DNA of 64,000 nucleotides. It comes from Leptolyngbya boryana PCC 6306 (GTDB lineage: Bacteria > Cyanobacteriota > Cyanobacteriia > Leptolyngbyales > Leptolyngbyaceae). The stretch covers positions 1,568,577 through 1,632,576 of the forward strand of contig NZ_KB731324.1 of assembly GCF_000353285.1 (NCBI RefSeq). The letters run 5' to 3'. The position numbers and the translations under genes are program-made. The notes under the pieces were generated by a model, which had not been told where the DNA came from, did not search any database, and saw nothing but the letters and a program-made list of their open reading frames with translations. Below, piece by piece: positions 1-64,000 of the stretch (position 1 is the first letter of the stretch; the number at the start of each line of letters is the position of its first letter).

Positions 1-1
1 G

Positions 2-247
2 CAGATCTTGACTGAAACCTTAGAGCCTGCGAAAGCACAACTACAAGCAGCAGGACTACAAGCTGAAATTGAACTTCGTAAAGGGAATGCGCTGACTCAA
101 ATTCTACAAGCAGCCCAAGAAAACGATATTAGCGCGATCGCCTTGTCTTCTAATTTGAGCGATCATGCATTTGGCGCAATCCCAAGCTTTGCGGCTGAAC
201 TCCTGCGTCAAAGTATGCATCCAATCTTATTGTTTCCTGCTCCTTAA
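2..247 (+). CDS. Universal stress protein family, C-terminal part (runs off the left edge)
   Basis: The reading frame is open from the first bases, so the true start lies outside the window; an in-frame TTG at 8 is probably not the start. The visible 80 or so residues have the UspA-fold tail: alternating beta/alpha segments, an 'AIALSS' strand followed by a Gly/Ser loop, then 'LLRQSMHPILLFP', the typical final helix and strand (usually 'V.....CPVLVV'). Usp proteins bind ATP or form dimers in stress responses, but the ATP-binding N-terminus cannot be checked here. The 3' end overlaps the convergent kinase gene by 4 nt. A related small alpha/beta protein is possible. Confidence 0.6.
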   Translation, partial: QILTETLEPAKAQLQAAGLQAEIELRKGNALTQILQAAQENDISAIALSSNLSDHAFGAIPSFAAELLRQSMHPILLFPAP

Positions 248-1797
248 GGCAGCAGCGTTTTAATCTGCGAATCTCGGTTGGCTAACTCTGCAATGATTTT
301 TGGCTTTGCTTTCTCAAATTCGGTTTTGAGCAACTCTTTACTCGTAGCAGCATTGCCAACCGATGCCCAAGTTTGACTCGCGAGCATCCATTCGAGCAAC
401 TGCGATCGCTGCATTGGTGTTGTCTGTAACGGCATCACGTAAGCGCAGTGATGAGGATCTTCGATCGCAAAAAATAAGATGTAGTAGCTTTCTTTCTCGA
501 TCAGTAATCGCGTCAGTTTTTGCCCTTGCTCGGTCTTCAAATCCAGAAAACACTTGAGCCAGCGAGGATTGCCATCTTTATGCTGGAGTTGATTGTATAG
601 CGCAGTGACCCACATGATGACTGGATGCGGGGATTGAATACACAAGAAGGTTTTGAAAAACTGATTGTAGAGCTTCCCAATTTGAATGTTCTCAATTTCT
701 TGCTGCGATAACATCACCCAAAGCGTTGCAGAAGTCTCACGCTTGGTTTCGAGAATATGGGGAAAGACAATTTGCGCGATCGGTTTATTTTTAGGCCAAG
801 TCGTTAACTGACAGGCTTCATCTGGCGAAAGACCGTTCGGATCTCTCGGCGGTGTCACAACAGGTCGCCGGAGTAGCGCTTCCCCGATGCGATGACTAAT
901 TTGACGAGTCGCATTGTAGCGTTGTTCTAACGGCTCCAACGCTTTGAGAATATCTTCGATCGTGTCAGGACGGTCTTGTGGTAATTTTGCCAGACAACTC
1001 ATCACCAAAGACTCCAATATCTTTGGCACTTTCGCTGAAGGACTGATCGCTTCAAAAGGCTCTGGAGCTTGAAAATGATGCGTTTTATACCAACCGCCAA
1101 AAGAATGCGTATCTGCTTTGAGCGGCATTTTCCCAGTCAGCATCTCGTAGAGCAGCACACCCAAACTATAAATGTCCGATCGTGCATCCAGTTCGCGCCC
1201 TTCCATTTGCTCCGGGGAGGAATATGCCAACGTGCCCATATAAGAACTCGTTTGGCTAGCATCACTTTGCAACAGCTTCGAGATGCCAAAGTCTAAGATC
1301 TTAACGAGTTCCCCAAATCCTGGATCTTGAATGACGAGAATATTACTGGGCTTAATGTCACGGTGGATAATCGGATACGTCGTGCCCTCGATCGTGATTC
1401 CTTGATGGGCGCATTGCAGCCCTGCGCAGATTTGGCGCGCTAGGCTTAAAAATCGCGGCAATGGTAAATTCTGCACCCCAATCACATCGCTCAGACTATT
1501 GCCTTCTAGATATTCCATCACATAGTAAGGCACTTCTTGATCGTCCACGCCATAGTCCATGACTCGAACAATGTGCATACTTTTTGTACTTAACAAGGCA
1601 CAGGTTCGAGCTTCGCTGCGGAAGCGATCGCGCATTTTGCGAGTCAGTAACGTCTGTGAAAGAAACTTCACAGCAACAATGACCCCGCCGAGCAGGACAT
1701 CTTCTGCTTTGTATACTTGCCCCATCGCACCACGACCGATCAGTTGGATCAGTTGGTAGCGATTTGAGAGCAGTTGTCCAATTCTAGGGTCAGCCAT
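244..1797 (-). CDS. Serine/threonine protein kinase with an unassigned C-terminal region
   Basis: Bacterial Hanks-type (PknB-like) kinase of 517 residues. The kinase domain spans about residues 14-290: glycine loop IGRGAMGQV (20-28), ATP-anchoring Lys44 in 'VAVKFL', catalytic loop HRDIKPSN (145-152, Asp147), DFG at 169-171, and an APE-like 'SSPEQ' segment. All catalytic residues are present, so it should be active. Residues from about 310 to 517 form a separate domain with no PASTA, WD40 or membrane segment; I cannot name it. It may sense or bind something in the cytosol. The gene is convergent with the Usp fragment (4-nt overlap) and has no close partner upstream. Substrates cannot be predicted from sequence. 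Confidence 0.9.
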   Translation of the reverse strand: MADPRIGQLLSNRYQLIQLIGRGAMGQVYKAEDVLLGGVIVAVKFLSQTLLTRKMRDRFRSEARTCALLSTKSMHIVRVMDYGVDDQEVPYYVMEYLEGNSLSDVIGVQNLPLPRFLSLARQICAGLQCAHQGITIEGTTYPIIHRDIKPSNILVIQDPGFGELVKILDFGISKLLQSDASQTSSYMGTLAYSSPEQMEGRELDARSDIYSLGVLLYEMLTGKMPLKADTHSFGGWYKTHHFQAPEPFEAISPSAKVPKILESLVMSCLAKLPQDRPDTIEDILKALEPLEQRYNATRQISHRIGEALLRRPVVTPPRDPNGLSPDEACQLTTWPKNKPIAQIVFPHILETKRETSATLWVMLSQQEIENIQIGKLYNQFFKTFLCIQSPHPVIMWVTALYNQLQHKDGNPRWLKCFLDLKTEQGQKLTRLLIEKESYYILFFAIEDPHHCAYVMPLQTTPMQRSQLLEWMLASQTWASVGNAATSKELLKTEFEKAKPKIIAELANRDSQIKTLLP

Positions 1798-1883
1798 GCA
1801 GGGAAGGGGAATCGATGAACAAGATGCTTTCAGTATGGACAGCTTCGATTTTGTAATAACTTTATGAAGCTACAATCTTGTAC

Positions 1884-2378
1884 TTAAGTATTTTGTTCTG
1901 CCTGCCGCTCTAAGGTCGCTTCCATGGTGCTGTTCAGGTGATGTCCGGTGAGTGTCGTGCTTGAGAAATAATAGCGATCGTCGTTCAATCGATACAGAGT
2001 TTCAAAACTACTGCGGCGCTGTTGGCGATCGCTTAACACCCAATGCCGTTGCACAAGCGACTCCGGTGCAACCAAGCCTTCGCCTTCAACCCGTCCGAGT
2101 TGGCTATGCTGAAGCACGAATGTATAACGGCGATCGCCTGCACTCAAGCGTCCTCGATATTGCAACGTCACTTCATCACGATCGTGATAGGGGAAGGTGA
2201 GCTTCGTAATCATTGTGAACCAATCATCGCGGCTCCAGGCGATGAGAATTCTGCCTTTGACCGCGATCGGAAGTTCTTCGCGCTCCAGCCAGTTGCCTTG
2301 AAGCGTCCAACGTCCGGGTTGCATTAAAAACGTGTGGTTCACGGTAAGTTTTAGATCGGTGGCTCCACATGCTATCAC
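1884..2378 (-). CDS. Conserved hypothetical protein, beta-rich
   Basis: A 164-residue protein I do not recognise by name. It has no signal peptide or membrane segment. Alternating hydrophobic/charged strands and many aromatic residues (for example 'MQPGRWTLQGNW', 'VTLQYRGRL', 'YRLNDDRYYF') suggest an antiparallel beta barrel or lipocalin-like sheet. It lies 8 nt downstream of anmK on the same strand, so it is probably the last gene of a map-anmK-hypothetical operon. Codon use and HIP1 content match its neighbours, so there is no sign of transfer. No function is proposed. Confidence 0.7.
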   Translation of the reverse strand: MIACGATDLKLTVNHTFLMQPGRWTLQGNWLEREELPIAVKGRILIAWSRDDWFTMITKLTFPYHDRDEVTLQYRGRLSAGDRRYTFVLQHSQLGRVEGEGLVAPESLVQRHWVLSDRQQRRSSFETLYRLNDDRYYFSSTTLTGHHLNSTMEATLERQAEQNT

Positions 2379-2386
2379 GCCGCTTT

Positions 2387-3502
2387 CTATACTACGTGGT
2401 GAATTTCCCCTAGAAGAACAGATTTTGGTGCGCCTGTGACCTCCGGGAGATTACCAGGGATCTCGTGATATCGCCAATAGGCAAGCACAGCGAAGGCGAT
2501 CGCTTCTTTAAAGTCGGCATTTAATCCCAGGTCGTCGGTCGTGCAAATGATGCTGTCAGGCAGTAAAAATTGCAGCCGCTGCTTTAAGTAAGTGTTGCGA
2601 CTGCCTCCACCGCAGACGAGTACTCGATCGGGCAATTGCGGCAAAAATCTCTGATAGCTCTGGGCAATCGAGGCAGCGGTAAATTCGGTGAGGGTTGCTA
2701 GGATGTCGGCTTGAGTTAAGCCAGACGCGTCTGCAAGACACGCATCGAGATAAGCTGCACCAAAGTGTTCGCGCCCCGTAGATTTGGGCGGCGGTTGTTG
2801 GAAAAAGTCTTGTTGTAACCAGCGATCGACAAGTTCTAGATTTGGAGTGCCACGGGCAGCCCAAGCTCCATCGCGATCATACGTTTGCTCGGAAAATCGT
2901 TGAACTGCTAAATCGATCAACATATTGCCAGCCCCCGTATCCCATCCTCGAATCGGCAGGTCAGCTTTGAGCGGCGGCAGATAAGTGACATTGCCAATGC
3001 CGCCAATATTTTGCACACAGCGATGCTCGATTGGGTGTCTTAACAATGCAGCATCAATCGGCGGAACTAGCGGCGCGCCCTGACCCCCGATCGCGATATC
3101 CGCCGCCCGAAAGTTACTCACCGTCGCAATTTTGGTCTGATAGGCGATCACCTCCCCTCTGCCGATCTGCAAACTGTATCCGAGTTGAGCATTTGGCGGA
3201 CGATGAAAGACCGTTTGACCATGTGAGCCAATCAGCACAGCCGGAGCTTGATTAGCTTGAATTTTCAGCGCGGCTTGGGCAAATTGAGTCGCGATCGCGT
3301 CGTCGAGTTCTGCAAGTTCCGCCAGCGACAACGGCGCACCTCCGCAGACTGCGAGAATGCGATCGCGCAGGTCTGCTGGATAGGGATAGGTTGCGCCTGC
3401 GATTAACGTCGCTTGCAGATCCTCGGTCGAGCCAGAAATATCAACAAGCGCCGCATCAATTCCATCGACGGACGTACCACTCATTAGCCCAATAACGCGC
3501 AT
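2387..3502 (-). CDS. anmK: Anhydro-N-acetylmuramic acid kinase
   Basis: Phosphorylates 1,6-anhydro-N-acetylmuramic acid with ring opening to give MurNAc-6-phosphate, recycling cell-wall sugar in the cytosol. The 371-residue length is normal for AnmK. It begins with the family signature '[14 protein letters not shown]', followed by 'GSHGQTVFH' (catalytic/anhMurNAc region), '[13 protein letters not shown]' and '[11 protein letters not shown]' of the ASKHA ATPase fold, and a late 'CGGGSRN' nucleotide loop. The start ATG lies 4 nt after the map stop codon, so the two genes are very probably cotranscribed. I see no damage. The assignment is firm on motifs. Confidence 0.96.
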
Positions 3503-3506
3503 GAGA

Positions 3507-4319
3507 TTAGACCAAATTGCGATCGGTTAAGATTTCGTATCCGGTTTCTGTGACTAAAACCGTATGCTCGAATTGTGCAGACAGAGAACGATCTACCGTC
3601 ACCGCTGTCCAGCGATCGGGCAGAATTCTCGTATTTTTGGAGCCTGCGTTGACAATTGGCTCGATCGCTAATGTCATGCCTGCTCTCAGCTTCACATTCG
3701 GCATTTGATAGGTTCTGAAATTGAACACCGACGGTTCTTCGTGCAGATTCCGCCCAACGCCGTGTCCTGTGAAGTCTTCCACGATTTTGAAGCCATTTTC
3801 TTCCACATAATCCTGGATTGCGCCCGCGAGTTCGAGCAAAAATGCCCCGGCGCGCACTTTTTCAATGCCTTTGTATAACGCCTGCTCAGCCACATGGATT
3901 AATTTAGCGGCATCTGGGGGAACGTCGCCAACGGCGATCGTAATGCAAGAATCGCCGTGGAATCCTTCAAAGAATGCGCCTGTATCGACTTTCAGCACAT
4001 CTCCCTTGTGAATCACTTTCTTTTTATTGGGAATGCCGTGAACGACTTCGTGATTGATGCTGGAACAAATCGAAGCCGGGAACCCGTGATATCCCTTAAA
4101 GCTTGGAGTCGCCCCCATTTCGCGGATGCGTTTTTCTGCATGAGCATCTAAATCCCAAGTGGTCATTCCTGGCTGAACCATTTCTGAGATCTCTTTCAGC
4201 ACGGTGGCAACGATGCGCCCAGATTGGCGCATGATTGCGATTTCTTCAGGAGATTTGAGTTCGATGCCCCGACGCTGTTTTTTCGAGGGTTGCGGAAGAA
4301 GATTGCTCAGAATGTTCAT
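3507..4319 (-). CDS. map: Methionine aminopeptidase, type I
   Basis: Removes the initiator methionine from nascent proteins in the cytosol, using a two-metal centre. All five metal ligands are visible: Asp in 'KVDTGAF', Asp in 'HGDSC', His in '[11 protein letters not shown]', Glu in 'LAIEPIV' and Glu in 'FEHTVLV'. At 270 residues it is a little longer than the minimal enzyme because of about 15 basic N-terminal residues before '[12 protein letters not shown]'. Cyanobacteria usually carry several map paralogues, so this may not be the only one. It is the first gene of the map-anmK-hypothetical run. Confidence 0.96.
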
Positions 4320-4366
4320 GTAAGGGCGCTTATTGAGAAATATCTGCTTTACTAACTTAGCTCAAA

Positions 4367-5896
4367 CTACGGCAACCATCGCGGGTGCAGTCCAGCAAAT
4401 GGTAATTCTTCTGGCTGCGTTTTAGCCGTTAGATCGTCTTTGAGCGGCAGGAGCCAGAGTCTACTGTTGGCGACTGCTTGTCCGCCTTCAGCTTTGGCAC
4501 GATCGTCTGCTTGCGTTTGATCAAAAATTAAGGCTTTGCCGTCTGGCGCTAAATCAACTGTAGTTTCGCGCTGATTCGGCAGTAAGACCAGCGGGCGTAA
4601 GGTCTGCTCCATCGGTTTGCCTTCTCGCGCTGCTTTCAAGTCGATCGCGGCTAAGAACGGTTGTTCTTGAAAGGTTGTGCCTGGAAGAAGATTGGTCAGC
4701 AAACAGTACAAAAATTGATTGTTCGCATCAAATTCGGCACTGATAATCGATCCCGGAATTTTGAGAATTTCTTTTTGCACCCCTTGGGAAACGAGGAACA
4801 TCGATCGCGTGTAGTCGGTGTTGAATTTCACCATAGCAGCAGCGCTTCCGTCCTGCGAAAAGCTGAGCACGGTTCCAAATTTGGGCAGAAAATCGAGCGG
4901 ATTGGCTTGAGATTGTTCAGATTGGGGTTTGAGGGGCAAAATTGCCAATCCTTGTCCTTGAGCAACCGCGAGCGATCCTCCATCGGGTGTGATCAGAAAG
5001 TCGCCTCCAGTTTGGCGATTATCGATCGGTTGTGCAGGTTGCCCTTCTCGCAAAATCCACGCGCCTGCATCATTGGGATCGCGACGGCTCAAGCGCTGAA
5101 TGACAATTACACTGCCATCTCGCGAAAGATCGAATTTCAGGTTTTGATAGTCTCGATTGTCTAGAACCTCGGTGATTTGTCCGACTTGAGTGGGAGAAGC
5201 GGATGCGGTGGAGGTGGAGGCACTGCCTAACTGCACCGGATCATTGATGTGAATCCCCGTTGTCACGGTGTAGAGTTTCTGTTCGGCAAGAGATTGCGGT
5301 GGATTCGTGCGTTCGATCGCGCTAAATAGAATTTTGTCATTGCCGGGATACGCTTTGAAATCCATCACAGTCAGGTTTTCCGGCGTGAGGACTTTTTTAT
5401 CTTGCTGAGTCATGTTGTAGAGAATCAGCCGCCCAGTTTCATTGCCTTCTGCGCCGATAAACGCAAAACTGCGATCGCGGCTCTTAAAGGTCTCGCGAAA
5501 GGGTTGGAGAATGCCATTGCTTGAGCCTTCTTTACTAAAGCGATCGCGGGCACTTTCGAGTGAAATTGTGAATTCGGCTCCGTAAGGAGCAGGTTGATCG
5601 AAAGTGTACGCCATGCGTCGTCCTGCCCAACTGACTTTGCCTTTTAATTCGGGCTGGATGCGGAGATTTTTCTCAACGCTGGCATGATCCATCGGGCGAC
5701 TAAAGGTGAGCAGGAAGGCGCGATCGTCTGCCCCAATTTGTTTTCCTTGCCAATTAAAATCACGTACTCTGGGTGCACTGCGATCTCCGCTCAGCAGCAG
5801 AATTCCGATCAAAAAGGCAGTGGCGAGCATCAGTGCGATCGCGACTCGATCGAGCGGTTGGGGAAACTTGCGGAGCGATTCACGAGACGTTTGCAT
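4367..5896 (-). CDS. Membrane-anchored protein with a bacterial Ig-like domain and beta-propeller-like repeats
   Basis: 509 residues. A short basic N-terminus and one transmembrane helix (about 19-38, 'VAIALMLATAFLIGILLL') suggest a signal anchor with the rest in the periplasm. Residues about 45-130 resemble a bacterial Ig-like (SbsA-type) fold: 'FLLTFSRPMDHASVEKNLRI' followed by 'GRRMAYTFDQPAPYGAEF' is the usual pattern. The remainder has repeated 'D.G..L..' strands of the TolB/WD40-like propeller type ('ITPDGGSLAVAQG', 'FSQDGSAAAMV', 'LAPDGKALIF'). A role in surface or envelope interactions is inference only. It stands alone, 47 nt before map. Confidence 0.75.
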   Translation of the reverse strand: MQTSRESLRKFPQPLDRVAIALMLATAFLIGILLLSGDRSAPRVRDFNWQGKQIGADDRAFLLTFSRPMDHASVEKNLRIQPELKGKVSWAGRRMAYTFDQPAPYGAEFTISLESARDRFSKEGSSNGILQPFRETFKSRDRSFAFIGAEGNETGRLILYNMTQQDKKVLTPENLTVMDFKAYPGNDKILFSAIERTNPPQSLAEQKLYTVTTGIHINDPVQLGSASTSTASASPTQVGQITEVLDNRDYQNLKFDLSRDGSVIVIQRLSRRDPNDAGAWILREGQPAQPIDNRQTGGDFLITPDGGSLAVAQGQGLAILPLKPQSEQSQANPLDFLPKFGTVLSFSQDGSAAAMVKFNTDYTRSMFLVSQGVQKEILKIPGSIISAEFDANNQFLYCLLTNLLPGTTFQEQPFLAAIDLKAAREGKPMEQTLRPLVLLPNQRETTVDLAPDGKALIFDQTQADDRAKAEGGQAVANSRLWLLPLKDDLTAKTQPEELPFAGLHPRWLP

Positions 5897-7503
<1,607 letters not shown>

Positions 7504-7516
7504 TAACCCGGCAACA

Positions 7517-7600
7517 ATCAATCTGATAGGGGGATAAAGGGATAGGGAGCAATCTGAGTCTAGGTTCTCCCCACTCCCCACTCCCCACTCCCTACTTCGC
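7517..7600. repeat. Dispersed G/C-tract palindromic repeat, copy A
   Basis: Lies between convergent eno and mnmE. It starts with ATCAATCTGATAGGG (identical at the start of copy B, 50585), passes through 'GGATAGGGAG' and 'AATCTGAGTC', and ends in a triple CTCCCCACTCCCC tract. The G-rich and C-rich halves can fold into a long imperfect hairpin. It may act as a transcription barrier for both genes. No coding capacity. Confidence 0.7.
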
Positions 7601-7624
7601 AAGCCAAACCGCAGCCAATTCGGC

Positions 7625-8983
7625 TCATTTGCCAATGCAGAATCGGCTAAAAATTCGATCGAGCACTGATTCTGTAACATCCTCACCTAAGATTTCGCCC
7701 AAGGCTTGAATAGCGCTGCGTAAATCGATCGTCCAAAAATCTAAGGGCAACTGATTCGAGATCGTCACTTGTACTTGTTGCAATGCTAGTTTGGCGCGAG
7801 TCAGTGCTGCGGCTTGACGTTGATTAATTGCCAAATCCATATTTGCGGCTTGAATTTGTCCCGATTGAACGGTTTCTAAAATCGCAGTTTCGAGCGCATC
7901 AATGCCTTGGTTTTGAGCTGCAGCCGTTTTCACAATTTGTAGAGCTGAAGGTAAATCTGAAGTTGGTTCAGCCAGATCGATTTTGTTAATGACAAGAATC
8001 AAAGGTCGATCGCGGACTCGATCGTAAATTTCGCGATCGAGTTCGGTAAATCCGGCTTGAGCATCGATCGTGAACAGAACCAAATCCGCAGATTCAGCGG
8101 CTAAACGCGATCGCTCAACGCCAATTTTTTCGACTTGATCCTCAGTCTCACGAATCCCTGCCGTATCTAAAACTTGAATCGGAATTCCACCCACAACCAA
8201 TTGAGATTCGACAACATCGCGCGTTGTGCCAGGAAGATCCGTGACAATTGCGCGATCGCAGCGACTCCAGGCATTGAGTAAGCTCGATTTTCCAACATTC
8301 GGACGACCGACGATCGCAACTTTCAGCCCCGTTCTCAGCAGTTCTCCACGATCGGCCGTCTCTAAGATGCGAGTGACATCGGCTAAGACTTGATCAAACT
8401 GTGATCGAATCAGATCTTCATCCAACGGCGGTAAATCATCCTCAAAATCGATTCGCGCTTCGACTTCTGCCAAAATATCGAGACAAGTGGCGCGCAAGTG
8501 ACGAATGGGATGTGCGAGTTTGCCTTGTAATCCGGCGAGTGCTGTTTGTGCAGCTTGCGGCGATCGTGCTCCGACTAGGTCTGAAATACTTTCCGCTTGA
8601 GTCAGATCAATTCGTCCATTCAAAAACGCTCTGAGTGTAAATTCTCCGGGTTGCGCCAGTCTTGCACCTTGTTCGATGCAGAGTTGCAGAACTTGCTGGA
8701 CTGCCATAATTCCACCGTGACAGTGAAATTCGATCACATCTTCGCGCGTGTACGATCGCGGAGCAAGCATCAGTAAAAGTAAAGCTTCATCAATCAAGCG
8801 ATCGGTTTCAGGATGACGAATGAACCCATATAAAATTCGATGACTTTCCCAAGCTTGCTGACCCGGTGCATGGAAGAGTTTTTTTGCGATCGCAACTGAT
8901 TCCGATCCAGACAATCTGACAATGCCAACACTGCCTTGTTCTGGAACAATTGCAGTCGCGATCGCCGCAATGGTGTCACTCAT
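7625..8983 (-). CDS. mnmE: tRNA modification GTPase MnmE
   Basis: With MnmG, installs the 5-carboxymethylaminomethyl group on wobble uridine-34 of certain tRNAs. ATG 8983 is chosen over one four codons upstream because it gives '[12 protein letters not shown]', the usual start, and forms an ATGA overlap with the stop of the acetyltransferase gene. 452 residues: N-terminal tetrahydrofolate-binding dimer domain (1-115), helical domain, inserted G domain with G1 '[10 protein letters not shown]', G3 'DTAGIRE', G4 'NKID', and the essential C-terminal 'FCIGK'. Complete. Part of the selO-acetyltransferase-mnmE run. Confidence 0.97.
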
Positions 8984-9546
8984 CCCACTCTCCAATTTGG
9001 ATTAATTAAGCTTGTGCGAATATGATCTTCCCATTTGCCATTGATGAGCAGGTAATCTCTGGAATATCCTTCGATCGTAAAACCTAATCGTCTTAAAACG
9101 CCTGCACTGCGGCGATTGTGGGGCATATAGTTGGCAGTAATTCGGTGCATATTCAAGTCATTAAAAACATAGCGAATCGCTGTTTCTAATGCCTCACTCA
9201 TATAGCCATTGCGTTGTTCATTCTCAGCGAGGCTATAGCCCAAACTACACGAATAGCTAATGCCTTGAGTAATGTTCGTGAAATTGACAGCACCAATAAC
9301 TTTTTTAGGATCATCTTTCTTAAACAGAAAGAGCCTGAGCGATCGATCATAGCCAAATTCGATCAGGCTTTTTTCGATCTGCTGTGCCCAAAAATCACGC
9401 GTGTAGAAATTTTTAGGACGAAAGGGTTCAAATGGCTCTAGAAAATCTCGATTCTCAGTATAGTAATTGACGATCGCAGTTGTGTCATTCTGCTGAAGCA
9501 TCCGAACAATTAAGCGGGACGTTAAAAGAACTGGTGTTTGCAGCAT
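8980..9546 (-). CDS. GNAT acetyltransferase, RimJ/RimL-like
   Basis: 188-residue acetyl-CoA-dependent N-acetyltransferase of the ribosomal-protein Ala acetyltransferase type. It has the usual '[13 protein letters not shown]' opening, a central 'GVNF..' style strand ('[10 protein letters not shown]'), '[19 protein letters not shown]' (motif A, acetyl-CoA pyrophosphate loop) and '[22 protein letters not shown]' near the end (motif B and the RimJ tail). The substrate, whether a ribosomal protein or something else, cannot be decided. It is translationally coupled to mnmE by an ATGA overlap and follows selO by 6 nt. Confidence 0.85.
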
Positions 9547-9552
9547 AGACTT

Positions 9553-10974
9553 TCAATGGCGAATTCGAGTGAGTAAATCATAAAACGGTTGCCAGTTGTC
9601 GTCATCTGCAATCGGATTCCAAACCGCTTCAATCTCCGATCGAACTAAACCAAAGTCAGGATTGTAAGCTTTCAACCGCGCCGGAACTGCTTCAAGCTCA
9701 GGATGGCTCAAGGTATTTAAAGCCTGGCAATAACTCTGTCGCCAGTTTTCAAATAGGGTTGCTAACTCCGTGTTAGAAGTCTCACGTTGAGAGAAAATAT
9801 TGCCTGCATCCTCGCTCCAACTGCGATCGAACTGTTGCGTAATCTGAGCAAAGAAATCGTGATAGTCGATTTGAGACGCTTGCAGAAATTGCACGGTTCG
9901 ATAGACTAAATTCGCTGCGATCGATTGCTCTAGCTGATCAAATCCCAATCGATACAGCATTCTCTGCCGATAAGATGACTCATAGCGATCGACAAATTTC
10001 GACAATCCAGATTTCAGATCTTCAGCCGAAATCACTCGCTTTAATGGAGCTTGCAGCATTTCCAAGTTCCAGTAGCAAATTTCAGGCTGGCTTGCATAGG
10101 CATAGCGCCCGTAGTAATCAAAATAAGCCGCAGTAAATCCCGGCTGATACGCTGGAATGAAAGCATAAGGACCATAATCAAAGCTTTCTCCAGTAATCGA
10201 CATATTATCGGTATTCAAAACGGCGTGACAGAAGCCTGCCGCCATCCATTGCGCGACGAGATCAGCAACTTTTTCAACTAATTCTGCATAAAACAAAGCA
10301 TAGCGATCGCGCTCATTGATCAAATGCGGATAGTAAATTTCAATCACATGATCGAGCAAAATCGCAATCAAATCTTTGCGATTCAGTGCATCCAGTCGTT
10401 CAAATGTTCCGAAGCGAATATGCGATCGACTAAAGCGAATCATTACCGACGATCGAGTGGGCGAAGGTTCATCGCCTCGCCAAAGCCCTTCTCCCGTTTC
10501 AATCAAGCTCAAACAGCGCGAAGTTCTCACCTTCAATCGATGCAGCATTTCTGCTGCTAAAACTTCTCGCACGCCACCCTTGAGCGTCAATCGACCATCG
10601 CCCCCACGCGAATAAGGCGTTGTCCCAGAGCCTTTTGTACCAAAGTCATACAATTCACCATCATTCGCACGAACTTGCCCATAGAGAAAACCGCGACCAT
10701 CGCCCAAGGCTGGATTATAAGTTCCAAACTGATACCCGTGATAGCGCATCGCCAGGAGGGGATCGCGCCCCTGAAATTTGCCAAACGCTTCGATGAAATG
10801 CTCATCCGTTACGGCATCTAAGCCCAACTGTGCCAAGATATCGTCGTTGCGAAATCTCAGAATATGTTGCGGAAAAGACGCGGCGGAAACGCGATCGGAA
10901 AAATCATCTCCTAAGCGCTCAAACGCAGGCTCGTAGTCGAGTGCTAAGAGTGGGTTCACAAATTCGGTCATCAA
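9553..10974 (-). CDS. selO: Protein adenylyltransferase SelO (YdiU/UPF0061 family)
   Basis: SelO pseudokinases transfer AMP from ATP to protein hydroxyls (AMPylation) and act in redox homeostasis. This 473-residue protein matches the family along its length: '[16 protein letters not shown]' (nucleotide loop), '[19 protein letters not shown]', '[10 protein letters not shown]', '[16 protein letters not shown]' (catalytic-loop region, normally HGVMNTDNMSI) and 'DYGPYAFI' (metal-binding DFG equivalent). It lacks the C-terminal selenocysteine/cysteine tail of eukaryotic forms. Two ATGs occur in tandem at the start (10974 and 10971). The gene heads the run with the acetyltransferase and mnmE, and sits 21 nt after the truncated MNT gene. 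Confidence 0.92.
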
Positions 10975-10995
10975 CTTGGATCGGTGAGGTTTCTA

Positions 10996-11241
10996 TCATC
11001 CTAGCGGGAAACTGAGATCCCTAGAACGACTTCCCGCCTTGCATAGAATTTTTGAATTAGTAAGGTGAAATTGCACCATTACATCAATGTCGCTGTCGGG
11101 GCGAAAGTCATCGCGCAGGATAGAGCCAAATAGAGCGAATTCTGTCACTTGCCATTTGTGACAAAACTCAGCAATGTTCTCCATTGGTAATTCGATCGCT
11201 GCAATGCTCATGTCAGATTTACTCCCTTTGTCGCGATTCAT
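10996..11241 (-). CDS. MNT-type nucleotidyltransferase, 3'-truncated
   Basis: Small nucleotidyltransferase of the MntA/MNT family, many of which are antitoxins that AMPylate a HEPN toxin. The core is present: '[25 protein letters not shown]', that is GS-x-R plus the DxD metal pair. Homologues continue about 30 residues with 'D....' helices and a final catalytic strand; here the sequence departs after 'VQFH' and ends in an unrelated '[22 protein letters not shown]', so the C-terminus is lost and replaced. No HEPN partner follows; instead it overlaps the vapC stop (ATGA, 11238-11241). An internal ATG at 11211 ('MSIAAIELP') is the more usual start. Probably decaying. Confidence 0.6.
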
Positions 11242-11639
11242 TCTGCCCAGTTTTGCAGAGATAGATTGGCAATGCGTGAAAACTCTCGCACATTGTTGCT
11301 GACTAACGTAACGCTAAGGCTCAATGCGTGGGCAGCAATCAGCATGTCCATTGCTCCGATAACCAGTCCTCTACTTTCTAGATCGCTTCTGATTGCGCCA
11401 TAGAGGGTCGCAGCCGCTTGATCAAACGCAACGATTTCTAGCGGGATTAAAAATTGCATCAAAGCATTACGGTTTTTCTCTCGTTGCTGGCTTTTGCAAA
11501 CGCCATATTCTAGTTCCGCCACAGTGATAGAGGATATGCCGATATCTGACAAAGCAAGATTTGAAAATCGCTCCAATACCTTTGGAGGTCTTTGCTTAAT
11601 CAAATAGATGCAGATGTTCGTGTCCAACAGATATTGCAT
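11238..11639 (-). CDS. vapC: PIN-domain ribonuclease toxin, VapC family
   Basis: 133-residue VapC-type toxin, a Mg-dependent RNase that typically cleaves tRNA or rRNA. The PIN acidic residues are visible: Asp6 in '[12 protein letters not shown]', Glu in '[10 protein letters not shown]', Asp in '[12 protein letters not shown]', and the final 'LVSNNVREF' (usually T-N-N/D-x-REF). Its ATG immediately follows the antitoxin stop with no gap, the usual antitoxin-first order. Its stop overlaps the MNT start. It looks intact. Confidence 0.92.
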
Positions 11640-11867
11640 TTAGAAAGCCTCACGAACGTCGAGAGGGGGCTGCTCTCTCGTGGTCATGAAGTCTTCAGAG
11701 AATTGCTCTAAGCTATCGAAGAGCGATTGCCAAGGATGATCTTTGGCAATTAGAACGATCGCACTTCCAACTTTTTTAATGTAGACCTCCGTACCCGTCA
11801 TTTTGCAGTCTTCGGGGAGTATGACAATTTGATGGGTGCCATCGGTGCTAAGTTTGGCAATATTCAT
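11640..11867 (-). CDS. vapB: VapB-type antitoxin, AbrB-fold
   Basis: 75-residue antitoxin. The N-terminal half ('MNIAKLSTDGTHQIVILPEDCKM' then 'VYIKKVGSAIVLI') is the swapped-hairpin AbrB/MazE DNA-binding fold; the acidic C-terminal half ('WQSLFDSLEQFSEDFM...PPLDVREAF') is the tail that wraps the PIN toxin. Normally represses its own promoter with VapC. Directly upstream of vapC with zero spacing. The sequence above it (to 12008) holds a decayed gene rather than a further TA gene. Confidence 0.9.
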   Translation of the reverse strand: MNIAKLSTDGTHQIVILPEDCKMTGTEVYIKKVGSAIVLIAKDHPWQSLFDSLEQFSEDFMTTREQPPLDVREAF

Positions 11868-11879
11868 GGTGCAGATCCT

Positions 11880-12008
11880 CTAGGTGTATTTGATGTTCAA
11901 GGCTTCTAACTGCTCATTCATCCAAATTATTGCTGTCGCTTCATCGGTTGCGATCGCTTGTTTTACTCCTGTTTTAGCAATTTCTAGTAGTTGTTTCGAT
12001 CTCGATCG
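11880..12008 (-). pseudogene. Gene remnant, copy 1 (C-terminal part only)
   Basis: Reading minus from 12008 gives 'RSRSKQLLEIAKTGVKQAIA', then 'TDEATAIIWMNEQLEALNIKYT' and a TAG at 11880-11882. The frame is closed by TGA at 12018-12020 with no start codon before the conserved part, so only a C-terminus remains. The same stretch occurs again at 13374-13470 with a few substitutions and a 19-nt deletion, which shows the two are copies of one gene. The family is not one I can name. It lies 12 nt downstream-side of the vapB start region. Confidence 0.55.
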
Positions 12009-12154
12009 CCATTGCCCTCACCAACAACATTCTAGGCGCTATTTTTGGCAGGGAAAGTAGGAAACTCCATATTCAGCATCACAGGCTAATAGACAAAGCG
12101 CAACGAAGCATAAGCGTGCAATCCGATCGGTGCAGAGGATGGCAGGTGTTGGGT

Positions 12155-12466
12155 TCATAAGCGCGGTGGAATAGGAGGACGACGGCTCCGAATCCGCCGG
12201 GTCAGTCGGATGAGTCCGAAACCCATAATTCCACCCCACAATGGAGCGCCGATGTAAGGGGGGAACCACACGCCCGGTATTGTCAGCACATGGGCTACTG
12301 CATACCACCACGGCTTTGGTGCACCGCGCCAGCCCCAAGCAGCCATAATAAACGCAAAGCAAAACAAAGTGTATGCAAGCGCGCAGAGCGGGACAAATAC
12401 CCAGTAAGACCACTGCGACGATCGTGGTAAGGGGGTCTGGATTTCTGAAGGTTCACGTTTGGGCAT
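12155..12466 (-). CDS. Small membrane protein, unknown function
   Basis: Starting at ATG 12466 ('MPKREPSEIQTPL') the product has 103 residues; the frame is open 23 codons further up but without a better start. Two hydrophobic segments ('WVFVPLCALAYTLFCFAFIMAAWGW' region and 'PLWGGIMGFGLIRL') suggest two membrane helices, and the tail is strongly basic ('TRRIRSRR'). I do not recognise the family and see no clear ribosome site. The antisense and overlapping frames here are also open, so it could be a chance frame in decayed DNA. Confidence 0.4.
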   Translation of the reverse strand: MPKREPSEIQTPLPRSSQWSYWVFVPLCALAYTLFCFAFIMAAWGWRGAPKPWWYAVAHVLTIPGVWFPPYIGAPLWGGIMGFGLIRLTRRIRSRRPPIPPRL

Positions 12467-12918
12467 GGTTTTGGTTGATGTTCTAAGTAGAGGGTGCAGT
12501 TGGCAAGTGGGAAATGATTGCACGGATGACAGCAAGCGATAAAGCTAGTTTTGTCGATCGAGAAAAACTTCTGGCAAGATTCATCGATACCTTGTGGCAA
12601 TGAAAAAAGTTCAATTGTGAATAGAAGCAACTCTGATTTAGGTCGCTTTGTATAGGTTTAAATTTTAAGTCTAGAGAGGTTATGCAATCTCATTCTTAAA
12701 GCGTGCTTTTGCGATCGCTGTTGATGTCTTATGACCTGATGCAATTTGTTTGGCAAGCTCGATGATTTTGAGATGTTGCCAATGAACAACTCCAGTAGCC
12801 CTCAAGTATTATTCCGTATCAACTCTAAATCATTGCTGCAAGTCAATTCTCAGCAACGAACCGATTACTTCAAAGTATTGCTATTTGCCACGATGCAAGC
12901 TTGAGCAAGTTTAGAACT
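12467..12918. other. Intergenic region within the accessory island
   Basis: About 450 bases without a recognisable gene. On the minus strand a 43-codon stretch ending at about 12679 reads '...HWQHLKIIELAKQIASGHKT' and then a basic tail; it has no credible start, so it may be another gene remnant, but I cannot identify it. No hairpin or RNA gene seen. Confidence 0.4.
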
Positions 12919-13305
12919 TCAGACGATCGCAATAACGCTACCACCAACGATTTTCCAGCCACTTGTTCCTTTATGCCAAACTCTCATGTAGCGGTAATCA
13001 CCTGCAAAGGCATTTCCTAAATACGTGCCGCTCAAGAAAATTTTAGCTGACGCAAGAACGAAGTGTTCGCTGCAAACCCGTATTGCTAGCTCTTTAGGCA
13101 CGAGTTCGTGAAACTGAGTACCACCAGTACGGTGCAAGTCTAAATCCATAGCTTTAGTGACCAGTTCACCAGTTGGTCCAGCGAAAAGCAGATCATCGGC
13201 GATGAGCATATCTAGCTCAGATACATTGGAGGCTAACATTGCGGTGTAAAGCCGCGCTTCACACTCACGAATTTGGGTTTCAATTTCTGAATCCATCTTT
13301 CCCAC
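12919..13305 (-). CDS. NTF2-like protein (SnoaL/DUF4440 type)
   Basis: A 128-residue alpha+beta cone-fold protein. The pattern 'ECEARLYTAMLASNVSELDMLIADDLLFAGPTGELVTKAMDL' is the classic DUF4440 opening (helix, then the L..DD...FTGP.G loop), and it ends with 'YRYMRVWHKGTSGWKIVGGSV', the usual closing strand pair. Such proteins bind small hydrophobic ligands or act as isomerases or hydrolases; there is no evidence which applies here. A second ATG at 13296 ('MDSEIETQ') is equally possible. It stands alone in the island. Confidence 0.8.
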   Translation of the reverse strand: MGKMDSEIETQIRECEARLYTAMLASNVSELDMLIADDLLFAGPTGELVTKAMDLDLHRTGGTQFHELVPKELAIRVCSEHFVLASAKIFLSGTYLGNAFAGDYRYMRVWHKGTSGWKIVGGSVIAIV

Positions 13306-13373
13306 TACAGTTATCCCTACACTTAACTATTCCTTATTATCGATCGCCCTAATCTTCATGTCAGCTATACCTC

Positions 13374-13470
13374 CAAGGCTTCTAGCTGCTTGTCGCTTCA
13401 TCGGTTTCGATCGCTCGTTCTACTCCTGTTTTAGCAATTTCTAGCAGTTGTTTCGATCGCGATCGCTTTT
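13374..13470 (-). pseudogene. Gene remnant, copy 2 (same gene as 11880-12008)
   Basis: Minus-strand reading gives 'RSRSKQLLEIAKTGVERAIE' then 'TDEATSS' and a stop. Compared with copy 1 at 11880-12008, it has lost 19 nt after 'GATGAAGCGACA', shifting the frame and removing the end 'WMNEQLEAL'; the DNA after the deletion (AGCAGCTAGAAGCC) still matches copy 1. The frame is open upstream to 13594 but has no start codon. Clear sign of duplication followed by decay. Confidence 0.55.
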
Positions 13471-13516
13471 GGTAGGAGACTTCAAGCTTTAAGATCCCTC
13501 CACCGAAGGCTTGCAG

Positions 13517-13600
13517 GATAACGGCTAAAGTTAGCAGCGGCGTGAGAACTGGAACGAAGCGCGAAGACTCTGTACCGTCCGATCCACTGTGTTGTTAGGC
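13517..13600 (-). other. Possible degenerate attC-like recombination site
   Basis: Read on the minus strand the segment begins GCCTAACAAC (an R''-like core), continues 'GGATCGGACGG', and closes with 'ACGCCGCTG' and CGTTATCC, where an integron attC would have GTTRRRY. It sits 22 nt downstream of the stop of the aspartic-protease gene, as attC does in gene cassettes. Against this: the final core is imperfect, no second site or integrase is visible, and the same bases are open in the frame of the adjacent gene remnant. Confidence 0.25.
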
Positions 13601-13621
13601 TACTGGCTGTGGCTACCAACT

Positions 13622-14040
13622 TCATTCGTCCTTCGGGCAAACCTCAAAAGCCAACTCGTGTCGGTAAAAACACACATTGAACTCTGCGAAGAAGTTCATG
13701 TGCCCAAGACTTACAGGTGTATCTCTCATCTCAGTCCAAGCAAATCCAAGCAGGACAGGAGGGAACCGTGCGATCGTGCCTAACACGACTATACCGCGTG
13801 AATCACTCCGCGCTAAATTTCCACTTAATGGAATGGATACCGTTTGATTTTCCCAGACTGCCCCTAGCTGTAGACCAATCTCGTAGGGCAGAACGTTAAC
13901 ACTCGCACCTGTATCCAGCAATGCTGTCACTTCTAGAGAGCGATCTCCCAGTGTAAGGGTTAGAGGATATACGGCATGATCACTGCTCGCCCTAGCTTGT
14001 CTCTTCGTTCAGTAAATGAATAGCGCTGTCCACTAAGCAT
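13622..14040 (-). pseudogene. Retropepsin-like aspartic protease gene with an apparent -1 frameshift
   Basis: The main frame (13622-13930) carries 'TALLDTGASVNVLPYEIG', the D-T/S-G motif of single-lobe aspartic proteases, then 'SIPLSGNLARSDSRGIVV', 'LLGFAWTEMRD' and 'VSLGHMNFFAEFNVCFYR'. The expected N-terminus starts at ATG 14040, which overlaps the partner gene's stop, but runs in another frame: 'MLSGQRYSFTERRDKLGRAV', then 'IMPYIL' and TAA at 13960-13962. Adding one C in the GAGG run near 13963-13966 would join the halves into 'MPYI.LTLTLGDRSLEV', the family pattern. So it is a recent frameshift or a sequencing error. A GTG at 13930 is the only start in the main frame. Confidence 0.7.
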
Positions 14041-14293
14041 TGGAGGCTTCCTTTGCTGCGACCAAAAGGTCTGACAGTGCTTGGACAGATGCACTATCAG
14101 TTTGAGGCGACCATACCACGGCTTCAGTAGATGCGAGTTGCTGGAGCAGCATATTCTCCGAATTAGAAACTTCTGTTGGTTCTAGGTTGCATCCTTCTTC
14201 CTTAGCAACTGCTAGAAGGAGAAAATGGATAAGTCGTAGCTTATCTTGATGAGATAACTGCTCAACGGTCGGCAACAGTTCGCTGAGTGACAT
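14033..14293 (-). CDS. Small protein partner of the retropepsin-like gene (antitoxin-like)
   Basis: 86 residues: 'MSLSELLPTVEQLSHQDKLRLIHFLLLAVAKEEG' followed by a Ser/Glu-rich tail with 'WSPQTDSASVQALSDLL'. Small proteins of this kind with an N-terminal 'L...V..L...DK..L...L' helix are commonly found directly before a single-lobe aspartic protease gene in cyanobacteria, and have been treated as antitoxin-like; the function is not established to my knowledge. Its last 8 nt overlap the start of the protease gene (ATG at 14040), which implies coupled translation. Intact. Confidence 0.7.
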   Translation of the reverse strand: MSLSELLPTVEQLSHQDKLRLIHFLLLAVAKEEGCNLEPTEVSNSENMLLQQLASTEAVVWSPQTDSASVQALSDLLVAAKEASNA

Positions 14294-14392
14294 ATCGCTT
14301 GCTCCAAAGAATACGCTTCTCTATTATAGGTTTGATTCTGCTGTTAGCCTCAGGGCATATGTTAGACTGCTTTTACCAACTTATATCAAATA

Positions 14393-15238
14393 TCAAATAT
14401 GAAAAGATGATATTCCAATTGTTGCAGCTTGAATGGTCTCATCAATGGCAGAAGGCTTCCAAACAATGCCTAATTGAGCTTTGTAGTGATCATCCCCAAG
14501 TCGCCCAGAATAGATTCCTAAAAATCTTCTTCCTTCACCTATTACAGCTTCATTCTGGTTTGTAGCACCTTCTGTTAACCAATAACCTATCTGCTGTGCA
14601 TAAACAGGTGAACCAGACATTCCTTCGCGCGTTGCTGTGTCAATCAAGATTTTAGGCAAGCCGTCTATATCAAAATCTGGTTCCGATGCAATACTGGCAC
14701 GCTTCCAAATAGGGAAGTTAGCTCCTCCACCTATTCCTCTAGGAAACCCCAACACAAAAACATCTAAACCTGGGCGCAGTCTTATGTTGTCAAACTCAAG
14801 ATTCGGATCATTTGCGGCTCGGCTCTCAGTTTCTTCAATGCCGTTCACGGGAATAACAACTAAATCTACTTTATGTCTATATCGTGGATGCTCATACCAA
14901 ACAGGCTTACTTGGTGCATCCCCTTCATCTTCGTACAATGGCATAATTTGAGTCCGCCACTGCATCAATTTAGCTCCAGATTCATGTTGAGTACTGTATG
15001 GAATCTTGATGTGTAGGCGATCTGGAATTCCTGCTTGACTGGATTTACACTTCAAAGTGTCTGGCTCTCTTCCCGTGACGTTGTGCCAATTTGTTACCAA
15101 GTACGGCTTACCTTCATACAGATAGAAAAAAGCAGTGCCAATAGCAATCTTTGTGTCCTTAAAGCACATAGATATTTGGAAAGGCACGTGAGAAAATGCA
15201 TCACGCAATTCGGGAAATCTTTGCTTAGAAATATCCAC
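14393..15238 (-). CDS. Stand-alone trypsin-like serine protease
   Basis: 281 residues with a chymotrypsin-fold layout: His in 'YLVTNWHNVTGRE', Asp in 'HKVDLVVIPV', and the Ser in 'TREGMSGSPVY' (GxSGSP). No signal peptide, membrane helix or PDZ domain, so it probably acts in the cytosol, unlike the HtrA-type gene at 50702. Near the middle, 'DVFVLGFPRGIGGGANFPIWKRASIASEP' is the usual strand pattern before the Ser loop. Proteases of this form occur in several bacterial defence loci as effectors, but no partner gene is visible here, so that is only a possibility. Located in the accessory island. Confidence 0.82.
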   Translation of the reverse strand: MDISKQRFPELRDAFSHVPFQISMCFKDTKIAIGTAFFYLYEGKPYLVTNWHNVTGREPDTLKCKSSQAGIPDRLHIKIPYSTQHESGAKLMQWRTQIMPLYEDEGDAPSKPVWYEHPRYRHKVDLVVIPVNGIEETESRAANDPNLEFDNIRLRPGLDVFVLGFPRGIGGGANFPIWKRASIASEPDFDIDGLPKILIDTATREGMSGSPVYAQQIGYWLTEGATNQNEAVIGEGRRFLGIYSGRLGDDHYKAQLGIVWKPSAIDETIQAATIGISSFHI

Positions 15239-15350
15239 AGAATTTCTTTTTAGTTACAAAATTACTTGATCAGCAGGATATTCTAACAGCTATTCAAAGA
15301 TTTTAAAGTGCGTTCCTGACAAAGGCTTTGCAGGACAATAATTGTTTAGA

Positions 15351-15403
15351 CTGAAATTTTCGGTACGCTACACCAACTCGACGCACCATACGGAAAATTT
15401 CAG
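15351..15403. repeat. Inverted repeat between the protease gene and the purine cluster
   Basis: CTGAAATTTTC (15351-15361) and GAAAATTTCAG (15393-15403) are perfect 11-bp complements around a 31-base loop that itself contains 'GGTACG' and 'CATACG'. It lies 38 nt beyond the allantoate amidohydrolase stop. It could be a terminator without a U run or the end of a small lost element; no transposase is near. Confidence 0.5.
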
Positions 15404-15440
15404 CATATTTTTCACTTCACTCTGATGAGTAACACCAAGG

Positions 15441-16673
15441 TTATCGATACAGACGATCGAGCTTCAAAAAAGTCTGTAACAAAACATTCGTTCCCTGCGC
15501 GCACTCTTCGGGTGAAGTATATTCTTCTTCCGAATGACTGATTCCCGCCCGACTCGGCACAAAAATCATGCCCATATCAGTCATCCGTCCGACTTCTTGA
15601 GCATCATGCCCCGCGCGGCTTGGAAGCTGGATATTTGGGAGTTTGAGATCCCCGCAGATTTCCTCGATCGCGCTCATAATCTTCGGGGCTGCCAACGTCG
15701 GAAGAATGTGTAACGTCTGCCGCATCTCGATTTCCGTTAGAGTCGAATCCGCGATCGCTGCAATCCCAGATTTTAATTGTTCTACTAGCATCTCTAGATG
15801 CGACTGCGACAAATCTCGCAAATCAATTCTTAAATCTACTTCTCCTGGAACTGTATTGGTCGCATTCGGGGAAACAGTCAAATAGCCAACCGTCGCCACC
15901 TGATCACCCGGAGTCTCTGAAGCAATTTGATTGACTAGTAAAACAATCTGCGCGGCAGCAACTAAAGCATCTTTGCGGAGGTGCATTGGAGTAGTGCCCG
16001 CATGATTTGGGCGACCTTTGATATTGACCGCAAATCGATACTGTCCAACAACACCGCTAACCACACCAATCGGAACCTGTGCATGTTCCAGCACTCCACC
16101 CTGCTCGACATGCAATTCTACAAATGCAGCAATATCAGTGCGTTGAGCCGTTTCAATCCGTTCCCAATCTCCACCCACTTTTGCTAAACAGTCTTGAATC
16201 GGCGTACCATCCAGTCGAACATAGTAATCTGGATCTTCATGGACTTCGCCAGACATTGCTTTACTACCAATCACCGATCGCTCTTCGTCACTAAAAACAA
16301 TTACCTCGATCGGATGATCCAGCCGAATCTTGTTCTCTTGCAATGTCCGAACCACTTCAATGCCTGCTAACACACCCAAACACCCATCGAACTTACCTCC
16401 GACTGGAACAGTATCAATGTGTGAACCCGTTGCTAAAGCAGGCGCATCAGCAATCTTACCTGCATATCGACCAATCACATTTCCCGCAGCATCAATCCGA
16501 GTCGTCATCCCTGCTGCTTCCATCCAAGCTTGAACCGTTTGACGAGCTAGTAAATCCGCATCTGTAAAAGCAAGCCGACAAACTCCACCATTCGCGAGTC
16601 TGCCAATGTTAGCAAGGTCAGTAATACTTTGATTTAAACGAGCACAATTAATCGATAAAAGGGTCAAAGTCAT
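15441..16673 (-). CDS. allC: Allantoate amidohydrolase / M20 Zn-dependent hydrolase
   Basis: Hydrolyses the ureide allantoate (family members also act on N-carbamoyl amino acids) releasing ammonia; binuclear-metal M20 peptidase fold. The 410 residues show metal ligands in 'GSHIDTVPVGGKFDG' (His, Asp), 'DEERSVIGS' (Glu), 'HVEQGG' (His) and 'SHSEEEYT' (His), and the dimer lid with 'RPNHAGTTPM'. Sequence alone cannot separate allantoate amidohydrolase from beta-ureidopropionase or carbamoylase, but the ATGA overlap with uraD (16670-16673) and the urate hydroxylase upstream argue for the purine route. Last gene of the minus-strand operon. Confidence 0.85.
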   Translation of the reverse strand: MTLTLLSINCARLNQSITDLANIGRLANGGVCRLAFTDADLLARQTVQAWMEAAGMTTRIDAAGNVIGRYAGKIADAPALATGSHIDTVPVGGKFDGCLGVLAGIEVVRTLQENKIRLDHPIEVIVFSDEERSVIGSKAMSGEVHEDPDYYVRLDGTPIQDCLAKVGGDWERIETAQRTDIAAFVELHVEQGGVLEHAQVPIGVVSGVVGQYRFAVNIKGRPNHAGTTPMHLRKDALVAAAQIVLLVNQIASETPGDQVATVGYLTVSPNATNTVPGEVDLRIDLRDLSQSHLEMLVEQLKSGIAAIADSTLTEIEMRQTLHILPTLAAPKIMSAIEEICGDLKLPNIQLPSRAGHDAQEVGRMTDMGMIFVPSRAGISHSEEEYTSPEECAQGTNVLLQTFLKLDRLYR

Positions 16674-17170
16674 GAGGTTACCTGTTGGATAAGACGAAAA
16701 TAAGCAATCTGGGAAATTTCAGCGATCGCAGTTTGCATTTCTGCACTCTGAGAATGCTCTAAGCGCGTCACAAACGCTTCGAGAATGCTGTCCTTTGTAT
16801 GATTCTTCACCGCAACGATGAAAGGAAAACCAAACTGAGCTTTATAGCGTTCATTTAACTGATGAAAGCGCTCGTATTCTTCAGGGCTAAGCCGATCTAA
16901 TCCCACTCCTGCCTGTTCTTTCACAGAAGCATCTGCCATTTTTGCTTTACTGCCTAAATCTGGATGGGCACAGATTAAAGCTAGCTGTTGTTCAGAGGTC
17001 ATCGATTGCACGATCGAGATCATGGCTTGATGCAGATCCTCCACACTCTCGAACGGTCGCTGCTGCCAAGCTTGAGCCGCGATCGTCGGAGTCTGTTCAA
17101 AAATCTCGCCCAATGCGTCAGTAAAGGCGGATTGTTCCATTTGATTGAGCGCTGAGAGTGAATAGGTCAT
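16670..17170 (-). CDS. uraD: OHCU decarboxylase
   Basis: Decarboxylates 2-oxo-4-hydroxy-4-carboxy-5-ureidoimidazoline stereospecifically to S-allantoin, the last step of urate breakdown to allantoin. 166 residues, the normal single-domain length. Recognisable parts: 'RPFESVEDLHQAM', 'ALICAHPDLGSKA' (catalytic His region), 'SVKEQAGVGLDRLSPEEYERF', 'NERYKAQFGFPFIVAVKN' and a final Glu-rich helix. ATGA overlaps with both neighbours (17167-17170 with the urate hydroxylase, 16670-16673 with allC) show a tight operon. No gene for 5-hydroxyisourate hydrolase, the intervening step, is present in the window. Confidence 0.93.
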   Translation of the reverse strand: MTYSLSALNQMEQSAFTDALGEIFEQTPTIAAQAWQQRPFESVEDLHQAMISIVQSMTSEQQLALICAHPDLGSKAKMADASVKEQAGVGLDRLSPEEYERFHQLNERYKAQFGFPFIVAVKNHTKDSILEAFVTRLEHSQSAEMQTAIAEISQIAYFRLIQQVTS

Positions 17171-18327
17171 TGCAAGGGACCTGTGAGAATCGTTTTTGCG
17201 ATCGCATCGGTGACATCACTGGGCGATTCTTGCCGCAGTTGGTCATACCATTGAGCCGTCACTTCAGGATCTTTTCCGTGAATGACTTCTGCACGATTGC
17301 GCGCTTTTTTGACGATCGAGCGAGTTCGATCTTCTCTCGCTGCTTCATAGCGTTTCAACGCATCCTCAACGCTAATATTCGTTGTCAGTAAGAAATGGTT
17401 CAGCATGTAGACATCTTCGAGTGCCTGACAGCCGCCTTGTCCCAAATCGGGACAAGTCGCATGAGCCGCATCACCCAGTAAAGCTACTCGTCCGCGCACC
17501 ATACGATCGACTGGACCAACATCTGAAATTTCTAAGCGATTGGTCTGCTCTGGATTGATTCGCTCGATCAACGTTTGAACGGGTTCAGCCCAACCTTTGA
17601 AATGCTCAGCTAGTTCAGAGCGAATTAATTCAGGCGGCGCACTCGTTCCGAGGGGTAAGGGCACATCAAAAAAGAAATACAAGCGATCTCCGCCCACAGG
17701 CATCAGGGAAGCGCGTTGATGATTGCCCACATAGATTGTCCAAGTATTCGCCGGAGTTAACGCTTCGTCGGCTGCGACTAATCCATTCCAATTCACATAG
17801 TCGCGATAAGTTGGATGCACTTCTCGATCGAGAACATATTGCCGCAAGCTCGATCGCACGCCATCTGCCGCAATCAACAAATCTCCGGTCGCTTTATGCC
17901 CATTCTCAAACTGCGCCGTCACTTGCTCTCCATGTTCCTCAACTGAGAGACAGCGATATCCCAAATTCACAGTTCCCGGAAATTTCTTTAACAGCATTGC
18001 CTGTAAATCGGCTCTGGCGACCGGATAAGGACGCTGCCCAACCTCTTCAATCAAAGGATGCAAATTAACATGATTCAGTACCTCTCCCGAAGTGCTGAGG
18101 TACTGCATAAAATCCATTTGCCCGCCAATTTCGGCAATGTCTTTCCCCATGCCAAATCGGTTCAGGACTTTCACCCCATTCGACCAGAGTGAGATGCCTG
18201 CTCCACGGGGACGCAGTTCTTGTGCCCGCTCGTACACTTCGACGGTGTGACCTGACTGCGAAAGCGCGATCGCGGCAGTCAGCCCACCGATTCCCGCCCC
18301 GATAATCACCACCTTTAGCCCATCCAT
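17167..18327 (-). CDS. hpxO: FAD-dependent urate hydroxylase, HpxO type
   Basis: Oxidises urate to 5-hydroxyisourate with NADH and O2, replacing cofactor-free uricase. 386 residues of the class A flavoprotein monooxygenase fold: GxGxxG at the start ('VIIGAGIGGLTAAIAL'), 'ERAQELRPRGAGISLWSNGV' (the AGIxL/W pattern typical of HpxO), 'LLIAADGVRSSLR' (DG motif) and 'RVALLGDAAHATCPDLGQGGCQALED' (GD FAD motif with the HpxO-like 'DLGQGG'). General salicylate-hydroxylase homologues look similar, but overlap with uraD fixes the role. First gene of the operon, transcribed away from the 18630 gene. Confidence 0.9.
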   Translation of the reverse strand: MDGLKVVIIGAGIGGLTAAIALSQSGHTVEVYERAQELRPRGAGISLWSNGVKVLNRFGMGKDIAEIGGQMDFMQYLSTSGEVLNHVNLHPLIEEVGQRPYPVARADLQAMLLKKFPGTVNLGYRCLSVEEHGEQVTAQFENGHKATGDLLIAADGVRSSLRQYVLDREVHPTYRDYVNWNGLVAADEALTPANTWTIYVGNHQRASLMPVGGDRLYFFFDVPLPLGTSAPPELIRSELAEHFKGWAEPVQTLIERINPEQTNRLEISDVGPVDRMVRGRVALLGDAAHATCPDLGQGGCQALEDVYMLNHFLLTTNISVEDALKRYEAAREDRTRSIVKKARNRAEVIHGKDPEVTAQWYDQLRQESPSDVTDAIAKTILTGPLQ

Positions 18328-18360
18328 ACCGAACTTCCTCGCGAAATGATTATCCCGTAC

Positions 18361-18401
18361 CTTGATTGTTACAGAATTTCAGAATACTGTATACAATCAA
18401 G
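18361..18401. promoter_or_regulatory. Operator-like inverted repeat in the divergent purine promoter region
   Basis: CTTGATTGT (18361-18369) faces its exact complement ACAATCAAG (18393-18401). The symmetry extends with ACAG and CTGT just inside, out of register by one base, giving CTTGATTGTTACAG against CTTGATTGTATACAG. The centre is 33 nt or more upstream of the hpxO start and lies in the shared upstream region of both arms of the purine cluster. This suggests a dimeric repressor or activator site, although no regulator gene is adjacent. Confidence 0.5.
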
Positions 18402-18629
18402 CTTGCTTAAGAATAGCTTGTGATCTCATTGTGTGAACTGCCACATGCTTGAAGCAAAATTATCAATTTAGTCGAGTCACCTCCGACACTGATAGGCTGA
18501 GCCATCAATCGGCTCTCACCCAGATGATAAGGGAATCTTGACAGCATGAAGAAAGGTAACAAACCTGTCTATTCTGCACTCTGATCCCGCCTTAGAGTTC
18601 TACAACATACACAAGGAGTAGTTAGTATC

Positions 18630-19043
18630 GTGACGAGCAATATGACCTCAAACAATCGACGTGTGTTCATTTGTGGTTCTGCCTTGCGGGGACAGCCAGA
18701 CCATCAAAACCTACAAGATGCAGTCTTTATCGGTGCAACTGCGACTCAGCCGCGCTATCGGCTGCATGTCGCGGGTGACGATTGGCATCCTGCCATTCAT
18801 GAGGTCGAATCAGGCGGCATTTCGATTCCAGGAGAAATTTACGAGATGACGCAAGCCCAATTTGAGTATTTAGAGGCGAATGAACCGCCGAATATGTATG
18901 CAACGGATGTGTATTTGGAGAATGGGGAAGTCGCGACGGCTTTCTTGTATCCGAAGGCACTGATCGATGAGCACAATTTGCCGGACATTTCTAATACGTA
19001 TGGGGGTTGGGCGGCTTATAAGGCGAGAGAGGTGAAGGTTTAG
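18630..19043 (+). CDS. Gamma-glutamylcyclotransferase-fold protein (allophanate hydrolase C-domain-like)
   Basis: 137 residues. GTG 18630 is taken as start because AAGGAG lies at 18613-18618; an ATG at 18642 is too far from it. 'VFICGSALRGQPDHQNL' is the BtrG/GGCT-fold opening (usually YGSLR.G), 'YRLHVAGDDWHPAIHEVESGGISIPGEIYEM' the substrate cavity with Glu in 'IPGEIYEM', and 'EANEPPNMYATDVYLENGEVATAFLY' the closing strands. The same fold forms the C-terminal domain of allophanate hydrolase (AtzF). Its place between the urate and xanthine genes suggests work on a ureide intermediate, but that is inference. The cluster lacks a 5-hydroxyisourate hydrolase and an allantoinase. Confidence 0.8.
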   Translation: MTSNMTSNNRRVFICGSALRGQPDHQNLQDAVFIGATATQPRYRLHVAGDDWHPAIHEVESGGISIPGEIYEMTQAQFEYLEANEPPNMYATDVYLENGEVATAFLYPKALIDEHNLPDISNTYGGWAAYKAREVKV

Positions 19044-19168
19044 GGAGGTGGGGAGTGGGGAGTGGGGAGATGAAGCAAAATTGTGGATTCAATTCTCAAA
19101 TCTCCACTCTGCATTCTCCAATCCCCCTATCTCTCAATTCCCCTACTCCCCACTCCCCACCCTCTATC
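19043..19168. repeat. Dispersed G/C-tract palindromic repeat, copy D
   Basis: Begins GGAGGTGGGGAGTGGGGAG right after the stop of the 18630 gene and ends with CTACTCCCCACTCCCCACC before xdhA. The two ends are near-perfect inverted copies about 80 bases apart, with a pyrimidine-rich middle. Transcribed as RNA it would form a long stem between two cotranscribed genes and may lower read-through or protect the upstream message. Confidence 0.7.
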
Positions 19169-19178
19169 GAAAAAACCC

Positions 19179-20588
19179 ATGACCCATCAGGCTTTAGAGA
19201 ACCAATTATTTCTCACCCTCAACGGAGAACGAGTTTGCCTCAAGGGTGTTTCGCCATCGATGACTTTGCTGCAATATCTGCACCAGTCGCGGCGGACGGG
19301 GACGAAAGAAGGCTGCGGGGACGGTGATTGTGGGGCTTGTACAGTTGCGATCGTGGGTCGCAATCCTGACGGGCAAGCATCTTATCAAGCCGTCAATAGC
19401 TGCTTGATTCCGATAGGCGCGATCGCAGGTCGGGAAATTGTCACGGTTGAAGGAATCGCCAACGGAAAGCTTCACCCAGTTCAAGCGGCAATGGTAGAAG
19501 CCGGGGGATCTCAATGCGGGTACTGTACACCCGGCTTCATCATGAGTCTGTTTTCTGCTTACTATGACGGTCGAGTGGATGATTTCTCAGTAGAAGGAAA
19601 TCTTTGTCGCTGTACAGGTTACATTCCGATTCGCAAAGCGGCTCAGAATGTGACGAATGCTCAGCCTTCGGATCAATTCTCAGAGCGATTAGGACAATCT
19701 GCATTAGATCTCAGTTCAGTTGCCTATTCCAATCAAACGCAACAGTTCTATCGTCCCACTCAACTCTCAGAAGCATTAGAACTACTACAACAGTATCCAG
19801 AAGCAACTTTAGTTGCAGGCGGTACAGACTTAGGCTTGGAAATGAGCCATCATCGGCGATCGTTTCCGATTCTGATTTCGCTAGAAGGTATTCAAGAATT
19901 ACAGCACATTGAGCAAGATAGTAACCGACTGACTATCGGTGCAGCCGTTCCCCTACATACAATTGAAACAACTCTGAAAGGAGTTTTTCCTAGCCTTGAT
20001 GAAATGCTGCATTGGTTTGCGGCAAGGCAAGTTCGGAATCGAGCCACAATCGGCGGAAATATTGGCACTGCTTCACCGATTGGAGACTTACCTCCGGTTT
20101 TACTCGCTTTAGATGCAGAATTGACGATCGCGAATTTAGCCGAAACTCGAACGATTCCTTTATCTGACTTCTTCAAAGGCTATCGTCAAACGGATCTCAA
20201 ACCCGGTGAAATCATTGTTTCTATTAGCATTCCGAAATCAATTCACGGAGTCAAACGCCTCAGCCAATCCTACAAGATTGGCAAACGCGGAACCGATGAC
20301 ATTAGCATTGTTGCTGCTGCTTTCGTAATTGATGTAGATCAAAACAACACCATTGTTCATGCTCGACTAGGATATGGGGGTGTCGCAGCAACTCCAATTC
20401 GAGCGATCGAGGTTGAAAATCTGCTGATCGGTCAGCCTTGGACAATCGAAACGATTCAACAAGTCAAACCCGCTTTACGAGAAAGCTTTACCCCTTTAAC
20501 TGACTTCCGAGGAAGCGCTGCATATCGCAAGCTGTTGGTCGCGAACTTATTAGAAAAATTCTTTGTAGAAATGGAGGAGCTATCATGA
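19179..20588 (+). CDS. xdhA: Xanthine dehydrogenase, small subunit (2Fe-2S and FAD domains)
   Basis: Electron-transfer subunit of xanthine dehydrogenase, which oxidises hypoxanthine and xanthine to urate with NAD. ATG 19179 ('MTHQALENQLFLTLNG') is preferred; the frame is open upstream only through the repeat copy D. 469 residues: plant-type ferredoxin domain with 'KEGCGDGDCGACTV', second cluster domain with 'GYCTPGFIMSLFSAYYD' and 'NLCRCTGYIPI', then an FAD domain from about 170 ('ATLVAGGTDLGLE', 'RNRATIGGNIGTASPIGDLPPVLLAL'). All cluster cysteines are present. ATGA overlap with xdhB at 20585-20588. Confidence 0.93.
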   Translation: MTHQALENQLFLTLNGERVCLKGVSPSMTLLQYLHQSRRTGTKEGCGDGDCGACTVAIVGRNPDGQASYQAVNSCLIPIGAIAGREIVTVEGIANGKLHPVQAAMVEAGGSQCGYCTPGFIMSLFSAYYDGRVDDFSVEGNLCRCTGYIPIRKAAQNVTNAQPSDQFSERLGQSALDLSSVAYSNQTQQFYRPTQLSEALELLQQYPEATLVAGGTDLGLEMSHHRRSFPILISLEGIQELQHIEQDSNRLTIGAAVPLHTIETTLKGVFPSLDEMLHWFAARQVRNRATIGGNIGTASPIGDLPPVLLALDAELTIANLAETRTIPLSDFFKGYRQTDLKPGEIIVSISIPKSIHGVKRLSQSYKIGKRGTDDISIVAAAFVIDVDQNNTIVHARLGYGGVAATPIRAIEVENLLIGQPWTIETIQQVKPALRESFTPLTDFRGSAAYRKLLVANLLEKFFVEMEELS

Positions 20589-22912
20589 GCGTCGGTAAAC
20601 ATAAGCCTCATGAGAGTGCAGAACTGCATGTGACGGGAAAAGCAATTTACACCGATGAGCAACGTCCTCCACTGGGAATGCTTTCGGTTTATCCAGTCAT
20701 TGCTCCTCACGCAAAAGCAAAAATTCTCAGCATTGATACGTCTAAAGCTGCTGAAGTCGAAGGCTTTGTCACAGTGCTCACGGCTGAAGATGTTCCAGGT
20801 CGGAACAATACAGGCGTGATTGTTCAAGATGAAGTGCTATTTCCAACCGAGGAAATTAGCTATTGGGGACAAGCAGTGGTTTGGGCAGTCGGCGAAACTG
20901 AGGAAGCAGCACGCCTAGCAGCCTCGAAAGTCACGATCGACTATGAGCCACTTGAACCCATTTTGAGCATCAAAGATGCGATCTCTCACCACAGCTTTCA
21001 CTCAAAAGCACATCCCGTCAAACGCGGCAATGTTCAAACCGCACTCGAAAACTCTGCTTTTACTTTGAGCGGCGAAGTGTCCGTGAATGGACAAGATCAC
21101 TTTTATCTGGAAACTCAAACTAGTTGGGTGATTCCTGATGGGGAAGGGAACTATCAAGTTTATTCTTCGACTCAGCATCCAACAGAAACTCAAGTCATTA
21201 TTGGTCGAGTCTTGAATCTTCCCTCGAATCAAATTACTGTGACTTGTATTCGTATGGGTGGAGCCTTTGGTGGGAAAGAATCTCAGGCGAATCCTTACGC
21301 TGCGATCGCAGCAATTGCTGCCCATAAAACAGGTCGTCCGGTGCGCGTGAAACTAAAGCGATCGCACGATATGACTTTAACTGGAAAGCGTCACGGCTTT
21401 CTCGGAATCTATCAAGTCGGGTTTAGTGAAACTGGAAAAATTATGGCACTAGACGTTGATCTCTATGCAGATGGAGGCTGGAGTTTAGATCTCTCTCCGC
21501 CTGTGTTACTTCGAGCAATGCTGCACGTTGATAATGCTTACTACATTCCAGATGTTGAAGTTCGAGGTGCAATTGCTAAAACGAATAAAGTCTCAAACAC
21601 TGCCTATCGAGGCTTTGGTGGGCCTCAAGGTATGATTGTGATTGAGGATATTGTCGATCGCATTGCTCGAACTCTGAATCTGCCACCTGAGCTTGTTCGT
21701 GAACGCAATTTTTACTACGGTTCGGATGAGACAAATACGACGCATTACGGGCAAGAACTCTTTGATAATCGCCTCGATCGCGTTTGGAGCGAAGTGCAAG
21801 CCAATGCGAATTTTGCAGAGCGAAAAATTGCGATCGCAGAGTTCAACCAAGCTCATCGCTACAAAAAACGTGGCATTGCCATCACTCCCGTCAAGTTCGG
21901 AATTTCATTTAATAAAACCCAATACAACCAAGCAGGCGCACTCATTCACATCTATACCGATGGCAGTATTCAACTGAATCACGGCGGCACCGAAATGGGG
22001 CAAGGTTTACACACGAAAATGCTCCAAGTTGCCGCATCTTCGCTCGGGGTGAAGCTCGATCGCTTTCGCATGATGAATACCAGTACAGATAAAGTTCCAA
22101 ACTCCTCTGCCACAGCCGCTTCTAGTGGTTCTGATCTCAATGGTCAAGCGATTAAAAATGCTTGTGAAACTTTAAAGGCTCGCCTTGCTAATGTGGCGAT
22201 CCAACTTCTCGACCTAGATACACCAGAAGATCTGGTCTTTGAAGATGATTGGATTTACTGTCGGAGCTATCCAAGTGCGAGAGTCAGCTTTGCAGAAGTG
22301 GTCGATCGAGCTTATAACGCTCGCGTTTCTCTTTCTGCAACAGGTTACTACCGCACTCCCAACATTCATTGGAATCCCGAAACTTGTACAGGCAGACCGT
22401 TTTACTATTTTGCTTACGGTGCTGCGGTCAGCGAAGTAGAAGTCGATGGCTTTACTGGGACTTACAAGCTGCGTCAAGTTGATATTGTGCATGATGTGGG
22501 TGAATCGCTAAACCCACTCGTCGATCGTGGTCAAGTTGAAGGCGGATTCGTTCAAGGAATGGGCTGGCTAACGATGGAAGAGCTAGTCTGGGATGAGCAA
22601 GGACGACTTCGCACCGATGCGCCAAGTACTTATAAAATTCCAACGATTTGCGAGATTCCAGAAGCTTTTAATGTTCACTTGCTCAAACGTGCTGCTCAAG
22701 ATGGAGTGATCTATGGCAGTAAAGCTGTAGGTGAGCCGCCGTTTATGTTAGCCATGTCCGTGAGAGAAGCCATTCGAGCCGCGATCGCTGCCTTTGGTCA
22801 GACCGATACGGTTTCCTTACCGTCACCTGCGACTCCTGAAACCGTCTTATGGGCGATCGAATCCGTGCGAACCCATTCAAGCCAAGAAGTCACCGTCTCT
22901 TCTGAGGCGTAG
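20585..22912 (+). CDS. xdhB: Xanthine dehydrogenase, molybdopterin-binding large subunit
   Basis: Catalytic subunit carrying the molybdenum cofactor. 775 residues, normal for the separate XdhB form. Visible: N-terminal 'GKAIYTDE', 'YLETQTSWV', 'GGAFGGKESQ' and 'AYRGFGGPQG' (Moco dithiolene contacts), 'HGGTEMGQGLHTKM', 'SSATAASSGSDLNGQA' and the catalytic Glu in 'SKAVGEPPFMLAMSV'. These match xanthine dehydrogenase rather than aldehyde oxidase or CO dehydrogenase. Overlaps xdhA by an ATGA and the convergent DUF389 gene by 23 nt at the 3' end. An XdhC-type cofactor-loading chaperone is not in the window. Confidence 0.94.
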   Translation: MSVGKHKPHESAELHVTGKAIYTDEQRPPLGMLSVYPVIAPHAKAKILSIDTSKAAEVEGFVTVLTAEDVPGRNNTGVIVQDEVLFPTEEISYWGQAVVWAVGETEEAARLAASKVTIDYEPLEPILSIKDAISHHSFHSKAHPVKRGNVQTALENSAFTLSGEVSVNGQDHFYLETQTSWVIPDGEGNYQVYSSTQHPTETQVIIGRVLNLPSNQITVTCIRMGGAFGGKESQANPYAAIAAIAAHKTGRPVRVKLKRSHDMTLTGKRHGFLGIYQVGFSETGKIMALDVDLYADGGWSLDLSPPVLLRAMLHVDNAYYIPDVEVRGAIAKTNKVSNTAYRGFGGPQGMIVIEDIVDRIARTLNLPPELVRERNFYYGSDETNTTHYGQELFDNRLDRVWSEVQANANFAERKIAIAEFNQAHRYKKRGIAITPVKFGISFNKTQYNQAGALIHIYTDGSIQLNHGGTEMGQGLHTKMLQVAASSLGVKLDRFRMMNTSTDKVPNSSATAASSGSDLNGQAIKNACETLKARLANVAIQLLDLDTPEDLVFEDDWIYCRSYPSARVSFAEVVDRAYNARVSLSATGYYRTPNIHWNPETCTGRPFYYFAYGAAVSEVEVDGFTGTYKLRQVDIVHDVGESLNPLVDRGQVEGGFVQGMGWLTMEELVWDEQGRLRTDAPSTYKIPTICEIPEAFNVHLLKRAAQDGVIYGSKAVGEPPFMLAMSVREAIRAAIAAFGQTDTVSLPSPATPETVLWAIESVRTHSSQEVTVSSEA

Positions 22913-23915
22913 AGTTAGAGGGGTTTGGTTGCCCTCGAACTTCTTCAATTTGACTCGCCGAAAAAATCAGCGTGAATTGCCGTCCCATTTCTCGCTGAAT
23001 AAACTGTTCCAATAACTGCACCTGATTCGGTGTGATTTCTCCTCTTGAGCGCACACTCAAATACACTTCGGGCGGTGTCGTCAACCAATTCGTTTGAATA
23101 TTGAGCAGTTCCATGCGTTGAAACGTGACCGTGCGATTGAGTAACGCCCGTTCAAGACTCATTTCGAGCTGTGCTTGACGTACCAATCGTGCAAAGCTGA
23201 CTCCCAAAGGAAGCAGCAAAACAGAGGTCAGCACCAGCATCCAAATCAGAGCTTTCCGAGCACGTTTGAATGGAGCATATCCAATCAGCAAGAACGTTAG
23301 CGCACAAGAGAGCGCAATGCCCAGTAGATTAGTCAAATAGAGCAGAGTTGCGCCGAGACTGAGAGAACTATTCGTCTGCGCAAGTCCTAACCCAATCGTA
23401 CATACCGGAGGCATTAGTGCAACGGCGATCGCGGTTCCTGCCAGAGTTCCAGAAATTCTCGGTTCTGCCTTAGCGTAGGCACTAATTGCCCCGGCGACCA
23501 CGGCGACCCCCAAATCTAAAAGGGTCGGTCGCGATCGAGCAAGCACTTCACTTCCATAGCTCGGTAATCCAACCATCAGTCCTAGCAGCAAAGACATCAG
23601 CAAGGCTAAAAGCGTCCCGACAATCACTGCGATCGCACCCTTGCGAAATAGCTCTAAGTCTCCTGACAAAGCACCAAAAGCAATTCCGCGAATCGGTAAC
23701 ATCAAGGGAGCAATAATCATCGCGCCAATAATCACAGCCGCACTGTTTGAAAGCAACCCAAAAGTCGCGATCGCGCAGGAACCCATGATCAGAATGAGGT
23801 AATGCAGACTGAGTGTTGATTCGTCGAGCAATTCTGTCTGCACTTGCTGAATCCGATTCGGATGTCCTTTTTTCTTTCTAAACCTGGAGAAGCGATTGCG
23901 AATGTTAATGATCAC
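22890..23915 (-). CDS. DUF389 family integral membrane protein
   Basis: 341 residues with about six membrane helices between residues 35 and 245. The family core is clear: 'LIMGSCAIATFGLLSNSAAVIIGAMIIAPLMLPI' then 'GDLELFRKG', and 'AKAEPRISGTLAGTAIAVALMPPVCTIGLGLA'. The last 90 residues are soluble with 'FQRMELLNIQTNWLTTPPEVYLSVRSRGEITPNQV', a C-terminal domain seen in cyanobacterial members. The transported substrate of DUF389 proteins is unknown to me. The 3' end overlaps xdhB by 23 nt, so the two transcripts are antisense there. Confidence 0.88.
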   Translation of the reverse strand: MIINIRNRFSRFRKKKGHPNRIQQVQTELLDESTLSLHYLILIMGSCAIATFGLLSNSAAVIIGAMIIAPLMLPIRGIAFGALSGDLELFRKGAIAVIVGTLLALLMSLLLGLMVGLPSYGSEVLARSRPTLLDLGVAVVAGAISAYAKAEPRISGTLAGTAIAVALMPPVCTIGLGLAQTNSSLSLGATLLYLTNLLGIALSCALTFLLIGYAPFKRARKALIWMLVLTSVLLLPLGVSFARLVRQAQLEMSLERALLNRTVTFQRMELLNIQTNWLTTPPEVYLSVRSRGEITPNQVQLLEQFIQREMGRQFTLIFSASQIEEVRGQPNPSNSTPQKRR

Positions 23916-24146
23916 GAGCTGATTCCTCCACTAAACAATCGAGCAGCACCAATGCACTCCCAAATTGATAAATTGATTTGAGGAGACAAATTTCCACCGC
24001 CTTCGGTTGGTCAAGCTGTTTTCCCAACTCCTTGTTCAAAAGTAGCAAGAGATCCCCCTACATTCCGCTTTCCTCTCAAACAAAGAGGAATTAAGGAAGA
24101 GTGAGATCTCTCGCAACCACAAATTCAGTTCGATCGACAACTTGTG

Positions 24147-25376
24147 CTAAAACTTCGCCGTAATCCGCTTCATTGCCTCAATCACATTCTCGCGACTGTT
24201 AAACGCTGAGATGCGGAAATAGCCTTCACCTGCCGCCCCAAAACCTGAGCCGGGAGTTCCAACCACATTACATACATCCAGCAACTTATCGAAGAAATCC
24301 CAACTCGATAATCCATTCGGAGTCTTCACCCACACATAAGGCGCATTCACTCCACCATACACAGACAGACCTGCTGCCGTGAGTTGTTCCCGAATGATCT
24401 TGGCATTTTCTAAGTAGAAATTGACTAAGGTCTTCGTCTGGGCTTGACCAGCTTCCGAGTAAACCGCTTCTGCACCGCGCTGAACAATGTAAGATACGCC
24501 GTTGAATTTAGTCGATTGCCGACGATTCCAGAGTTTCCACAATTCGACATCTGAGCCATCAGCTGCTTTTGCCGTCAAAGTTTTGGGCACCACGGTAAAC
24601 GCGCATCGGGTTCCGGTAAAGCCCGCATTCTTCGAGAACGATCGAAATTCGATCGCACAATCACGCGCGCCTTCAATTTCATAAATCGATCGCGGCAGAC
24701 TCTCATCGGTCACAAAGGCTTCATAAGCTGCATCAAAGAAAATGATCGTGCCATTTGCCTTCGCATAATCCACCCAAGCTTTCAGATACTCTTTTGTCGC
24801 TGTTGCACCCGTTGGATTATTCGGAAAGCAGAGATAGACTAAATCCACTTTCTGAGACGGAATCTCAGCCGTGAAGTTATTCTCAGCCGAAATCGGCAAA
24901 TAAACGAGTCCAGCATATTCGCCTTTCTCATTCGCGTCTCCGGTATTCCCTGCCATCACATTCGTATCGACGTACACAGGGTAAACCGGATCAGTGACCG
25001 CGATCGTATTGCCTTTACCAAAAATTTCCAAAATGTTTCCGGTATCGCACTTCGAGCCATCCGATACGAAGATCTCAGAGGCATCAATCTCACAGCCGCG
25101 CGCCTGAAAATCGTGTTTCGCAATTTTCTCTCTGAGCCATTCATATCCCTGCTCAGGTCCATAGCCTTTGAAGAGACCACGATCGCCCATATCTTCCACC
25201 GCTTGAATCATGGCGGTTCGACAGGCTTCCGGTAAAGGCTCAGTCACATCTCCAATGCCTAAGCGAATAATTGGAGCATCCGGATTCGCCTGAGCGAAAG
25301 CATTGACCCGGCGGGCAATTTCGGGGAACAGATAGCCTGCTTTCAGCTTCAAATAATTGTCGTTAACGGTGGCCAT
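24147..25376 (-). CDS. dapL: LL-diaminopimelate aminotransferase
   Basis: Makes LL-diaminopimelate from tetrahydrodipicolinate and glutamate, the short plant/cyanobacterial branch to lysine and peptidoglycan. 409 residues, PLP fold type I. Signatures: start '[20 protein letters not shown]', '[15 protein letters not shown]', '[14 protein letters not shown]', '[11 protein letters not shown]', the PLP-lysine motif '[13 protein letters not shown]', and 'APYVWVKTP'. Divergent from pbp2 with a 170-nt spacer. A 230-nt spacer separates it from the DUF389 gene; nothing is seen there. Confidence 0.97.
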
Positions 25377-25546
25377 GTCGATTAAGTTAAATCAGGTTCA
25401 GCCCACTATTATCGTTGATTGTTCGCTTAAATCTCCGGAGCGTATCAAATCGCACTTGAAATCTCTGAAGGAGACTTGTCGGAGAACTCCGTAGTCGCAA
25501 AGTTTCTGTTACAGTAATTTCGATCCATTGAATTCGTCTTGACCTT

Positions 25547-27316
25547 ATGGCAAACCTTTCCGTCTCTGCCAGTTCTTGGGTAAATAAAGCGCGATCGCAA
25601 CGGTCTTTCCGAGCGGTGATCTTGTTTATGCTTGCCAGTGGTTTGATGAGTATCTGTGGTTTCCGGTTAGCATATTTACAACTGGTCGAAGGCAGCCGCA
25701 ACCGTCAACTGGCTGACCAGAACCGAATTCGATCCATTTCGATCGTGGCAGATCGGGGAAATTTAATCGATCGCAAAGGTACGCCGATCGTCGTGAATCG
25801 ACTGTCACGATCGGTCTATCTCTATCCACGCGAGCAAACCAAAGAGCAATGGCAGGTTTCGGCTGAGAAAATTAGCCAACTTTTAGAGATTCCCAAAGAA
25901 GAAATTCTTAAAAAACTAGAAGCGGTTCAATATAAATCAGTGGCTCCGGTCAGAATTTTGCGCGGCATTGACGAGAAGAAATACACCGCAATTAACGAAA
26001 TCGGGCAGATTCGCGGCTTAGAAGTGCAAGCTGAATCAACTCGACAATATCCGTTTGGCAGCCTAGCAGCCCATGTTTTAGGGTACATCGGTGAAGCAAC
26101 CGCAGAAGATCTCAAAGCGCATCCTGAATTTCCCAATGGCATGTTAGTCGGACAAATGGGAATTGAGCGCATTCAGGATGCAGTACTCCGTGGAACCTGG
26201 GGAAATCGACTCATCGAAGTCGATTCGACCGGCAGAGAGCTAAAAATGCTAGGAACTCAACAGCCTGTGGCAGGGCAGCCGTTACAACTCACGTTAGATG
26301 TAAAACTTCAACAAGCCGCAGAACGAGCATTAGGCGGTCGGCGCGGCGCGGTCGTGGTTCTCGATGTCAAAACAGGAAGCGTGTTGACAATGGCCAGCGG
26401 ACCAACGTTTGACCCCAACATGTTTACGCGCAAAATTAGCCAGAAAGCTTGGGATGAATTGCAAAAGAAAGAGCATCCTTTCTTAAATCGTGCCCTGCAA
26501 GGCTATCCACCCGGTAGTACCTTCAAAATTGTCACGGCAATGGCAGCCATGAAATCCGGTAAGTTCAATGCAACTTCGATGCTGCCGACCTACAGCGCTA
26601 TGAACATTGGCGGCACACTGTTCCACGAGCACGGCGATGCAAGCTATGGCACAATCGGGTTTAAGGATGCTCTAGCAGTCAGTAGTAATTCATTCTTCTA
26701 CCAACTCGGCATGTCAATTGGCCCTGAAGCGATCGCGCAGTGGGGTGGTAAATTTGGCGTGGGCACGACTTCGACGATGGGTTTAGATGGGGCAAGTCAT
26801 GGCATGATTCCGACCCCAAAGGAGAAGGAAAAGGTTTTTAACGAGCAGTGGTATGTCGGGGATACAGTCAGTACCTCGATCGGGCAAGGCATGGTGCAGA
26901 TGACCCCACTCGAGATGGCAGTCATGGTGTCAACGGTGGCAAATGGGGGCAAGCGCATCAAGCCGCACTTATTTGCCCATCAGACTTATCAGCCGAATAT
27001 GCAACCTGAATCGCTCGCATTTGACCCTGCTGCTTTGAAAGTTCTGCAAGAGGGATTAATTGCGGTTGTGCAAGCTGGAACGGCTCAGAGCTTGAATGAT
27101 GGCTCGATTCCACTCACAGCAGGGAAGACTGGAACGGCGGAAGTGCAGGGGCAAGAAGATAACTCGATGTATGTCGGCTATGGTCCAGCGAATAATCCGC
27201 AGATCGCAGTTGCCGTAGTGGTTGAAAATGGGGGGTATGGTGCGACTGCTGCAGTTCCCATTGCCCATGAAATCTATAAAGCGTTCTTCGGTGTGACGAA
27301 ACCCAAAGCCGAATAA
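25547..27316 (+). CDS. mrdA: Penicillin-binding protein 2 (elongation transpeptidase)
   Basis: Class B PBP that cross-links peptidoglycan during side-wall growth. 589 residues: short cytosolic segment, membrane helix at about 24-42 ('VILFMLASGLMSICGFRLAYL'), PBP dimerisation/pedestal domain with 'ADRGNLIDRKGTPI', and the transpeptidase domain with 'PPGSTFKI' (SxxK), 'SSN' in 'AVSSNSFFYQLG' and 'KTGTAEV' (KTG). Cyanobacterial PBP2 and FtsI look alike; the 'GYIGEATAEDLKAHPEF' region fits PBP2. A 40-nt spacer leads to dnaX, with an inverted repeat in it. Confidence 0.92.
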   Translation: MANLSVSASSWVNKARSQRSFRAVILFMLASGLMSICGFRLAYLQLVEGSRNRQLADQNRIRSISIVADRGNLIDRKGTPIVVNRLSRSVYLYPREQTKEQWQVSAEKISQLLEIPKEEILKKLEAVQYKSVAPVRILRGIDEKKYTAINEIGQIRGLEVQAESTRQYPFGSLAAHVLGYIGEATAEDLKAHPEFPNGMLVGQMGIERIQDAVLRGTWGNRLIEVDSTGRELKMLGTQQPVAGQPLQLTLDVKLQQAAERALGGRRGAVVVLDVKTGSVLTMASGPTFDPNMFTRKISQKAWDELQKKEHPFLNRALQGYPPGSTFKIVTAMAAMKSGKFNATSMLPTYSAMNIGGTLFHEHGDASYGTIGFKDALAVSSNSFFYQLGMSIGPEAIAQWGGKFGVGTTSTMGLDGASHGMIPTPKEKEKVFNEQWYVGDTVSTSIGQGMVQMTPLEMAVMVSTVANGGKRIKPHLFAHQTYQPNMQPESLAFDPAALKVLQEGLIAVVQAGTAQSLNDGSIPLTAGKTGTAEVQGQEDNSMYVGYGPANNPQIAVAVVVENGGYGATAAVPIAHEIYKAFFGVTKPKAE

Positions 27317-27340
27317 ACTCAAATTCACGATCGCTTGGTA

Positions 27341-27370
27341 GGATCAATCAGTCGATTTGCTGATTGATCC
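27341..27370 (+). promoter_or_regulatory. Inverted repeat immediately upstream of the dnaX start
   Basis: GGATCAATCAG (27341-27351) and CTGATTGATCC (27360-27370) form a perfect 11-bp stem with an 8-base loop. The stem ends one base before the preferred GTG start at 27372, and an alternative TTG start (27357) lies in the loop. There is no U run, so it is unlikely to be a simple terminator for mrdA. It could control dnaX initiation by hiding the ribosome site. Confidence 0.55.
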
Positions 27371-27371
27371 T

Positions 27372-30300
27372 GTGACCTATATTCCCCTGCATCATAAATA
27401 CCGTCCCCAAACGTTCTCGCAACTTGTGGGTCAAGAAGCGATCGCGACAACGCTCTCGAATGCGCTGCTGCAAAATCGAATCGCCCCCGCCTATCTCTTC
27501 ACTGGCGCACGCGGTACGGGCAAAACCTCTAGCGCCCGAATCTTTGCAAAATCTCTCAATTGCATTGCAGCGAATGCTCCAACTGACAATCCTTGTGGCG
27601 TTTGTCAAACCTGCCAAGAAATTACGAGGGGAAATGCTTTAGATGTCATTGAAATCGATGCTGCCAGTAATACTGGCGTTGATAACATTCGTGAATTAAT
27701 AGAACGTGCTCAATTTGCCCCAGTGCAATGTCGCTACAAAGTCTATGTCATTGATGAATGTCTAACAGGGGACACACTGGTTAAAACAGATCAAGGGCTG
27801 ACTCGAATTGATGATCCAACATTAGTTGGCAAGCAAGTTTTAAGCTACAACGATAAAACCGGAACCTGGGAATACAAGAAAGTTCTGAACTGGTTTGACC
27901 AAGGCAGCCGCCAAGTGTTCGTGATTAAAACAAAAAGCAGTACAATCAAATGTACTGGTAATCATTTAATCCGGACAACCCAAGGATGGATCTCAGCAAG
28001 CAACCTGAAGCCTGGGATGCAGATTCTATCCCCACAAAACGAGCAAAAGCAGCTACACAGCCAGAAATCGACGCATTCAGACCTCTCTGTGCCTGCGGCT
28101 GTGGTGAGCTTCTCATCATCCCAACCAGCTTTCTCAAAAACGCTGCCAGTCTCTCTACTTACCAAAAATATTGGAAACAGTACCCCTACAAACGGCATCA
28201 TCGACTCAAGCCCACACCCTATCAAGCCAAGTTGGAACAGTTGGAGTCAATGCGCCCTCTATGCGCCTGCGGATGTGGCGAACGCTTGGACATTCCAACG
28301 ATCGCAGAACATCTCAGCGTTACCTATATCCAAAAGTACTGGCAAAAACACCCGACTAAACAGAATCATCGAATTGTTCAATCCATTCCTGAGCGGATTG
28401 CTGAGTTGGAAGCTTCACGACCTCTCTGTGCCTGCGGATGTGGCAAACTCTTGGACATTCCAACCCACTTTTTCACCCGCTCCCATCCAGTTAACGCCCA
28501 GACTGTTCAAAAGCATTGGCAGAAGCATCCTTACCGACAAGGGCACGGAATCTGGAACACCCGCACCGAAAGCGATTTGGAAGCATTTGAGACATTGGAT
28601 GCAAAATGCTTGGGACTTATTTATGGAACTTTACTGGGAGATAGTTCAATTACTTACCCCAACTCCCATAGTCGCTTTCCCAGGCTTACCTTCATCCATT
28701 CAGAGCAACAAAAAGAATGGCTGGAACACAAAGCACAGCGACTGGCACAATTGCACCCTACAACCTGGTCTGCTCCCAATATGGGATATTCCAGCGGAAA
28801 GACAGCATTCTACTGCCGTACAGCTTGCCATCCTCAACTTCGAGAAGTGTGTGCAGTGGTTAAGCCTGAACCTTCAGGAAAGAAAACAGTTACACAAGAC
28901 TGGCTCAATCAAGTTACTTCAGAAGGATTGGCTTGGTGGTACATGGATGATGGATCGCTTAGTATTACCAGTACCAACAGCCCGTCGATTAGACTCCACA
29001 CGCAAAGATTCTCGATCGAAGAAAACCAACTCTTGGTTGCATGGCTCAACGATTGGGGATATGCTGCAAAGCTTCACTATGCCCGCAAAGCCGAAAAACG
29101 CTACCCATACATTTACATGGGTGCAAGAGCCACTCGTCAATGGATCTCTGACCTCAAAGCTTTCTCAATCCCAGCAATGGCATACAAGTTTAGAGCCAAT
29201 TGAGTCGATCGAGTTAGGAGAGCTTGAACCCGTCTACGATATCGAAGTCGAAGATAATCACAACTTTGTAGCAAACGGGCTATTAGTCCATAATTGCCAC
29301 ATGCTGACTTCAGCTTCCTTTAACGCACTGCTGAAGACTTTAGAGGAGCCGCCAGAACAGGTTGTTTTTGTTCTAGCGACTACTGATCCACAACGCGTGT
29401 TACCAACAATCATCTCTCGCTGTCAGCGATTCGACTTTCGGCGGATTCCGCTCGACAGCATGGTTAAACATCTCAAAACCATTGCGCAAAAAGAACAAAT
29501 CGCGATCGCAGAGGATGCAATTTATCTAATCTCACAAATCTCGCAAGGGGGCTTACGCGATGCCGAAAGTTTGCTCGATCAATTGAGTCTCTTATCGGGC
29601 GATATTACTGTTGAGCGAGTGTGGGATCTCGTCGGTGCTGTGCCAGAGCGCGATTTGATGGCACTGATTGCAGCGATCGCGCAAAATCAGCCTGAAACTG
29701 TGCTGGATACGACCCGGAGATTAATGGATCGCGGACGAGAACCACTCATCGTGCTACAAAACCTAGCAGGCTTTTATCGCGATCTGCTCATTGCAAAAAC
29801 GGCTCCGAGTCGTGGAGATTTAGTCGCAATGACTGCACCAACTTGGGCGCAATTGTGCGAATTTGCTAAATCGATGTCGATCGCAACGATTCTTGCTGGA
29901 CAACAACGCCTTAAAGAAAGCGAAGTTCAACTGAGAAACTCAACTCAGCCGCGTCTTTGGTTAGAAGTAACTCTAATGGGACTCTTGTCTGCATCGACCA
30001 GCACCGTTCCAAGCCAGCCGATTACTCCATCTATAAAAGCAAGCGTCTCCAAACCGATTGCAAACCCTAGCATTTCCAAGCCGATCGCAGAACCGATTGC
30101 AGAACCGATTGAACCTGTTCAACCTGTTGTAGAACCAGAGCCAGAGCCTGTACAGGCAGTGCAACCTCGTGAACCTGAAAGTGCTGATGGGGATCTCGAT
30201 CGCTTATGGCAAACGATCATCAGCAAAGTTCAACCCTTTGGAACCCAGGCACTCTTCAAGCAGCATGGCACGCTTCTCTCATACAATGGCGATGCGATTC

Positions 30301-30758
30301 AAATCGGCATTCCTGAAAAGCTGTTACCGATGGCACAGAGCCGATCAAAGAGCATCTTAGCCGCATTAACGAAGACCTTTGAAAAAGAGATCAAGCTCAG
30401 CTTAGTCATTGCCCCTACTTTGGATACACCGACTGCTCCACTTCCTGAATCAAAAGTTGAGGAACCGCCTAAACCGACTGTATCTAAACCGACTTCACCT
30501 AGCCCTGCTCCACCGCAGCCCATTGTTGAAGCCCCGATAGAAGAGCCTCCTCAAGATGTTCCTCTGTCTAGGGCAGATTGGGATGAAGACGAAGTGACTC
30601 GTGCAGCAAGAATCCTAGCAGAAGCATTTAATGGTGAATTGATCGATGCCGAAGAGCCAGAAATCGAGATACTTGAAACAGCAGAGCAATCCCTCGCTGC
30701 GGACGCTGCACCCTTAGAAGAGGTCGAAGAAGAGGACGATGATGATACTCCGTTCTAA
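27372..30758 (+). CDS. dnaX: DNA polymerase III subunit gamma/tau interrupted by an intein
   Basis: Clamp-loader ATPase subunit. GTG 27372 gives 'MTYIPLHHKYRPQTFSQLVG', the standard opening; the frame is open to TTG 27357. Extein parts: Walker A 'GARGTGKTSSA', zinc module 'NPCGVCQTC', Walker B 'VYVIDE' split from 'CHMLTSASFNALLKTLEEPPE' by a 512-residue insert (27759-29294), 'ISRCQRF' (arginine-finger region), a Pro/Glu-rich linker, and the acidic end 'EEEDDDDTPF'. Total 1128 codons, of which about 616 are extein. Because dnaX is essential, the insert must splice or be otherwise tolerated. No A-rich frameshift site like the E. coli gamma site was noticed. Confidence 0.95.
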   Translation: MTYIPLHHKYRPQTFSQLVGQEAIATTLSNALLQNRIAPAYLFTGARGTGKTSSARIFAKSLNCIAANAPTDNPCGVCQTCQEITRGNALDVIEIDAASNTGVDNIRELIERAQFAPVQCRYKVYVIDECLTGDTLVKTDQGLTRIDDPTLVGKQVLSYNDKTGTWEYKKVLNWFDQGSRQVFVIKTKSSTIKCTGNHLIRTTQGWISASNLKPGMQILSPQNEQKQLHSQKSTHSDLSVPAAVVSFSSSQPAFSKTLPVSLLTKNIGNSTPTNGIIDSSPHPIKPSWNSWSQCALYAPADVANAWTFQRSQNISALPISKSTGKNTRLNRIIELFNPFLSGLLSWKLHDLSVPADVANSWTFQPTFSPAPIQLTPRLFKSIGRSILTDKGTESGTPAPKAIWKHLRHWMQNAWDLFMELYWEIVQLLTPTPIVAFPGLPSSIQSNKKNGWNTKHSDWHNCTLQPGLLPIWDIPAERQHSTAVQLAILNFEKCVQWLSLNLQERKQLHKTGSIKLLQKDWLGGTWMMDRLVLPVPTARRLDSTRKDSRSKKTNSWLHGSTIGDMLQSFTMPAKPKNATHTFTWVQEPLVNGSLTSKLSQSQQWHTSLEPIESIELGELEPVYDIEVEDNHNFVANGLLVHNCHMLTSASFNALLKTLEEPPEQVVFVLATTDPQRVLPTIISRCQRFDFRRIPLDSMVKHLKTIAQKEQIAIAEDAIYLISQISQGGLRDAESLLDQLSLLSGDITVERVWDLVGAVPERDLMALIAAIAQNQPETVLDTTRRLMDRGREPLIVLQNLAGFYRDLLIAKTAPSRGDLVAMTAPTWAQLCEFAKSMSIATILAGQQRLKESEVQLRNSTQPRLWLEVTLMGLLSASTSTVPSQPITPSIKASVSKPIANPSISKPIAEPIAEPIEPVQPVVEPEPEPVQAVQPREPESADGDLDRLWQTIISKVQPFGTQALFKQHGTLLSYNGDAIQIGIPEKLLPMAQSRSKSILAALTKTFEKEIKLSLVIAPTLDTPTAPLPESKVEEPPKPTVSKPTSPSPAPPQPIVEAPIEEPPQDVPLSRADWDEDEVTRAARILAEAFNGELIDAEEPEIEILETAEQSLAADAAPLEEVEEEDDDDTPF
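27759..29294 (+). mobile_element. DnaX intein, inserted in Walker B, with a nested out-of-frame homing endonuclease gene
   Basis: In the dnaX frame the insert begins at Cys1 ('CLTGDTLVKTDQGLTRI', block A), has block B with the T-x-N-H motif ('IKCTGNHLIRTTQGW') and ends with block F 'VYDIEVEDNHNFVANG' and block G 'LLVHN' before the C-extein Cys at 29295. Splicing nucleophiles are Cys1, the final Asn (29292-29294, after His) and Cys+1: a class 1 intein with all residues intact. Between the blocks, about residues 95-475 of the insert have no splicing or endonuclease motifs in this frame; there the other frame encodes the endonuclease. 512 residues in all. Confidence 0.93.
27986..29203 (+). CDS. 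LAGLIDADG homing endonuclease with three Cys-rich repeats, nested in the intein in another frame
   Basis: 405 residues in the -1 frame relative to dnaX. Residues 32-190 hold three repeats of about 55-58 residues, each starting 'RPLCACGCG' and containing 'QKYW..HP' or 'QKHWQKHP' and a final His, like Cys/His zinc-binding DNA-contact modules of homing enzymes. The C-terminal half is a LAGLIDADG_2-type endonuclease: motif 1 'CLGLIYGTLLGDSSI' (208-222), 'LTFIHSEQQKEWLEHK', motif 2 'LAWWYMDDGSLSI' (315-327), then 'IRLHTQRFSIEENQLLVAWL'. Both acidic catalytic residues are present. TGA at 29201-29203 falls just before intein block F. The ATG has only a weak AAGG next to it, so how it is expressed is unclear. 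Confidence 0.88.
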   Translation: MDLSKQPEAWDADSIPTKRAKAATQPEIDAFRPLCACGCGELLIIPTSFLKNAASLSTYQKYWKQYPYKRHHRLKPTPYQAKLEQLESMRPLCACGCGERLDIPTIAEHLSVTYIQKYWQKHPTKQNHRIVQSIPERIAELEASRPLCACGCGKLLDIPTHFFTRSHPVNAQTVQKHWQKHPYRQGHGIWNTRTESDLEAFETLDAKCLGLIYGTLLGDSSITYPNSHSRFPRLTFIHSEQQKEWLEHKAQRLAQLHPTTWSAPNMGYSSGKTAFYCRTACHPQLREVCAVVKPEPSGKKTVTQDWLNQVTSEGLAWWYMDDGSLSITSTNSPSIRLHTQRFSIEENQLLVAWLNDWGYAAKLHYARKAEKRYPYIYMGARATRQWISDLKAFSIPAMAYKFRAN

Positions 30759-30771
30759 CATTTCCCCAACT

Positions 30772-31050
30772 CTATTGTTCCTTGGGCTTATCCGCTCCAG
30801 GTAATCCAGACGGAGTGTAAACAACATCAGTAGCATTGATTCGTCCCAGAATCGTTACTCCAGAGGTTGCTAGAACAACAACAATCTGAGAAATGCCATT
30901 CGGATCAATTTTTCCAGTGTTTTGATAGGTTTCGATGTTTTTAGCAACTGCAGGTGAGATAGCAGCGATCGCAGTCAAAACCGCCCCCCAAAACGTGGTG
31001 CTTTGAAAGATGCTCTTTTGGGGAGCGCTAGAAGAGTGATTCATTTGCAT
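30772..31050 (-). CDS. Small membrane protein (holin-like), unknown function
   Basis: 92 residues: polar N-terminus, 'SIFQSTTFWGAVLTAIAAISPAVA' as first hydrophobic segment, and 'ISQIVVVLATSGVTILGRI' as second, then a Pro/Gly tail 'VVYTPSGLPGADKPKEQ'. Two short helices, size and layout recall phage holin-like proteins, but I cannot assign it. It ends 13 nt from dnaX (convergent). Its start codon (ATG 31050; also ATG 31044) has no Shine-Dalgarno sequence and is preceded directly by a strong hairpin at 31054-31098. Confidence 0.65.
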   Translation of the reverse strand: MQMNHSSSAPQKSIFQSTTFWGAVLTAIAAISPAVAKNIETYQNTGKIDPNGISQIVVVLATSGVTILGRINATDVVYTPSGLPGADKPKEQ

Positions 31051-31053
31051 GAT

Positions 31054-31098
31054 GATGCTCTGTAGATGGTAGTGATTACATCACCTCTACAGAGCATC
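31054..31098 (-). promoter_or_regulatory. Hairpin in the leader of the small membrane protein gene
   Basis: GATGCTCTGTAG (31054-31065) and CTACAGAGCATC (31087-31098) are perfect 12-bp complements, and an inner GTGAT/ATCAC stem lies between them. It ends 3 nt before ATG 31050. In RNA it would occupy the ribosome landing region, so it may restrain translation of the small gene. Confidence 0.6.
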
Positions 31099-31114
31099 GC
31101 TACGGAGAGCGGAT

Positions 31115-31132
31115 ATTACCCTTTCGGGTAAT
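31115..31132 (-). terminator. Short hairpin after trpB
   Basis: ATTACCC (31115-31121), loop TTTC, GGGTAAT (31126-31132): a stable 7-bp stem 21 nt beyond the trpB stop. It lacks a U run on the minus strand, so terminator function is weakly supported. Confidence 0.35.
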
Positions 31133-31153
31133 TTATAGCGAGCACAGAAAGCT

Positions 31154-32404
31154 CTAAGGATTGAGCATCTTCGAGACGGTCAAAACATCCTTGTCGCCCC
31201 GTCCCGAGCAGTTAATCACAATCCGAGGACTGCCCGAAAGCTGAGGACAAAGGGTTTCGAGATATGCGATCGCGTGAGAAGTTTCCAGTGCCGGAATAAT
31301 CCCTTCTAACTGCGACAATCTTTGAAACGCATCCAACGCTTGCTGATCCGTCACGCCATAGTACTCAGCCCGACCTGCTTCCATCAAAAAGCTATGCTCA
31401 GGACCAACACCCGGATAGTCTAAGCCCGCACTAATCGAATGCGGTTCAATCACCTGACCATCCTCATCTTGCAGCAAATAGCTCATCGCACCATGCAAGA
31501 CCCCGACTCTACCCGCCGTTAAGGTCGCTGCATGTTTGCCACTCGGAACACCATGACCTGCGGCTTCGATGCCAATCATTCGCACACTCAAATCAGGGAT
31601 AAATTCATGGAACAGTCCCATCGCATTCGAGCCGCCGCCGACACAAGCCATGAGAATATCAGGCAGCCCACCCCATTTTTCTTGGCATTGCGATCGCGTT
31701 TCTTGTCCGATCATCGCATGGAAATCTCGAACGATCATCGGATAGGGATGTGGCCCTGCGACTGATCCTAAAATGTAATGGGTCGTCTCGACATTCGTCA
31801 CCCAGTCGCGAATCGCTTCTGAAGTTGCATCTTTCAGGGTTCCTGTTCCTGATTCAACCGGGCAAACTTCCGCACCCATCAAGCGCATTCTAAACACATT
31901 TAGCGATTGACGTTCCATATCGTGAACGCCCATGTAAATAATGCACTTCAACCCAAACCGCGCACAAACGGTTGCCGTTGCCACACCATGCTGACCTGCT
32001 CCGGTTTCAGCAATAATGCGCTGTTTGCCCATCCGTTTTGCGAGGAGCGCTTGCGCGATCGCGTTGTTGATCTTATGTGCGCCTGTGTGATTCAAATCTT
32101 CGCGCTTGAGATAAATCTGTGCGCCTGTGCCATCGGGACGGGCATAATGCTGGGTCAAGCGTTCTGCAAAATAAAGCGGACTGGGACGACCGACATAATC
32201 TTTGAGTAACCCTTGAAGTTCGGCTTGAAACTGCGGATCTTGACTGTACTGCTGGTACGCAGCTTCGAGTTCTGCCAAGGCGGGCATCAAGGTTTCCGGC
32301 ACATACTTGCCGCCGAATTTACCAAATCTGCCGAGTTTGTCCGGACGGTTTTCAATCGAAACAGAGCGATTAGGAGGAAGCGGAGTAGTAGTCACGAGTC
32401 GCAC
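31154..32404 (-). CDS. trpB: Tryptophan synthase beta subunit
   Basis: Condenses indole and serine to tryptophan using PLP, in complex with TrpA. 416 residues. Visible: '[19 protein letters not shown]', '[12 protein letters not shown]', the PLP-lysine motif '[12 protein letters not shown]', '[10 protein letters not shown]' (indole tunnel/catalytic Glu region), '[10 protein letters not shown]' (PLP phosphate loop), 'YPGVGPEHS' and 'CSGRGDKD'. Full length and intact. trpA is not adjacent; the small membrane gene follows at 104 nt. Confidence 0.98.
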
Positions 32405-32428
32405 AATTCAAATCAGAACTTCTTTATC

Positions 32429-33031
32429 TTAAGGCATCCATTCGAGTCCAATTCCAAATCGGCTCTCTTTACGATCGCGCGAATTCTGTTTCTGGATGTC
32501 CGTTGAAAGCCTCAAATTATGCGTCAACGCATAGCCAATCGATAAAGTGGTGAGTCCTGTTTCTTCTACGCTAAAGGGAGCCACCCAACTTTGAGTCAAA
32601 CTGATATCTGCTCCTCCTCCACGCGACAGCACAAATAACGCTCTGACTCCTAAATTTGCGCCTTCCGCTGTCTCTAAATGTCGATATCCAACTGTCGGCG
32701 CGACATTGATATAACTGCCGAGTGGACGCACATAGTAGTGGAGATCGGCTCCCCAATTTGAGGCTCGATAGTTCGCGCTGGTAGTGAAATTTGTGCGATC
32801 GAGTCGCAAATCTTCTACACCAATGTATAGCTCAGACGCATAACCAACTCGATATCGTGTCCGAAAACTCGGATCATTGCGAATTTTGTCTGCTAAATTT
32901 GGCACTTGTTTTTGCCAACGCTGTAGCACCGGGCTGTTTTGAATCACGGTCGGATCGAGGTCAAGTTCTGCTGCAAATCCAGGCGATCCGCTCAGAATCA
33001 TCAACCCAATAATTGAGGCTTTCATCGTCAA
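32429..33031 (-). CDS. Predicted outer-membrane/periplasmic beta-barrel-like protein
   Basis: 200 residues (or 198 from the second ATG at 33025, 'MKASIIGLMIL'). A signal peptide with cleavage near 'GFAAELDLD' is likely. After an initial helical stretch ('LQRWQKQVPNLADKIRNDP') the sequence alternates hydrophobic and polar residues in short strands with turns ('RVGYASELYIGVEDLRL', 'YRASNWGADLHYYV', 'PTVGYRHLE') and ends in 'FGIGLEWMP', resembling a small outer-membrane barrel with a terminal aromatic strand. I do not recognise a named family. It lies 24 nt upstream of trpB, so the two may be cotranscribed. Confidence 0.7.
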   Translation of the reverse strand: MTMKASIIGLMILSGSPGFAAELDLDPTVIQNSPVLQRWQKQVPNLADKIRNDPSFRTRYRVGYASELYIGVEDLRLDRTNFTTSANYRASNWGADLHYYVRPLGSYINVAPTVGYRHLETAEGANLGVRALFVLSRGGGADISLTQSWVAPFSVEETGLTTLSIGYALTHNLRLSTDIQKQNSRDRKESRFGIGLEWMP

Positions 33032-33085
33032 TGCTCATGTCTCACTCCTAACATTGAAGCGAAAATTCTGGGTAGGTTTCCATAG

Positions 33086-33112
33086 AAAAAGCGGCTCCAT
33101 GATGGAACCGCT
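33086..33112 (-). terminator. Rho-independent terminator of acsF
   Basis: On the minus strand AGCGGTTCC and GGAGCCGCT pair around ATCAT, followed by a run of five T (plus-strand AAAAA at 33086-33090). It starts 24 nt past the acsF stop. Confidence 0.8.
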
Positions 33113-33135
33113 CCTGACCAAGGGGTTTTAGATGT

Positions 33136-34212
33136 CTAGCGAACTTGACCGTGGGTTGTCGTCATATCAATCGGCTTAATGAAGTACAACTTCGCAAGTT
33201 GCACACCGTTTGAGATGTAGTAAGGCAATTTCTTCAGGGTCTTCACAAATTTCGGAGCATTCGTGCTGTCGATCGCTCTTAAGTTCTCGTTGTTCTTCAC
33301 GCAAGTTTCTAAACGTGGGTAGAACTCCGGATGCTGAACGTTGAGAATAATCGGGAACACGCGACCTGCGGTTTCGTTGGTTTTCTCAATCACGGTGTAC
33401 TCAAATTCGCGCGTATTTAGCCCGATTGCTTCATAGAAGTCGGTACGCTGAATATCATTCAAGTACATGGTTGCAAACACCGACAGCAAGAAGAACCGAC
33501 ACCACAGTTTCGCTTTCCAATCGTTCAAGAACTGGGGCTGAGTCCGCATCAAAGCATCAAAGAAGTCACCATGACGGTTCTCGTCCTGACACCAGTTGTC
33601 GAAGAACTTGAAAATCGGATAGAGCCGATCTTCAGGGTGAGCATTCAGATGATGGAAGATTGTGATGTACCGCCAGTAGCCGATCTTCTCAGACAAGTAG
33701 GTGGCGTAGAAGATGAACTTCGGCTTGAAGAAGGTGTACTTGCGGCTCTTGGTCAAAAAGCCCAAGTCAAGCGAGAGATTGAAGTCGGATAAAGCTTTGT
33801 TCAGAAATCCAGCGTGACGCGCTTCATCACGGGACATCAGCTCAAATCCTTCTGCCAGGAGAGGATTGCGGTCTTTGAGTTTGCGCGAGAGTTCTTTGTA
33901 CAGCAAGAAGCCGGAGAATTCAGCCGTGCAAGAGCGCTCTAGGAATTCGACAAAGACTTTGCGGGTTTCACCATCAATGTGATCCCAGGATTGCTCAAAT
34001 TCTTGATCGCGCACGAAGTGGTGACGATTGTAGTCATTGCGCAATTCTGCCACGAGTGCTTCAAATTCTTCCTCATTGACAGACAGATCCATCTGCGCCA
34101 TTTCGTCAAAGTCGGTGGTGTAGAAGCGCGGCGTGAGAATGGTTTCTTTCGCTGGAACTTTGATTCCGGGGCGCAGTTCTTCAAAGCCTGGTTTTTTAAG
34201 AGAATCTACCAT
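33136..34212 (-). CDS. acsF: Mg-protoporphyrin IX monomethyl ester (oxidative) cyclase, aerobic form
   Basis: Diiron oxygenase that closes the fifth ring of chlorophyll, making divinyl protochlorophyllide. 358 residues, normal for cyanobacterial AcsF/ChlA. It shows the diiron carboxylate/His motifs: '[19 protein letters not shown]', '[21 protein letters not shown]', '[15 protein letters not shown]' and '[14 protein letters not shown]' (two E-x-x-H). Cyanobacteria often have a second copy for low oxygen; this one cannot be assigned to either class by sequence reading alone. Monocistronic, with a terminator at 33086. Functionally linked to chlH at 56115. Confidence 0.96.
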
Positions 34213-34386
34213 GAGTTTTACGATCGCGCAGTGTGGTTCATGTGCGGTGCGTGGATCTGATAAACGGTTTTACCATCAGCATTCCACGACTTTTTTACGT
34301 CTCCTAGTCTACCAAGCTTCCCGCAATGCTTCTCCACAGTTTTATTAAGAGTTGCAACGAGTCTTTACAATTTGGAACATTGGTTA

Positions 34387-34426
34387 AGGGGTAGGGAGGT
34401 GGGGAGTGGATTTCCCCACCTCTTTA
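34387..34426. repeat. Dispersed G/C-tract repeat, copy F (short)
   Basis: GGGTAGGGAGGTGGGGAGTGG followed closely by TTTCCCCACCTCTTTAAG: the two tracts are complementary (AGGTGGGGA/TCCCCACCT) and make a compact hairpin just after the end of the ydcF-type gene, where it could serve as its terminator. Confidence 0.6.
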
Positions 34427-35212
34427 AGCCCATCCCCGCAATCGATAGACAAAAATCCCCAGATATTCTTTCAGCGCCCGCGTTGTTCGCCGCATCTGAT
34501 CTGCATCTGGGAAGAAATCGAGAATGGTCGCTTCTATCTTCGATTGAGATGCTTGATCCATCTGGAGTGCTATGTAATCGGTTGGAGCAGCGATCGCATC
34601 AATTCCTAGTTTTCTGAAAATCATCATGGCGCGGGGCATGTGCATAGCAGAAGTCACGAGCAGGATTTTTTGAATCTTTTGCGCTTTCATGATCTCTAAT
34701 GAATTTACGGCGTTCTCTCTAGTGTTGAGTGAATTCGGTTCGAGTAGCATTGCCGATCGCGGAACGCCCATCGTTTCCATTAACACTGCCATATCTTCTG
34801 CTTCAGACGAACTACTCGGTCGCCAATCGATGCGTCCGCCGCTGAGGATAATTCGAGAAGCTTTTTGATCTCGATACAGTTTTGCGCCGTACAGCACACG
34901 ATCGCTTTCTTCTTTCAGTTCAATCCACGGGCGCGGCGGAATTGCTGATTCAGTTGCACCACCGAGAACCACGATCGCGTCAGCCGTCGGAATTTGTTGC
35001 GGCAAGTATTGAAATTCTAAGGATTGAACGATCGCGTTGCTGACCGAGGCATTCGAGCTGAGAAACAAAATTAATCCGGTAAGCGTAACCGGAATGAGGG
35101 CAAGTCGCGATCGCTTTTTCCAAAGTAGAACCAGCGTAATCAACAGGAGAATGCAACTCAACCCCAACGGATAAAGGAAGATTGGCAGCAGTTTGGAGAG
35201 AAATAAAAACAT
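34424..35212 (-). CDS. YdcF/DUF218 family membrane-anchored protein
   Basis: 262 residues. Two N-terminal membrane helices ('LFLSKLLPIFLYPLGLSCILLLI' region and 'LALIPVTLTGLILFLSS') precede a DUF218 domain: 'IPTADAIVVLGGATE', 'RVLYGAKLYRDQKASRIILSGG', 'MGVPRSAMLLEPNSLNTRENAVNS' and 'ILLVTSAMHMPRAMMIFRKLGI'. This is the ElyC/SanA/YdcF fold, linked in E. coli to envelope integrity or nucleotide binding; the exact role is not known. It stands alone between acsF and the GH19 gene. Confidence 0.9.
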   Translation of the reverse strand: MFLFLSKLLPIFLYPLGLSCILLLITLVLLWKKRSRLALIPVTLTGLILFLSSNASVSNAIVQSLEFQYLPQQIPTADAIVVLGGATESAIPPRPWIELKEESDRVLYGAKLYRDQKASRIILSGGRIDWRPSSSSEAEDMAVLMETMGVPRSAMLLEPNSLNTRENAVNSLEIMKAQKIQKILLVTSAMHMPRAMMIFRKLGIDAIAAPTDYIALQMDQASQSKIEATILDFFPDADQMRRTTRALKEYLGIFVYRLRGWA

Positions 35213-35325
35213 AAGGATGCGCTTGAGACGCAGACATTCTATCGTGCCATCGCATCCGCTCAGATCACAAAAGACCTCAAATCGGGCGTTTCGACTCAGG
35301 TATACGTCCGATTTGACCTTTTGCC

Positions 35326-36222
35326 TTACACGTTCAACACTTTCTTCGCAATTTCCAAATAATATTGTCGATCGGCAAACCCATTCAATCCACCATTGAT
35401 CGTCCGAGTCACAGTCTCCACATCATCGCGATCGGCAAACTTGTTGATTTCATGTTTCGACCAAAACCAGCCTGCACTCAAACAAGCTAAATCATGCTCA
35501 GCTAAGCGAGTCGGAGTCTCAATCAAATTCACACCTAGCGCTAACCCGCACGCTTCATAATTGGCACGACCCGTAATCTGAATCAGCCCTCTTCCTTTGA
35601 ACCGACGACCATCTCCAGGATGAACATTCCCCAAATCTTCGCGACCTTCTAGATAATCACCGAGATCGATCTCTTCCAAGTAATTGAACGAACCCGATTC
35701 ATGAATCAACTGCGCGAGAAAATGTGCCTGCCGCATGGGAGTCGAAATCTCATACTCCGCCATCGTCAGCAGTAAATGAGGAAAGAGCGAAGTCAGTTGA
35801 TGAGTATCCGCATACGGTGCAATCTTTAATAAATGATTGAGCGTAATCGCAGGCAGCGGCGTTTCAGGAAAAATCTCAGCATAAGGATTCTGAGTCGTGC
35901 GCGCAGGCAGATTGAGAATCGATCGCAAAGCTGCATCCACCATTTGATCTTGCGGTTGAAACTCTGCACCCTTGATATTCACAATCAACTGTCTTAAGCG
36001 GTTCACTGTCTTCACCCGTGCCCCACTGACCGATTCATTCGGAAAACTACCTTGATAAGGCGCACGATCGCTTGGACGTGCCGGAAGGTTACTCAACTGG
36101 CGTAGCAGCGTATCCACATGAGCATCGATCGGCTGTAAATCTTGGCTCGTCATGCTAAATAAGACTTGCTGCAAGCGATCAGCAGCTTGTTTTCTCCAAA
36201 TGATCAGTTGAGGTGATGACAT
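35326..36222 (-). CDS. Glycoside hydrolase family 19 (chitinase/lysozyme-like)
   Basis: Start taken at ATG 36222 ('MSSPQLIIWRKQAADRLQQ'), eight codons inside a longer open frame. 298 residues. Residues 1-115 contain two related segments ending 'NLPARPSD' and 'NLPARTTQ', probably a small repeated binding domain. The rest is GH19: 'QAHFLAQLIHESGSFNYLEE' with the catalytic Glu, 'YLEGREDLGN', 'GRRFKGRGLIQITGRANY' and 'RTINGGLNG'. No signal peptide. Such enzymes cut chitin or peptidoglycan glycan and are often prophage lysins, but no other phage gene is near. The paired 'NLPAR' repeats point to an internal duplication. Confidence 0.87.
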   Translation of the reverse strand: MSSPQLIIWRKQAADRLQQVLFSMTSQDLQPIDAHVDTLLRQLSNLPARPSDRAPYQGSFPNESVSGARVKTVNRLRQLIVNIKGAEFQPQDQMVDAALRSILNLPARTTQNPYAEIFPETPLPAITLNHLLKIAPYADTHQLTSLFPHLLLTMAEYEISTPMRQAHFLAQLIHESGSFNYLEEIDLGDYLEGREDLGNVHPGDGRRFKGRGLIQITGRANYEACGLALGVNLIETPTRLAEHDLACLSAGWFWSKHEINKFADRDDVETVTRTINGGLNGFADRQYYLEIAKKVLNV

Positions 36223-36496
36223 GCTTAAAGTCCCTGAGAAAATCAATGGTTAAGTTTCAACAAGTTCTAATAATCTTGCTGAAACTATTTGGTTTACTCA
36301 GATTGGACAAAGATTAGATTTGAAAAGTCGGTAATTTCGGGCAACTCCCCTACCTCTCTCAATACATCTCCGTAATTTCAGGGATAGAGGTTTCTCTCTG
36401 TTCAATTCCAAAAATCCTCACCTTTAGGATGATCTATGGATTGTAAGAAACTGTTTACATAAGTTAAATTGATTTTCATAAATGGGTAGCTGCACG

Positions 36497-36685
36497 ATGG
36501 AAGCGAAACGATCAAAATTAATTGAATTTCTCAAAACTGAACTGGCTCTGCCCAATTCAGCGATCGATTTGGCGGTACGTCATAGCCAAATCGACACCGA
36601 ACCCTTGCCGATGATTCTCTGGCAATATGGCTTAGTCACCTTAAACCAGTTAGATCAGATTTTTGATTGGCTAGAAAAGGCTTAA
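36497..36685 (+). CDS. DUF2949 family small protein
   Basis: 62 residues from ATG 36497 ('MEAKRSKLIEFLKTELALP'); an upstream in-frame ATG at 36482 is possible. The pattern 'L..FL..EL.L...AI.LA.R' followed by 'LPMILWQYGLVTLNQLDQIFDWLE' is the compact helical DUF2949 family, restricted to cyanobacteria as far as I know, with no known function. Overlaps convergent ftsE by 4 nt. Confidence 0.85.
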   Translation: MEAKRSKLIEFLKTELALPNSAIDLAVRHSQIDTEPLPMILWQYGLVTLNQLDQIFDWLEKA

Positions 36686-37422
36686 CGCTCTCGATATAAT
36701 CTGCCACCACGGATTTGCACGACTGGATGGTTTGCCATCCGAATCAGATTTTCATCGTGAGTCGTCACCAGCACAGTAATGCCAATCTGATTTAGCTTCT
36801 TCAAAATTTTAATCACCTGCCACGAATTATCCGGGTCAAGATTTCCAGTTGGCTCATCGGCTAAGAGAATCGGAGGTGTACCCACGATCGCACGGGCAAT
36901 GCTTACCCGTTGCTGCTCTCCACCGGACAGTTCTTCAGGAAAACAATCGGCTTTGTGAACGAGTCCCACCATCTTCAAAGCGGGCTGTAAACGGCGTTGA
37001 ATTTCACCTCGTGAATAGCCTTGCGCCCACAGCACGAACGAAATATTCTCTGCCACGGTTCGGCGCGGAATCAATTTGTAATCCTGAAACACAACGCCAA
37101 TGCGTCGCCGCAAGAACGCAAGTTTGTTGCCTTTTAAGCGGGCAGGATTCTCGCGATCGATTAAAACTTCCCCGTCTGAAGGACGCTCAGCCCCGTAGAG
37201 CAACTTAAGAAGCGTCGATTTCCCAGAGCCAGACGGTCCTGTAATAAATAAAAAATCACCTTTGTTGACAGACAAAGAGATTCCAGTCAGCGCTGGACTG
37301 CCATTCGCGTAAGTTTTACTCACTTGACGCAATTGAATCAGCGCTTCGGTCGATTGAGAAGCATCGATTTCACGGGTAGGGGATTGAGGCGAATTCAGGA
37401 CAGGAGCCATAGAATTTGGCAC
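36682..37422 (-). CDS. ftsE: Cell-division ATP-binding protein FtsE
   Basis: ABC ATPase that with FtsX couples septal ring constriction to peptidoglycan hydrolysis. 246 residues: about 25 extra N-terminal residues, Walker A '[11 protein letters not shown]', Q-loop '[10 protein letters not shown]' (the FtsE-type 'FQDYKL'), signature '[14 protein letters not shown]', Walker B '[12 protein letters not shown]', and H-loop 'VTTHD'. 'FQDYKL' and 'LYRER' end are typical of FtsE. ftsX is not adjacent in the window; cyanobacteria often separate the two. A generic lipoprotein-release ATPase is the alternative. Confidence 0.88.
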
Positions 37423-37490
37423 GGGAAATCAACTCCATTCTTGTACACCTGAAGCCGATGTGATCCCTCCGTGAAATCTCGGGATCGCCC

Positions 37491-37520
37491 AAAAAAAACG
37501 CCGGGTTAGATCCCCGACGC
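37491..37520 (-). terminator. Rho-independent terminator of the MscS-like gene
   Basis: On the minus strand GCGTCGGG pairs with CCCGGCGT around GATCTAA, followed by an eight-T run (plus-strand AAAAAAAA at 37491-37498). It lies 27 nt past the stop at 37547. Confidence 0.85.
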
Positions 37521-37546
37521 AGTTCTATTTCGCTTTGGCTCAAGTT

Positions 37547-39196
37547 TTAATTTTTAAAGCTTCTCAGCCAATCCCGGAGTTGCTCGCTTGCAACATCCCG
37601 ACCGCCAAGCCCAAATGCGATCGCAATTGCAACCGCGATCGCGCCCAGCAGCAGTCCAAACGCCAAATTGACAATGTTCGATGCGATCCCCATTTGCTGA
37701 AGCGCCATCGCGGCAACTAAGCCAATAATCGCAATTCGAGCCGTTTGACCTAATAATTTAGCTTGCCGACTTCCCGAACTGGTAATCAAGCTATAAGCCA
37801 AATTCGCAAGGTATAGCCCTACAGCAAAGACTGCCAACCCTGCTAGAATCCGTCCGAAAATCACCAAAATTCCGGACAAGATCGCGGTCAATGCTGGAAT
37901 ATTCAGCACATCAACTGCGGCAACGGTCGCTAGCAGCATGATACCGACTAAGATCACTACCCCTGCAATCTCAGAGGGGCTACGCAACCCGGTTGGCTGA
38001 TCGGGCTGAAGCATGGTTTCGCCCGTTTGAAATTCGGTGTCAAAGCGATCAGGGGCAACGGTCGGAGTCGTTGGAGACGCTTGCAACCCAAGCCAGTAAA
38101 AGAGATTATCAAATCCAATACTGGCGAGAATGCCTGAAGCCAAATCGCTGATGAATTTACCCACCACATAAGCTACTGCCAAAATTGCCGCCGCTGTAAA
38201 GACTAATGGCAACGCATTCAATACTTGATTCAGCATTGCAGTTGCAGGTGCCGAAATTGCCGGAATACTCAGGGCATCTAAGGCTGCGGTGATCGTGGGA
38301 ATCAAGATCAGAACATACACGATCGTTCCGAGCAACCAGGACAAAGATTGCCCGCCTCGCGCTCGGTTGAGTCCCATTCTTGCGCCAATTTGATCCGTTC
38401 CGGTTGCTGCCAGTAAGTTCGTGACAATGCCGCGAACAGTTCGCGCCAAGAACCAGCCAACGACCCCAATGACAGCCGCCTTAATAATGTTGGGAAGCGC
38501 GCCTAAGATGTCATTCAACAAGTTTTGGACGGGCTGAAGCGGGCCTTGAAGATTCAAAACACCCAAAATCAGCGGTAAGAAAAATAGGAAAACAAACCAG
38601 TAAACTGCATTTCCTAAGGTATCGCTGAGCCGAAAAGGGCTAGCTTCTAAAGTGGAATCCTCTGGATCAGAGATTTTCTCATCTAGCCCAAATGATTCTG
38701 AGGTACGCACCACGATCGTTTTTGCCAAAGTTGCCACCACCCAGGCGACACCTGCTAAAAGTGCAGCCGCACCTAACTGAGGCAGAAACGCAAAAATCTG
38801 ATTGAGGAAATTGTTGAGTGGTTGTGAAACGGTATTCAGACCGAGCACATTTAATGCAGCCACCAATGCCAGGATCGTGATAATCCAAAACACGATCGAT
38901 GCAATGAGTTTTTCAACTTTAAAGTCGGCTCTAGTGCGACCGCCAGACATCCAATTTGCAAGCTGATCGTCTAGAGTCGTCCGTTTCAAGAGTCCACGAA
39001 CAATACTCGAAACAAAAGCGGCAATAATAATACCGAGCAGGAAGATGATTAATGCCCCGCCCCATTTCACGAGAATATCGCCAATATTGACCCCAAAGAC
39101 TACTAAATATGGAGCCTCTCCAGGCGGAGGAAGTTGAGCTAGGATTTGGTCGCCCATGAGTAGCTGCGCTCCCCCAAACTGATAAGTTTCATTCAT
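37547..39196 (-). CDS. Mechanosensitive-channel-related membrane protein with repeated TM-helix domains
   Basis: 549 residues, almost entirely hydrophobic helices with short polar turns. Several copies of the conserved TM helix (PF05552-type) are visible, each like 'VNWLNQIFAFLPQLGAAALLAGVAWVVATLAK': 'FLPQLGAAALLAGVAWV', 'ALPNIIKAAVIGVVGWFLA', 'ALPLVFTAAAILAVAYVVGKF' and 'ILVIFGRILAGLAVFAVGLYLA'. These domains occur beside or in place of MscS channels. It lacks a clear MscS beta domain, so channel activity is unproven. Single gene with a good terminator. Possible role in osmotic stress response. Confidence 0.82.
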   Translation of the reverse strand: MNETYQFGGAQLLMGDQILAQLPPPGEAPYLVVFGVNIGDILVKWGGALIIFLLGIIIAAFVSSIVRGLLKRTTLDDQLANWMSGGRTRADFKVEKLIASIVFWIITILALVAALNVLGLNTVSQPLNNFLNQIFAFLPQLGAAALLAGVAWVVATLAKTIVVRTSESFGLDEKISDPEDSTLEASPFRLSDTLGNAVYWFVFLFFLPLILGVLNLQGPLQPVQNLLNDILGALPNIIKAAVIGVVGWFLARTVRGIVTNLLAATGTDQIGARMGLNRARGGQSLSWLLGTIVYVLILIPTITAALDALSIPAISAPATAMLNQVLNALPLVFTAAAILAVAYVVGKFISDLASGILASIGFDNLFYWLGLQASPTTPTVAPDRFDTEFQTGETMLQPDQPTGLRSPSEIAGVVILVGIMLLATVAAVDVLNIPALTAILSGILVIFGRILAGLAVFAVGLYLANLAYSLITSSGSRQAKLLGQTARIAIIGLVAAMALQQMGIASNIVNLAFGLLLGAIAVAIAIAFGLGGRDVASEQLRDWLRSFKN

Positions 39197-39684
39197 GGTC
39201 TTTTGATAAACCCCTTTCGCTTACAAAAAAGCGTTGTTTGAGCGCTTTTGTATGATGCTTACAACTGTGCAATCTAGATAAGAGTAAGTGGCTTGACCGT
39301 TCAAAATAACCTTGCGAAGTCAATCGTAAAATTACTGAAATATCTCGCACAACTTATCATTTCATCCAAAAATTTACAGTTGCACTCCTAAGATTACTCG
39401 TATCTCTCACTGGAGAAAAGCTCTCAGAAACACTTTTTTGAATTTTCCATAAAGTCTTCAAGCCTTGTATGAACAAATAAGCTTGAATTGATAAGTCCGT
39501 ATGTATCCTACGAATGCTGACTCGCATCCTCACGGCAGAGTATCCCATTCTAGAAATCGGGGGATCTTCCCTCTCTGGAAAGAGATAATGCAGGTCAGCA
39601 TTTTTTTAGGTTTAGTTAAGAATTAATCTCAAGGCACAATTCGTTTGCCATGATCAATTTCATGGACTGTTGGGGGAGCGAAAA
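39197..39684. other. Intergenic region, about 490 bases
   Basis: Between divergent genes. AT-rich in its middle; a 63-codon minus-strand frame (39357-39548) has no recognisable motif and I treat it as chance. A pyrimidine/purine stretch 'CTTCCCTCTCTGGAAAG' near 39567 forms a weak hairpin. No RNA gene or insertion sequence was recognised. Confidence 0.5.
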
Positions 39685-40131
39685 ATGGGAGTGCCGCAGG
39701 TTTTTGAGCAGTCGATTTTGATTCAGGCGAGCGCAACGGATGTGGAGCGTTGTTTTACGGATTTGAATCTGATGCATCGCTGGTTAAATCCGGCTCTGCG
39801 CTGTGAACCGATCGAAGCTTGGTCTACGGACTTGGGCAGTCAGAGCCGTTTTGTTGTGCAGATACCGCTGTTGCGCCCGACGCTGAAGAATGTGGTAGTT
39901 GAGCGGCAGCCGGGACTGGTTGTATGGCAGTTTGAGGGATTTTTTAAGGGTCGCGATCGCTGGGAGTGTCAGCCGGAAGCGAAGGGAACAAGATTGTTGA
40001 ATCAGTTTGAGTTTGAGATTCCGAATCCGATCGTGCGCTTTGGGTTTAATCAGTTTGCAGCGAAGTGGACACAGGAGGATATGGAAGCTCAATTGAGGCG
40101 ATTGAAGCAGGTCGCAGAGTCATTGAATTAA
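39685..40131 (+). CDS. SRPBCC (START-fold) protein
   Basis: 148 residues from ATG 39685, supported by GGGGGAG at 39671-39677; an in-frame TTG at 39670 would lie upstream of the ribosome site. The pattern 'FEQSILIQASATDVERCFTDLNLMHRWLNPALRCEP', later 'GLVVWQFEGFFKGRDRWECQPEAKGTRLLNQFEFEIP' is the SRPBCC/polyketide-cyclase-like lipid-binding fold. Ligand unknown. Convergent with the SirB1 gene 48 nt away. Confidence 0.83.
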   Translation: MGVPQVFEQSILIQASATDVERCFTDLNLMHRWLNPALRCEPIEAWSTDLGSQSRFVVQIPLLRPTLKNVVVERQPGLVVWQFEGFFKGRDRWECQPEAKGTRLLNQFEFEIPNPIVRFGFNQFAAKWTQEDMEAQLRRLKQVAESLN

Positions 40132-40179
40132 CTTGGGCGTTTGCAGTTCAGCCTGCTCCATCTGCCAGTTCGCTCGACT

Positions 40180-41004
40180 TCAATCGCTCTCAATTTGATC
40201 AAGCAATTGCTGAATCAAATCGCGATCGTTCGCCGCTGGCACTTGATCGAGATAACCCTCTAAATCCTGCCGCGCCTCAATCCAGCGATGCGTTTGAAAA
40301 TAAATGATGCCGCGATCGCGCAATTCATACGCCGCATCTGGAAACAGAATTAGAATCCGCTCAATCATCGCCAGACATTTCTCAATCTTGCCCTGATTGA
40401 GATAAATGCCTTTCAAATTCGTCAACATTCGCGCGAGAAATTGCCTAGGGGAGACTGCTTCTAGAAATTGAGGACGCATTTCAACCGGCTGTCCTGCCAA
40501 TTGATTTAATCGTTCCTGGCAATCTTGAGGGAATAGAATTTCTCCGTTGTGGAACGCATCGACAAAGATCTCCATCTCCTCATTCACAGCCGGACGAATC
40601 AGAAAATGCCCTGGCATCCCGATCCCGACCATCGGAAATTCGATCCGCTCCGCGATCGCTAAATACAACAATGCCAGCGAAATCGGGATTCCGGTTCGAC
40701 GATCAATGACATCGTTTAAGAAGCTATTACAGGGATCGTAGTAGTCTTCAGAATTACCTGAAAATCCTAAATCCTCATATAAATATCGATTAATCGTCTG
40801 AATGATTTTGAGCGGATAGGGTTCTTCTGGCAGGCGGGCATGAACTTCCGCAGCCATGCGATCGATCTCAGTTAAATACTTCTCAATTTCTAAATTTGGA
40901 TATTCCTCTTGAGCGATGTATAAAGCTGCTTTCTCAAGGTTAATTTTCTCGTCATCTTGACGTACCTCTTGATAAAACCGCTGCCGAGCTAACGAGAATT
41001 CCAT
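40180..41004 (-). CDS. SirB1 family protein (transglutaminase-like plus TPR)
   Basis: 274 residues (second ATG, 41004; a tandem ATG lies at 41007). N-terminal domain is the SirB1/transglutaminase-like fold: 'LNDVIDRRTGIPISLALLYLAIAERI', 'GIGMPGHFLIRP' and 'FVDAFHNGEILF', where RTGIPISL and the H...D positions mark the degraded protease core. The C-terminal part has TPR-like helices ('LTNLKGIYLNQGKIEKCLAMIERILILFPDAAYELRDRGIIYFQ'). Function unknown; homologues accompany release-factor methylase genes. It follows cruP by 11 nt on the same strand. Confidence 0.88.
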   Translation of the reverse strand: MEFSLARQRFYQEVRQDDEKINLEKAALYIAQEEYPNLEIEKYLTEIDRMAAEVHARLPEEPYPLKIIQTINRYLYEDLGFSGNSEDYYDPCNSFLNDVIDRRTGIPISLALLYLAIAERIEFPMVGIGMPGHFLIRPAVNEEMEIFVDAFHNGEILFPQDCQERLNQLAGQPVEMRPQFLEAVSPRQFLARMLTNLKGIYLNQGKIEKCLAMIERILILFPDAAYELRDRGIIYFQTHRWIEARQDLEGYLDQVPAANDRDLIQQLLDQIESD

Positions 41005-41015
41005 CACTAAGATCC

Positions 41016-42578
41016 TTAATCAGTTACGTAATCTTTTCCTGAGCCAAATTGCCACGCTTCAACTCGTCGATGCCAGGTATAGTGCTGCGCTGGCGGGAGT
41101 TTGGCAATCCAGGGGTGAAAAGATTGGGAAATCGAATAGAGAACGGTATAAGTTGCCAAATTGAAATAGTGCAACATCCAATCTAGCAAAGCGAAAATTC
41201 CAACATGGGGAATGATTTTTAACACTAAGCCAGGATGGAGAATTCCGGTCTTCAGTAAGGTTTGAGAAAGTGGGACAAACTGAACCACATCTTGTAAAAA
41301 GGGCTTCAAAACTGGCTCTCCCGATCGCTGCATTTCTCCAAAGACAGTGTTCAACAATTGATTGATCTGATCTGGATCAATGTTCTGATTCACTCCGACA
41401 CTCATCGATCGTTGAAATAACCAAGTGACCGACAAATTAGGCTGATACGGTTGCAGCAAAGACAGAGCCGAATGATTTAGCATTTCATATCGTAGCGCTT
41501 CATCGATACCATTGGTTAAGCGCACTAGATGCCGCACCATTGCCCCAAATCCGCCAAAACTCAGAGGAGACTGACTTCCACTACTATCTCCAACAGGCAA
41601 AATTCGATCCCATTTCAAGTGCAAGGGACTGTTCTGATAGCAAGGAAAAAATCCAAATGGCGCGCGCACAAATTCTAATTGTTCAAGCTGAATGTTTTGA
41701 TAGTCAGGCAGCAGATTCAGATAGTCCTCGAATAAATCTTCTAAAGAAAAGCGATCGCGATTTGCATCTAGATAAGTGAATAGATACGTTGTTCTGCCAT
41801 CTCGTGCGGGAAAAGCTTCCCAAAAGTACTGACATTGCTTCTGAATCGGCGTAAAAGACGCAATCAGATCGCCTGATTCATTCTGCTCAAATCCTTTTGC
41901 ACAAGTCCCAACAACTAAGCAAACTCCATCTGGTTTTTGTCCCTGTCTCGCTTGCTGAACGATCGGGGAAAAATGCCCCATTGCATCTAGCATCAGTCGG
42001 GCATTGAGCGATCGATTAACACAAACCCCATTCGCACAAATTTCTACGCTCTCAAAAGGCGTGTTCTCCAACAAAGTTCCGCCATGCCGCAGAAAAACTT
42101 GCTTCAACGTTTCTAGCAAGTAGACCGGATCAACGCCGATATTCAGCACATCCTGCACAAAGATATTCGAGCCTTCTGCAAAGCTGACTCGAACCGGATT
42201 AAATTGAGTTGCGATCGCGGTTTCTAGCTCGGTCTCGCTTAACAATCCTAATTCCAGAAATGCTGCTAATTCTTTGCGCGAAATATTCCATTCTTGCTCG
42301 CGTCCTTTCAAAGTTCCGCGTTCGATCAGGGCAACTCGCCAGCCTTTCAAAACGAGCGCTGCACCTAATAAAATTCCAAGCGTTCCGCCCGCGATGAGCA
42401 CATCGTATTCAATTTCTAAAGTGCGCTCAGTCGGGCTATACCCGTCGGCACTCGTCTGTACCACGTTCGGAACTGCGATCGCATCTTCACGCAAAGCCTT
42501 CCATAGTGCATCGACCCGACGTAATCCTTCTAATGGATTGCCTGGAGTTTTCGCAAGAATTTGTTCAGTAAGCGACAT
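41016..42578 (-). CDS. cruP: CruP-type lycopene cyclase paralogue (FAD oxidoreductase)
   Basis: Flavoprotein related to the CruA lycopene cyclase; CruP has been tied to carotenoid metabolism and protection from oxidative damage. ATG 42578 gives 'MSLTEQILAKTPGNPLEGL', the usual N-terminus, and 520 residues; a longer frame upstream has no basis. Rossmann motif 'DVLIAGGTLGILLGAALVL', then 'GVDPVYLLETLKQVFLRHGG', 'LVVGTCAKGFE' and 'RILPVGDSSGSQSPLSFGGFGAMVRHL', the FAD-contact region shared with CruA/CruP. Other FAD reductases are less likely. Operon with the SirB1 gene. Confidence 0.85.
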   Translation of the reverse strand: MSLTEQILAKTPGNPLEGLRRVDALWKALREDAIAVPNVVQTSADGYSPTERTLEIEYDVLIAGGTLGILLGAALVLKGWRVALIERGTLKGREQEWNISRKELAAFLELGLLSETELETAIATQFNPVRVSFAEGSNIFVQDVLNIGVDPVYLLETLKQVFLRHGGTLLENTPFESVEICANGVCVNRSLNARLMLDAMGHFSPIVQQARQGQKPDGVCLVVGTCAKGFEQNESGDLIASFTPIQKQCQYFWEAFPARDGRTTYLFTYLDANRDRFSLEDLFEDYLNLLPDYQNIQLEQLEFVRAPFGFFPCYQNSPLHLKWDRILPVGDSSGSQSPLSFGGFGAMVRHLVRLTNGIDEALRYEMLNHSALSLLQPYQPNLSVTWLFQRSMSVGVNQNIDPDQINQLLNTVFGEMQRSGEPVLKPFLQDVVQFVPLSQTLLKTGILHPGLVLKIIPHVGIFALLDWMLHYFNLATYTVLYSISQSFHPWIAKLPPAQHYTWHRRVEAWQFGSGKDYVTD

Positions 42579-42659
42579 GAATGAGCAACAAATTGAGTTT
42601 TCCGGATTGGCTTTGTTCGCTGGAGGAAACAGCAATGGTAGATGCACCCTGACTTAATT

Positions 42660-42688
42660 CCCTAGAGGCAAGCCCTCTAGGGTTTTTT
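42660..42688 (+). terminator. Orphan plus-strand terminator between lgt and cruP
   Basis: CCCTAGAGG (42660-42668) and CCTCTAGGG (42674-42682) pair around CAAGC and are followed by six T on the plus strand. Neighbouring genes are all on the minus strand, where no U run follows the stem. It could terminate an unseen plus-strand transcript antisense to the cruP leader, or simply be a bidirectional barrier. Confidence 0.6.
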
Positions 42689-42695
42689 ATGAGCA

Positions 42696-43538
42696 TTATC
42701 GAGTCGGTTGCGAATCCGGATTTGGATCATCCACCACATCGGGGAGCGATCGCTTCATCCCATACAGCCAGAACAATCCAATCGCCCCGATCGCAATTCC
42801 TGTCAAACTGACCACTTGAGCCATTCTCAAAAAGCCCAACATCAAGCTATCAGTTCGCAGTCCCTCAATCCAAAACCGCCCCGAACTATACGCAACCATA
42901 TACGTTAAAAAAAGCGTTCCAACCTTTAACCGAGACCCTTTGAAAAACAGGAACATCAGCAACGCAAAAACGCCTAAATTCCAAAGGGACTCATACAAAA
43001 AGGTCGGATGATAGTACGCAACATTCTCTAATCCCGGCGGACGGCGATCGAGCGGGATGAATAGCTTCCAAGGTAAATCCGTCGGACTACCAAAGGCTTC
43101 CGAATTAAAGAAATTTCCCCAACGCCCGATCGCTTGTCCCAAAATCAGTGACGGTGCAACCAAATCTGCCAATTGCCAAAACGAAATCTTTTTCACGCGC
43201 GCGAAAATCAAAGCCGCGATTGCGCCACCCAAGATCGCGCCATGAATCGCAATCCCGCCTTGCCAAATCGCAATCATCGAAGCCGGATTCCCGACATAAT
43301 CGCGCCACTGAAAAATCACGTAATACAAGCGAGCACTCGGAATCGCAGCAAGCACTAGCCAAATCGCTAAATCACTCAGTAATTCTGGATTCACCTGCCG
43401 TCGCGATGCCAAGTATTGAGACAAATTCACCCCAATCAGCACTGCCGATGCGATGAGCACTCCGTACCAGCGAATCGAAAGCGGCCCAATTTGAAATCCA
43501 ATTCCTGGCGAAGTAAATTCAGCGAGTAAAGGCAACAT
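42696..43538 (-). CDS. lgt: Prolipoprotein diacylglyceryl transferase
   Basis: Integral membrane enzyme that attaches diacylglycerol to the lipobox cysteine, the first step of lipoprotein maturation. 280 residues, seven membrane segments. Family signatures: '[11 protein letters not shown]', '[14 protein letters not shown]' (catalytic His region), '[17 protein letters not shown]' (the Lgt signature), and '[12 protein letters not shown]'. Complete. It lies 34 nt downstream of thiS, so it may be transcribed with the thiamine genes. Confidence 0.96.
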
Positions 43539-43572
43539 AAACGCAATTCATCCGAAGTGGCACTAATCAACA

Positions 43573-43776
43573 TTAGCCGCCTCCGACGATCGTGACAATC
43601 TCTAAGCGATCGCCATCCTTCACCTCAGTCGTTTCCCAAAGCTGCCGATGCAAAATCTCGCCGTTGTACTCGACTGCAACTAAGCGCGGATTCATACCTA
43701 AAGACTCCAAAAATTCCGGCATGTTCAATGCGGCTGCACAAGTTTTTGTCTCGCCATTCACTTGCAATGTAATCAT
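43573..43776 (-). CDS. thiS: Thiamine sulfur-carrier protein
   Basis: 67-residue ubiquitin-like sulfur carrier for thiazole formation. 'MITLQVNGETKTC' opens the fold and the C-terminal 'EIVTIVGGG' ends in the Gly-Gly required for thiocarboxylation (here with an extra Gly). Its ATG starts directly after the thiE stop (no gap), showing translational coupling. No TPP riboswitch is visible upstream of the pair. Confidence 0.94.
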   Translation of the reverse strand: MITLQVNGETKTCAAALNMPEFLESLGMNPRLVAVEYNGEILHRQLWETTEVKDGDRLEIVTIVGGG

Positions 43777-44832
43777 TCACGCTTCCCAAGGATCAGGAGT
43801 AGATTGAGGTTGAAATCGCCGCTTTTGTTCTAATTGCGCGATAAAAAATTGCGTTACAAAGGTCGGCTGTTCAGCTTGCATAATTGCTCTCACAACCGAG
43901 ACTCGCTGCGCTCCTGCGCCGAGCACCTCATGAATATTTTGCGTGTCAATTCCCCCGATCGCATACCAAGGAATCGAACAATGTTCCGCCGCATATTTCA
44001 CATACTCGAGTCCAGCGGCAGGTCTGCCTGCTTTGGTTGGCGTTTCATACACTGGCCCGACTCCAACATAATCGGCTCCTTCTGCGATCGCGGCTTTCAG
44101 TTGTTCCGGGCTATGCGTCGATCGCCCAATCAGCTTATGCTGACCCAACATTTGTCGCGCCCAGGCAAACGGCATATCGTCTTGACCTAGATGCACGCCA
44201 TCGGCATCGACAGCTAGAGCCAAATCTACACGATCGTTGACAATAAACAATGCTCCATAGTCTCGGCAAAGCTCACGCAGCTTCTGAGCATTCTGAAACC
44301 GAGTCGCATCATCTGCCTCTTTGTCTCGATACTGCACCAGTCCCAATCCGCCCTTCAATGCAGCTTCAACCGTTGAGAACAAATTTTCAGAGGGAGAGGT
44401 GACGAGATAAAGCGCAGCAGAATCCAGCACTTGACGACGATGAACCGTCATTAAATGACTTTCTAAGGTGTAAACCTGATAGCGCATTTGCTTCACTGCG
44501 CTTGCCATATCAGCACGATAAACTTTGCCGTATTCTTCTAAGACTCTCAGCGCTTCTTCTACGCGGCAAAAATTCACCTGCAACACTTGTTCAATGCTGC
44601 CTCGGGTTGCCTCGTTCGGATGAGTCAGATCCGTACCCGGATCATCCGGGGTATTGCGGGCAGCCCGTAATTCTGCTTGATGCCAATGCGCGAGTTCTTG
44701 TCGCCAGTATTTGCACCGTTCTGTCAATGCAACATCGTTTAAGCCAAAGCGACACCATTCTTCGATCACCCGGAGACCTTCACGGGCGCGATCGAGGTTC
44801 GCATCTAAAATTCGATAGAGGGCTGACTGCAT
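43777..44832 (-). CDS. thiE: Thiamine-phosphate synthase with cyanobacterial N-terminal extension
   Basis: Joins the pyrimidine and thiazole parts to give thiamine monophosphate. ATG 44832 ('[26 protein letters not shown]') is preferred to one at 44844. Residues 1-135 are the helical extension found in cyanobacterial ThiE; 140-345 are the TIM barrel with '[14 protein letters not shown]', '[13 protein letters not shown]' (Q-x-R-x-K), '[27 protein letters not shown]' (Mg and phosphate sites), 'GRSTHSPEQ', '[13 protein letters not shown]' and 'YAIGGID'. 351 residues. Followed with no gap by thiS. Confidence 0.95.
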
Positions 44833-45077
44833 AAAGAAGTGCAAGGGCGCAAATTTCCCAGATATTAATCTCTTATCGTATCAGGGGCAGAGGATGAGGC
44901 TACTTCATAAAGATTTTTTAATTTACTTGACCACCGTAGACTTACAGAGACAATAAGTTCAATCCGATCATTTCCGTGGAAACCCGCGCGTGATCAGCGT
45001 TCCAGTGATTTTACAGAGGTTTACTCAGATTCTCTGTGTAGACTGAACCTTCTGTAACCGATCCGAGAAAATCAGTC

Positions 45078-46754
45078 ATGTTATCCGAACAAGCCGTGTG
45101 TTGGAGAACAATCGTGAATCGATGCTCTGTGTATTCCTCCGTATTCGCTGTATTAAGTGTATCTGCCTTATTCGCCATTACAGAAAAGCCTGCGATCGCG
45201 AACCCACTGCCCGACTCGATTGCTCAAATCACTCCATCGGTGATTTACGTCAATCCAGCGATCGGCAACGACAATGGCTCTGGTCAAGCGAATTCTCCGC
45301 TCAAAACGATTACAGTAGCCCTCGACCGAGCAGCACCGAATACTGTCATTCTTCTAGCTCCTGGAACGTACAGTATCGCGACTGGCGAAGTGTTTCCGAT
45401 TCAGCTTAAGCCGACGATCACCTTACAAGGCGATCCCCGCAATCGGGGGCAGAACGTGCTGATTCGGGGAGGCGACTTTTTTCTCAGTCGAACCTTCGCT
45501 CGGCAAAATGTCACGATTCTAGGCGCAGATCGCTCAATGCTCGCTGGAGTCACCGTGACGAATCCTAACCCCCAAGGCTATGGACTCTGGACAGAATCGA
45601 CCAGTCCAGTGATTTTCGCGAATACGTTTACGGGCAATACCCATGACGGAGCCTCGATCGTGGGCAATAGCGCCCCCGTGCTGAAAAACAATTATTTCTA
45701 CCAAAACGGCGCGAACGGTGTCACCGTCTACGGAACGTCTCGCCCAGAGATTCAAGACAATATTTTTGAGCGCACCGGATTCGGAGTGAATATTGCTCAG
45801 AATTCTGCTCCCAAGCTACTCGGAAATCGGATTACACAGAACAAAGATGGGGTCGTGGTGCAGGGCAGTGCTCAGCCCATTCTTCGCAACAATGTGATCG
45901 ATAACAACGCGCGAGACGGGATGGTGTCGATCGCGCAATCCCGTCCTAATTTAGGGAATTCTGCTGATCCCGGCAACAACACGTTCTTAAACAATCAGCA
46001 ATTTGATATTAATACTCAGCGCACCACTCAAACTGTGCCCGCCTTTGGTAATCAAGTCTCAGCCAAAACGATCGGGCGGCTCGATTTCTCTGGCATTGCG
46101 GCTCCTGAAATGACGACGAATGTAGCTTCCTCGACCGGATTTGGGCAGCCTCGACCTTTGCCTCCGCTCGCCATTCGCAGTCGCCCTCTGCCTCAAGCCC
46201 GGAATAATGGTGCGATCGAGATTCCGGTTCCAGCCGCAACTTCGAGAAGTGCTCCTTTACCGATCGCCCGCTCAAATCGCCCACTTCCCACCCTGCGAAT
46301 CAACGCTGCGATTCGTCCAACTGAAATTCGCCCAACTGAAATTCGTCCAACTGAAGGAATTCCAATCCGCATTCCCCAAGTTCAACCCCAAATCGCACAA
46401 CCTAAACCGCAACTTGTTCAACAACCCCGTCGTGTCGCTTCTGCTTCCGGTATTCTGCCTGTTCCACGAGCGACCCCACCAATTGGCAATACAGCCGGAA
46501 CCTCAGTCCGAATTTGGCGCGGCGGATCGGGTGCAGTGAGTCAAGCTTCCAGTCTTGGATTCCGATTTCGGGTCATTGTCCAAGCGAGTACAGCGTCTGA
46601 GCAGACTCAAGTGCGATCGGTGGTTGCCGATGCGTTTGCCTTAAGAGGACGGAGAGTGATGCAAGCCGGTGCATTTCGCGATCGAGCAGAAGCAGATGAA
46701 TTGCTGCAAATCCTCCTAAATCAGGGATTACAAGCGTCGATCGAACAAATCTGA
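45078..46754 (+). CDS. Secreted right-handed beta-helix protein (DUF1565-like) with C-terminal SPOR-like domain
   Basis: 558 residues. A long signal peptide (about 1-41, ending near 'PAIANP') targets the envelope. Residues 55-330 form a parallel beta helix: 'YVNPAIGNDNGSGQANSPLKTI' is the DUF1565 opening and repeats such as 'GVTVYGTSRPEIQDNIFERTG' follow. A Pro-rich linker holds three copies of a 15-bp repeat (46311-46355, 'IRPTE'). The end, 'RFRVIVQASTASEQTQV' to 'FRDRAEADELLQILLNQGLQASIEQI', resembles a SPOR peptidoglycan-binding domain. The combination suggests an envelope protein, perhaps septum-associated. A terminator follows at 46760. Confidence 0.88.
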   Translation: MLSEQAVCWRTIVNRCSVYSSVFAVLSVSALFAITEKPAIANPLPDSIAQITPSVIYVNPAIGNDNGSGQANSPLKTITVALDRAAPNTVILLAPGTYSIATGEVFPIQLKPTITLQGDPRNRGQNVLIRGGDFFLSRTFARQNVTILGADRSMLAGVTVTNPNPQGYGLWTESTSPVIFANTFTGNTHDGASIVGNSAPVLKNNYFYQNGANGVTVYGTSRPEIQDNIFERTGFGVNIAQNSAPKLLGNRITQNKDGVVVQGSAQPILRNNVIDNNARDGMVSIAQSRPNLGNSADPGNNTFLNNQQFDINTQRTTQTVPAFGNQVSAKTIGRLDFSGIAAPEMTTNVASSTGFGQPRPLPPLAIRSRPLPQARNNGAIEIPVPAATSRSAPLPIARSNRPLPTLRINAAIRPTEIRPTEIRPTEGIPIRIPQVQPQIAQPKPQLVQQPRRVASASGILPVPRATPPIGNTAGTSVRIWRGGSGAVSQASSLGFRFRVIVQASTASEQTQVRSVVADAFALRGRRVMQAGAFRDRAEADELLQILLNQGLQASIEQI

Positions 46755-46759
46755 GCGCG

Positions 46760-46795
46760 ATCAGCCGTCAATTCTTTCTCGACGGCTGATTTTTT
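46760..46795 (+). terminator. Rho-independent terminator after the beta-helix gene
   Basis: ATCAGCCGTC (46760-46769) pairs with GACGGCTGAT (46781-46790) and is followed by TTTTT. It begins 6 nt after the stop codon. Confidence 0.88.
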
Positions 46796-46850
46796 CGGGT
46801 AACTGAACCTTTTACAATGGAGAGGAATCACAACCCGCTATAGGATCGTT

Positions 46851-47405
46851 ATGGATATTGTCGAGTTTTTTGAACTTAGTGCAGGCAGATGGTCGTCGAT
46901 GCGAACTAGCCATCATCCTGCCGCTCAGCAAGGGAGCGGAAAATCTACGATCGAGATCGACCTACTCGACAAATCCGACCCTGCTGTGATTCAGCTATGT
47001 GAAAAGTATCAGGTTGACCCAACTACGGCATTGCTCGGCGCACGGCTGACGTGGGAAGGCTTTCTCGATGGCGAAACGAGGAAGCAAACTGGCTCGACTG
47101 TGCTTGTGCCGATCGCAGGCGATACCCAAAATTCGGGCAAGCTACTTGGCGAAATGGGAACTACCCAGCAGACCCCGATTGTGGGACACTACGAAGTCTC
47201 AGACGCGATGGGATTAACTCTGATTACCGAATCAGACACCCTTTACTCGAAAGAGCGAATCTGGTTTGAAAGCCCAAATGTGCGCTTCCGGCACAGTGTT
47301 TTGAAGCAGGCAGGCGGCTTCAGTCTGGCATCGTTCTGTTCTGAAGTTCGCTTAGGTGCAGTCAAGCCCGATCCAAAAGCAGCGGATGCGGCTGCCGCGA
47401 AATAG
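46851..47405 (+). CDS. Phycobiliprotein bilin lyase, CpcS/CpeS family
   Basis: Attaches phycocyanobilin (or a related bilin) to cysteine on phycobilisome subunits. 184 residues of the lipocalin-like CpeS/CpcS fold: 'MDIVEFFELSAGRWSSMRTSHH' is the family opening (S-G-W-S-R-H), with 'GARLTWEGFLDGETRKQTGSTVLVPI', 'YEVSDAMGLTLITESD' and 'SKERIWFESPNVRFRHSVL' on later strands. Which lyase (CpcS, CpcU, CpeS) cannot be settled. A pair of Ala/Asp-rich residues ends the chain. It is followed by a repeat (copy G) and the ferritin-like gene. Confidence 0.88.
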   Translation: MDIVEFFELSAGRWSSMRTSHHPAAQQGSGKSTIEIDLLDKSDPAVIQLCEKYQVDPTTALLGARLTWEGFLDGETRKQTGSTVLVPIAGDTQNSGKLLGEMGTTQQTPIVGHYEVSDAMGLTLITESDTLYSKERIWFESPNVRFRHSVLKQAGGFSLASFCSEVRLGAVKPDPKAADAAAAK

Positions 47406-47446
47406 GTCGGGAGATAGAGAACAAAGCTGTCTCCTACTCCCTACCG
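47406..47446. repeat. Dispersed G/C-tract repeat, copy G (short)
   Basis: GGTCGGGAGATAGAGAACAA followed by GTCTCCTACTCCCTACC: the GGGAGATAG start and CTCCCTACC end match the ends of the longer copies at 7517 and 63703. Lies between the bilin lyase and ferritin-like genes. Confidence 0.5.
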
Positions 47447-47492
47447 CTTCAGCGCGTTACCATAGCGGGTGCAGTCCTCACCTTTTAGAGCG

Positions 47493-48239
47493 ATGAATCT
47501 TCTGACGCAATTTCTCCACATTGTCGGTTCAGGTGCGAGCGCTTACATTTTGTCGAGTGGAATTCGCGATCGTCAAACTCGTCCGAATCTCCTCGCTGGC
47601 TTTCAAATGGCAGAATCGGGTTCTGTGCCATTTTTGCAGGCTTTGCGCGATCGTGCACTTGCAGAAGACAAAACCTGGTTCGCAGAAAAGCTTGATCTCC
47701 ATGCCAACGATGAGAAACGGCATGGTCAGATCTTTGCGCATGGCTTAAAGCAGCTCAATAAAAAGGTCATCGATTTTAGTCAACTGCGCGATCGTCAAAC
47801 GGACAGGAAACCGGAGGAATCGAAGCGGAGTCCCTTTTTTGATGCCTATTTTGTAGGCTACTCTCAAGAACAGTTGAAACCTGCAAATATTCCTTGGGAA
47901 GTCTTTCTTGCCAGCACTTATATTCTTGAACTGGATGCGAGTAAAGACTTTTTCAGACTTGCAGAAGCCCTACCAGAAGATGCGACGAGTACAAACTTGA
48001 AAAAGGGCGTTTTGAGTATCGCTGAAGATGAGACACGACACGCTGCTTATCTTTATGAAGTCATGGAACGTGACTTTGGCATTGCCAAAACGCAAGCGTT
48101 AATTGATGAATGGCGGACTCGCAAAGTGAATGCAATGTTTGCAGCCGTGCAAAACTACATTCGTAAAGGCGGCAAGATGGCTCAAATGGTAGAAGAAGGC
48201 GCACCTGTTGAAATGCAGCCTGAGCCTGCTGCTGCGTAA
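47493..48239 (+). CDS. Ferritin-like diiron protein
   Basis: 248 residues from ATG 47493 ('MNLLTQFLHIVGSGASAYILS'). It has two halves of a four-helix diiron bundle: 'GFQMAESGSVPFLQAL', 'LDLHANDEKRHGQIF' (E-K-R-H), 'STYILELDASKDFFRLAE' and 'SIAEDETRHAAYLYEV' (E-x-x-H). The pattern is of the ferritin-like superfamily that includes MiaE and rubrerythrin-like oxygenases, without a conserved iron-storage signature. Substrate unknown; a role in oxygen-dependent chemistry or iron/oxidative stress is inferred. The C-terminal end is Ala/Glu-rich. Preceded by the bilin lyase gene. Confidence 0.8.
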   Translation: MNLLTQFLHIVGSGASAYILSSGIRDRQTRPNLLAGFQMAESGSVPFLQALRDRALAEDKTWFAEKLDLHANDEKRHGQIFAHGLKQLNKKVIDFSQLRDRQTDRKPEESKRSPFFDAYFVGYSQEQLKPANIPWEVFLASTYILELDASKDFFRLAEALPEDATSTNLKKGVLSIAEDETRHAAYLYEVMERDFGIAKTQALIDEWRTRKVNAMFAAVQNYIRKGGKMAQMVEEGAPVEMQPEPAAA

Positions 48240-48359
48240 AAGGTACATTTCGAGCTATTTCGCTGCGTCTCGGCTTGGTTCAACGATCGCAATTTCCGAC
48301 ATTCTAAACCGTTCTGAAGCTCGTCTCCTCTAAAAATTGAGCCGAACCCCAAACCTCAT

Positions 48360-48396
48360 AAAAAATCGAGAGGTTAGAATTCTAATCTCTCGATTC
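48360..48396 (-). terminator. Rho-independent terminator of rsfS
   Basis: AATCGAGAG..TTAGAA (48364-48379) and TTCTAA..CTCTCGATT (48380-48395) are complementary, with a mismatch of one base each side and no spare loop; the plus-strand run A at 48360-48365 provides the U run on the minus strand. 22 nt past the rsfS stop. Confidence 0.8.
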
Positions 48397-48416
48397 ACTT
48401 TATGTTCTAAATCAAT

Positions 48417-48818
48417 TTACAAGGTGCCAAACGGAACGCGCGGTGCATGTCCCCAGAACGACTCTAAGCCATAGAATTCGCGTTCTTGAGGCATCATCAC
48501 ATGCACGATCACATCACCGTAATCCTCAATAATCCAAGTCCCATCCGAGAAGCCTTCGGATCGAATGGGCTTCCGTCCCATCTCTTCTTCCAGTTTGTCT
48601 TCAATCGATCGAGCAATTGCCCGGACTTGCACCTTTGAGTACCCTGTCACGACGACAAAATAATCTGCCAGAACCGACACATCGCCGACTTTCAACAACA
48701 CAATATCGCTCCCTTTGCGCTCATCAGCTGCCGTAGCGACTAACTGTGCCATTCGATCTGAGCGATCGTCTAGCGTCGTATTGAGCGAAAGAGTTTGCTG
48801 GTTAGAAAGTTCTGTCAT
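48417..48818 (-). CDS. rsfS: Ribosomal silencing factor RsfS
   Basis: Binds uL14 on the 50S subunit and blocks subunit joining when nutrients are low. 133 residues; DUF143/RsfS core: 'AADERKGSDIVLLKVGDVSVLADYFVVVTGYSKVQVRAIARSIEDKL' then 'PIRSEGFSDGTWIIEDYGDVIVHVMMPQEREFYGLESFWGHAP'. 'GWIL.DYGDVVVH' region and 'R.YY.LE..W' are standard. Its ATG (48818) follows the yqeK stop with no gap, the usual gene order. Confidence 0.95.
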   Translation of the reverse strand: MTELSNQQTLSLNTTLDDRSDRMAQLVATAADERKGSDIVLLKVGDVSVLADYFVVVTGYSKVQVRAIARSIEDKLEEEMGRKPIRSEGFSDGTWIIEDYGDVIVHVMMPQEREFYGLESFWGHAPRVPFGTL

Positions 48819-49538
48819 TCAGGTTTGAATTCCTTTTACGAGTTGGATTTTAGCGATCGGGTCTTTTACAACTGTTTGTTTGAACCGTTGTAAAAAGGCA
48901 TTACGAGTTTGTACCGTGCGCGGATGGATCAGGTGACCCGCTTGAATCAAGTGTCTGAGCGATGCATCTGCCACTCGCCAAGTTGCCTGAATCAAGTCCT
49001 GCCGACTCAAGTCTCGCAATTCTTCTAACTCAGGTGTGGCTCCCCGTCCTGGTTCTAGCCCATCCGCTAGATACACCACACAGCCGAGTAAACTCATCTC
49101 CGGACTGCCAAGCGTATGATGCCGAATTGCATTTAATACCTCAGAATCCGTTACACCGAATTCGTCCCGTGCCACGATCGCACCTGCATCTGCATGAAGT
49201 AAATGAGGATTCATCTCTTCAATCGGATCGATCTCCAAGCCTTCTGCGATCGCCATACTCAACAGTCGCTTTGGCTTAAAGAACTTTGCCAAATCGTGCA
49301 TGAGTGCAGCTTGCGCCGCTTTCTCACGATCGAGATGATGCCGTTGAGCAAGCTCGATCGCGAATTGTTCGACCCGCAGGATATGTCGAATTCGAGTTTC
49401 GGGGACTTGACCTTTCAGCCAGAATAAAACTCTTGCACGCGATCGATCAGGAGGCGGAAGTAAACGTGAAAGCGCGATCGATTTATCCACCTGTGGCGAA
49501 GTCCCTTCAGTCTGTAGTGCTTTGGGCAATTCACGCAT
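48819..49538 (-). CDS. yqeK: HD-domain phosphohydrolase, YqeK family
   Basis: Symmetrical Ap4A hydrolase type (bis(5'-nucleosyl)-tetraphosphatase) of the HD superfamily. ATG 49538 ('MRELPKALQTEGTSPQ') gives 239 residues; a longer frame (to 49661) has a basic, unconserved start. HD motif: 'RHILRVEQFAIELAQRHHLDREKAAQAALMHDLAKFF', with H-D at 'LMHDLAK', later 'NPHLLHADAGAIVARDEFGV' and 'AIRHHTLGSPEMSLLGCVVYLADGLEPGRG'. Directly precedes rsfS, a common pairing with nadD upstream; nadD is not visible here. Confidence 0.9.
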   Translation of the reverse strand: MRELPKALQTEGTSPQVDKSIALSRLLPPPDRSRARVLFWLKGQVPETRIRHILRVEQFAIELAQRHHLDREKAAQAALMHDLAKFFKPKRLLSMAIAEGLEIDPIEEMNPHLLHADAGAIVARDEFGVTDSEVLNAIRHHTLGSPEMSLLGCVVYLADGLEPGRGATPELEELRDLSRQDLIQATWRVADASLRHLIQAGHLIHPRTVQTRNAFLQRFKQTVVKDPIAKIQLVKGIQT

Positions 49539-49821
49539 CAGTACTGCTATCTCCTGCCAGTACCTTGTGCGGGGATAAAAATTGACATCGAGCGATCCAT
49601 TCCTTCCTTTCAGTGCTGTCTTTATTCTAACGTAAGTCTCTGAGTCTCGATCCCCTCTCATCGGATGCGATTTGTGACAAATTCATCGAAAATTCCGCAG
49701 CTAAAATTCAACCGGGTCGAGTTCGGTTTTCGCTCCAGGCATCCTAGATTTAGAGGTGATAGCATAGCGGATAAAAGCAGTCAATTAAGCCTCGCATAGA
49801 ATTTAAGAAAAGGTAAACGGC

Positions 49822-50508
49822 ATGTTTTTCCATTGGTCTTATCTCCTGCTGATTCCCGGCATGATCCTGGTATTCTGGGCGCAGCAGCGGGTTCAAAACA
49901 CGTACCGCAAATACTCTGAGATTCCCTCACGAATGGGAATGACGGGGGCAGAAGTTGCGAAAATGATTCTCGATCGCATGGGCGTTTATGACGTGAGCGT
50001 CGAGCCTGTCGCGGGGGAACTGACGGATCATTACGACCCAAGTGCAAAAGCGGTTCGACTCTCAGAAGTCGTTTACGGTTCGAGTTCATTAGCTGCAGCA
50101 GCGGTAGCAGCACATGAATGTGGTCACGTTCTACAAGATGTGAAAGGATATGTACCGATGAATGTTCGGGCGGCATTAGTTCCAGCCGTAAACCTAGGCG
50201 CAAATTTTGGACCACTCTTGATTATGGGTGGTTTGTTCCTAGGAGCACTGGGTGGCGTATTCATCAAAATTGGAATTGCGCTGTTTGCGGCTGTGATTGT
50301 GTTCCATCTGGTTACTCTGCCCGTTGAATTTGATGCGTCAAGCCGAGCCTTACGCTTGATCGATGAACTCGGCATTTTGCAGGGTGAAGAGAATCAAGGT
50401 GCGCGAAAAGTCTTGAATGCAGCAGCATTTACTTACGTTGCAACTGCGCTGTATGCATTGCTCCAGTTGGTTCAGTACATCTTAATTGCGCTCGGTCAGC
50501 GCGATTAG
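49822..50508 (+). CDS. Zinc metallopeptidase, YugP family
   Basis: 228 residues: one N-terminal membrane helix ('WSYLLLIPGMILVFWAQQRV'), 'YRKYSEIPSRMGMTGAEVAKMIL', then the zinc site 'AAVAAHECGHVLQD' (H-E-x-x-H), and further helices 'LIMGGLFLGALGGVFIKIGIALFAAVIVFHLVTLPVEFDASSRAL'. The pattern 'PVEFDASSRALRLLDELGIL' is specific to YugP-like peptidases. Role in the membrane is not well known. A terminator follows at 50530. Confidence 0.9.
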   Translation: MFFHWSYLLLIPGMILVFWAQQRVQNTYRKYSEIPSRMGMTGAEVAKMILDRMGVYDVSVEPVAGELTDHYDPSAKAVRLSEVVYGSSSLAAAAVAAHECGHVLQDVKGYVPMNVRAALVPAVNLGANFGPLLIMGGLFLGALGGVFIKIGIALFAAVIVFHLVTLPVEFDASSRALRLIDELGILQGEENQGARKVLNAAAFTYVATALYALLQLVQYILIALGQRD

Positions 50509-50529
50509 CCTGAGACTTCAAGATTAACT

Positions 50530-50561
50530 AAAAAGCCGATGGATATATCCATCGGCTTTTT
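50530..50561 (+). terminator. Rho-independent terminator after the YugP-type gene
   Basis: AAAAAGCCGATGGATA (50530-50545) and its exact complement TATCCATCGGCTTTTT (50546-50561) make a 32-base perfect palindrome with terminal A and T runs, so it can stop transcription in both directions. Confidence 0.9.
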
Positions 50562-50584
50562 GTATCAATTCACTATGGTTCAAT

Positions 50585-50660
50585 ATCAATCTGATAGGGA
50601 GATAGCGTGAGGATCTGAAATCAGGGTTACTATTCTCCACTCGCCACTCCGCAAAATTCA
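50585..50660. repeat. Dispersed G/C-tract palindromic repeat, copy B
   Basis: Starts ATCAATCTGATAGGGAGATA (the first 15 bases equal copy A at 7517) and ends CTCCACTCGCCACTCCGC before the HtrA-type gene. Diverged from the other copies in the middle ('GGATCTGAAATCAGGGTTAC'). Confidence 0.6.
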
Positions 50661-50701
50661 TGGGATTGACGAGTAGAGACACCATCAACGATGAACTGTC
50701 A

Positions 50702-51898
50702 TTAATTCTGCGCCGTTTGAGTCGGGAACACCCCAGGCTGTACACTCACAGTCGTCGTATTCCCTCCGCGACTCACATCAAGCCGAAGATTTCCGCCCAC
50801 CGAAGCGTTCTCCACTGCTTGCTGAACTTGATCCGCTTTTGTCACGGTTTGACCATTTACTTTCTTGATCACATCTCCATTCCGCAAGCCCGCTCTTGCA
50901 GCCGGAGAATTCGGCATCACGCGAAAAATGACCACGCCTTGATCATCTTGGACTCGGAAACCAACTTCTCGATCGCGGTTAATCTGATCTCTCAAGTCCG
51001 CTGTCAATCCCCGCATCTGAATTCCTAAATAGGGGTGATCCACCCGACCTTTAGAAATCAACTGCTGCGAGATCCGCTGAGCCGTATTGATAGGAATTGC
51101 AAAGCCTAACCCCTGCGCCCCACCAATGATCGCGGTATTCATGCCAATCACTTCCCCGCGTTGGTTGAGCAAAGGACCACCAGAATTCCCCGGATTAATC
51201 GCGGCATCCGTTTGAATAAAGCTCACCCGCTTGTCTGCTACTCGCACTTCCGCACTGGATCGCCCGGTCGCACTGATGATGCCAGCCGTGACGGTATTAT
51301 CTAACCCGAGCGGATTTCCGATTGCGATCGCCCATTCTCCTGGCTTCAACCCATCCGAGTTGCCCAGTGGAACCGTCGGTAAATTATTCGCCTGAACTCG
51401 CACCACAGCAACATCGGTCAGAGAATCTTGACCCACCACTTTTCCACTGATCTCACGTCCATCTTTCATCGTGACAGTCACGATGTCTGCACCACTGACC
51501 ACGTGAGCATTCGTTAAAATCAATCCATCGCCGCTAATGATGAAGCCTGAACCTGTTCCGCGCTCAACGCGTTGCGAAGGTTGATTGGGAATTTGATTGC
51601 CGAAGAATTGGCGGAAGAAAGGATCGTTAAATACTTCGGGAACGCGCGATTGCACGGTTCGCGAAGCGTTAATCCGCACCACCGCAGGTCCGACTCGCTC
51701 CACGGCAGATGCGATAAAATTCGGGTCAGCGAGTCCAGCGGTACGATTCGTTGCTTGCGCGATCGCAGGAGGTGAAACAATATTATTGACAGCATTGCTG
51801 GAGAGTAGACGATTTCCAGCGAGGGCTGTCCCCGCTCCGACCAATGGCAGCATGAAATAGACAGCAGACTGTTTAAACGATTTGCGAGGCGTTGTCAT
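50702..51898 (-). CDS. HtrA-type (Deg) serine protease
   Basis: Periplasmic or membrane-attached quality-control protease of the HhoA/HhoB/HtrA group. 398 residues: N-terminal hydrophobic signal/anchor (15-30, 'FMLPLVGAGTALAG'), protease domain with His in 'LILTNAHVVSGAD', Asp in 'DSLTDVAVVRVQ', Ser in 'NPGNSGGPLLNQRGEVIG', and one PDZ domain (from about 290, 'YLGIQMRGLTADL' to 'NGDVIKKVNGQTVTKAD'). All three catalytic residues are present. The exact Deg paralogue cannot be chosen. The 643-nt upstream spacer separates it from the divergent AbrB-type gene. Confidence 0.93.
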   Translation of the reverse strand: MTTPRKSFKQSAVYFMLPLVGAGTALAGNRLLSSNAVNNIVSPPAIAQATNRTAGLADPNFIASAVERVGPAVVRINASRTVQSRVPEVFNDPFFRQFFGNQIPNQPSQRVERGTGSGFIISGDGLILTNAHVVSGADIVTVTMKDGREISGKVVGQDSLTDVAVVRVQANNLPTVPLGNSDGLKPGEWAIAIGNPLGLDNTVTAGIISATGRSSAEVRVADKRVSFIQTDAAINPGNSGGPLLNQRGEVIGMNTAIIGGAQGLGFAIPINTAQRISQQLISKGRVDHPYLGIQMRGLTADLRDQINRDREVGFRVQDDQGVVIFRVMPNSPAARAGLRNGDVIKKVNGQTVTKADQVQQAVENASVGGNLRLDVSRGGNTTTVSVQPGVFPTQTAQN

Positions 51899-52540
51899 CG
51901 GGTGTGTACTCTCCTTAATGTTGCATCTCCAAAAATTTCAATCATTTCCGTAAGCAAAGATGCAAATTGCTCTTCATCCAAATGATAGATACTTCGACTA
52001 TAGTCATCAAATATGACGTTAGCGCGGCAATTTAGTTGCAACTGTGCCATATCTTTATCGCTGCATGCAGGATGCTCTCTCTATCTTTGATTTTGTCATT
52101 TCAACTTCATGACGAACACACAGCGTTGACAAGTGAGGTTGATAACTTATGAATCACAGGTGAATGAATGGTAAGAGCAGCTTACAACTTGAGCGACAAA
52201 AGGTTTTTGATCTCTAAGGTGTCGATGTTTGACGATGCCGTCAGGATTGCCGCCGTAGTTCGCTCAACGCAGTAAGTCTGCTCCTTTTTATTTTTACATT
52301 TCCCTTCCCAAACTTCTAAAGACTACGATCACGAGAAAGAAGGGCGAAAATCGTTGCAAATTCTAAGCGAATTCGCACGTCATTTTTGTCGGCAATCTGA
52401 GACGAATTTGTGTCAAAAATCAGCGATGCCAGTGTAATATGAATTGGGCAAACTCACCGGGCACTAAATAATCTCAATTTAGTGGATTTGGGAGCGCTGA
52501 TCAGATCGAATTGATGTCCACTGATTCGGATTTCGGGTTG
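51899..52540. other. Divergent intergenic region upstream of the HtrA-type and cyAbrB genes
   Basis: About 640 bases, noticeably longer than other spacers. It must hold two promoters. I see no RNA gene, no paired arms over 10 bp and no reliable small gene; sequence is AT-rich around 51960-52040 and 52270-52340. A regulatory RNA cannot be excluded from sequence reading alone. Confidence 0.5.
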
Positions 52541-52930
52541 ATGACTAAGAAGAAAAAGATTGAGCCACTGACGGGGGAATCTCTGCTGAAGAAGGTGAAG
52601 GAACTCGACCATCTCAATAAAGAAGAAAAAGCGAAAGAATGCGGCTATTACACGGTGACGAAAAATGGAGTCGAACGTGTGAATATGATGAAATTCCTGA
52701 ATGCATTAATCGATGCAGAAGGAATTCAATTAGATGGGAAACAGGCAACCAATGGACGAGGAGGTCGCAGTGCAAGTTACCGAATTAGTGTGCAGTCTAA
52801 TGGTAATTTGTTAATTGGTGCAGCGTATACAAAACAAATGGAATTGCAGCCAGGAGATGAATTTGAAATCTCTTTGGGACGAAAGCATATTCATCTGAAA
52901 CAACTCGATCGAGAAGAACTCAACGTGTAA
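52541..52930 (+). CDS. Cyanobacterial AbrB-family transcriptional regulator (cyAbrB)
   Basis: 130-residue-class DNA-binding regulator of carbon/nitrogen balance genes. ATG 52541 ('MTKKKKIEPLTGESLLKKVKEL') gives the usual N-terminus. The helical opening with 'HLNKEEKAKECGYYTVTKNGVERVNMMKFLNALIDAEGI' is typical of cyAbrB, and the C-terminal AbrB-like domain ('YRISVQSNGNLLIGAAYTKQMELQPGDEFEISLGRKHIHLKQ') is the swapped-hairpin fold. It is followed in 4 nt by a 36-residue membrane peptide gene. Confidence 0.92.
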   Translation: MTKKKKIEPLTGESLLKKVKELDHLNKEEKAKECGYYTVTKNGVERVNMMKFLNALIDAEGIQLDGKQATNGRGGRSASYRISVQSNGNLLIGAAYTKQMELQPGDEFEISLGRKHIHLKQLDREELNV

Positions 52931-52934
52931 TTCT

Positions 52935-53045
52935 ATGGAAAACATTGATTGGCAAACTGCTATTCCGGTGGGTCTAGCGATCGCGATTTTTCTAGGCGGG
53001 ATGCTAATGATGTTTACAGGAGTTTGGACCAGCCGAAACCGATGA
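52935..53045 (+). CDS. 36-residue single-helix membrane peptide
   Basis: ATG 52935 is 4 nt after the cyAbrB stop and TGA is at 53043-53045. The product has 'MENIDWQTAIPVGLAIAI', one transmembrane helix rich in Gly/Met ('FLGGMLMMFTGV') and a basic end 'WTSRNR'. It resembles small photosystem or cytochrome b6f/NDH-1 subunits in size and layout but does not match PsbN, PsbX, PetN, PetG, PetL or PsaM as I remember them. Cotranscription with cyAbrB is likely. A hairpin follows at 53041. Confidence 0.6.
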   Translation: MENIDWQTAIPVGLAIAIFLGGMLMMFTGVWTSRNR

Positions 53046-53070
53046 GACTCTACTTTTATAAAGTCTCATC
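53041..53070. terminator. Hairpin between the small peptide gene and the ClC gene
   Basis: GATGAGACT (53041-53049, overlapping the stop codon) and AGTCTCATC (53062-53070) form a perfect 9-bp stem. The genes on both sides converge, so it likely serves both; the U runs are poor. Confidence 0.55.
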
Positions 53071-53075
53071 TAGAG

Positions 53076-55013
53076 TTAATTCAATACGCCTACATTGGCA
53101 AGTTCAGCTTCGGTTGGACTTGTTTTTTTGGCGTGAGACAGATAAGGCGTTAACCGAACTCTCGTCAGCGCCAAATTACATGCCAATGTGATGCCTTCTT
53201 GCTCTAAAAGTCCCAGAATTTGATGCGGATTTTCGCGATCGATGACAGGAAGTTGATGCAATCCACGAGTCGCCATTCTATCTAATGCATCGGTTAATGG
53301 CTCATCTTTATAGGCATAAAGAATGTCGGTTGTACACACATCCGCGATCGTGCGATCGAGGGCTTGATCAAAATGATTCAGTTCGGTTTCCCAACGTGCG
53401 ATCGCACGATTGATATCTTGCAAGGTGATAATGCCGATCAATTGGCGATCGAGATTAACCACTAATGCACTATGACAATGATTTTGAATCAATTGCAAAC
53501 CTGCCTCTAAAAGTGGCATTGACTCTTCAACCTGTAGAAAGTTCGGATGCATTGCCTCTGCAACAGAAACATTTCTGAGCATTTCCTGCTTCTGTAAGCT
53601 CGTTGAAGTTGGGGCAGGATCACCTTTTGCTTCGATTTGCTGCAAGTTAGAAGGCTGTTCGGGATTCGATTTCAACAGATTCGCAAGCCAGACGCTCAAT
53701 CCCACCGCTGCCATCAACGGTAAGACAATTCGATAGTCGCGGGTCATCTCAAACAGCAACAAAATCGAAGTTAAAGGCGCATTCACACTCGCCGCTAAAA
53801 CTGCCGCCATCCCGACCATTGCATACGCAGGTGGTGCAGCAATGCTTCCTGCAAACATAGGGAAGACGAAAGGCAAAACTTTGCCATATGCCGCACCCAA
53901 TGTCGCACCCAAAAACATCGCAGGCGCAAACATCCCCCCGATTAGCCCGCTCCCTAAACTGACCGCTGTCATGAGCAATTTCACAACTAATAATGTCATG
54001 AGCAGGAGTAACGAGAATTGCACATCTCGCAGCATCGCTTCAACGGTGTCATAGCCTACCCCTAAGATTTGCGGCAATTTTAGGGCTACTAATCCGACGC
54101 ATAGACCGCCTAAAATCGGCTGCGCTTCCCGCGGAATTTTTGCCATCCAAACGGTTCCAGGAATTTTGCCCTGAAAGACATCACTTGCCCACTTTAAAGA
54201 AGTGGTGTAAGCGATCGACACAACACAAGCAAATAGCCCTAACCCTAGATAGAGCGGCAATTCTAGCGGACTGCGAACTTCATAAGCCGGCAGCGCAAAT
54301 GCAGGTTGTCCTCCAAGTCCAATCTGAGCAATCAGCGCTGAAACGACCGCCGAAAGTAAGACAATACTTGCTGCAGACGTTTCAAACGTCGTCCCCAAGA
54401 CCACCTCTAGCGCGAAGAATACGCCAGCGATCGGCGCATTAAATCCGGCTGCTAATCCGGCTGCTGCGCCTGCACCTAACAGTAATCGTTGGCGATCGCG
54501 CGATACTTTCAAACTCTGCCCCACTAACAACCCAAAATTTGCGCCGACTTCTACACTTGGACCTTCGGGTCCGAGAGATGCTCCAGTCCCCAACGAAACG
54601 GCTGCCGCTACTGTTTTGATAATGGGGCGAGTTGGCGACATTTCCTTGCCCGCTTGCACCGCCGCAATTAATCCTGAAATTCCTGGACTAAATTCTTTCG
54701 TGAGCCAGCGCATCAGCCCAACTAGAATTCCACCGAGCGTTGGAACACAAGCTAATGTCCAAGCCCCAAAATGCCCGATCGTTCCCATCAGGTCTTCTAG
54801 CGTCAGTCGGTGAAATAATTCAATCAAATAGCGGAACATCAATACGCCTAACCCCGCCCCACCACCGATCACAACGGCTAAGAGCAGCACGATCGTATCC
54901 GGATGAGGTTGAAGGCGATTCAGCAGACCATTGAAGCGAGATTGAGGAGCGATCGAAGAATCAGGCAGCAGAATTTTGGGCGGCGGAGTCGAGGGCACGG
55001 CAGGGGTTATCAA
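53076..55013 (-). CDS. ClC-type chloride channel/antiporter with C-terminal CBS pair
   Basis: 645 residues. The first 430 form the ClC transporter with the motifs 'TGASLGPEGPSVEVGANFGL' (G-P-E-G-P, carrying the external gating Glu of Cl/H antiporters), 'AAGLAAGFNAPIAGVFFALE' and 'GGMFAPAMFLGATLGAAYG'. Residues about 485-610 hold two CBS domains ('AEAMHPNFLQVEESMPLLEAGLQLIQNHCHSALVVN', 'TDILYAYKDEPLTDALDRMATRGLHQLPVIDRENPHQILGLLE'), likely nucleotide sensors. Gating Glu presence suggests an exchanger rather than a pure channel. Likely single gene, convergent with the cyAbrB/peptide unit. Confidence 0.93.
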   Translation of the reverse strand: MITPAVPSTPPPKILLPDSSIAPQSRFNGLLNRLQPHPDTIVLLLAVVIGGGAGLGVLMFRYLIELFHRLTLEDLMGTIGHFGAWTLACVPTLGGILVGLMRWLTKEFSPGISGLIAAVQAGKEMSPTRPIIKTVAAAVSLGTGASLGPEGPSVEVGANFGLLVGQSLKVSRDRQRLLLGAGAAAGLAAGFNAPIAGVFFALEVVLGTTFETSAASIVLLSAVVSALIAQIGLGGQPAFALPAYEVRSPLELPLYLGLGLFACVVSIAYTTSLKWASDVFQGKIPGTVWMAKIPREAQPILGGLCVGLVALKLPQILGVGYDTVEAMLRDVQFSLLLLMTLLVVKLLMTAVSLGSGLIGGMFAPAMFLGATLGAAYGKVLPFVFPMFAGSIAAPPAYAMVGMAAVLAASVNAPLTSILLLFEMTRDYRIVLPLMAAVGLSVWLANLLKSNPEQPSNLQQIEAKGDPAPTSTSLQKQEMLRNVSVAEAMHPNFLQVEESMPLLEAGLQLIQNHCHSALVVNLDRQLIGIITLQDINRAIARWETELNHFDQALDRTIADVCTTDILYAYKDEPLTDALDRMATRGLHQLPVIDRENPHQILGLLEQEGITLACNLALTRVRLTPYLSHAKKTSPTEAELANVGVLN

Positions 55014-55353
55014 TAATGATTAATTTTTATTTCTCATTCTCATTGTGATTGATCAAAGCCAGAGTAGACAAGTATTTTGCGAAATTCCGAAAGATTTCGA
55101 CACAGGGCAAATTTTGCCCTTCCGAGAAGACGAAACTGCGAAAAAAATCGCTCTCATTTTTCCGCAATTTTGCTGAACGATCGCACTTTGCACGGAAGAT
55201 CGCGGGTAAACTGGTATCAAAGGATCAAGTCTCAACCTATTACAAATATTATTTCTTAGCTATTTAAGTCTTGAAGCTATTTTTCGCTTGGATTGACTCG
55301 ACTTTAAAAACGCGCCTTCCGAATGTTGTCATTTTGCTGGTTTTCTGCTGCCA
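55014..55353. other. Divergent intergenic region, ClC / zinc-ribbon gene
   Basis: About 340 bases. It contains a small hairpin GGGCAAA/TTTGCCC (55105-55119) and purine-rich tracts, but no gene or RNA I can support. Confidence 0.5.
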
Positions 55354-55743
55354 ATGAATGCTGATACCTTTGATCGCGGTTCTCATGCTTGCCCGGTTTG
55401 CCATCGTACAGGCAACTTTGTCTCAGTCAACTCTGTGAATGGATTACTGACCTGTCCGCATTGTCGATCGCGCCTTGTTGTAAGTATTAGCGGTCATTAT
55501 GTTCGCGATCCCTTCAGCGTCAAAAAATTAAAGCCAAGTAGTCGGCAGTTGAGGAAGCAGAGCCGCCCGATTGCAAGAATCATGAGAGATTCAGGGCTTG
55601 CCAAACATTCTCCCTTGATCACAATTTTAAGCAGCTTGATTGTTGCAGGATTCTCGATCGCAGTTCTGAGTCAGCCTGGTGCACAGAAACTTCCCAATTG
55701 GGTGCAGCAGACGATTTTGAAAAATACCGATCTGAAAAATTAA
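55354..55743 (+). CDS. Zinc-ribbon membrane protein of unknown function
   Basis: 129 residues. Four cysteines in 'HACPVCHRTGNF' and 'LLTCPHCRSRLVV' make a likely rubredoxin-like zinc ribbon near the N-terminus (residues 13-40). A basic middle ('KKLKPSSRQLRKQSR') precedes one hydrophobic helix ('PLITILSSLIVAGFSIAVL'), so the ribbon probably faces the cytosol. No name can be given. It lies upstream of chlH, separated by 371 nt with a 30-bp palindrome. Confidence 0.7.
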   Translation: MNADTFDRGSHACPVCHRTGNFVSVNSVNGLLTCPHCRSRLVVSISGHYVRDPFSVKKLKPSSRQLRKQSRPIARIMRDSGLAKHSPLITILSSLIVAGFSIAVLSQPGAQKLPNWVQQTILKNTDLKN

Positions 55744-56114
55744 ATATTACAAAACATTGCGAATTTATCGGGTTAATAGGTCCTTATACCTAGCTTGAAA
55801 GGTTCATCTTTACATTTCTTAATTAAGAAATGTAAAGAAAACTAGAGCACTAGCTCATAACTCTGTAACGGTTAGTAACAAAAAATTACCGATTTCTTAT
55901 CAATTTGTGTCATATATGTCCCGAAATGCGCTTTATGTATACGTTTTCTGGTAAAAACACAAATGTAGATTAAATACAGTTTGCGATCGCAAAGCCGAGC
56001 ATGTAACTTTACAAACCGTTACATCTCTGCCTGAATCTGGGGTTGATCTGGATTAGGACGCTCACGTTCGCTTGTCGATTTAAGAAGAGAACACGCTAAA
56101 AGGAGTCTGACTGC
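55744..56114 (+). other. chlH upstream region with long leader
   Basis: About 370 bases between the zinc-ribbon gene and chlH. The first part is AT-rich and holds the palindrome at 55808-55837; the last part ends in AAGGAG 10 nt before ATG 56115. No coding frame or known riboswitch was recognised. Confidence 0.55.
55808..55837. promoter_or_regulatory. 30-bp perfect palindrome upstream of chlH
   Basis: CTTTACATTTCTTAA (55808-55822) is followed directly by its exact complement TTAAGAAATGTAAAG (55823-55837), with no spacer, 65 nt after the zinc-ribbon gene stop. It could be a dimer-binding operator or the AT-rich stem of a terminator (only AAAA follows on the plus strand). Confidence 0.55.
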
Positions 56115-59100
56115 ATGTTCACCCACGTCAAGCCCACCGTTCGACACATTACGCCAGAGAACTTGGCAGGACGGTCATTGCTCAAGGTGGTCTATGTCGT
56201 GTTAGAGCCACAGTATCAAAGTGCGCTCTCCGCCGCCGTTCGATCAATTAATGCAAATCATCCCAAGGTCGCTGTTGAAATTAGTGGCTATCTGATTGAA
56301 GAACTCCGCAACCCGGAGAACTACGAAGCCTTTCAACGCGATGTTTCAGAAGCAAACATTTTCATTGCCTCGCTCATTTTCCTCGAAGATTTAGCGGAGA
56401 AAGTGGTTGCTGCCGTTGAGCCGCATCGCGATCGTTTAGACGCAGCAGTCGTCTTCCCGTCGATGCCGCAAGTGATGCGCCTAAACAAATTGGGTAGCTT
56501 CTCAATGGCTCAGTTGGGACAGTCAAAAAGCGCGATCGCGAACTTCATGAAGAAGCGCAAGGAAAATTCCGGCGCAGGCTTCCAAGACGCGATGCTGAAG
56601 TTACTCAATACTTTGCCCAAAGTGTTGAAGTACTTGCCGATGGATAAAGCCCAGGATGCTCGCAACTTTATGTTGAGCTTCCAATATTGGCTCGGCGGCA
56701 ATTCAGACAACTTAGAAAACTTTCTGCTGATGTTGGCAGATAAGTATGTTTTCAAAGGCGAAATCGGTCATAACGTCGAATACCAAGACCCGCAGGTTTA
56801 TCCGGATCTAGGAATTTGGCATCCGATGGCTCCTCACATGTTCGAGGATCTCAAAGAGTATCTCAACTGGTTTAGCTCTCGCAAAGATATTCCCGAAGAT
56901 CTGCGCGACCCTCTCGCTCCAACGGTTGGGCTAGTGTTGCAAAGAACTCACCTGGTCACAGGGGATGACGCTCACTATGTCGCAATGGTTCAAGAATTTG
57001 AAGCGATGGGCGCACGGGTGATTCCAGTCTTTGCGGGTGGCTTGGATTTCTCGAAACCAGTTGATGCGTTTTTCTATGATCCGATTAATCCTGAGAATGC
57101 GATCGTTGACGTGGTTGTCTCTTTGACTGGATTTGCGCTAGTAGGTGGCCCCGCTCGTCAAGATCATCCCAAAGCGATCGAATCTTTGCGCCGCTTGAAT
57201 CGTCCTTACATGGTGGCATTGCCGCTGGTCTTCCAAACAACCGAAGAGTGGCAAGATAGCGAACTCGGATTGCACCCGATTCAAGTTGCGTTACAAATCG
57301 CATTGCCTGAGCTAGATGGTGCGATCGAGCCGATCATCGTGTCGGGTCGAGATGGTGCGACGGGTAAAGCGATCGCGCTTCAGGATCGAGTCGAAGCGAT
57401 CGCACAACGCGCCTTGAAATGGGCAAATCTGCGTCGCAAACCTAAGCTGCATAAGCGTGTTGCAATTACAGTCTTCAGCTTCCCGCCGGATAAAGGTAAC
57501 GTGGGAACCGCAGCTTACCTGGATGTCTTTGGCTCGATTTACAAAGCCATGGAAGCTTTGAAACAAAACGGCTATGACGTTCAAGATTTGCCTGAATCAG
57601 GTGAAGCGTTGATGCTAGAAGTGCTGCATGATGCTCGCGCCCAGTACAACAGCCCCGAACTGAACATTGCTTACAAGATGTCAGTTCCTGAATACGAGGA
57701 ATTGACTCCCTATCATGAGCGCTTAATCCCGTCATGGGGACCAGCTCCTGGACATCTCAACACCGATGGACAAAATCTTTTGGTATATGGGAAATCGTTC
57801 GGAAATGTCTTTATCGGAGTTCAGCCGACTTTCGGATATGAAGGTGATCCGATGCGGCTGTTGTTCTCGCGATCGGCAAGTCCACACCACGGATTCGCAG
57901 CGTACTACACCTATCTAGAGAAAATCTGGAAAGCAGACGCAGTCCTGCACTTTGGAACGCATGGATCGTTGGAATTTATGCCTGGTAAGCAAATTGGGAT
58001 GTCCGATGAATGCTTCCCAGATAGCTTGATCGGCACCATTCCGAACCTTTACTACTACGCTGCCAATAATCCATCTGAGGCAACGATCGCAAAACGCCGC
58101 TCTTACGCTGAAACGATCAGTTACTTAACACCTCCGGCTGAGAATGCTGGACTATACAAAGGGCTGAAAGAACTGAGCGAATTAGTTGGCTCTTATCAAA
58201 CCCTGAAAGACTCCGGTCGTGGGGTTCAGATCGTCGATACAATCATGGATAAAGCTCGGATTTGCAATCTCGATAAAGATATTGCGTTTCCTGACAATGC
58301 CAGCGAATTGAGCCAAGAAGAGCGAGATACGATCGTTGGAAAGGTCTACATCAAACTGATGGAGATCGAATCGCGGTTGTTACCTTGCGGATTGCACGTG
58401 ATTGGTAAGCCACCTACGGCAGAAGAAGCGATCGCAACTTTAGTGAATATCGCAAGCCTCGATCGTCCTGAAGAGGAAATGCTGAGCTTGCCTCGGATCA
58501 TTGCGAATAGCTTGAACCGCGACATTGACGAAGTCTTCCAAAACAGTGATTTGGGCGTGCTCAACGATGTTCAACTGTTGAATGATATCAACCAAGCCAC
58601 TCGCAATGCTGTCGCAGCAATGGTGAATGCTCAGATCGACCAAGAAGGGCGCGTTTCTAAAACCTCGATGTTAGGCAACTTGTTTAACTTTGGAGGCAAC
58701 AAGAAAGCACCTTGGATCGAAGCTTTGCATGAAGCAGGCTATCCGAATGTGGATCAAGAAGCGATCAAACCTCTGATCGAGTTCTTGCAGTTCTGCTTGA
58801 AGCAAGTCGTTGCAGACAATGAATTGGGTGCATTGCTGACGGCACTAGAAGGGGAATACATTCTGCCAGGCCCCGGTGGTGATCCGATTCGGAACCCCGA
58901 TGTATTGCCGACTGGAAAGAACATTCACGCACTTGATCCACAATCGATTCCGACTGCTGCTGCGGTGAAATCTGCGAAGATCGTCGTCGATCGCTTAATT
59001 GCCCGGCAATGTGCAGAGAATAACGGAGCTTACCCAGAAACGATCGCCTGCGTGCTCTGGGGAACTGACAACATCAAAACATATGGCGAATCGCTGGCTC

Positions 59101-60101
59101 AGATTCTCTGGATGGTTGGAGTTCGTCCGTTACCCGACTCCTTGGGACGGATTAATAAGCTGGACTTGATTCCTTTAGAAGAGTTAGGCAGACCTCGGAT
59201 CGATGTCGTCGTCAACTGTTCCGGTGTATTCCGCGACTTGTTTATTAACCAAATGGCATTACTCGATCGAGCTGTGAAAATGGCTGCCGAAGCAGAAGAA
59301 CCTTTGGAAATGAACTTTGTTCGCAAGCACGCGATGAAGCAAGCCGATGAGTTAGGCATTAACCTGCGCCAAGCGGCGACTCGTGTGTTCTCGAATGCTT
59401 CTGGTTCTTACTCGTCGAATATCAACTTAGCCGTTGAGAATGGTACGTGGGAGAACGAAGAGGAACTGCAAAACATGTACCTCTCTCGGAAAGGGTTTGC
59501 TTTCTCCTCAGACAATCCCGGCATGATGGAACAAAACGAAGCCGTTTTCCGCGCCTCGCTGAAGACTGCCGATGTTACCTTCCAAAACCTCGATTCTTCT
59601 GAGATTTCGCTCACCGACGTTTCGCACTACTACGACTCCGATCCGACCAAGATCGTGTCGAGCCTGCGCGATGACGGCAAGATGCCTTCTTCCTACATGG
59701 CAGACACGACTACAGCGAATGCTCAGATTCGGACGCTTTCTGAAACCGTTCGTCTCGATGCTCGGACGAAAATGCTCAATCCGAAATGGTATGAGGGCAT
59801 GTTGAGCCACGGGTATGAAGGCGTGCGGGAATTGTCGAAGCGATTGGTCAATACAATGGGCTGGTCAGCAACGGCAAACGCTGTTGATAACTGGGTTTAC
59901 GAAGATACCAACACCACATTCTTCAAAGATGAGGAAATGTGTAAGCGCTTGTTGGATCTCAATCCCAACTCGTTCCGTAAGATGGTGACGACCTTGCTCG
60001 AAGCAAATGGTCGAGGCTATTGGGAAACGAGCGAAGAAAACCTTGATCGACTCCGCGAACTCTATCAAGAAGTCGAAGACCGCATCGAAGGCGTTGAATA
60101 A
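56115..60101 (+). CDS. chlH: Magnesium chelatase, subunit H
   Basis: Large porphyrin-binding subunit of Mg-chelatase, which with ChlI and ChlD inserts Mg2+ into protoporphyrin IX, the first committed chlorophyll step. 1328 residues is the family length. It shows '[30 protein letters not shown]', later '[19 protein letters not shown]', '[18 protein letters not shown]' and '[14 protein letters not shown]' typical of ChlH/BchH (and CobN relatives). An AAGGAG lies before the ATG. A strong terminator follows (60122). chlI and chlD are not in the window. Confidence 0.97.
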
Positions 60102-60121
60102 TCTCACACTGAGATGAGTAA

Positions 60122-60151
60122 AAAGGCACGATCGATATCGATCGTGCCTTT
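60122..60151 (+). terminator. Rho-independent terminator after chlH
   Basis: AAAGGCACGATCGAT (60122-60136) and ATCGATCGTGCCTTT (60137-60151) are perfect complements, a 30-base palindrome with a T-rich end (TTTGCTTTT), 20 nt past the stop codon. Confidence 0.88.
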
Positions 60152-60377
60152 GCTTTTAACGGAATAAATTAAGTGCCGCAAGGTTTTTTCCAAAATTCTC
60201 TGATGCAAAAGCTCAATCCGATATTTTGGAAATCAAAAATTTACTGCCGGGCAAAAATCATCATGAAGCTGCAAACCCTGCTTCAACCATGAGACTGCTC
60301 AACTCAATACAAACTCTTGACCCTAAGTCGCTACAATGAAGGCTCAAGAAGAATGATGAATAGACCTATCGGAATAC

Positions 60378-63065
60378 ATGCAACCCACAGACCCAAGCAA
60401 ATTTACAGATAAAGCCTGGGAAGCGATCGTACAGGCACAAGATGTCGTACGCCGCTATCGACACCAGAATTTAGAAGTTGAACATTTAATGATTAGCCTG
60501 CTAGAGCAAGAAGATGGGCTAGCAGCAAAAATTTTAACTAAAGTCGGAGTGGAAGCAACCCGCTTGTGGCAGCAGATCGACGAGTATGCCCGTCGCCAGC
60601 CCAAAGTCGGGAGTTCTGAACAGCTCTACCTGGGTCGTAATCTGGATGTCATGCTCGATCGAGCTGAAACCGCCCGTGTCGCGATGCAAGACGATTTTAT
60701 TTCGATCGAGCATCTCCTCAAATCCTTTGCAGATGATCCTCGCCTCGGCATGAAGCTATTTCGCAGCCTCAATGTCGATACCGCAAGGCTAGATACGGCA
60801 ATTCGAGACGTTCGTGGTAGCCAAAAAGTGACCGATCAAGCCCCTGAATCCCGTTATTCCGCTTTAGAGAAATTCGGGATGGATCTGACCGAGCGTGCCA
60901 AAGCCGGAAAAATCGATCCAGTGATTGGGCGGGATGAAGAAATTCGTCGGGTTGTGCAAGTTCTGTCTCGCAGAACGAAAAATAATCCGGTCTTAATCGG
61001 AGAACCAGGCGTTGGGAAAACCGCGATCGCTGAAGGTCTTGCCCAACGAATTATCAATGGTGACGTTCCCGAATCGCTTAAAAATCGGAAATTAATCTCG
61101 CTCGACATGGGATCGCTGATTGCTGGTGCGAAGTATCGAGGTGAATTTGAAGATCGACTGCGAGCCGTCCTGAAAGAAGTCATTCAGTCCGATGGGCAGA
61201 TCGTTCTCTTCATCGATGAACTCCATACCGTGGTCGGAGCCGGGGCAGCAGGGCAAGGCAACATGGATGCTGGAAACTTGCTGAAGCCGATGCTAGCAAG
61301 AGGCGAGTTGCGCTGTATTGGAGCAACGACTTTAGATGAATATCGCAAATATATCGAGAAAGATGCGGCGCTAGAACGGCGATTCCAGCAGGTGATGATT
61401 GACCAGCCGACCGTTGAAGACACGATTTCGATCCTGCGCGGCTTAAAAGAGCGCTACGAAGTCCATCACGGGGTCAATATCACTGATTCAGCATTAGTGG
61501 CAGCGGCAACCTTATCGAGCCGATATATTAGCGATCGCTTTCTTCCCGATAAAGCGATCGATCTCGTTGACGAAGCTGCCGCAAAACTGCGGATGGAAAT
61601 CACCTCCAAGCCGACCGAGCTAGAGCAAATCGAGCGTCGTTTGAGACAGCTTGAAATGGAAAAGCTCTCGATCAAGAGCGAAGACAAAATCACGGGTTTA
61701 ACTGGACTTAGCCGAAATTCTAAAGACCGTTTAGAACGGCTGGAACAAGAAATTTCGGAGCTTCAGCCCAAAAAAGACGCGCTCGATTCGCAATGGCAAA
61801 GCGAAAAACAAATTCTTGAAACGATTAAATCGCTCAAACAAGAAGAAGATCAACTGCGCGTACAAATCGAGCAAGCTGAGCGCGCCTACGATCTCAATAC
61901 CGCCGCACAGTTAAAATACGGTCGCCTAGAAGCCTTACAGCACGATCGAGAAAAACAAGAAGCACAACTCATCGAACTGCAAGCCGGAGGAAGTACGCTT
62001 CTGCGCGAACAAGTCACGGAAGCAGACATTGCTGAAATCGTAGCGCGATGGACAGGCATCCCCATTACTCGACTGCTCGAATCTGAACGGCAAAAACTTC
62101 TCAACTTGGAAGGGCATCTGCATGAGCGCGTAATCGGACAGCATGATGCAGTCGAAGCTGTTGCAGCCGCGATTCGTCGAGCGCGATCGGGAATGAAAGA
62201 TCCCAGCCGTCCGATTGGATCATTCCTATTCATGGGACCAACCGGAGTCGGGAAAACAGAACTCGCGCGGGCATTGGCGCAATTTTTGTTTGACTCTGAC
62301 GATGCGATCGTGCGCCTCGATATGTCGGAATACATGGAAAAGCATTCCGTCTCGCGTCTGGTCGGTGCGCCTCCTGGATATGTCGGCTATGACGAAGGCG
62401 GACAACTTTCAGAAGCGATTCGTCGCAAGCCTTACTCGGTTGTCTTGCTGGATGAAGTAGAGAAAGCCCACCCGGATGTGTTCAACATTCTGCTGCAAGT
62501 TCTCGACGATGGGCGAATTACCGATTCTCAAGGTCGCACCGTCGATTTTCGCAACGCAGTCATCGTAATGACGAGCAATATTGGCAGCGAACACATTCTC
62601 GATATCGCAGGCGATGAAGCCAAGTACGAGGAAATGCAGAAACGAGTCATGACGGCTCTCCGGAAACATTTCCGCCCTGAATTTCTCAATCGGATCGACG
62701 ATACTATCCTGTTCCATCCATTGAGCCGAGCAGAATTAGGCGAGATCGTCAGACTGCAATTGATCCGAATTCAAAGCATGTTGAGCGATCAGAAAATTAC
62801 GTTGGAACTTTCGGCTGCAGCCCAGAAATATGTTGCCGATGTTGGATACGACCCAACTTACGGCGCACGTCCCCTGAAGCGAGCCATTCAACGCGAATTA
62901 CAAAACCCGATTGCAACCAAACTGCTCGAAAACGCATTCGGCGAAGGAGATACGATCGTGATCGATCTCGTCGAAGGCAAGTTGAAATTTAGCAAGAAAG
63001 AGTTGGTTTCCAGTTCTCAAACTGTGAATACGGCTTCTGTGGCGGTGGCAGAAAGGCGGGAGTAG
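60378..63065 (+). CDS. clpB: ATP-dependent disaggregase ClpB
   Basis: Hsp104-type disaggregase that works with DnaK to rescue aggregated proteins. 895 residues: Clp N domain (1-150), AAA1 with Walker A '[14 protein letters not shown]' and '[12 protein letters not shown]', a long coiled-coil middle domain (about 405-530) with alternating charged residues, AAA2 with '[14 protein letters not shown]' and '[14 protein letters not shown]', and a C-terminal '[16 protein letters not shown]'. The long middle domain separates it from ClpA/C. Cyanobacteria have two ClpB; this may be either. Slightly longer than usual because of a 30-residue tail. It ends in repeat copy E. Confidence 0.96.
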
Positions 63066-63163
63066 GGAGTAGGGGGTAGGGAGTGGGGAGTGGGAGTGAA
63101 TTTAATCTCGACTCAACTGTTTGGATCTTGGATCATTCACCTACTCCCCACTCCCCACCTCTA
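63061..63163. repeat. Dispersed G/C-tract palindromic repeat, copy E
   Basis: Begins at the clpB stop with AGTAGGGAGTAGGGGGTAGG and ends CTACTCCCCACTCCCCACC just before the yqeY stop. The tracts are inverted copies about 55 bases apart; between convergent genes it may act as a bidirectional terminator. Confidence 0.7.
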
Positions 63164-63619
63164 CGCGCCCAACTTTGCCTTCACGATCGCTTGCACCTTC
63201 TTCCCATCCGCCTTACCTTTCAACTGCTGCATCACTGGACCCATCACTTTGCCCATATCTTTCGGTGAAGACGCTCCGACATCTGCAATGATTTTCGCGA
63301 TCGCATTTTCAACTTCCTCATCCGACATCTGCGCCGGGAGAAATGTCTCAATAATCGCCAACTCCTCCGCTTCTTTCTGAGCAAGATCCGGGCGATTCGC
63401 GTTTGTATATTGCTCGATCGAATCGCGCCGCTGTTTTGCAATCTGAGACAACGACTCGATCTCCTGCTCCTCAGTCAACTCCGTCTGACCCGAAGGACGA
63501 ACACTCACCTCTTTTTCAAGCAGCACCTTTTTAATACTCCGCAACGTCTCCAAGCGCAATTTATCTTGAGCTTTCATCGCGGTTTTAATCTCATCGGTGA
63601 TGCGATCTTTTAGGCTCAT
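63161..63619 (-). CDS. yqeY: GatB/YqeY domain protein
   Basis: 152 residues of the YqeY family, homologous to the tRNA-binding tail of GatB. 'MSLKDRITDEIKTAMKAQDKLRLETLRSIKKVLLEKEVS' is the N-terminal helical bundle, 'QRRDSIEQYTNANRPDLAQKEAEELAIIETFLPAQMSDEEVENAIAKI' and 'DMGKVMGPVMQQLKGKADGKKVQAIVKAKL' the rest. Likely tRNA-related; the exact job is unknown. Convergent with clpB across repeat copy E. Confidence 0.95.
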   Translation of the reverse strand: MSLKDRITDEIKTAMKAQDKLRLETLRSIKKVLLEKEVSVRPSGQTELTEEQEIESLSQIAKQRRDSIEQYTNANRPDLAQKEAEELAIIETFLPAQMSDEEVENAIAKIIADVGASSPKDMGKVMGPVMQQLKGKADGKKVQAIVKAKLGA

Positions 63620-64000
63620 AACTGGCTAATCCTTGCATAACTAAAGCTCTAAGGATAGCTTAGTCCGTTTACTTCAACCTAGTCGTTCACCGCAAGAAAT
63701 CGAATAGGGAGATAGACAGCAATCTGAACTTGGGTTCTCACCCATCTCCCCACGCCGTAAAATGAATGCAGTTGGCTGCTGAAGCACATTTGTGAATTTA
63801 GAACAATGTCACTCCGCACAAAATGATGGTGCCCGTCCGCGATCGCGATCCTCGTAAATACACATTGCGAATTGCAAACAAATTTGGCAGAATAAGGTGC
63901 GATAAATACCCTTTTACTGACTCACTGACTTGGATCGATTCTTACTTGTGGTAACTTTTTCACCTAATTGGATGAAGTTCGATAGCAGCAACTGTCGGTA
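63620..64000. other. Right-edge region without a recognised gene
   Basis: About 380 bases to the window end. It contains the dispersed repeat copy C at 63703-63765; the remainder holds no frame with family features. It may be upstream DNA for a gene beyond the edge. Confidence 0.5.
63703..63765. repeat. Dispersed G/C-tract palindromic repeat, copy C
   Basis: AATAGGGAGATAGACAGCAA then TCTGAACTTGGGTTCTC and CCATCTCCCCACGCCG: the same order of blocks (GGGAGATAG, AATCTGA.., GGTTCTC, CTCCCCAC) as in copy A at 7517, which defines the family consensus. Confidence 0.65.

Follow-up and report, generated by a model that had tools for sequence, protein, structure and literature searches.

Background

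PetN, PetL, PsaM, PsbM, Psb30, NdhP and NdhQ are proteins of 30-46 aa with one transmembrane helix, and like the peptide analysed here they are cyanobacterial and readily missed in annotation. The small ATP synthase regulator AtpTheta (encoded by atpT), which we take to be the 48-aa Norf1, is a protein different from our 36-aa peptide but shares with the latter that it is cyanobacterial and tied to cyAbrB. According to PMC9241938, both cyAbrBs bind the atpT promoter. The lengths of the small single-helix photosynthetic subunits are given in Table 2 of PMC5126843, and the same source describes 44 Synechocystis proteins of at most 50 aa, some of them unnamed (e.g. the 36-aa Chr_ORF_2). It also describes HliR1 as confined to Synechocystis and Norf4 as lacking in alpha-cyanobacteria. 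These two Synechocystis proteins, i.e. SliP4/HliR1 (37 aa) and Norf4 (31 aa), are membrane microproteins from unannotated transcripts and as such like our peptide in kind. Their N-terminal sequences, obtained by translating by eye the primers in PMC5126843, start with MSNLIAV and MTADQL, respectively, and are unlike those of the peptide family; membership of SliP4/HliR1 or Norf4 was rejected on that ground.

We analysed a stretch of 64,000 nucleotides (the window) from Leptolyngbya boryana PCC 6306, in which a first-pass annotation had pointed to a short frame directly behind a cyAbrB gene and had raised the possibility of a missed small photosynthetic subunit.

Results and discussion

The frame and its surroundings

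The features of the locus are the following:

52541..52930, + strand: cyAbrB gene, 129 aa from ATG (Pfam AbrB-like PF14250, E 1.6e-35)
52931..52934, + strand: 4-nt gap (TTCT) from the cyAbrB stop (TAA, 52928-52930) to the peptide ATG, of equal length in 8/8 genus members
52935..53045, + strand: 36-aa single-helix membrane microprotein, family type A (LMMFT..WT.R), from homology, selection, hydropathy and AlphaFold2
53041..53070, + strand: hairpin with 9-bp stem and 12-nt loop over the peptide stop codon, between convergent genes (folding)
53076..55013, - strand: convergent CLC-type chloride channel with CBS domains (PF00654, PF00571), a neighbour outside the peptide family
53097..53124, + strand: stem-loop that resembles a terminator, has a T tail and lies in the 3' coding end of the CLC gene (terminator scan, 1.1 expected by chance)

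The frame (MENIDWQTAIPVGLAIAIFLGGMLMMFTGVWTSRNR; 36 aa, ATG at 52935, TGA at 53043-53045) lies exactly where it had been placed, its start 4 nt past cyAbrB. The single membrane helix ascribed to it was borne out as well: its 19-residue hydropathy (mean 2.26, start residue 9) is the highest among the 293 ORFs of 30-45 aa in the window, and AlphaFold2 with single-sequence input gives one helix at residues 6-34 with a mean pLDDT of 90.

Because the frame is very short and is covered by no family model, one could hold it for a chance ORF. Against this stands, in the first place, strong purifying selection: across 8 genus members pN/pS is 0.09, with substitutions at codon positions 1:2:3 of 76:40:278, and over 28 loci, nearly all of the window's family, it is 0.28. 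Together with the conservation across the phylum and the specificity of the sequence pattern (both given below) this rules out a chance ORF, a reading to which we assign a virtually negligible probability. We consider it practically certain that the frame is a real gene, and the family to which it belongs, one of single-helix membrane proteins, is specific to cyanobacteria.

The hairpin that had been noticed at the stop is indeed present (GATGAGACT-N12-AGTCTCATC) and overlaps the stop codon; the 71-nt stretch folds with a dG of -15.2 (z -2.5), and 3 of 200 shuffles were equally good. Since it has no T tail, the terminator scan made no call for it, and since only one of the seven other genus members examined retains it (L004, the closest relative), we rejected the hairpin as a conserved part of the locus. 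The transcript of cyAbrB and the peptide may instead end at the stem-loop at 53097-53124, a possible terminator. An Rfam scan of positions 52000-53400 gave no match.

Database and literature matches

Comparison with the profiles of Pfam, NCBIfam and PHROG yielded no match at or above a curated cut-off, wherever such a value was given. Among the Pfam models DUF1206 had the lowest E-value, 0.0016 (18.9 versus a cut-off of 26.2 bits). YiaAB (PF05360) shows a weak one-helix likeness (E 0.05; 14.3 versus 26.6 bits), but it is a two-helix domain that the peptide matches only in part. When 177,635 distinct PDB sequences were compared with the family profiles A1 and A2 (see below), the best E-values were 7.8 and 0.05 and belonged to unrelated proteins (complex I subunit 5 and cytochrome c oxidase subunit 1). 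In the absence of a qualifying match, membership in any Pfam, NCBIfam, PHROG or PDB family was rejected. The family is thus without a model in Pfam or NCBIfam and without a match among solved structures. The motif strings of the family do not occur in the literature searched, and the material searched on cyAbrB and on cyanobacterial small membrane proteins names no such family.

Sequence types, conserved face and topology

The members are mostly 31-50 aa long; their N-end is acidic, their C-end basic, and one face of the helix carries conserved small residues and Met. Two types can be told apart, namely type A with the motif LMMFT..[WF]T.[RK] and type B with GL.ML..G... at the same position; some genomes hold both (G470, G427, G474). 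The weak matches of type B and of the Gloeobacter members (E 1e-8 to 4e-5) could partly reflect convergent glycine-rich helices, although of some 200 non-photosynthetic genomes a single one reached even E 0.008. A related-looking one-helix peptide of 47 aa (MENISTLDLLFVTAIALLIVISGGIVYL...; L280, G362:C130) matches the profile weakly (E 5.7e-5) and has no convincing match among the PDB chains; it may represent a separate small-protein family.

Over residues 12-30 the conservation is periodic, with a peak at 100 degrees per residue on profile A2 (permutation p 0.011) and at 110 degrees on A1 (p 0.03), and the conserved face consists of G12, A15, I18, G22 and M25; on A2, A15 is invariant and I18 and M25 are conserved to at least 90%. 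The clustering of the conserved positions on one helical face suggests that the helix packs against a partner in the membrane. In 92/93 type A peptides and in 41/46 of the other distinct peptides the C-end carries more positive charge than the N-end, which by the positive-inside rule argues for an N-out, C-in topology.

The periodicity is moderate and is compatible with homo-oligomers too. A face of small residues would suit self-packing, and duplicates of the gene have surroundings that look mobile, e.g. type I restriction-modification operons, as might be expected of a small pore or a toxin-like effector of membrane stress. The family, however, is widely kept, mostly single-copy and strongly purified, it has no match in the phage, plasmid and viral collections, and no conserved antitoxin partner adjoins it, so that we hold the homo-oligomer reading for highly improbable. 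An origin from phages or plasmids was rejected, given that same lack of matches to the family in the three collections.

Extent of the family

A search with the single sequence (291 class genomes, E <= 0.01) matched the peptide in 109 genomes, from its own genus at 86-94% identity out to other families. For the 386-genome phylum sample two profiles were used: A1, built from class members before that sample was searched, and A2, built from types A and B and partly from genomes in which A2 itself later found the family. A1 gave matches in 100 of the 386 genomes at E <= 0.01, three weak f2 matches included, and A2 in 104, of which 99, every one within the class, have E < 1e-7. The five remaining A2 matches, four of them in f2 (E 0.004-0.009) and the fifth in a different class (E 0.008), were dropped. 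The f2 matches L145 and L146 (E 0.004-0.009) are longer proteins that share just a short helix stretch and were discarded along with the similar G559, and G540 (f2, E 0.009) and G382 (the other class, E 0.008) were discarded on their E-values alone.

Photo_RC (PF00124) is present in 173 of the 386 genomes. If these and 13 further class genomes listed without it are taken to make up the class, it comprises 186 genomes, 57 of which (by row count) form family f2, and 200 genomes remain outside the class. With profile A2 at E < 1e-7 the peptide family is present in 99/129 class genomes outside f2, in 0/57 f2 genomes and in 0/200 genomes of the sister classes. Family f2 has genomes of 1.6-3.7 Mb, presumably those of the picocyanobacteria (Prochlorococcus and marine Synechococcus); all 57 carry Photo_RC, and neither A1 nor A2 found a credible peptide in any of them. 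The approximately 200 genomes of the non-photosynthetic sister classes, which are without Photo_RC, likewise hold no credible peptide, the sole match being that at E 0.008 in a 194-aa frame (G382). The family is thus absent from the non-photosynthetic sister classes and restricted to the photosynthetic class, and as far as the profiles can tell it appears confined to oxygenic cyanobacteria.

When 12 genomes were searched at E <= 10, nothing credible appeared in 8 that the profile had missed (G271, G266, G389, G191, G016, G035, G023, G245), which argues that some losses of the peptide are real. Another locus, L278, had no family frame when re-searched, and L286 was rejected as a possible pseudogene of the family since it does not match (E 0.049). 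The family would accordingly seem to have been lost in picocyanobacteria and several other lines, and loss in many lines implies that the peptide is dispensable there.

A degenerate core pattern, applied to a collection with one genome per species, hit at least 116 contigs; every listed one is cyanobacterial and contains a family member, with an E-value no worse than 3.6e-12. Organisms among the listed matches are Thermosynechococcus (L170, L179, L236), Trichodesmium, Richelia, Nostoc, Anabaena, Calothrix and Phormidesmis, and a further peptide-positive genome, G031, is in our estimation probably Synechococcus elongatus. At the far end of the range, G013 and three other searched genomes of its family each hold a member (E 1e-8 to 4e-5), and the one in G013 seems to begin with GTG. 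KaiB is missing in G013 alone among 41 genomes tested, and we take this genome to be Gloeobacter violaceus. Gloeobacter has no thylakoids. The family probably reaches Gloeobacter, with its weakest members there, and its presence in that genus suggests that it is older than thylakoids.

This distribution bears on the proposal that the peptide is a missed small constitutive subunit of PSI, PSII, cytochrome b6f or NDH-1. Its restriction to oxygenic cyanobacteria, with no credible match in the approximately 200 sister-class genomes without Photo_RC, fits such a subunit, and so do its size and single helix, which resemble those of PetN and PsaM. Unlike PetN/PsaM-type subunits, however, the family has no convincing match among PDB chains and no credible f2 member despite Photo_RC. 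Thermosynechococcus is the usual source of structures of such complexes and carries the gene, so that the lack of a PDB match argues against a fixed component of those complexes whose structures come from this genus; a subunit bound loosely or in substoichiometric amounts would escape such a comparison. A constitutive subunit should moreover occur wherever its complex occurs, whereas the peptide is missing from all 57 f2 genomes and from some other photosynthetic genera, although some real subunits are lineage-specific too, and its probable member in Gloeobacter speaks in the same direction. The first-pass suggestion of a photosynthetic subunit therefore holds as to the restriction to photosynthetic cyanobacteria and fails to find support in the structures, in f2 and in Gloeobacter. 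We consider this identity unlikely, a fixed subunit of a photosystem, b6f or NDH-1 being less likely than an accessory subunit or regulator.

Association with cyAbrB and other neighbours

The cyAbrB frame upstream of the peptide can alternatively be read from a TTG at 52511 (139 aa). The 4-nt gap between the two genes suggests a shared mRNA and translational coupling. Among the 152 loci fetched, cyAbrB lies directly upstream of the peptide in 35, with a spacing that ranges from an 11-nt overlap to 286 nt; these comprise 27 of the 32 peptide-bearing genomes of the window's family, a second contig of one of them (L033) and, from four further families, 7 genomes. One and the same cyAbrB paralogue is found at all 35 loci (63-100% identity to the window's, 48-61% to the other copy), by elimination presumably cyAbrB2. 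In other families the peptide has cobO, msrB, CbiQ, a MacB-like permease and others as its neighbours. The gene shifts relative to its neighbours while its sequence stays conserved, and the change of unrelated neighbours from family to family suggests that it functions on its own.

At least two cyAbrB genes are present in 38 of 39 class genomes tested, whether or not these have the peptide. Two are found in all 8 genomes that were negative at E <= 10 and in 5 more unmatched by profile A2, whereas the peptide-positive genome G143 has a single one. Linkage limited to certain lineages, combined with cyAbrB pairs in genomes that lack the peptide, points to an operon arrangement of some lineages, not to an obligate pair, and an obligate cyAbrB partner was rejected. 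A dedicated partner in a wider sense, e.g. a membrane anchor or signal input that sequesters the regulator, would explain the upstream cyAbrB in those 27 family genomes and in 7 genomes of four families as well as the constant paralogue, but the linkage is missing in most families, and the 13 peptide-negative genomes with two cyAbrB genes and G143 with one do not fit it; we regard this reading as decidedly unlikely. What had been described as coupling to cyAbrB is thus a property of the window's own lineage and not a defining feature of the peptide. Within that lineage the frame was found conserved with the synteny, contrary to the outcome that had been named as a refutation: it is kept with the exact 4-nt gap in 8/8 genus members, and 27/32 family genomes have the peptide behind cyAbrB. 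On two contigs (L012, L033) of one assembly (G288) the cyAbrB-peptide-CLC locus occurs with identical peptides, probably an assembly duplicate.

The regions of 300 nt upstream of 221 non-redundant starts were scanned for HLR1, NtcA and Fur-like motifs, which were found 0, 10 and 0 times versus means of 0, 17.1 and 0.02 in mononucleotide shuffles. No light or nitrogen element is common to these upstream regions.

The CLC gene lies convergent to the peptide in 27 loci. KdpF and CydX are tiny one-helix proteins as the peptide is, and one family member weakly matches the KdpF model (E 0.029). On these grounds one may think of a regulator or small subunit of one transporter or oxidase, either the adjoining CLC channel or one served by a subunit of the KdpF or CydX type. 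Yet only two families have the CLC gene next to the peptide, and a comparison of 23 genomes shows that CydA is missing from the window's genome and two other peptide-positive genomes while present in peptide-negative ones, and that KdpA is missing in 9/13 peptide-positive genomes while present in 6/10 that are peptide-negative or picocyanobacteria-like. As co-occurrence with KdpA and CydA fails, a Kdp or Cyd subunit was rejected as the general identity, and any such single-transporter or single-oxidase role is in our judgement very unlikely.

A second peptide copy, 41% identical over 34 residues, is present in the window's genome. Second copies of a subtype with MLVSG.WSARDK lie between hsdM and hsdS of type I restriction-modification operons (L003:3178-3288, L061:1548-1658). 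The copy in the window's genome (G000:C1, near 4348177) ends 5 nt before hsdS, and a VapB/VapC-like toxin-antitoxin pair, assigned by eye, lies between hsdM and this copy (L003:2490-3138). In G020 the copy follows hsdM by 6 nt and overlaps the hsdS frame.

Conclusions

We somewhat favour, at a little better than an even chance, that the peptide acts as a single-helix accessory subunit, or as a regulator, of a larger membrane complex into which it packs. It would insert as one helix with its N-end outside or in the lumen and its C-end in the cytoplasm, and the face formed by G12, A15, I18, G22 and M25 would pack against a transporter or an integral membrane complex of larger size, packing into copies of itself being less likely; the packed helix would then stabilise or tune its partner complex. 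The family may already have been present in early cyanobacteria, and later lost from the picocyanobacteria and from several further lines. In the lineage of the window the peptide would be transcribed together with one of two cyAbrB regulators, and the 4-nt gap makes co-translation probable. We propose that by this co-expression the production of the peptide coincides with that of this global C/N regulator.

A broader and rather doubtful extension is that of an undescribed core cyanobacterial membrane microprotein that predates thylakoids and ranges from Gloeobacter to Nostocales, i.e. a general adaptor helix that would tune a complex common to plasma and thylakoid membranes, became tied to cyAbrB in some lines, and had duplicates recruited to other operons, among them type I restriction systems, in which they lie between hsdM and hsdS.

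About three quarters of the non-picocyanobacterial genomes examined (99/129) carry this family, for which Pfam and NCBIfam have no model. The peptide thereby provides a defined sequence for unassigned helices in membrane complexes, and a deletion target of 33-40 codons.
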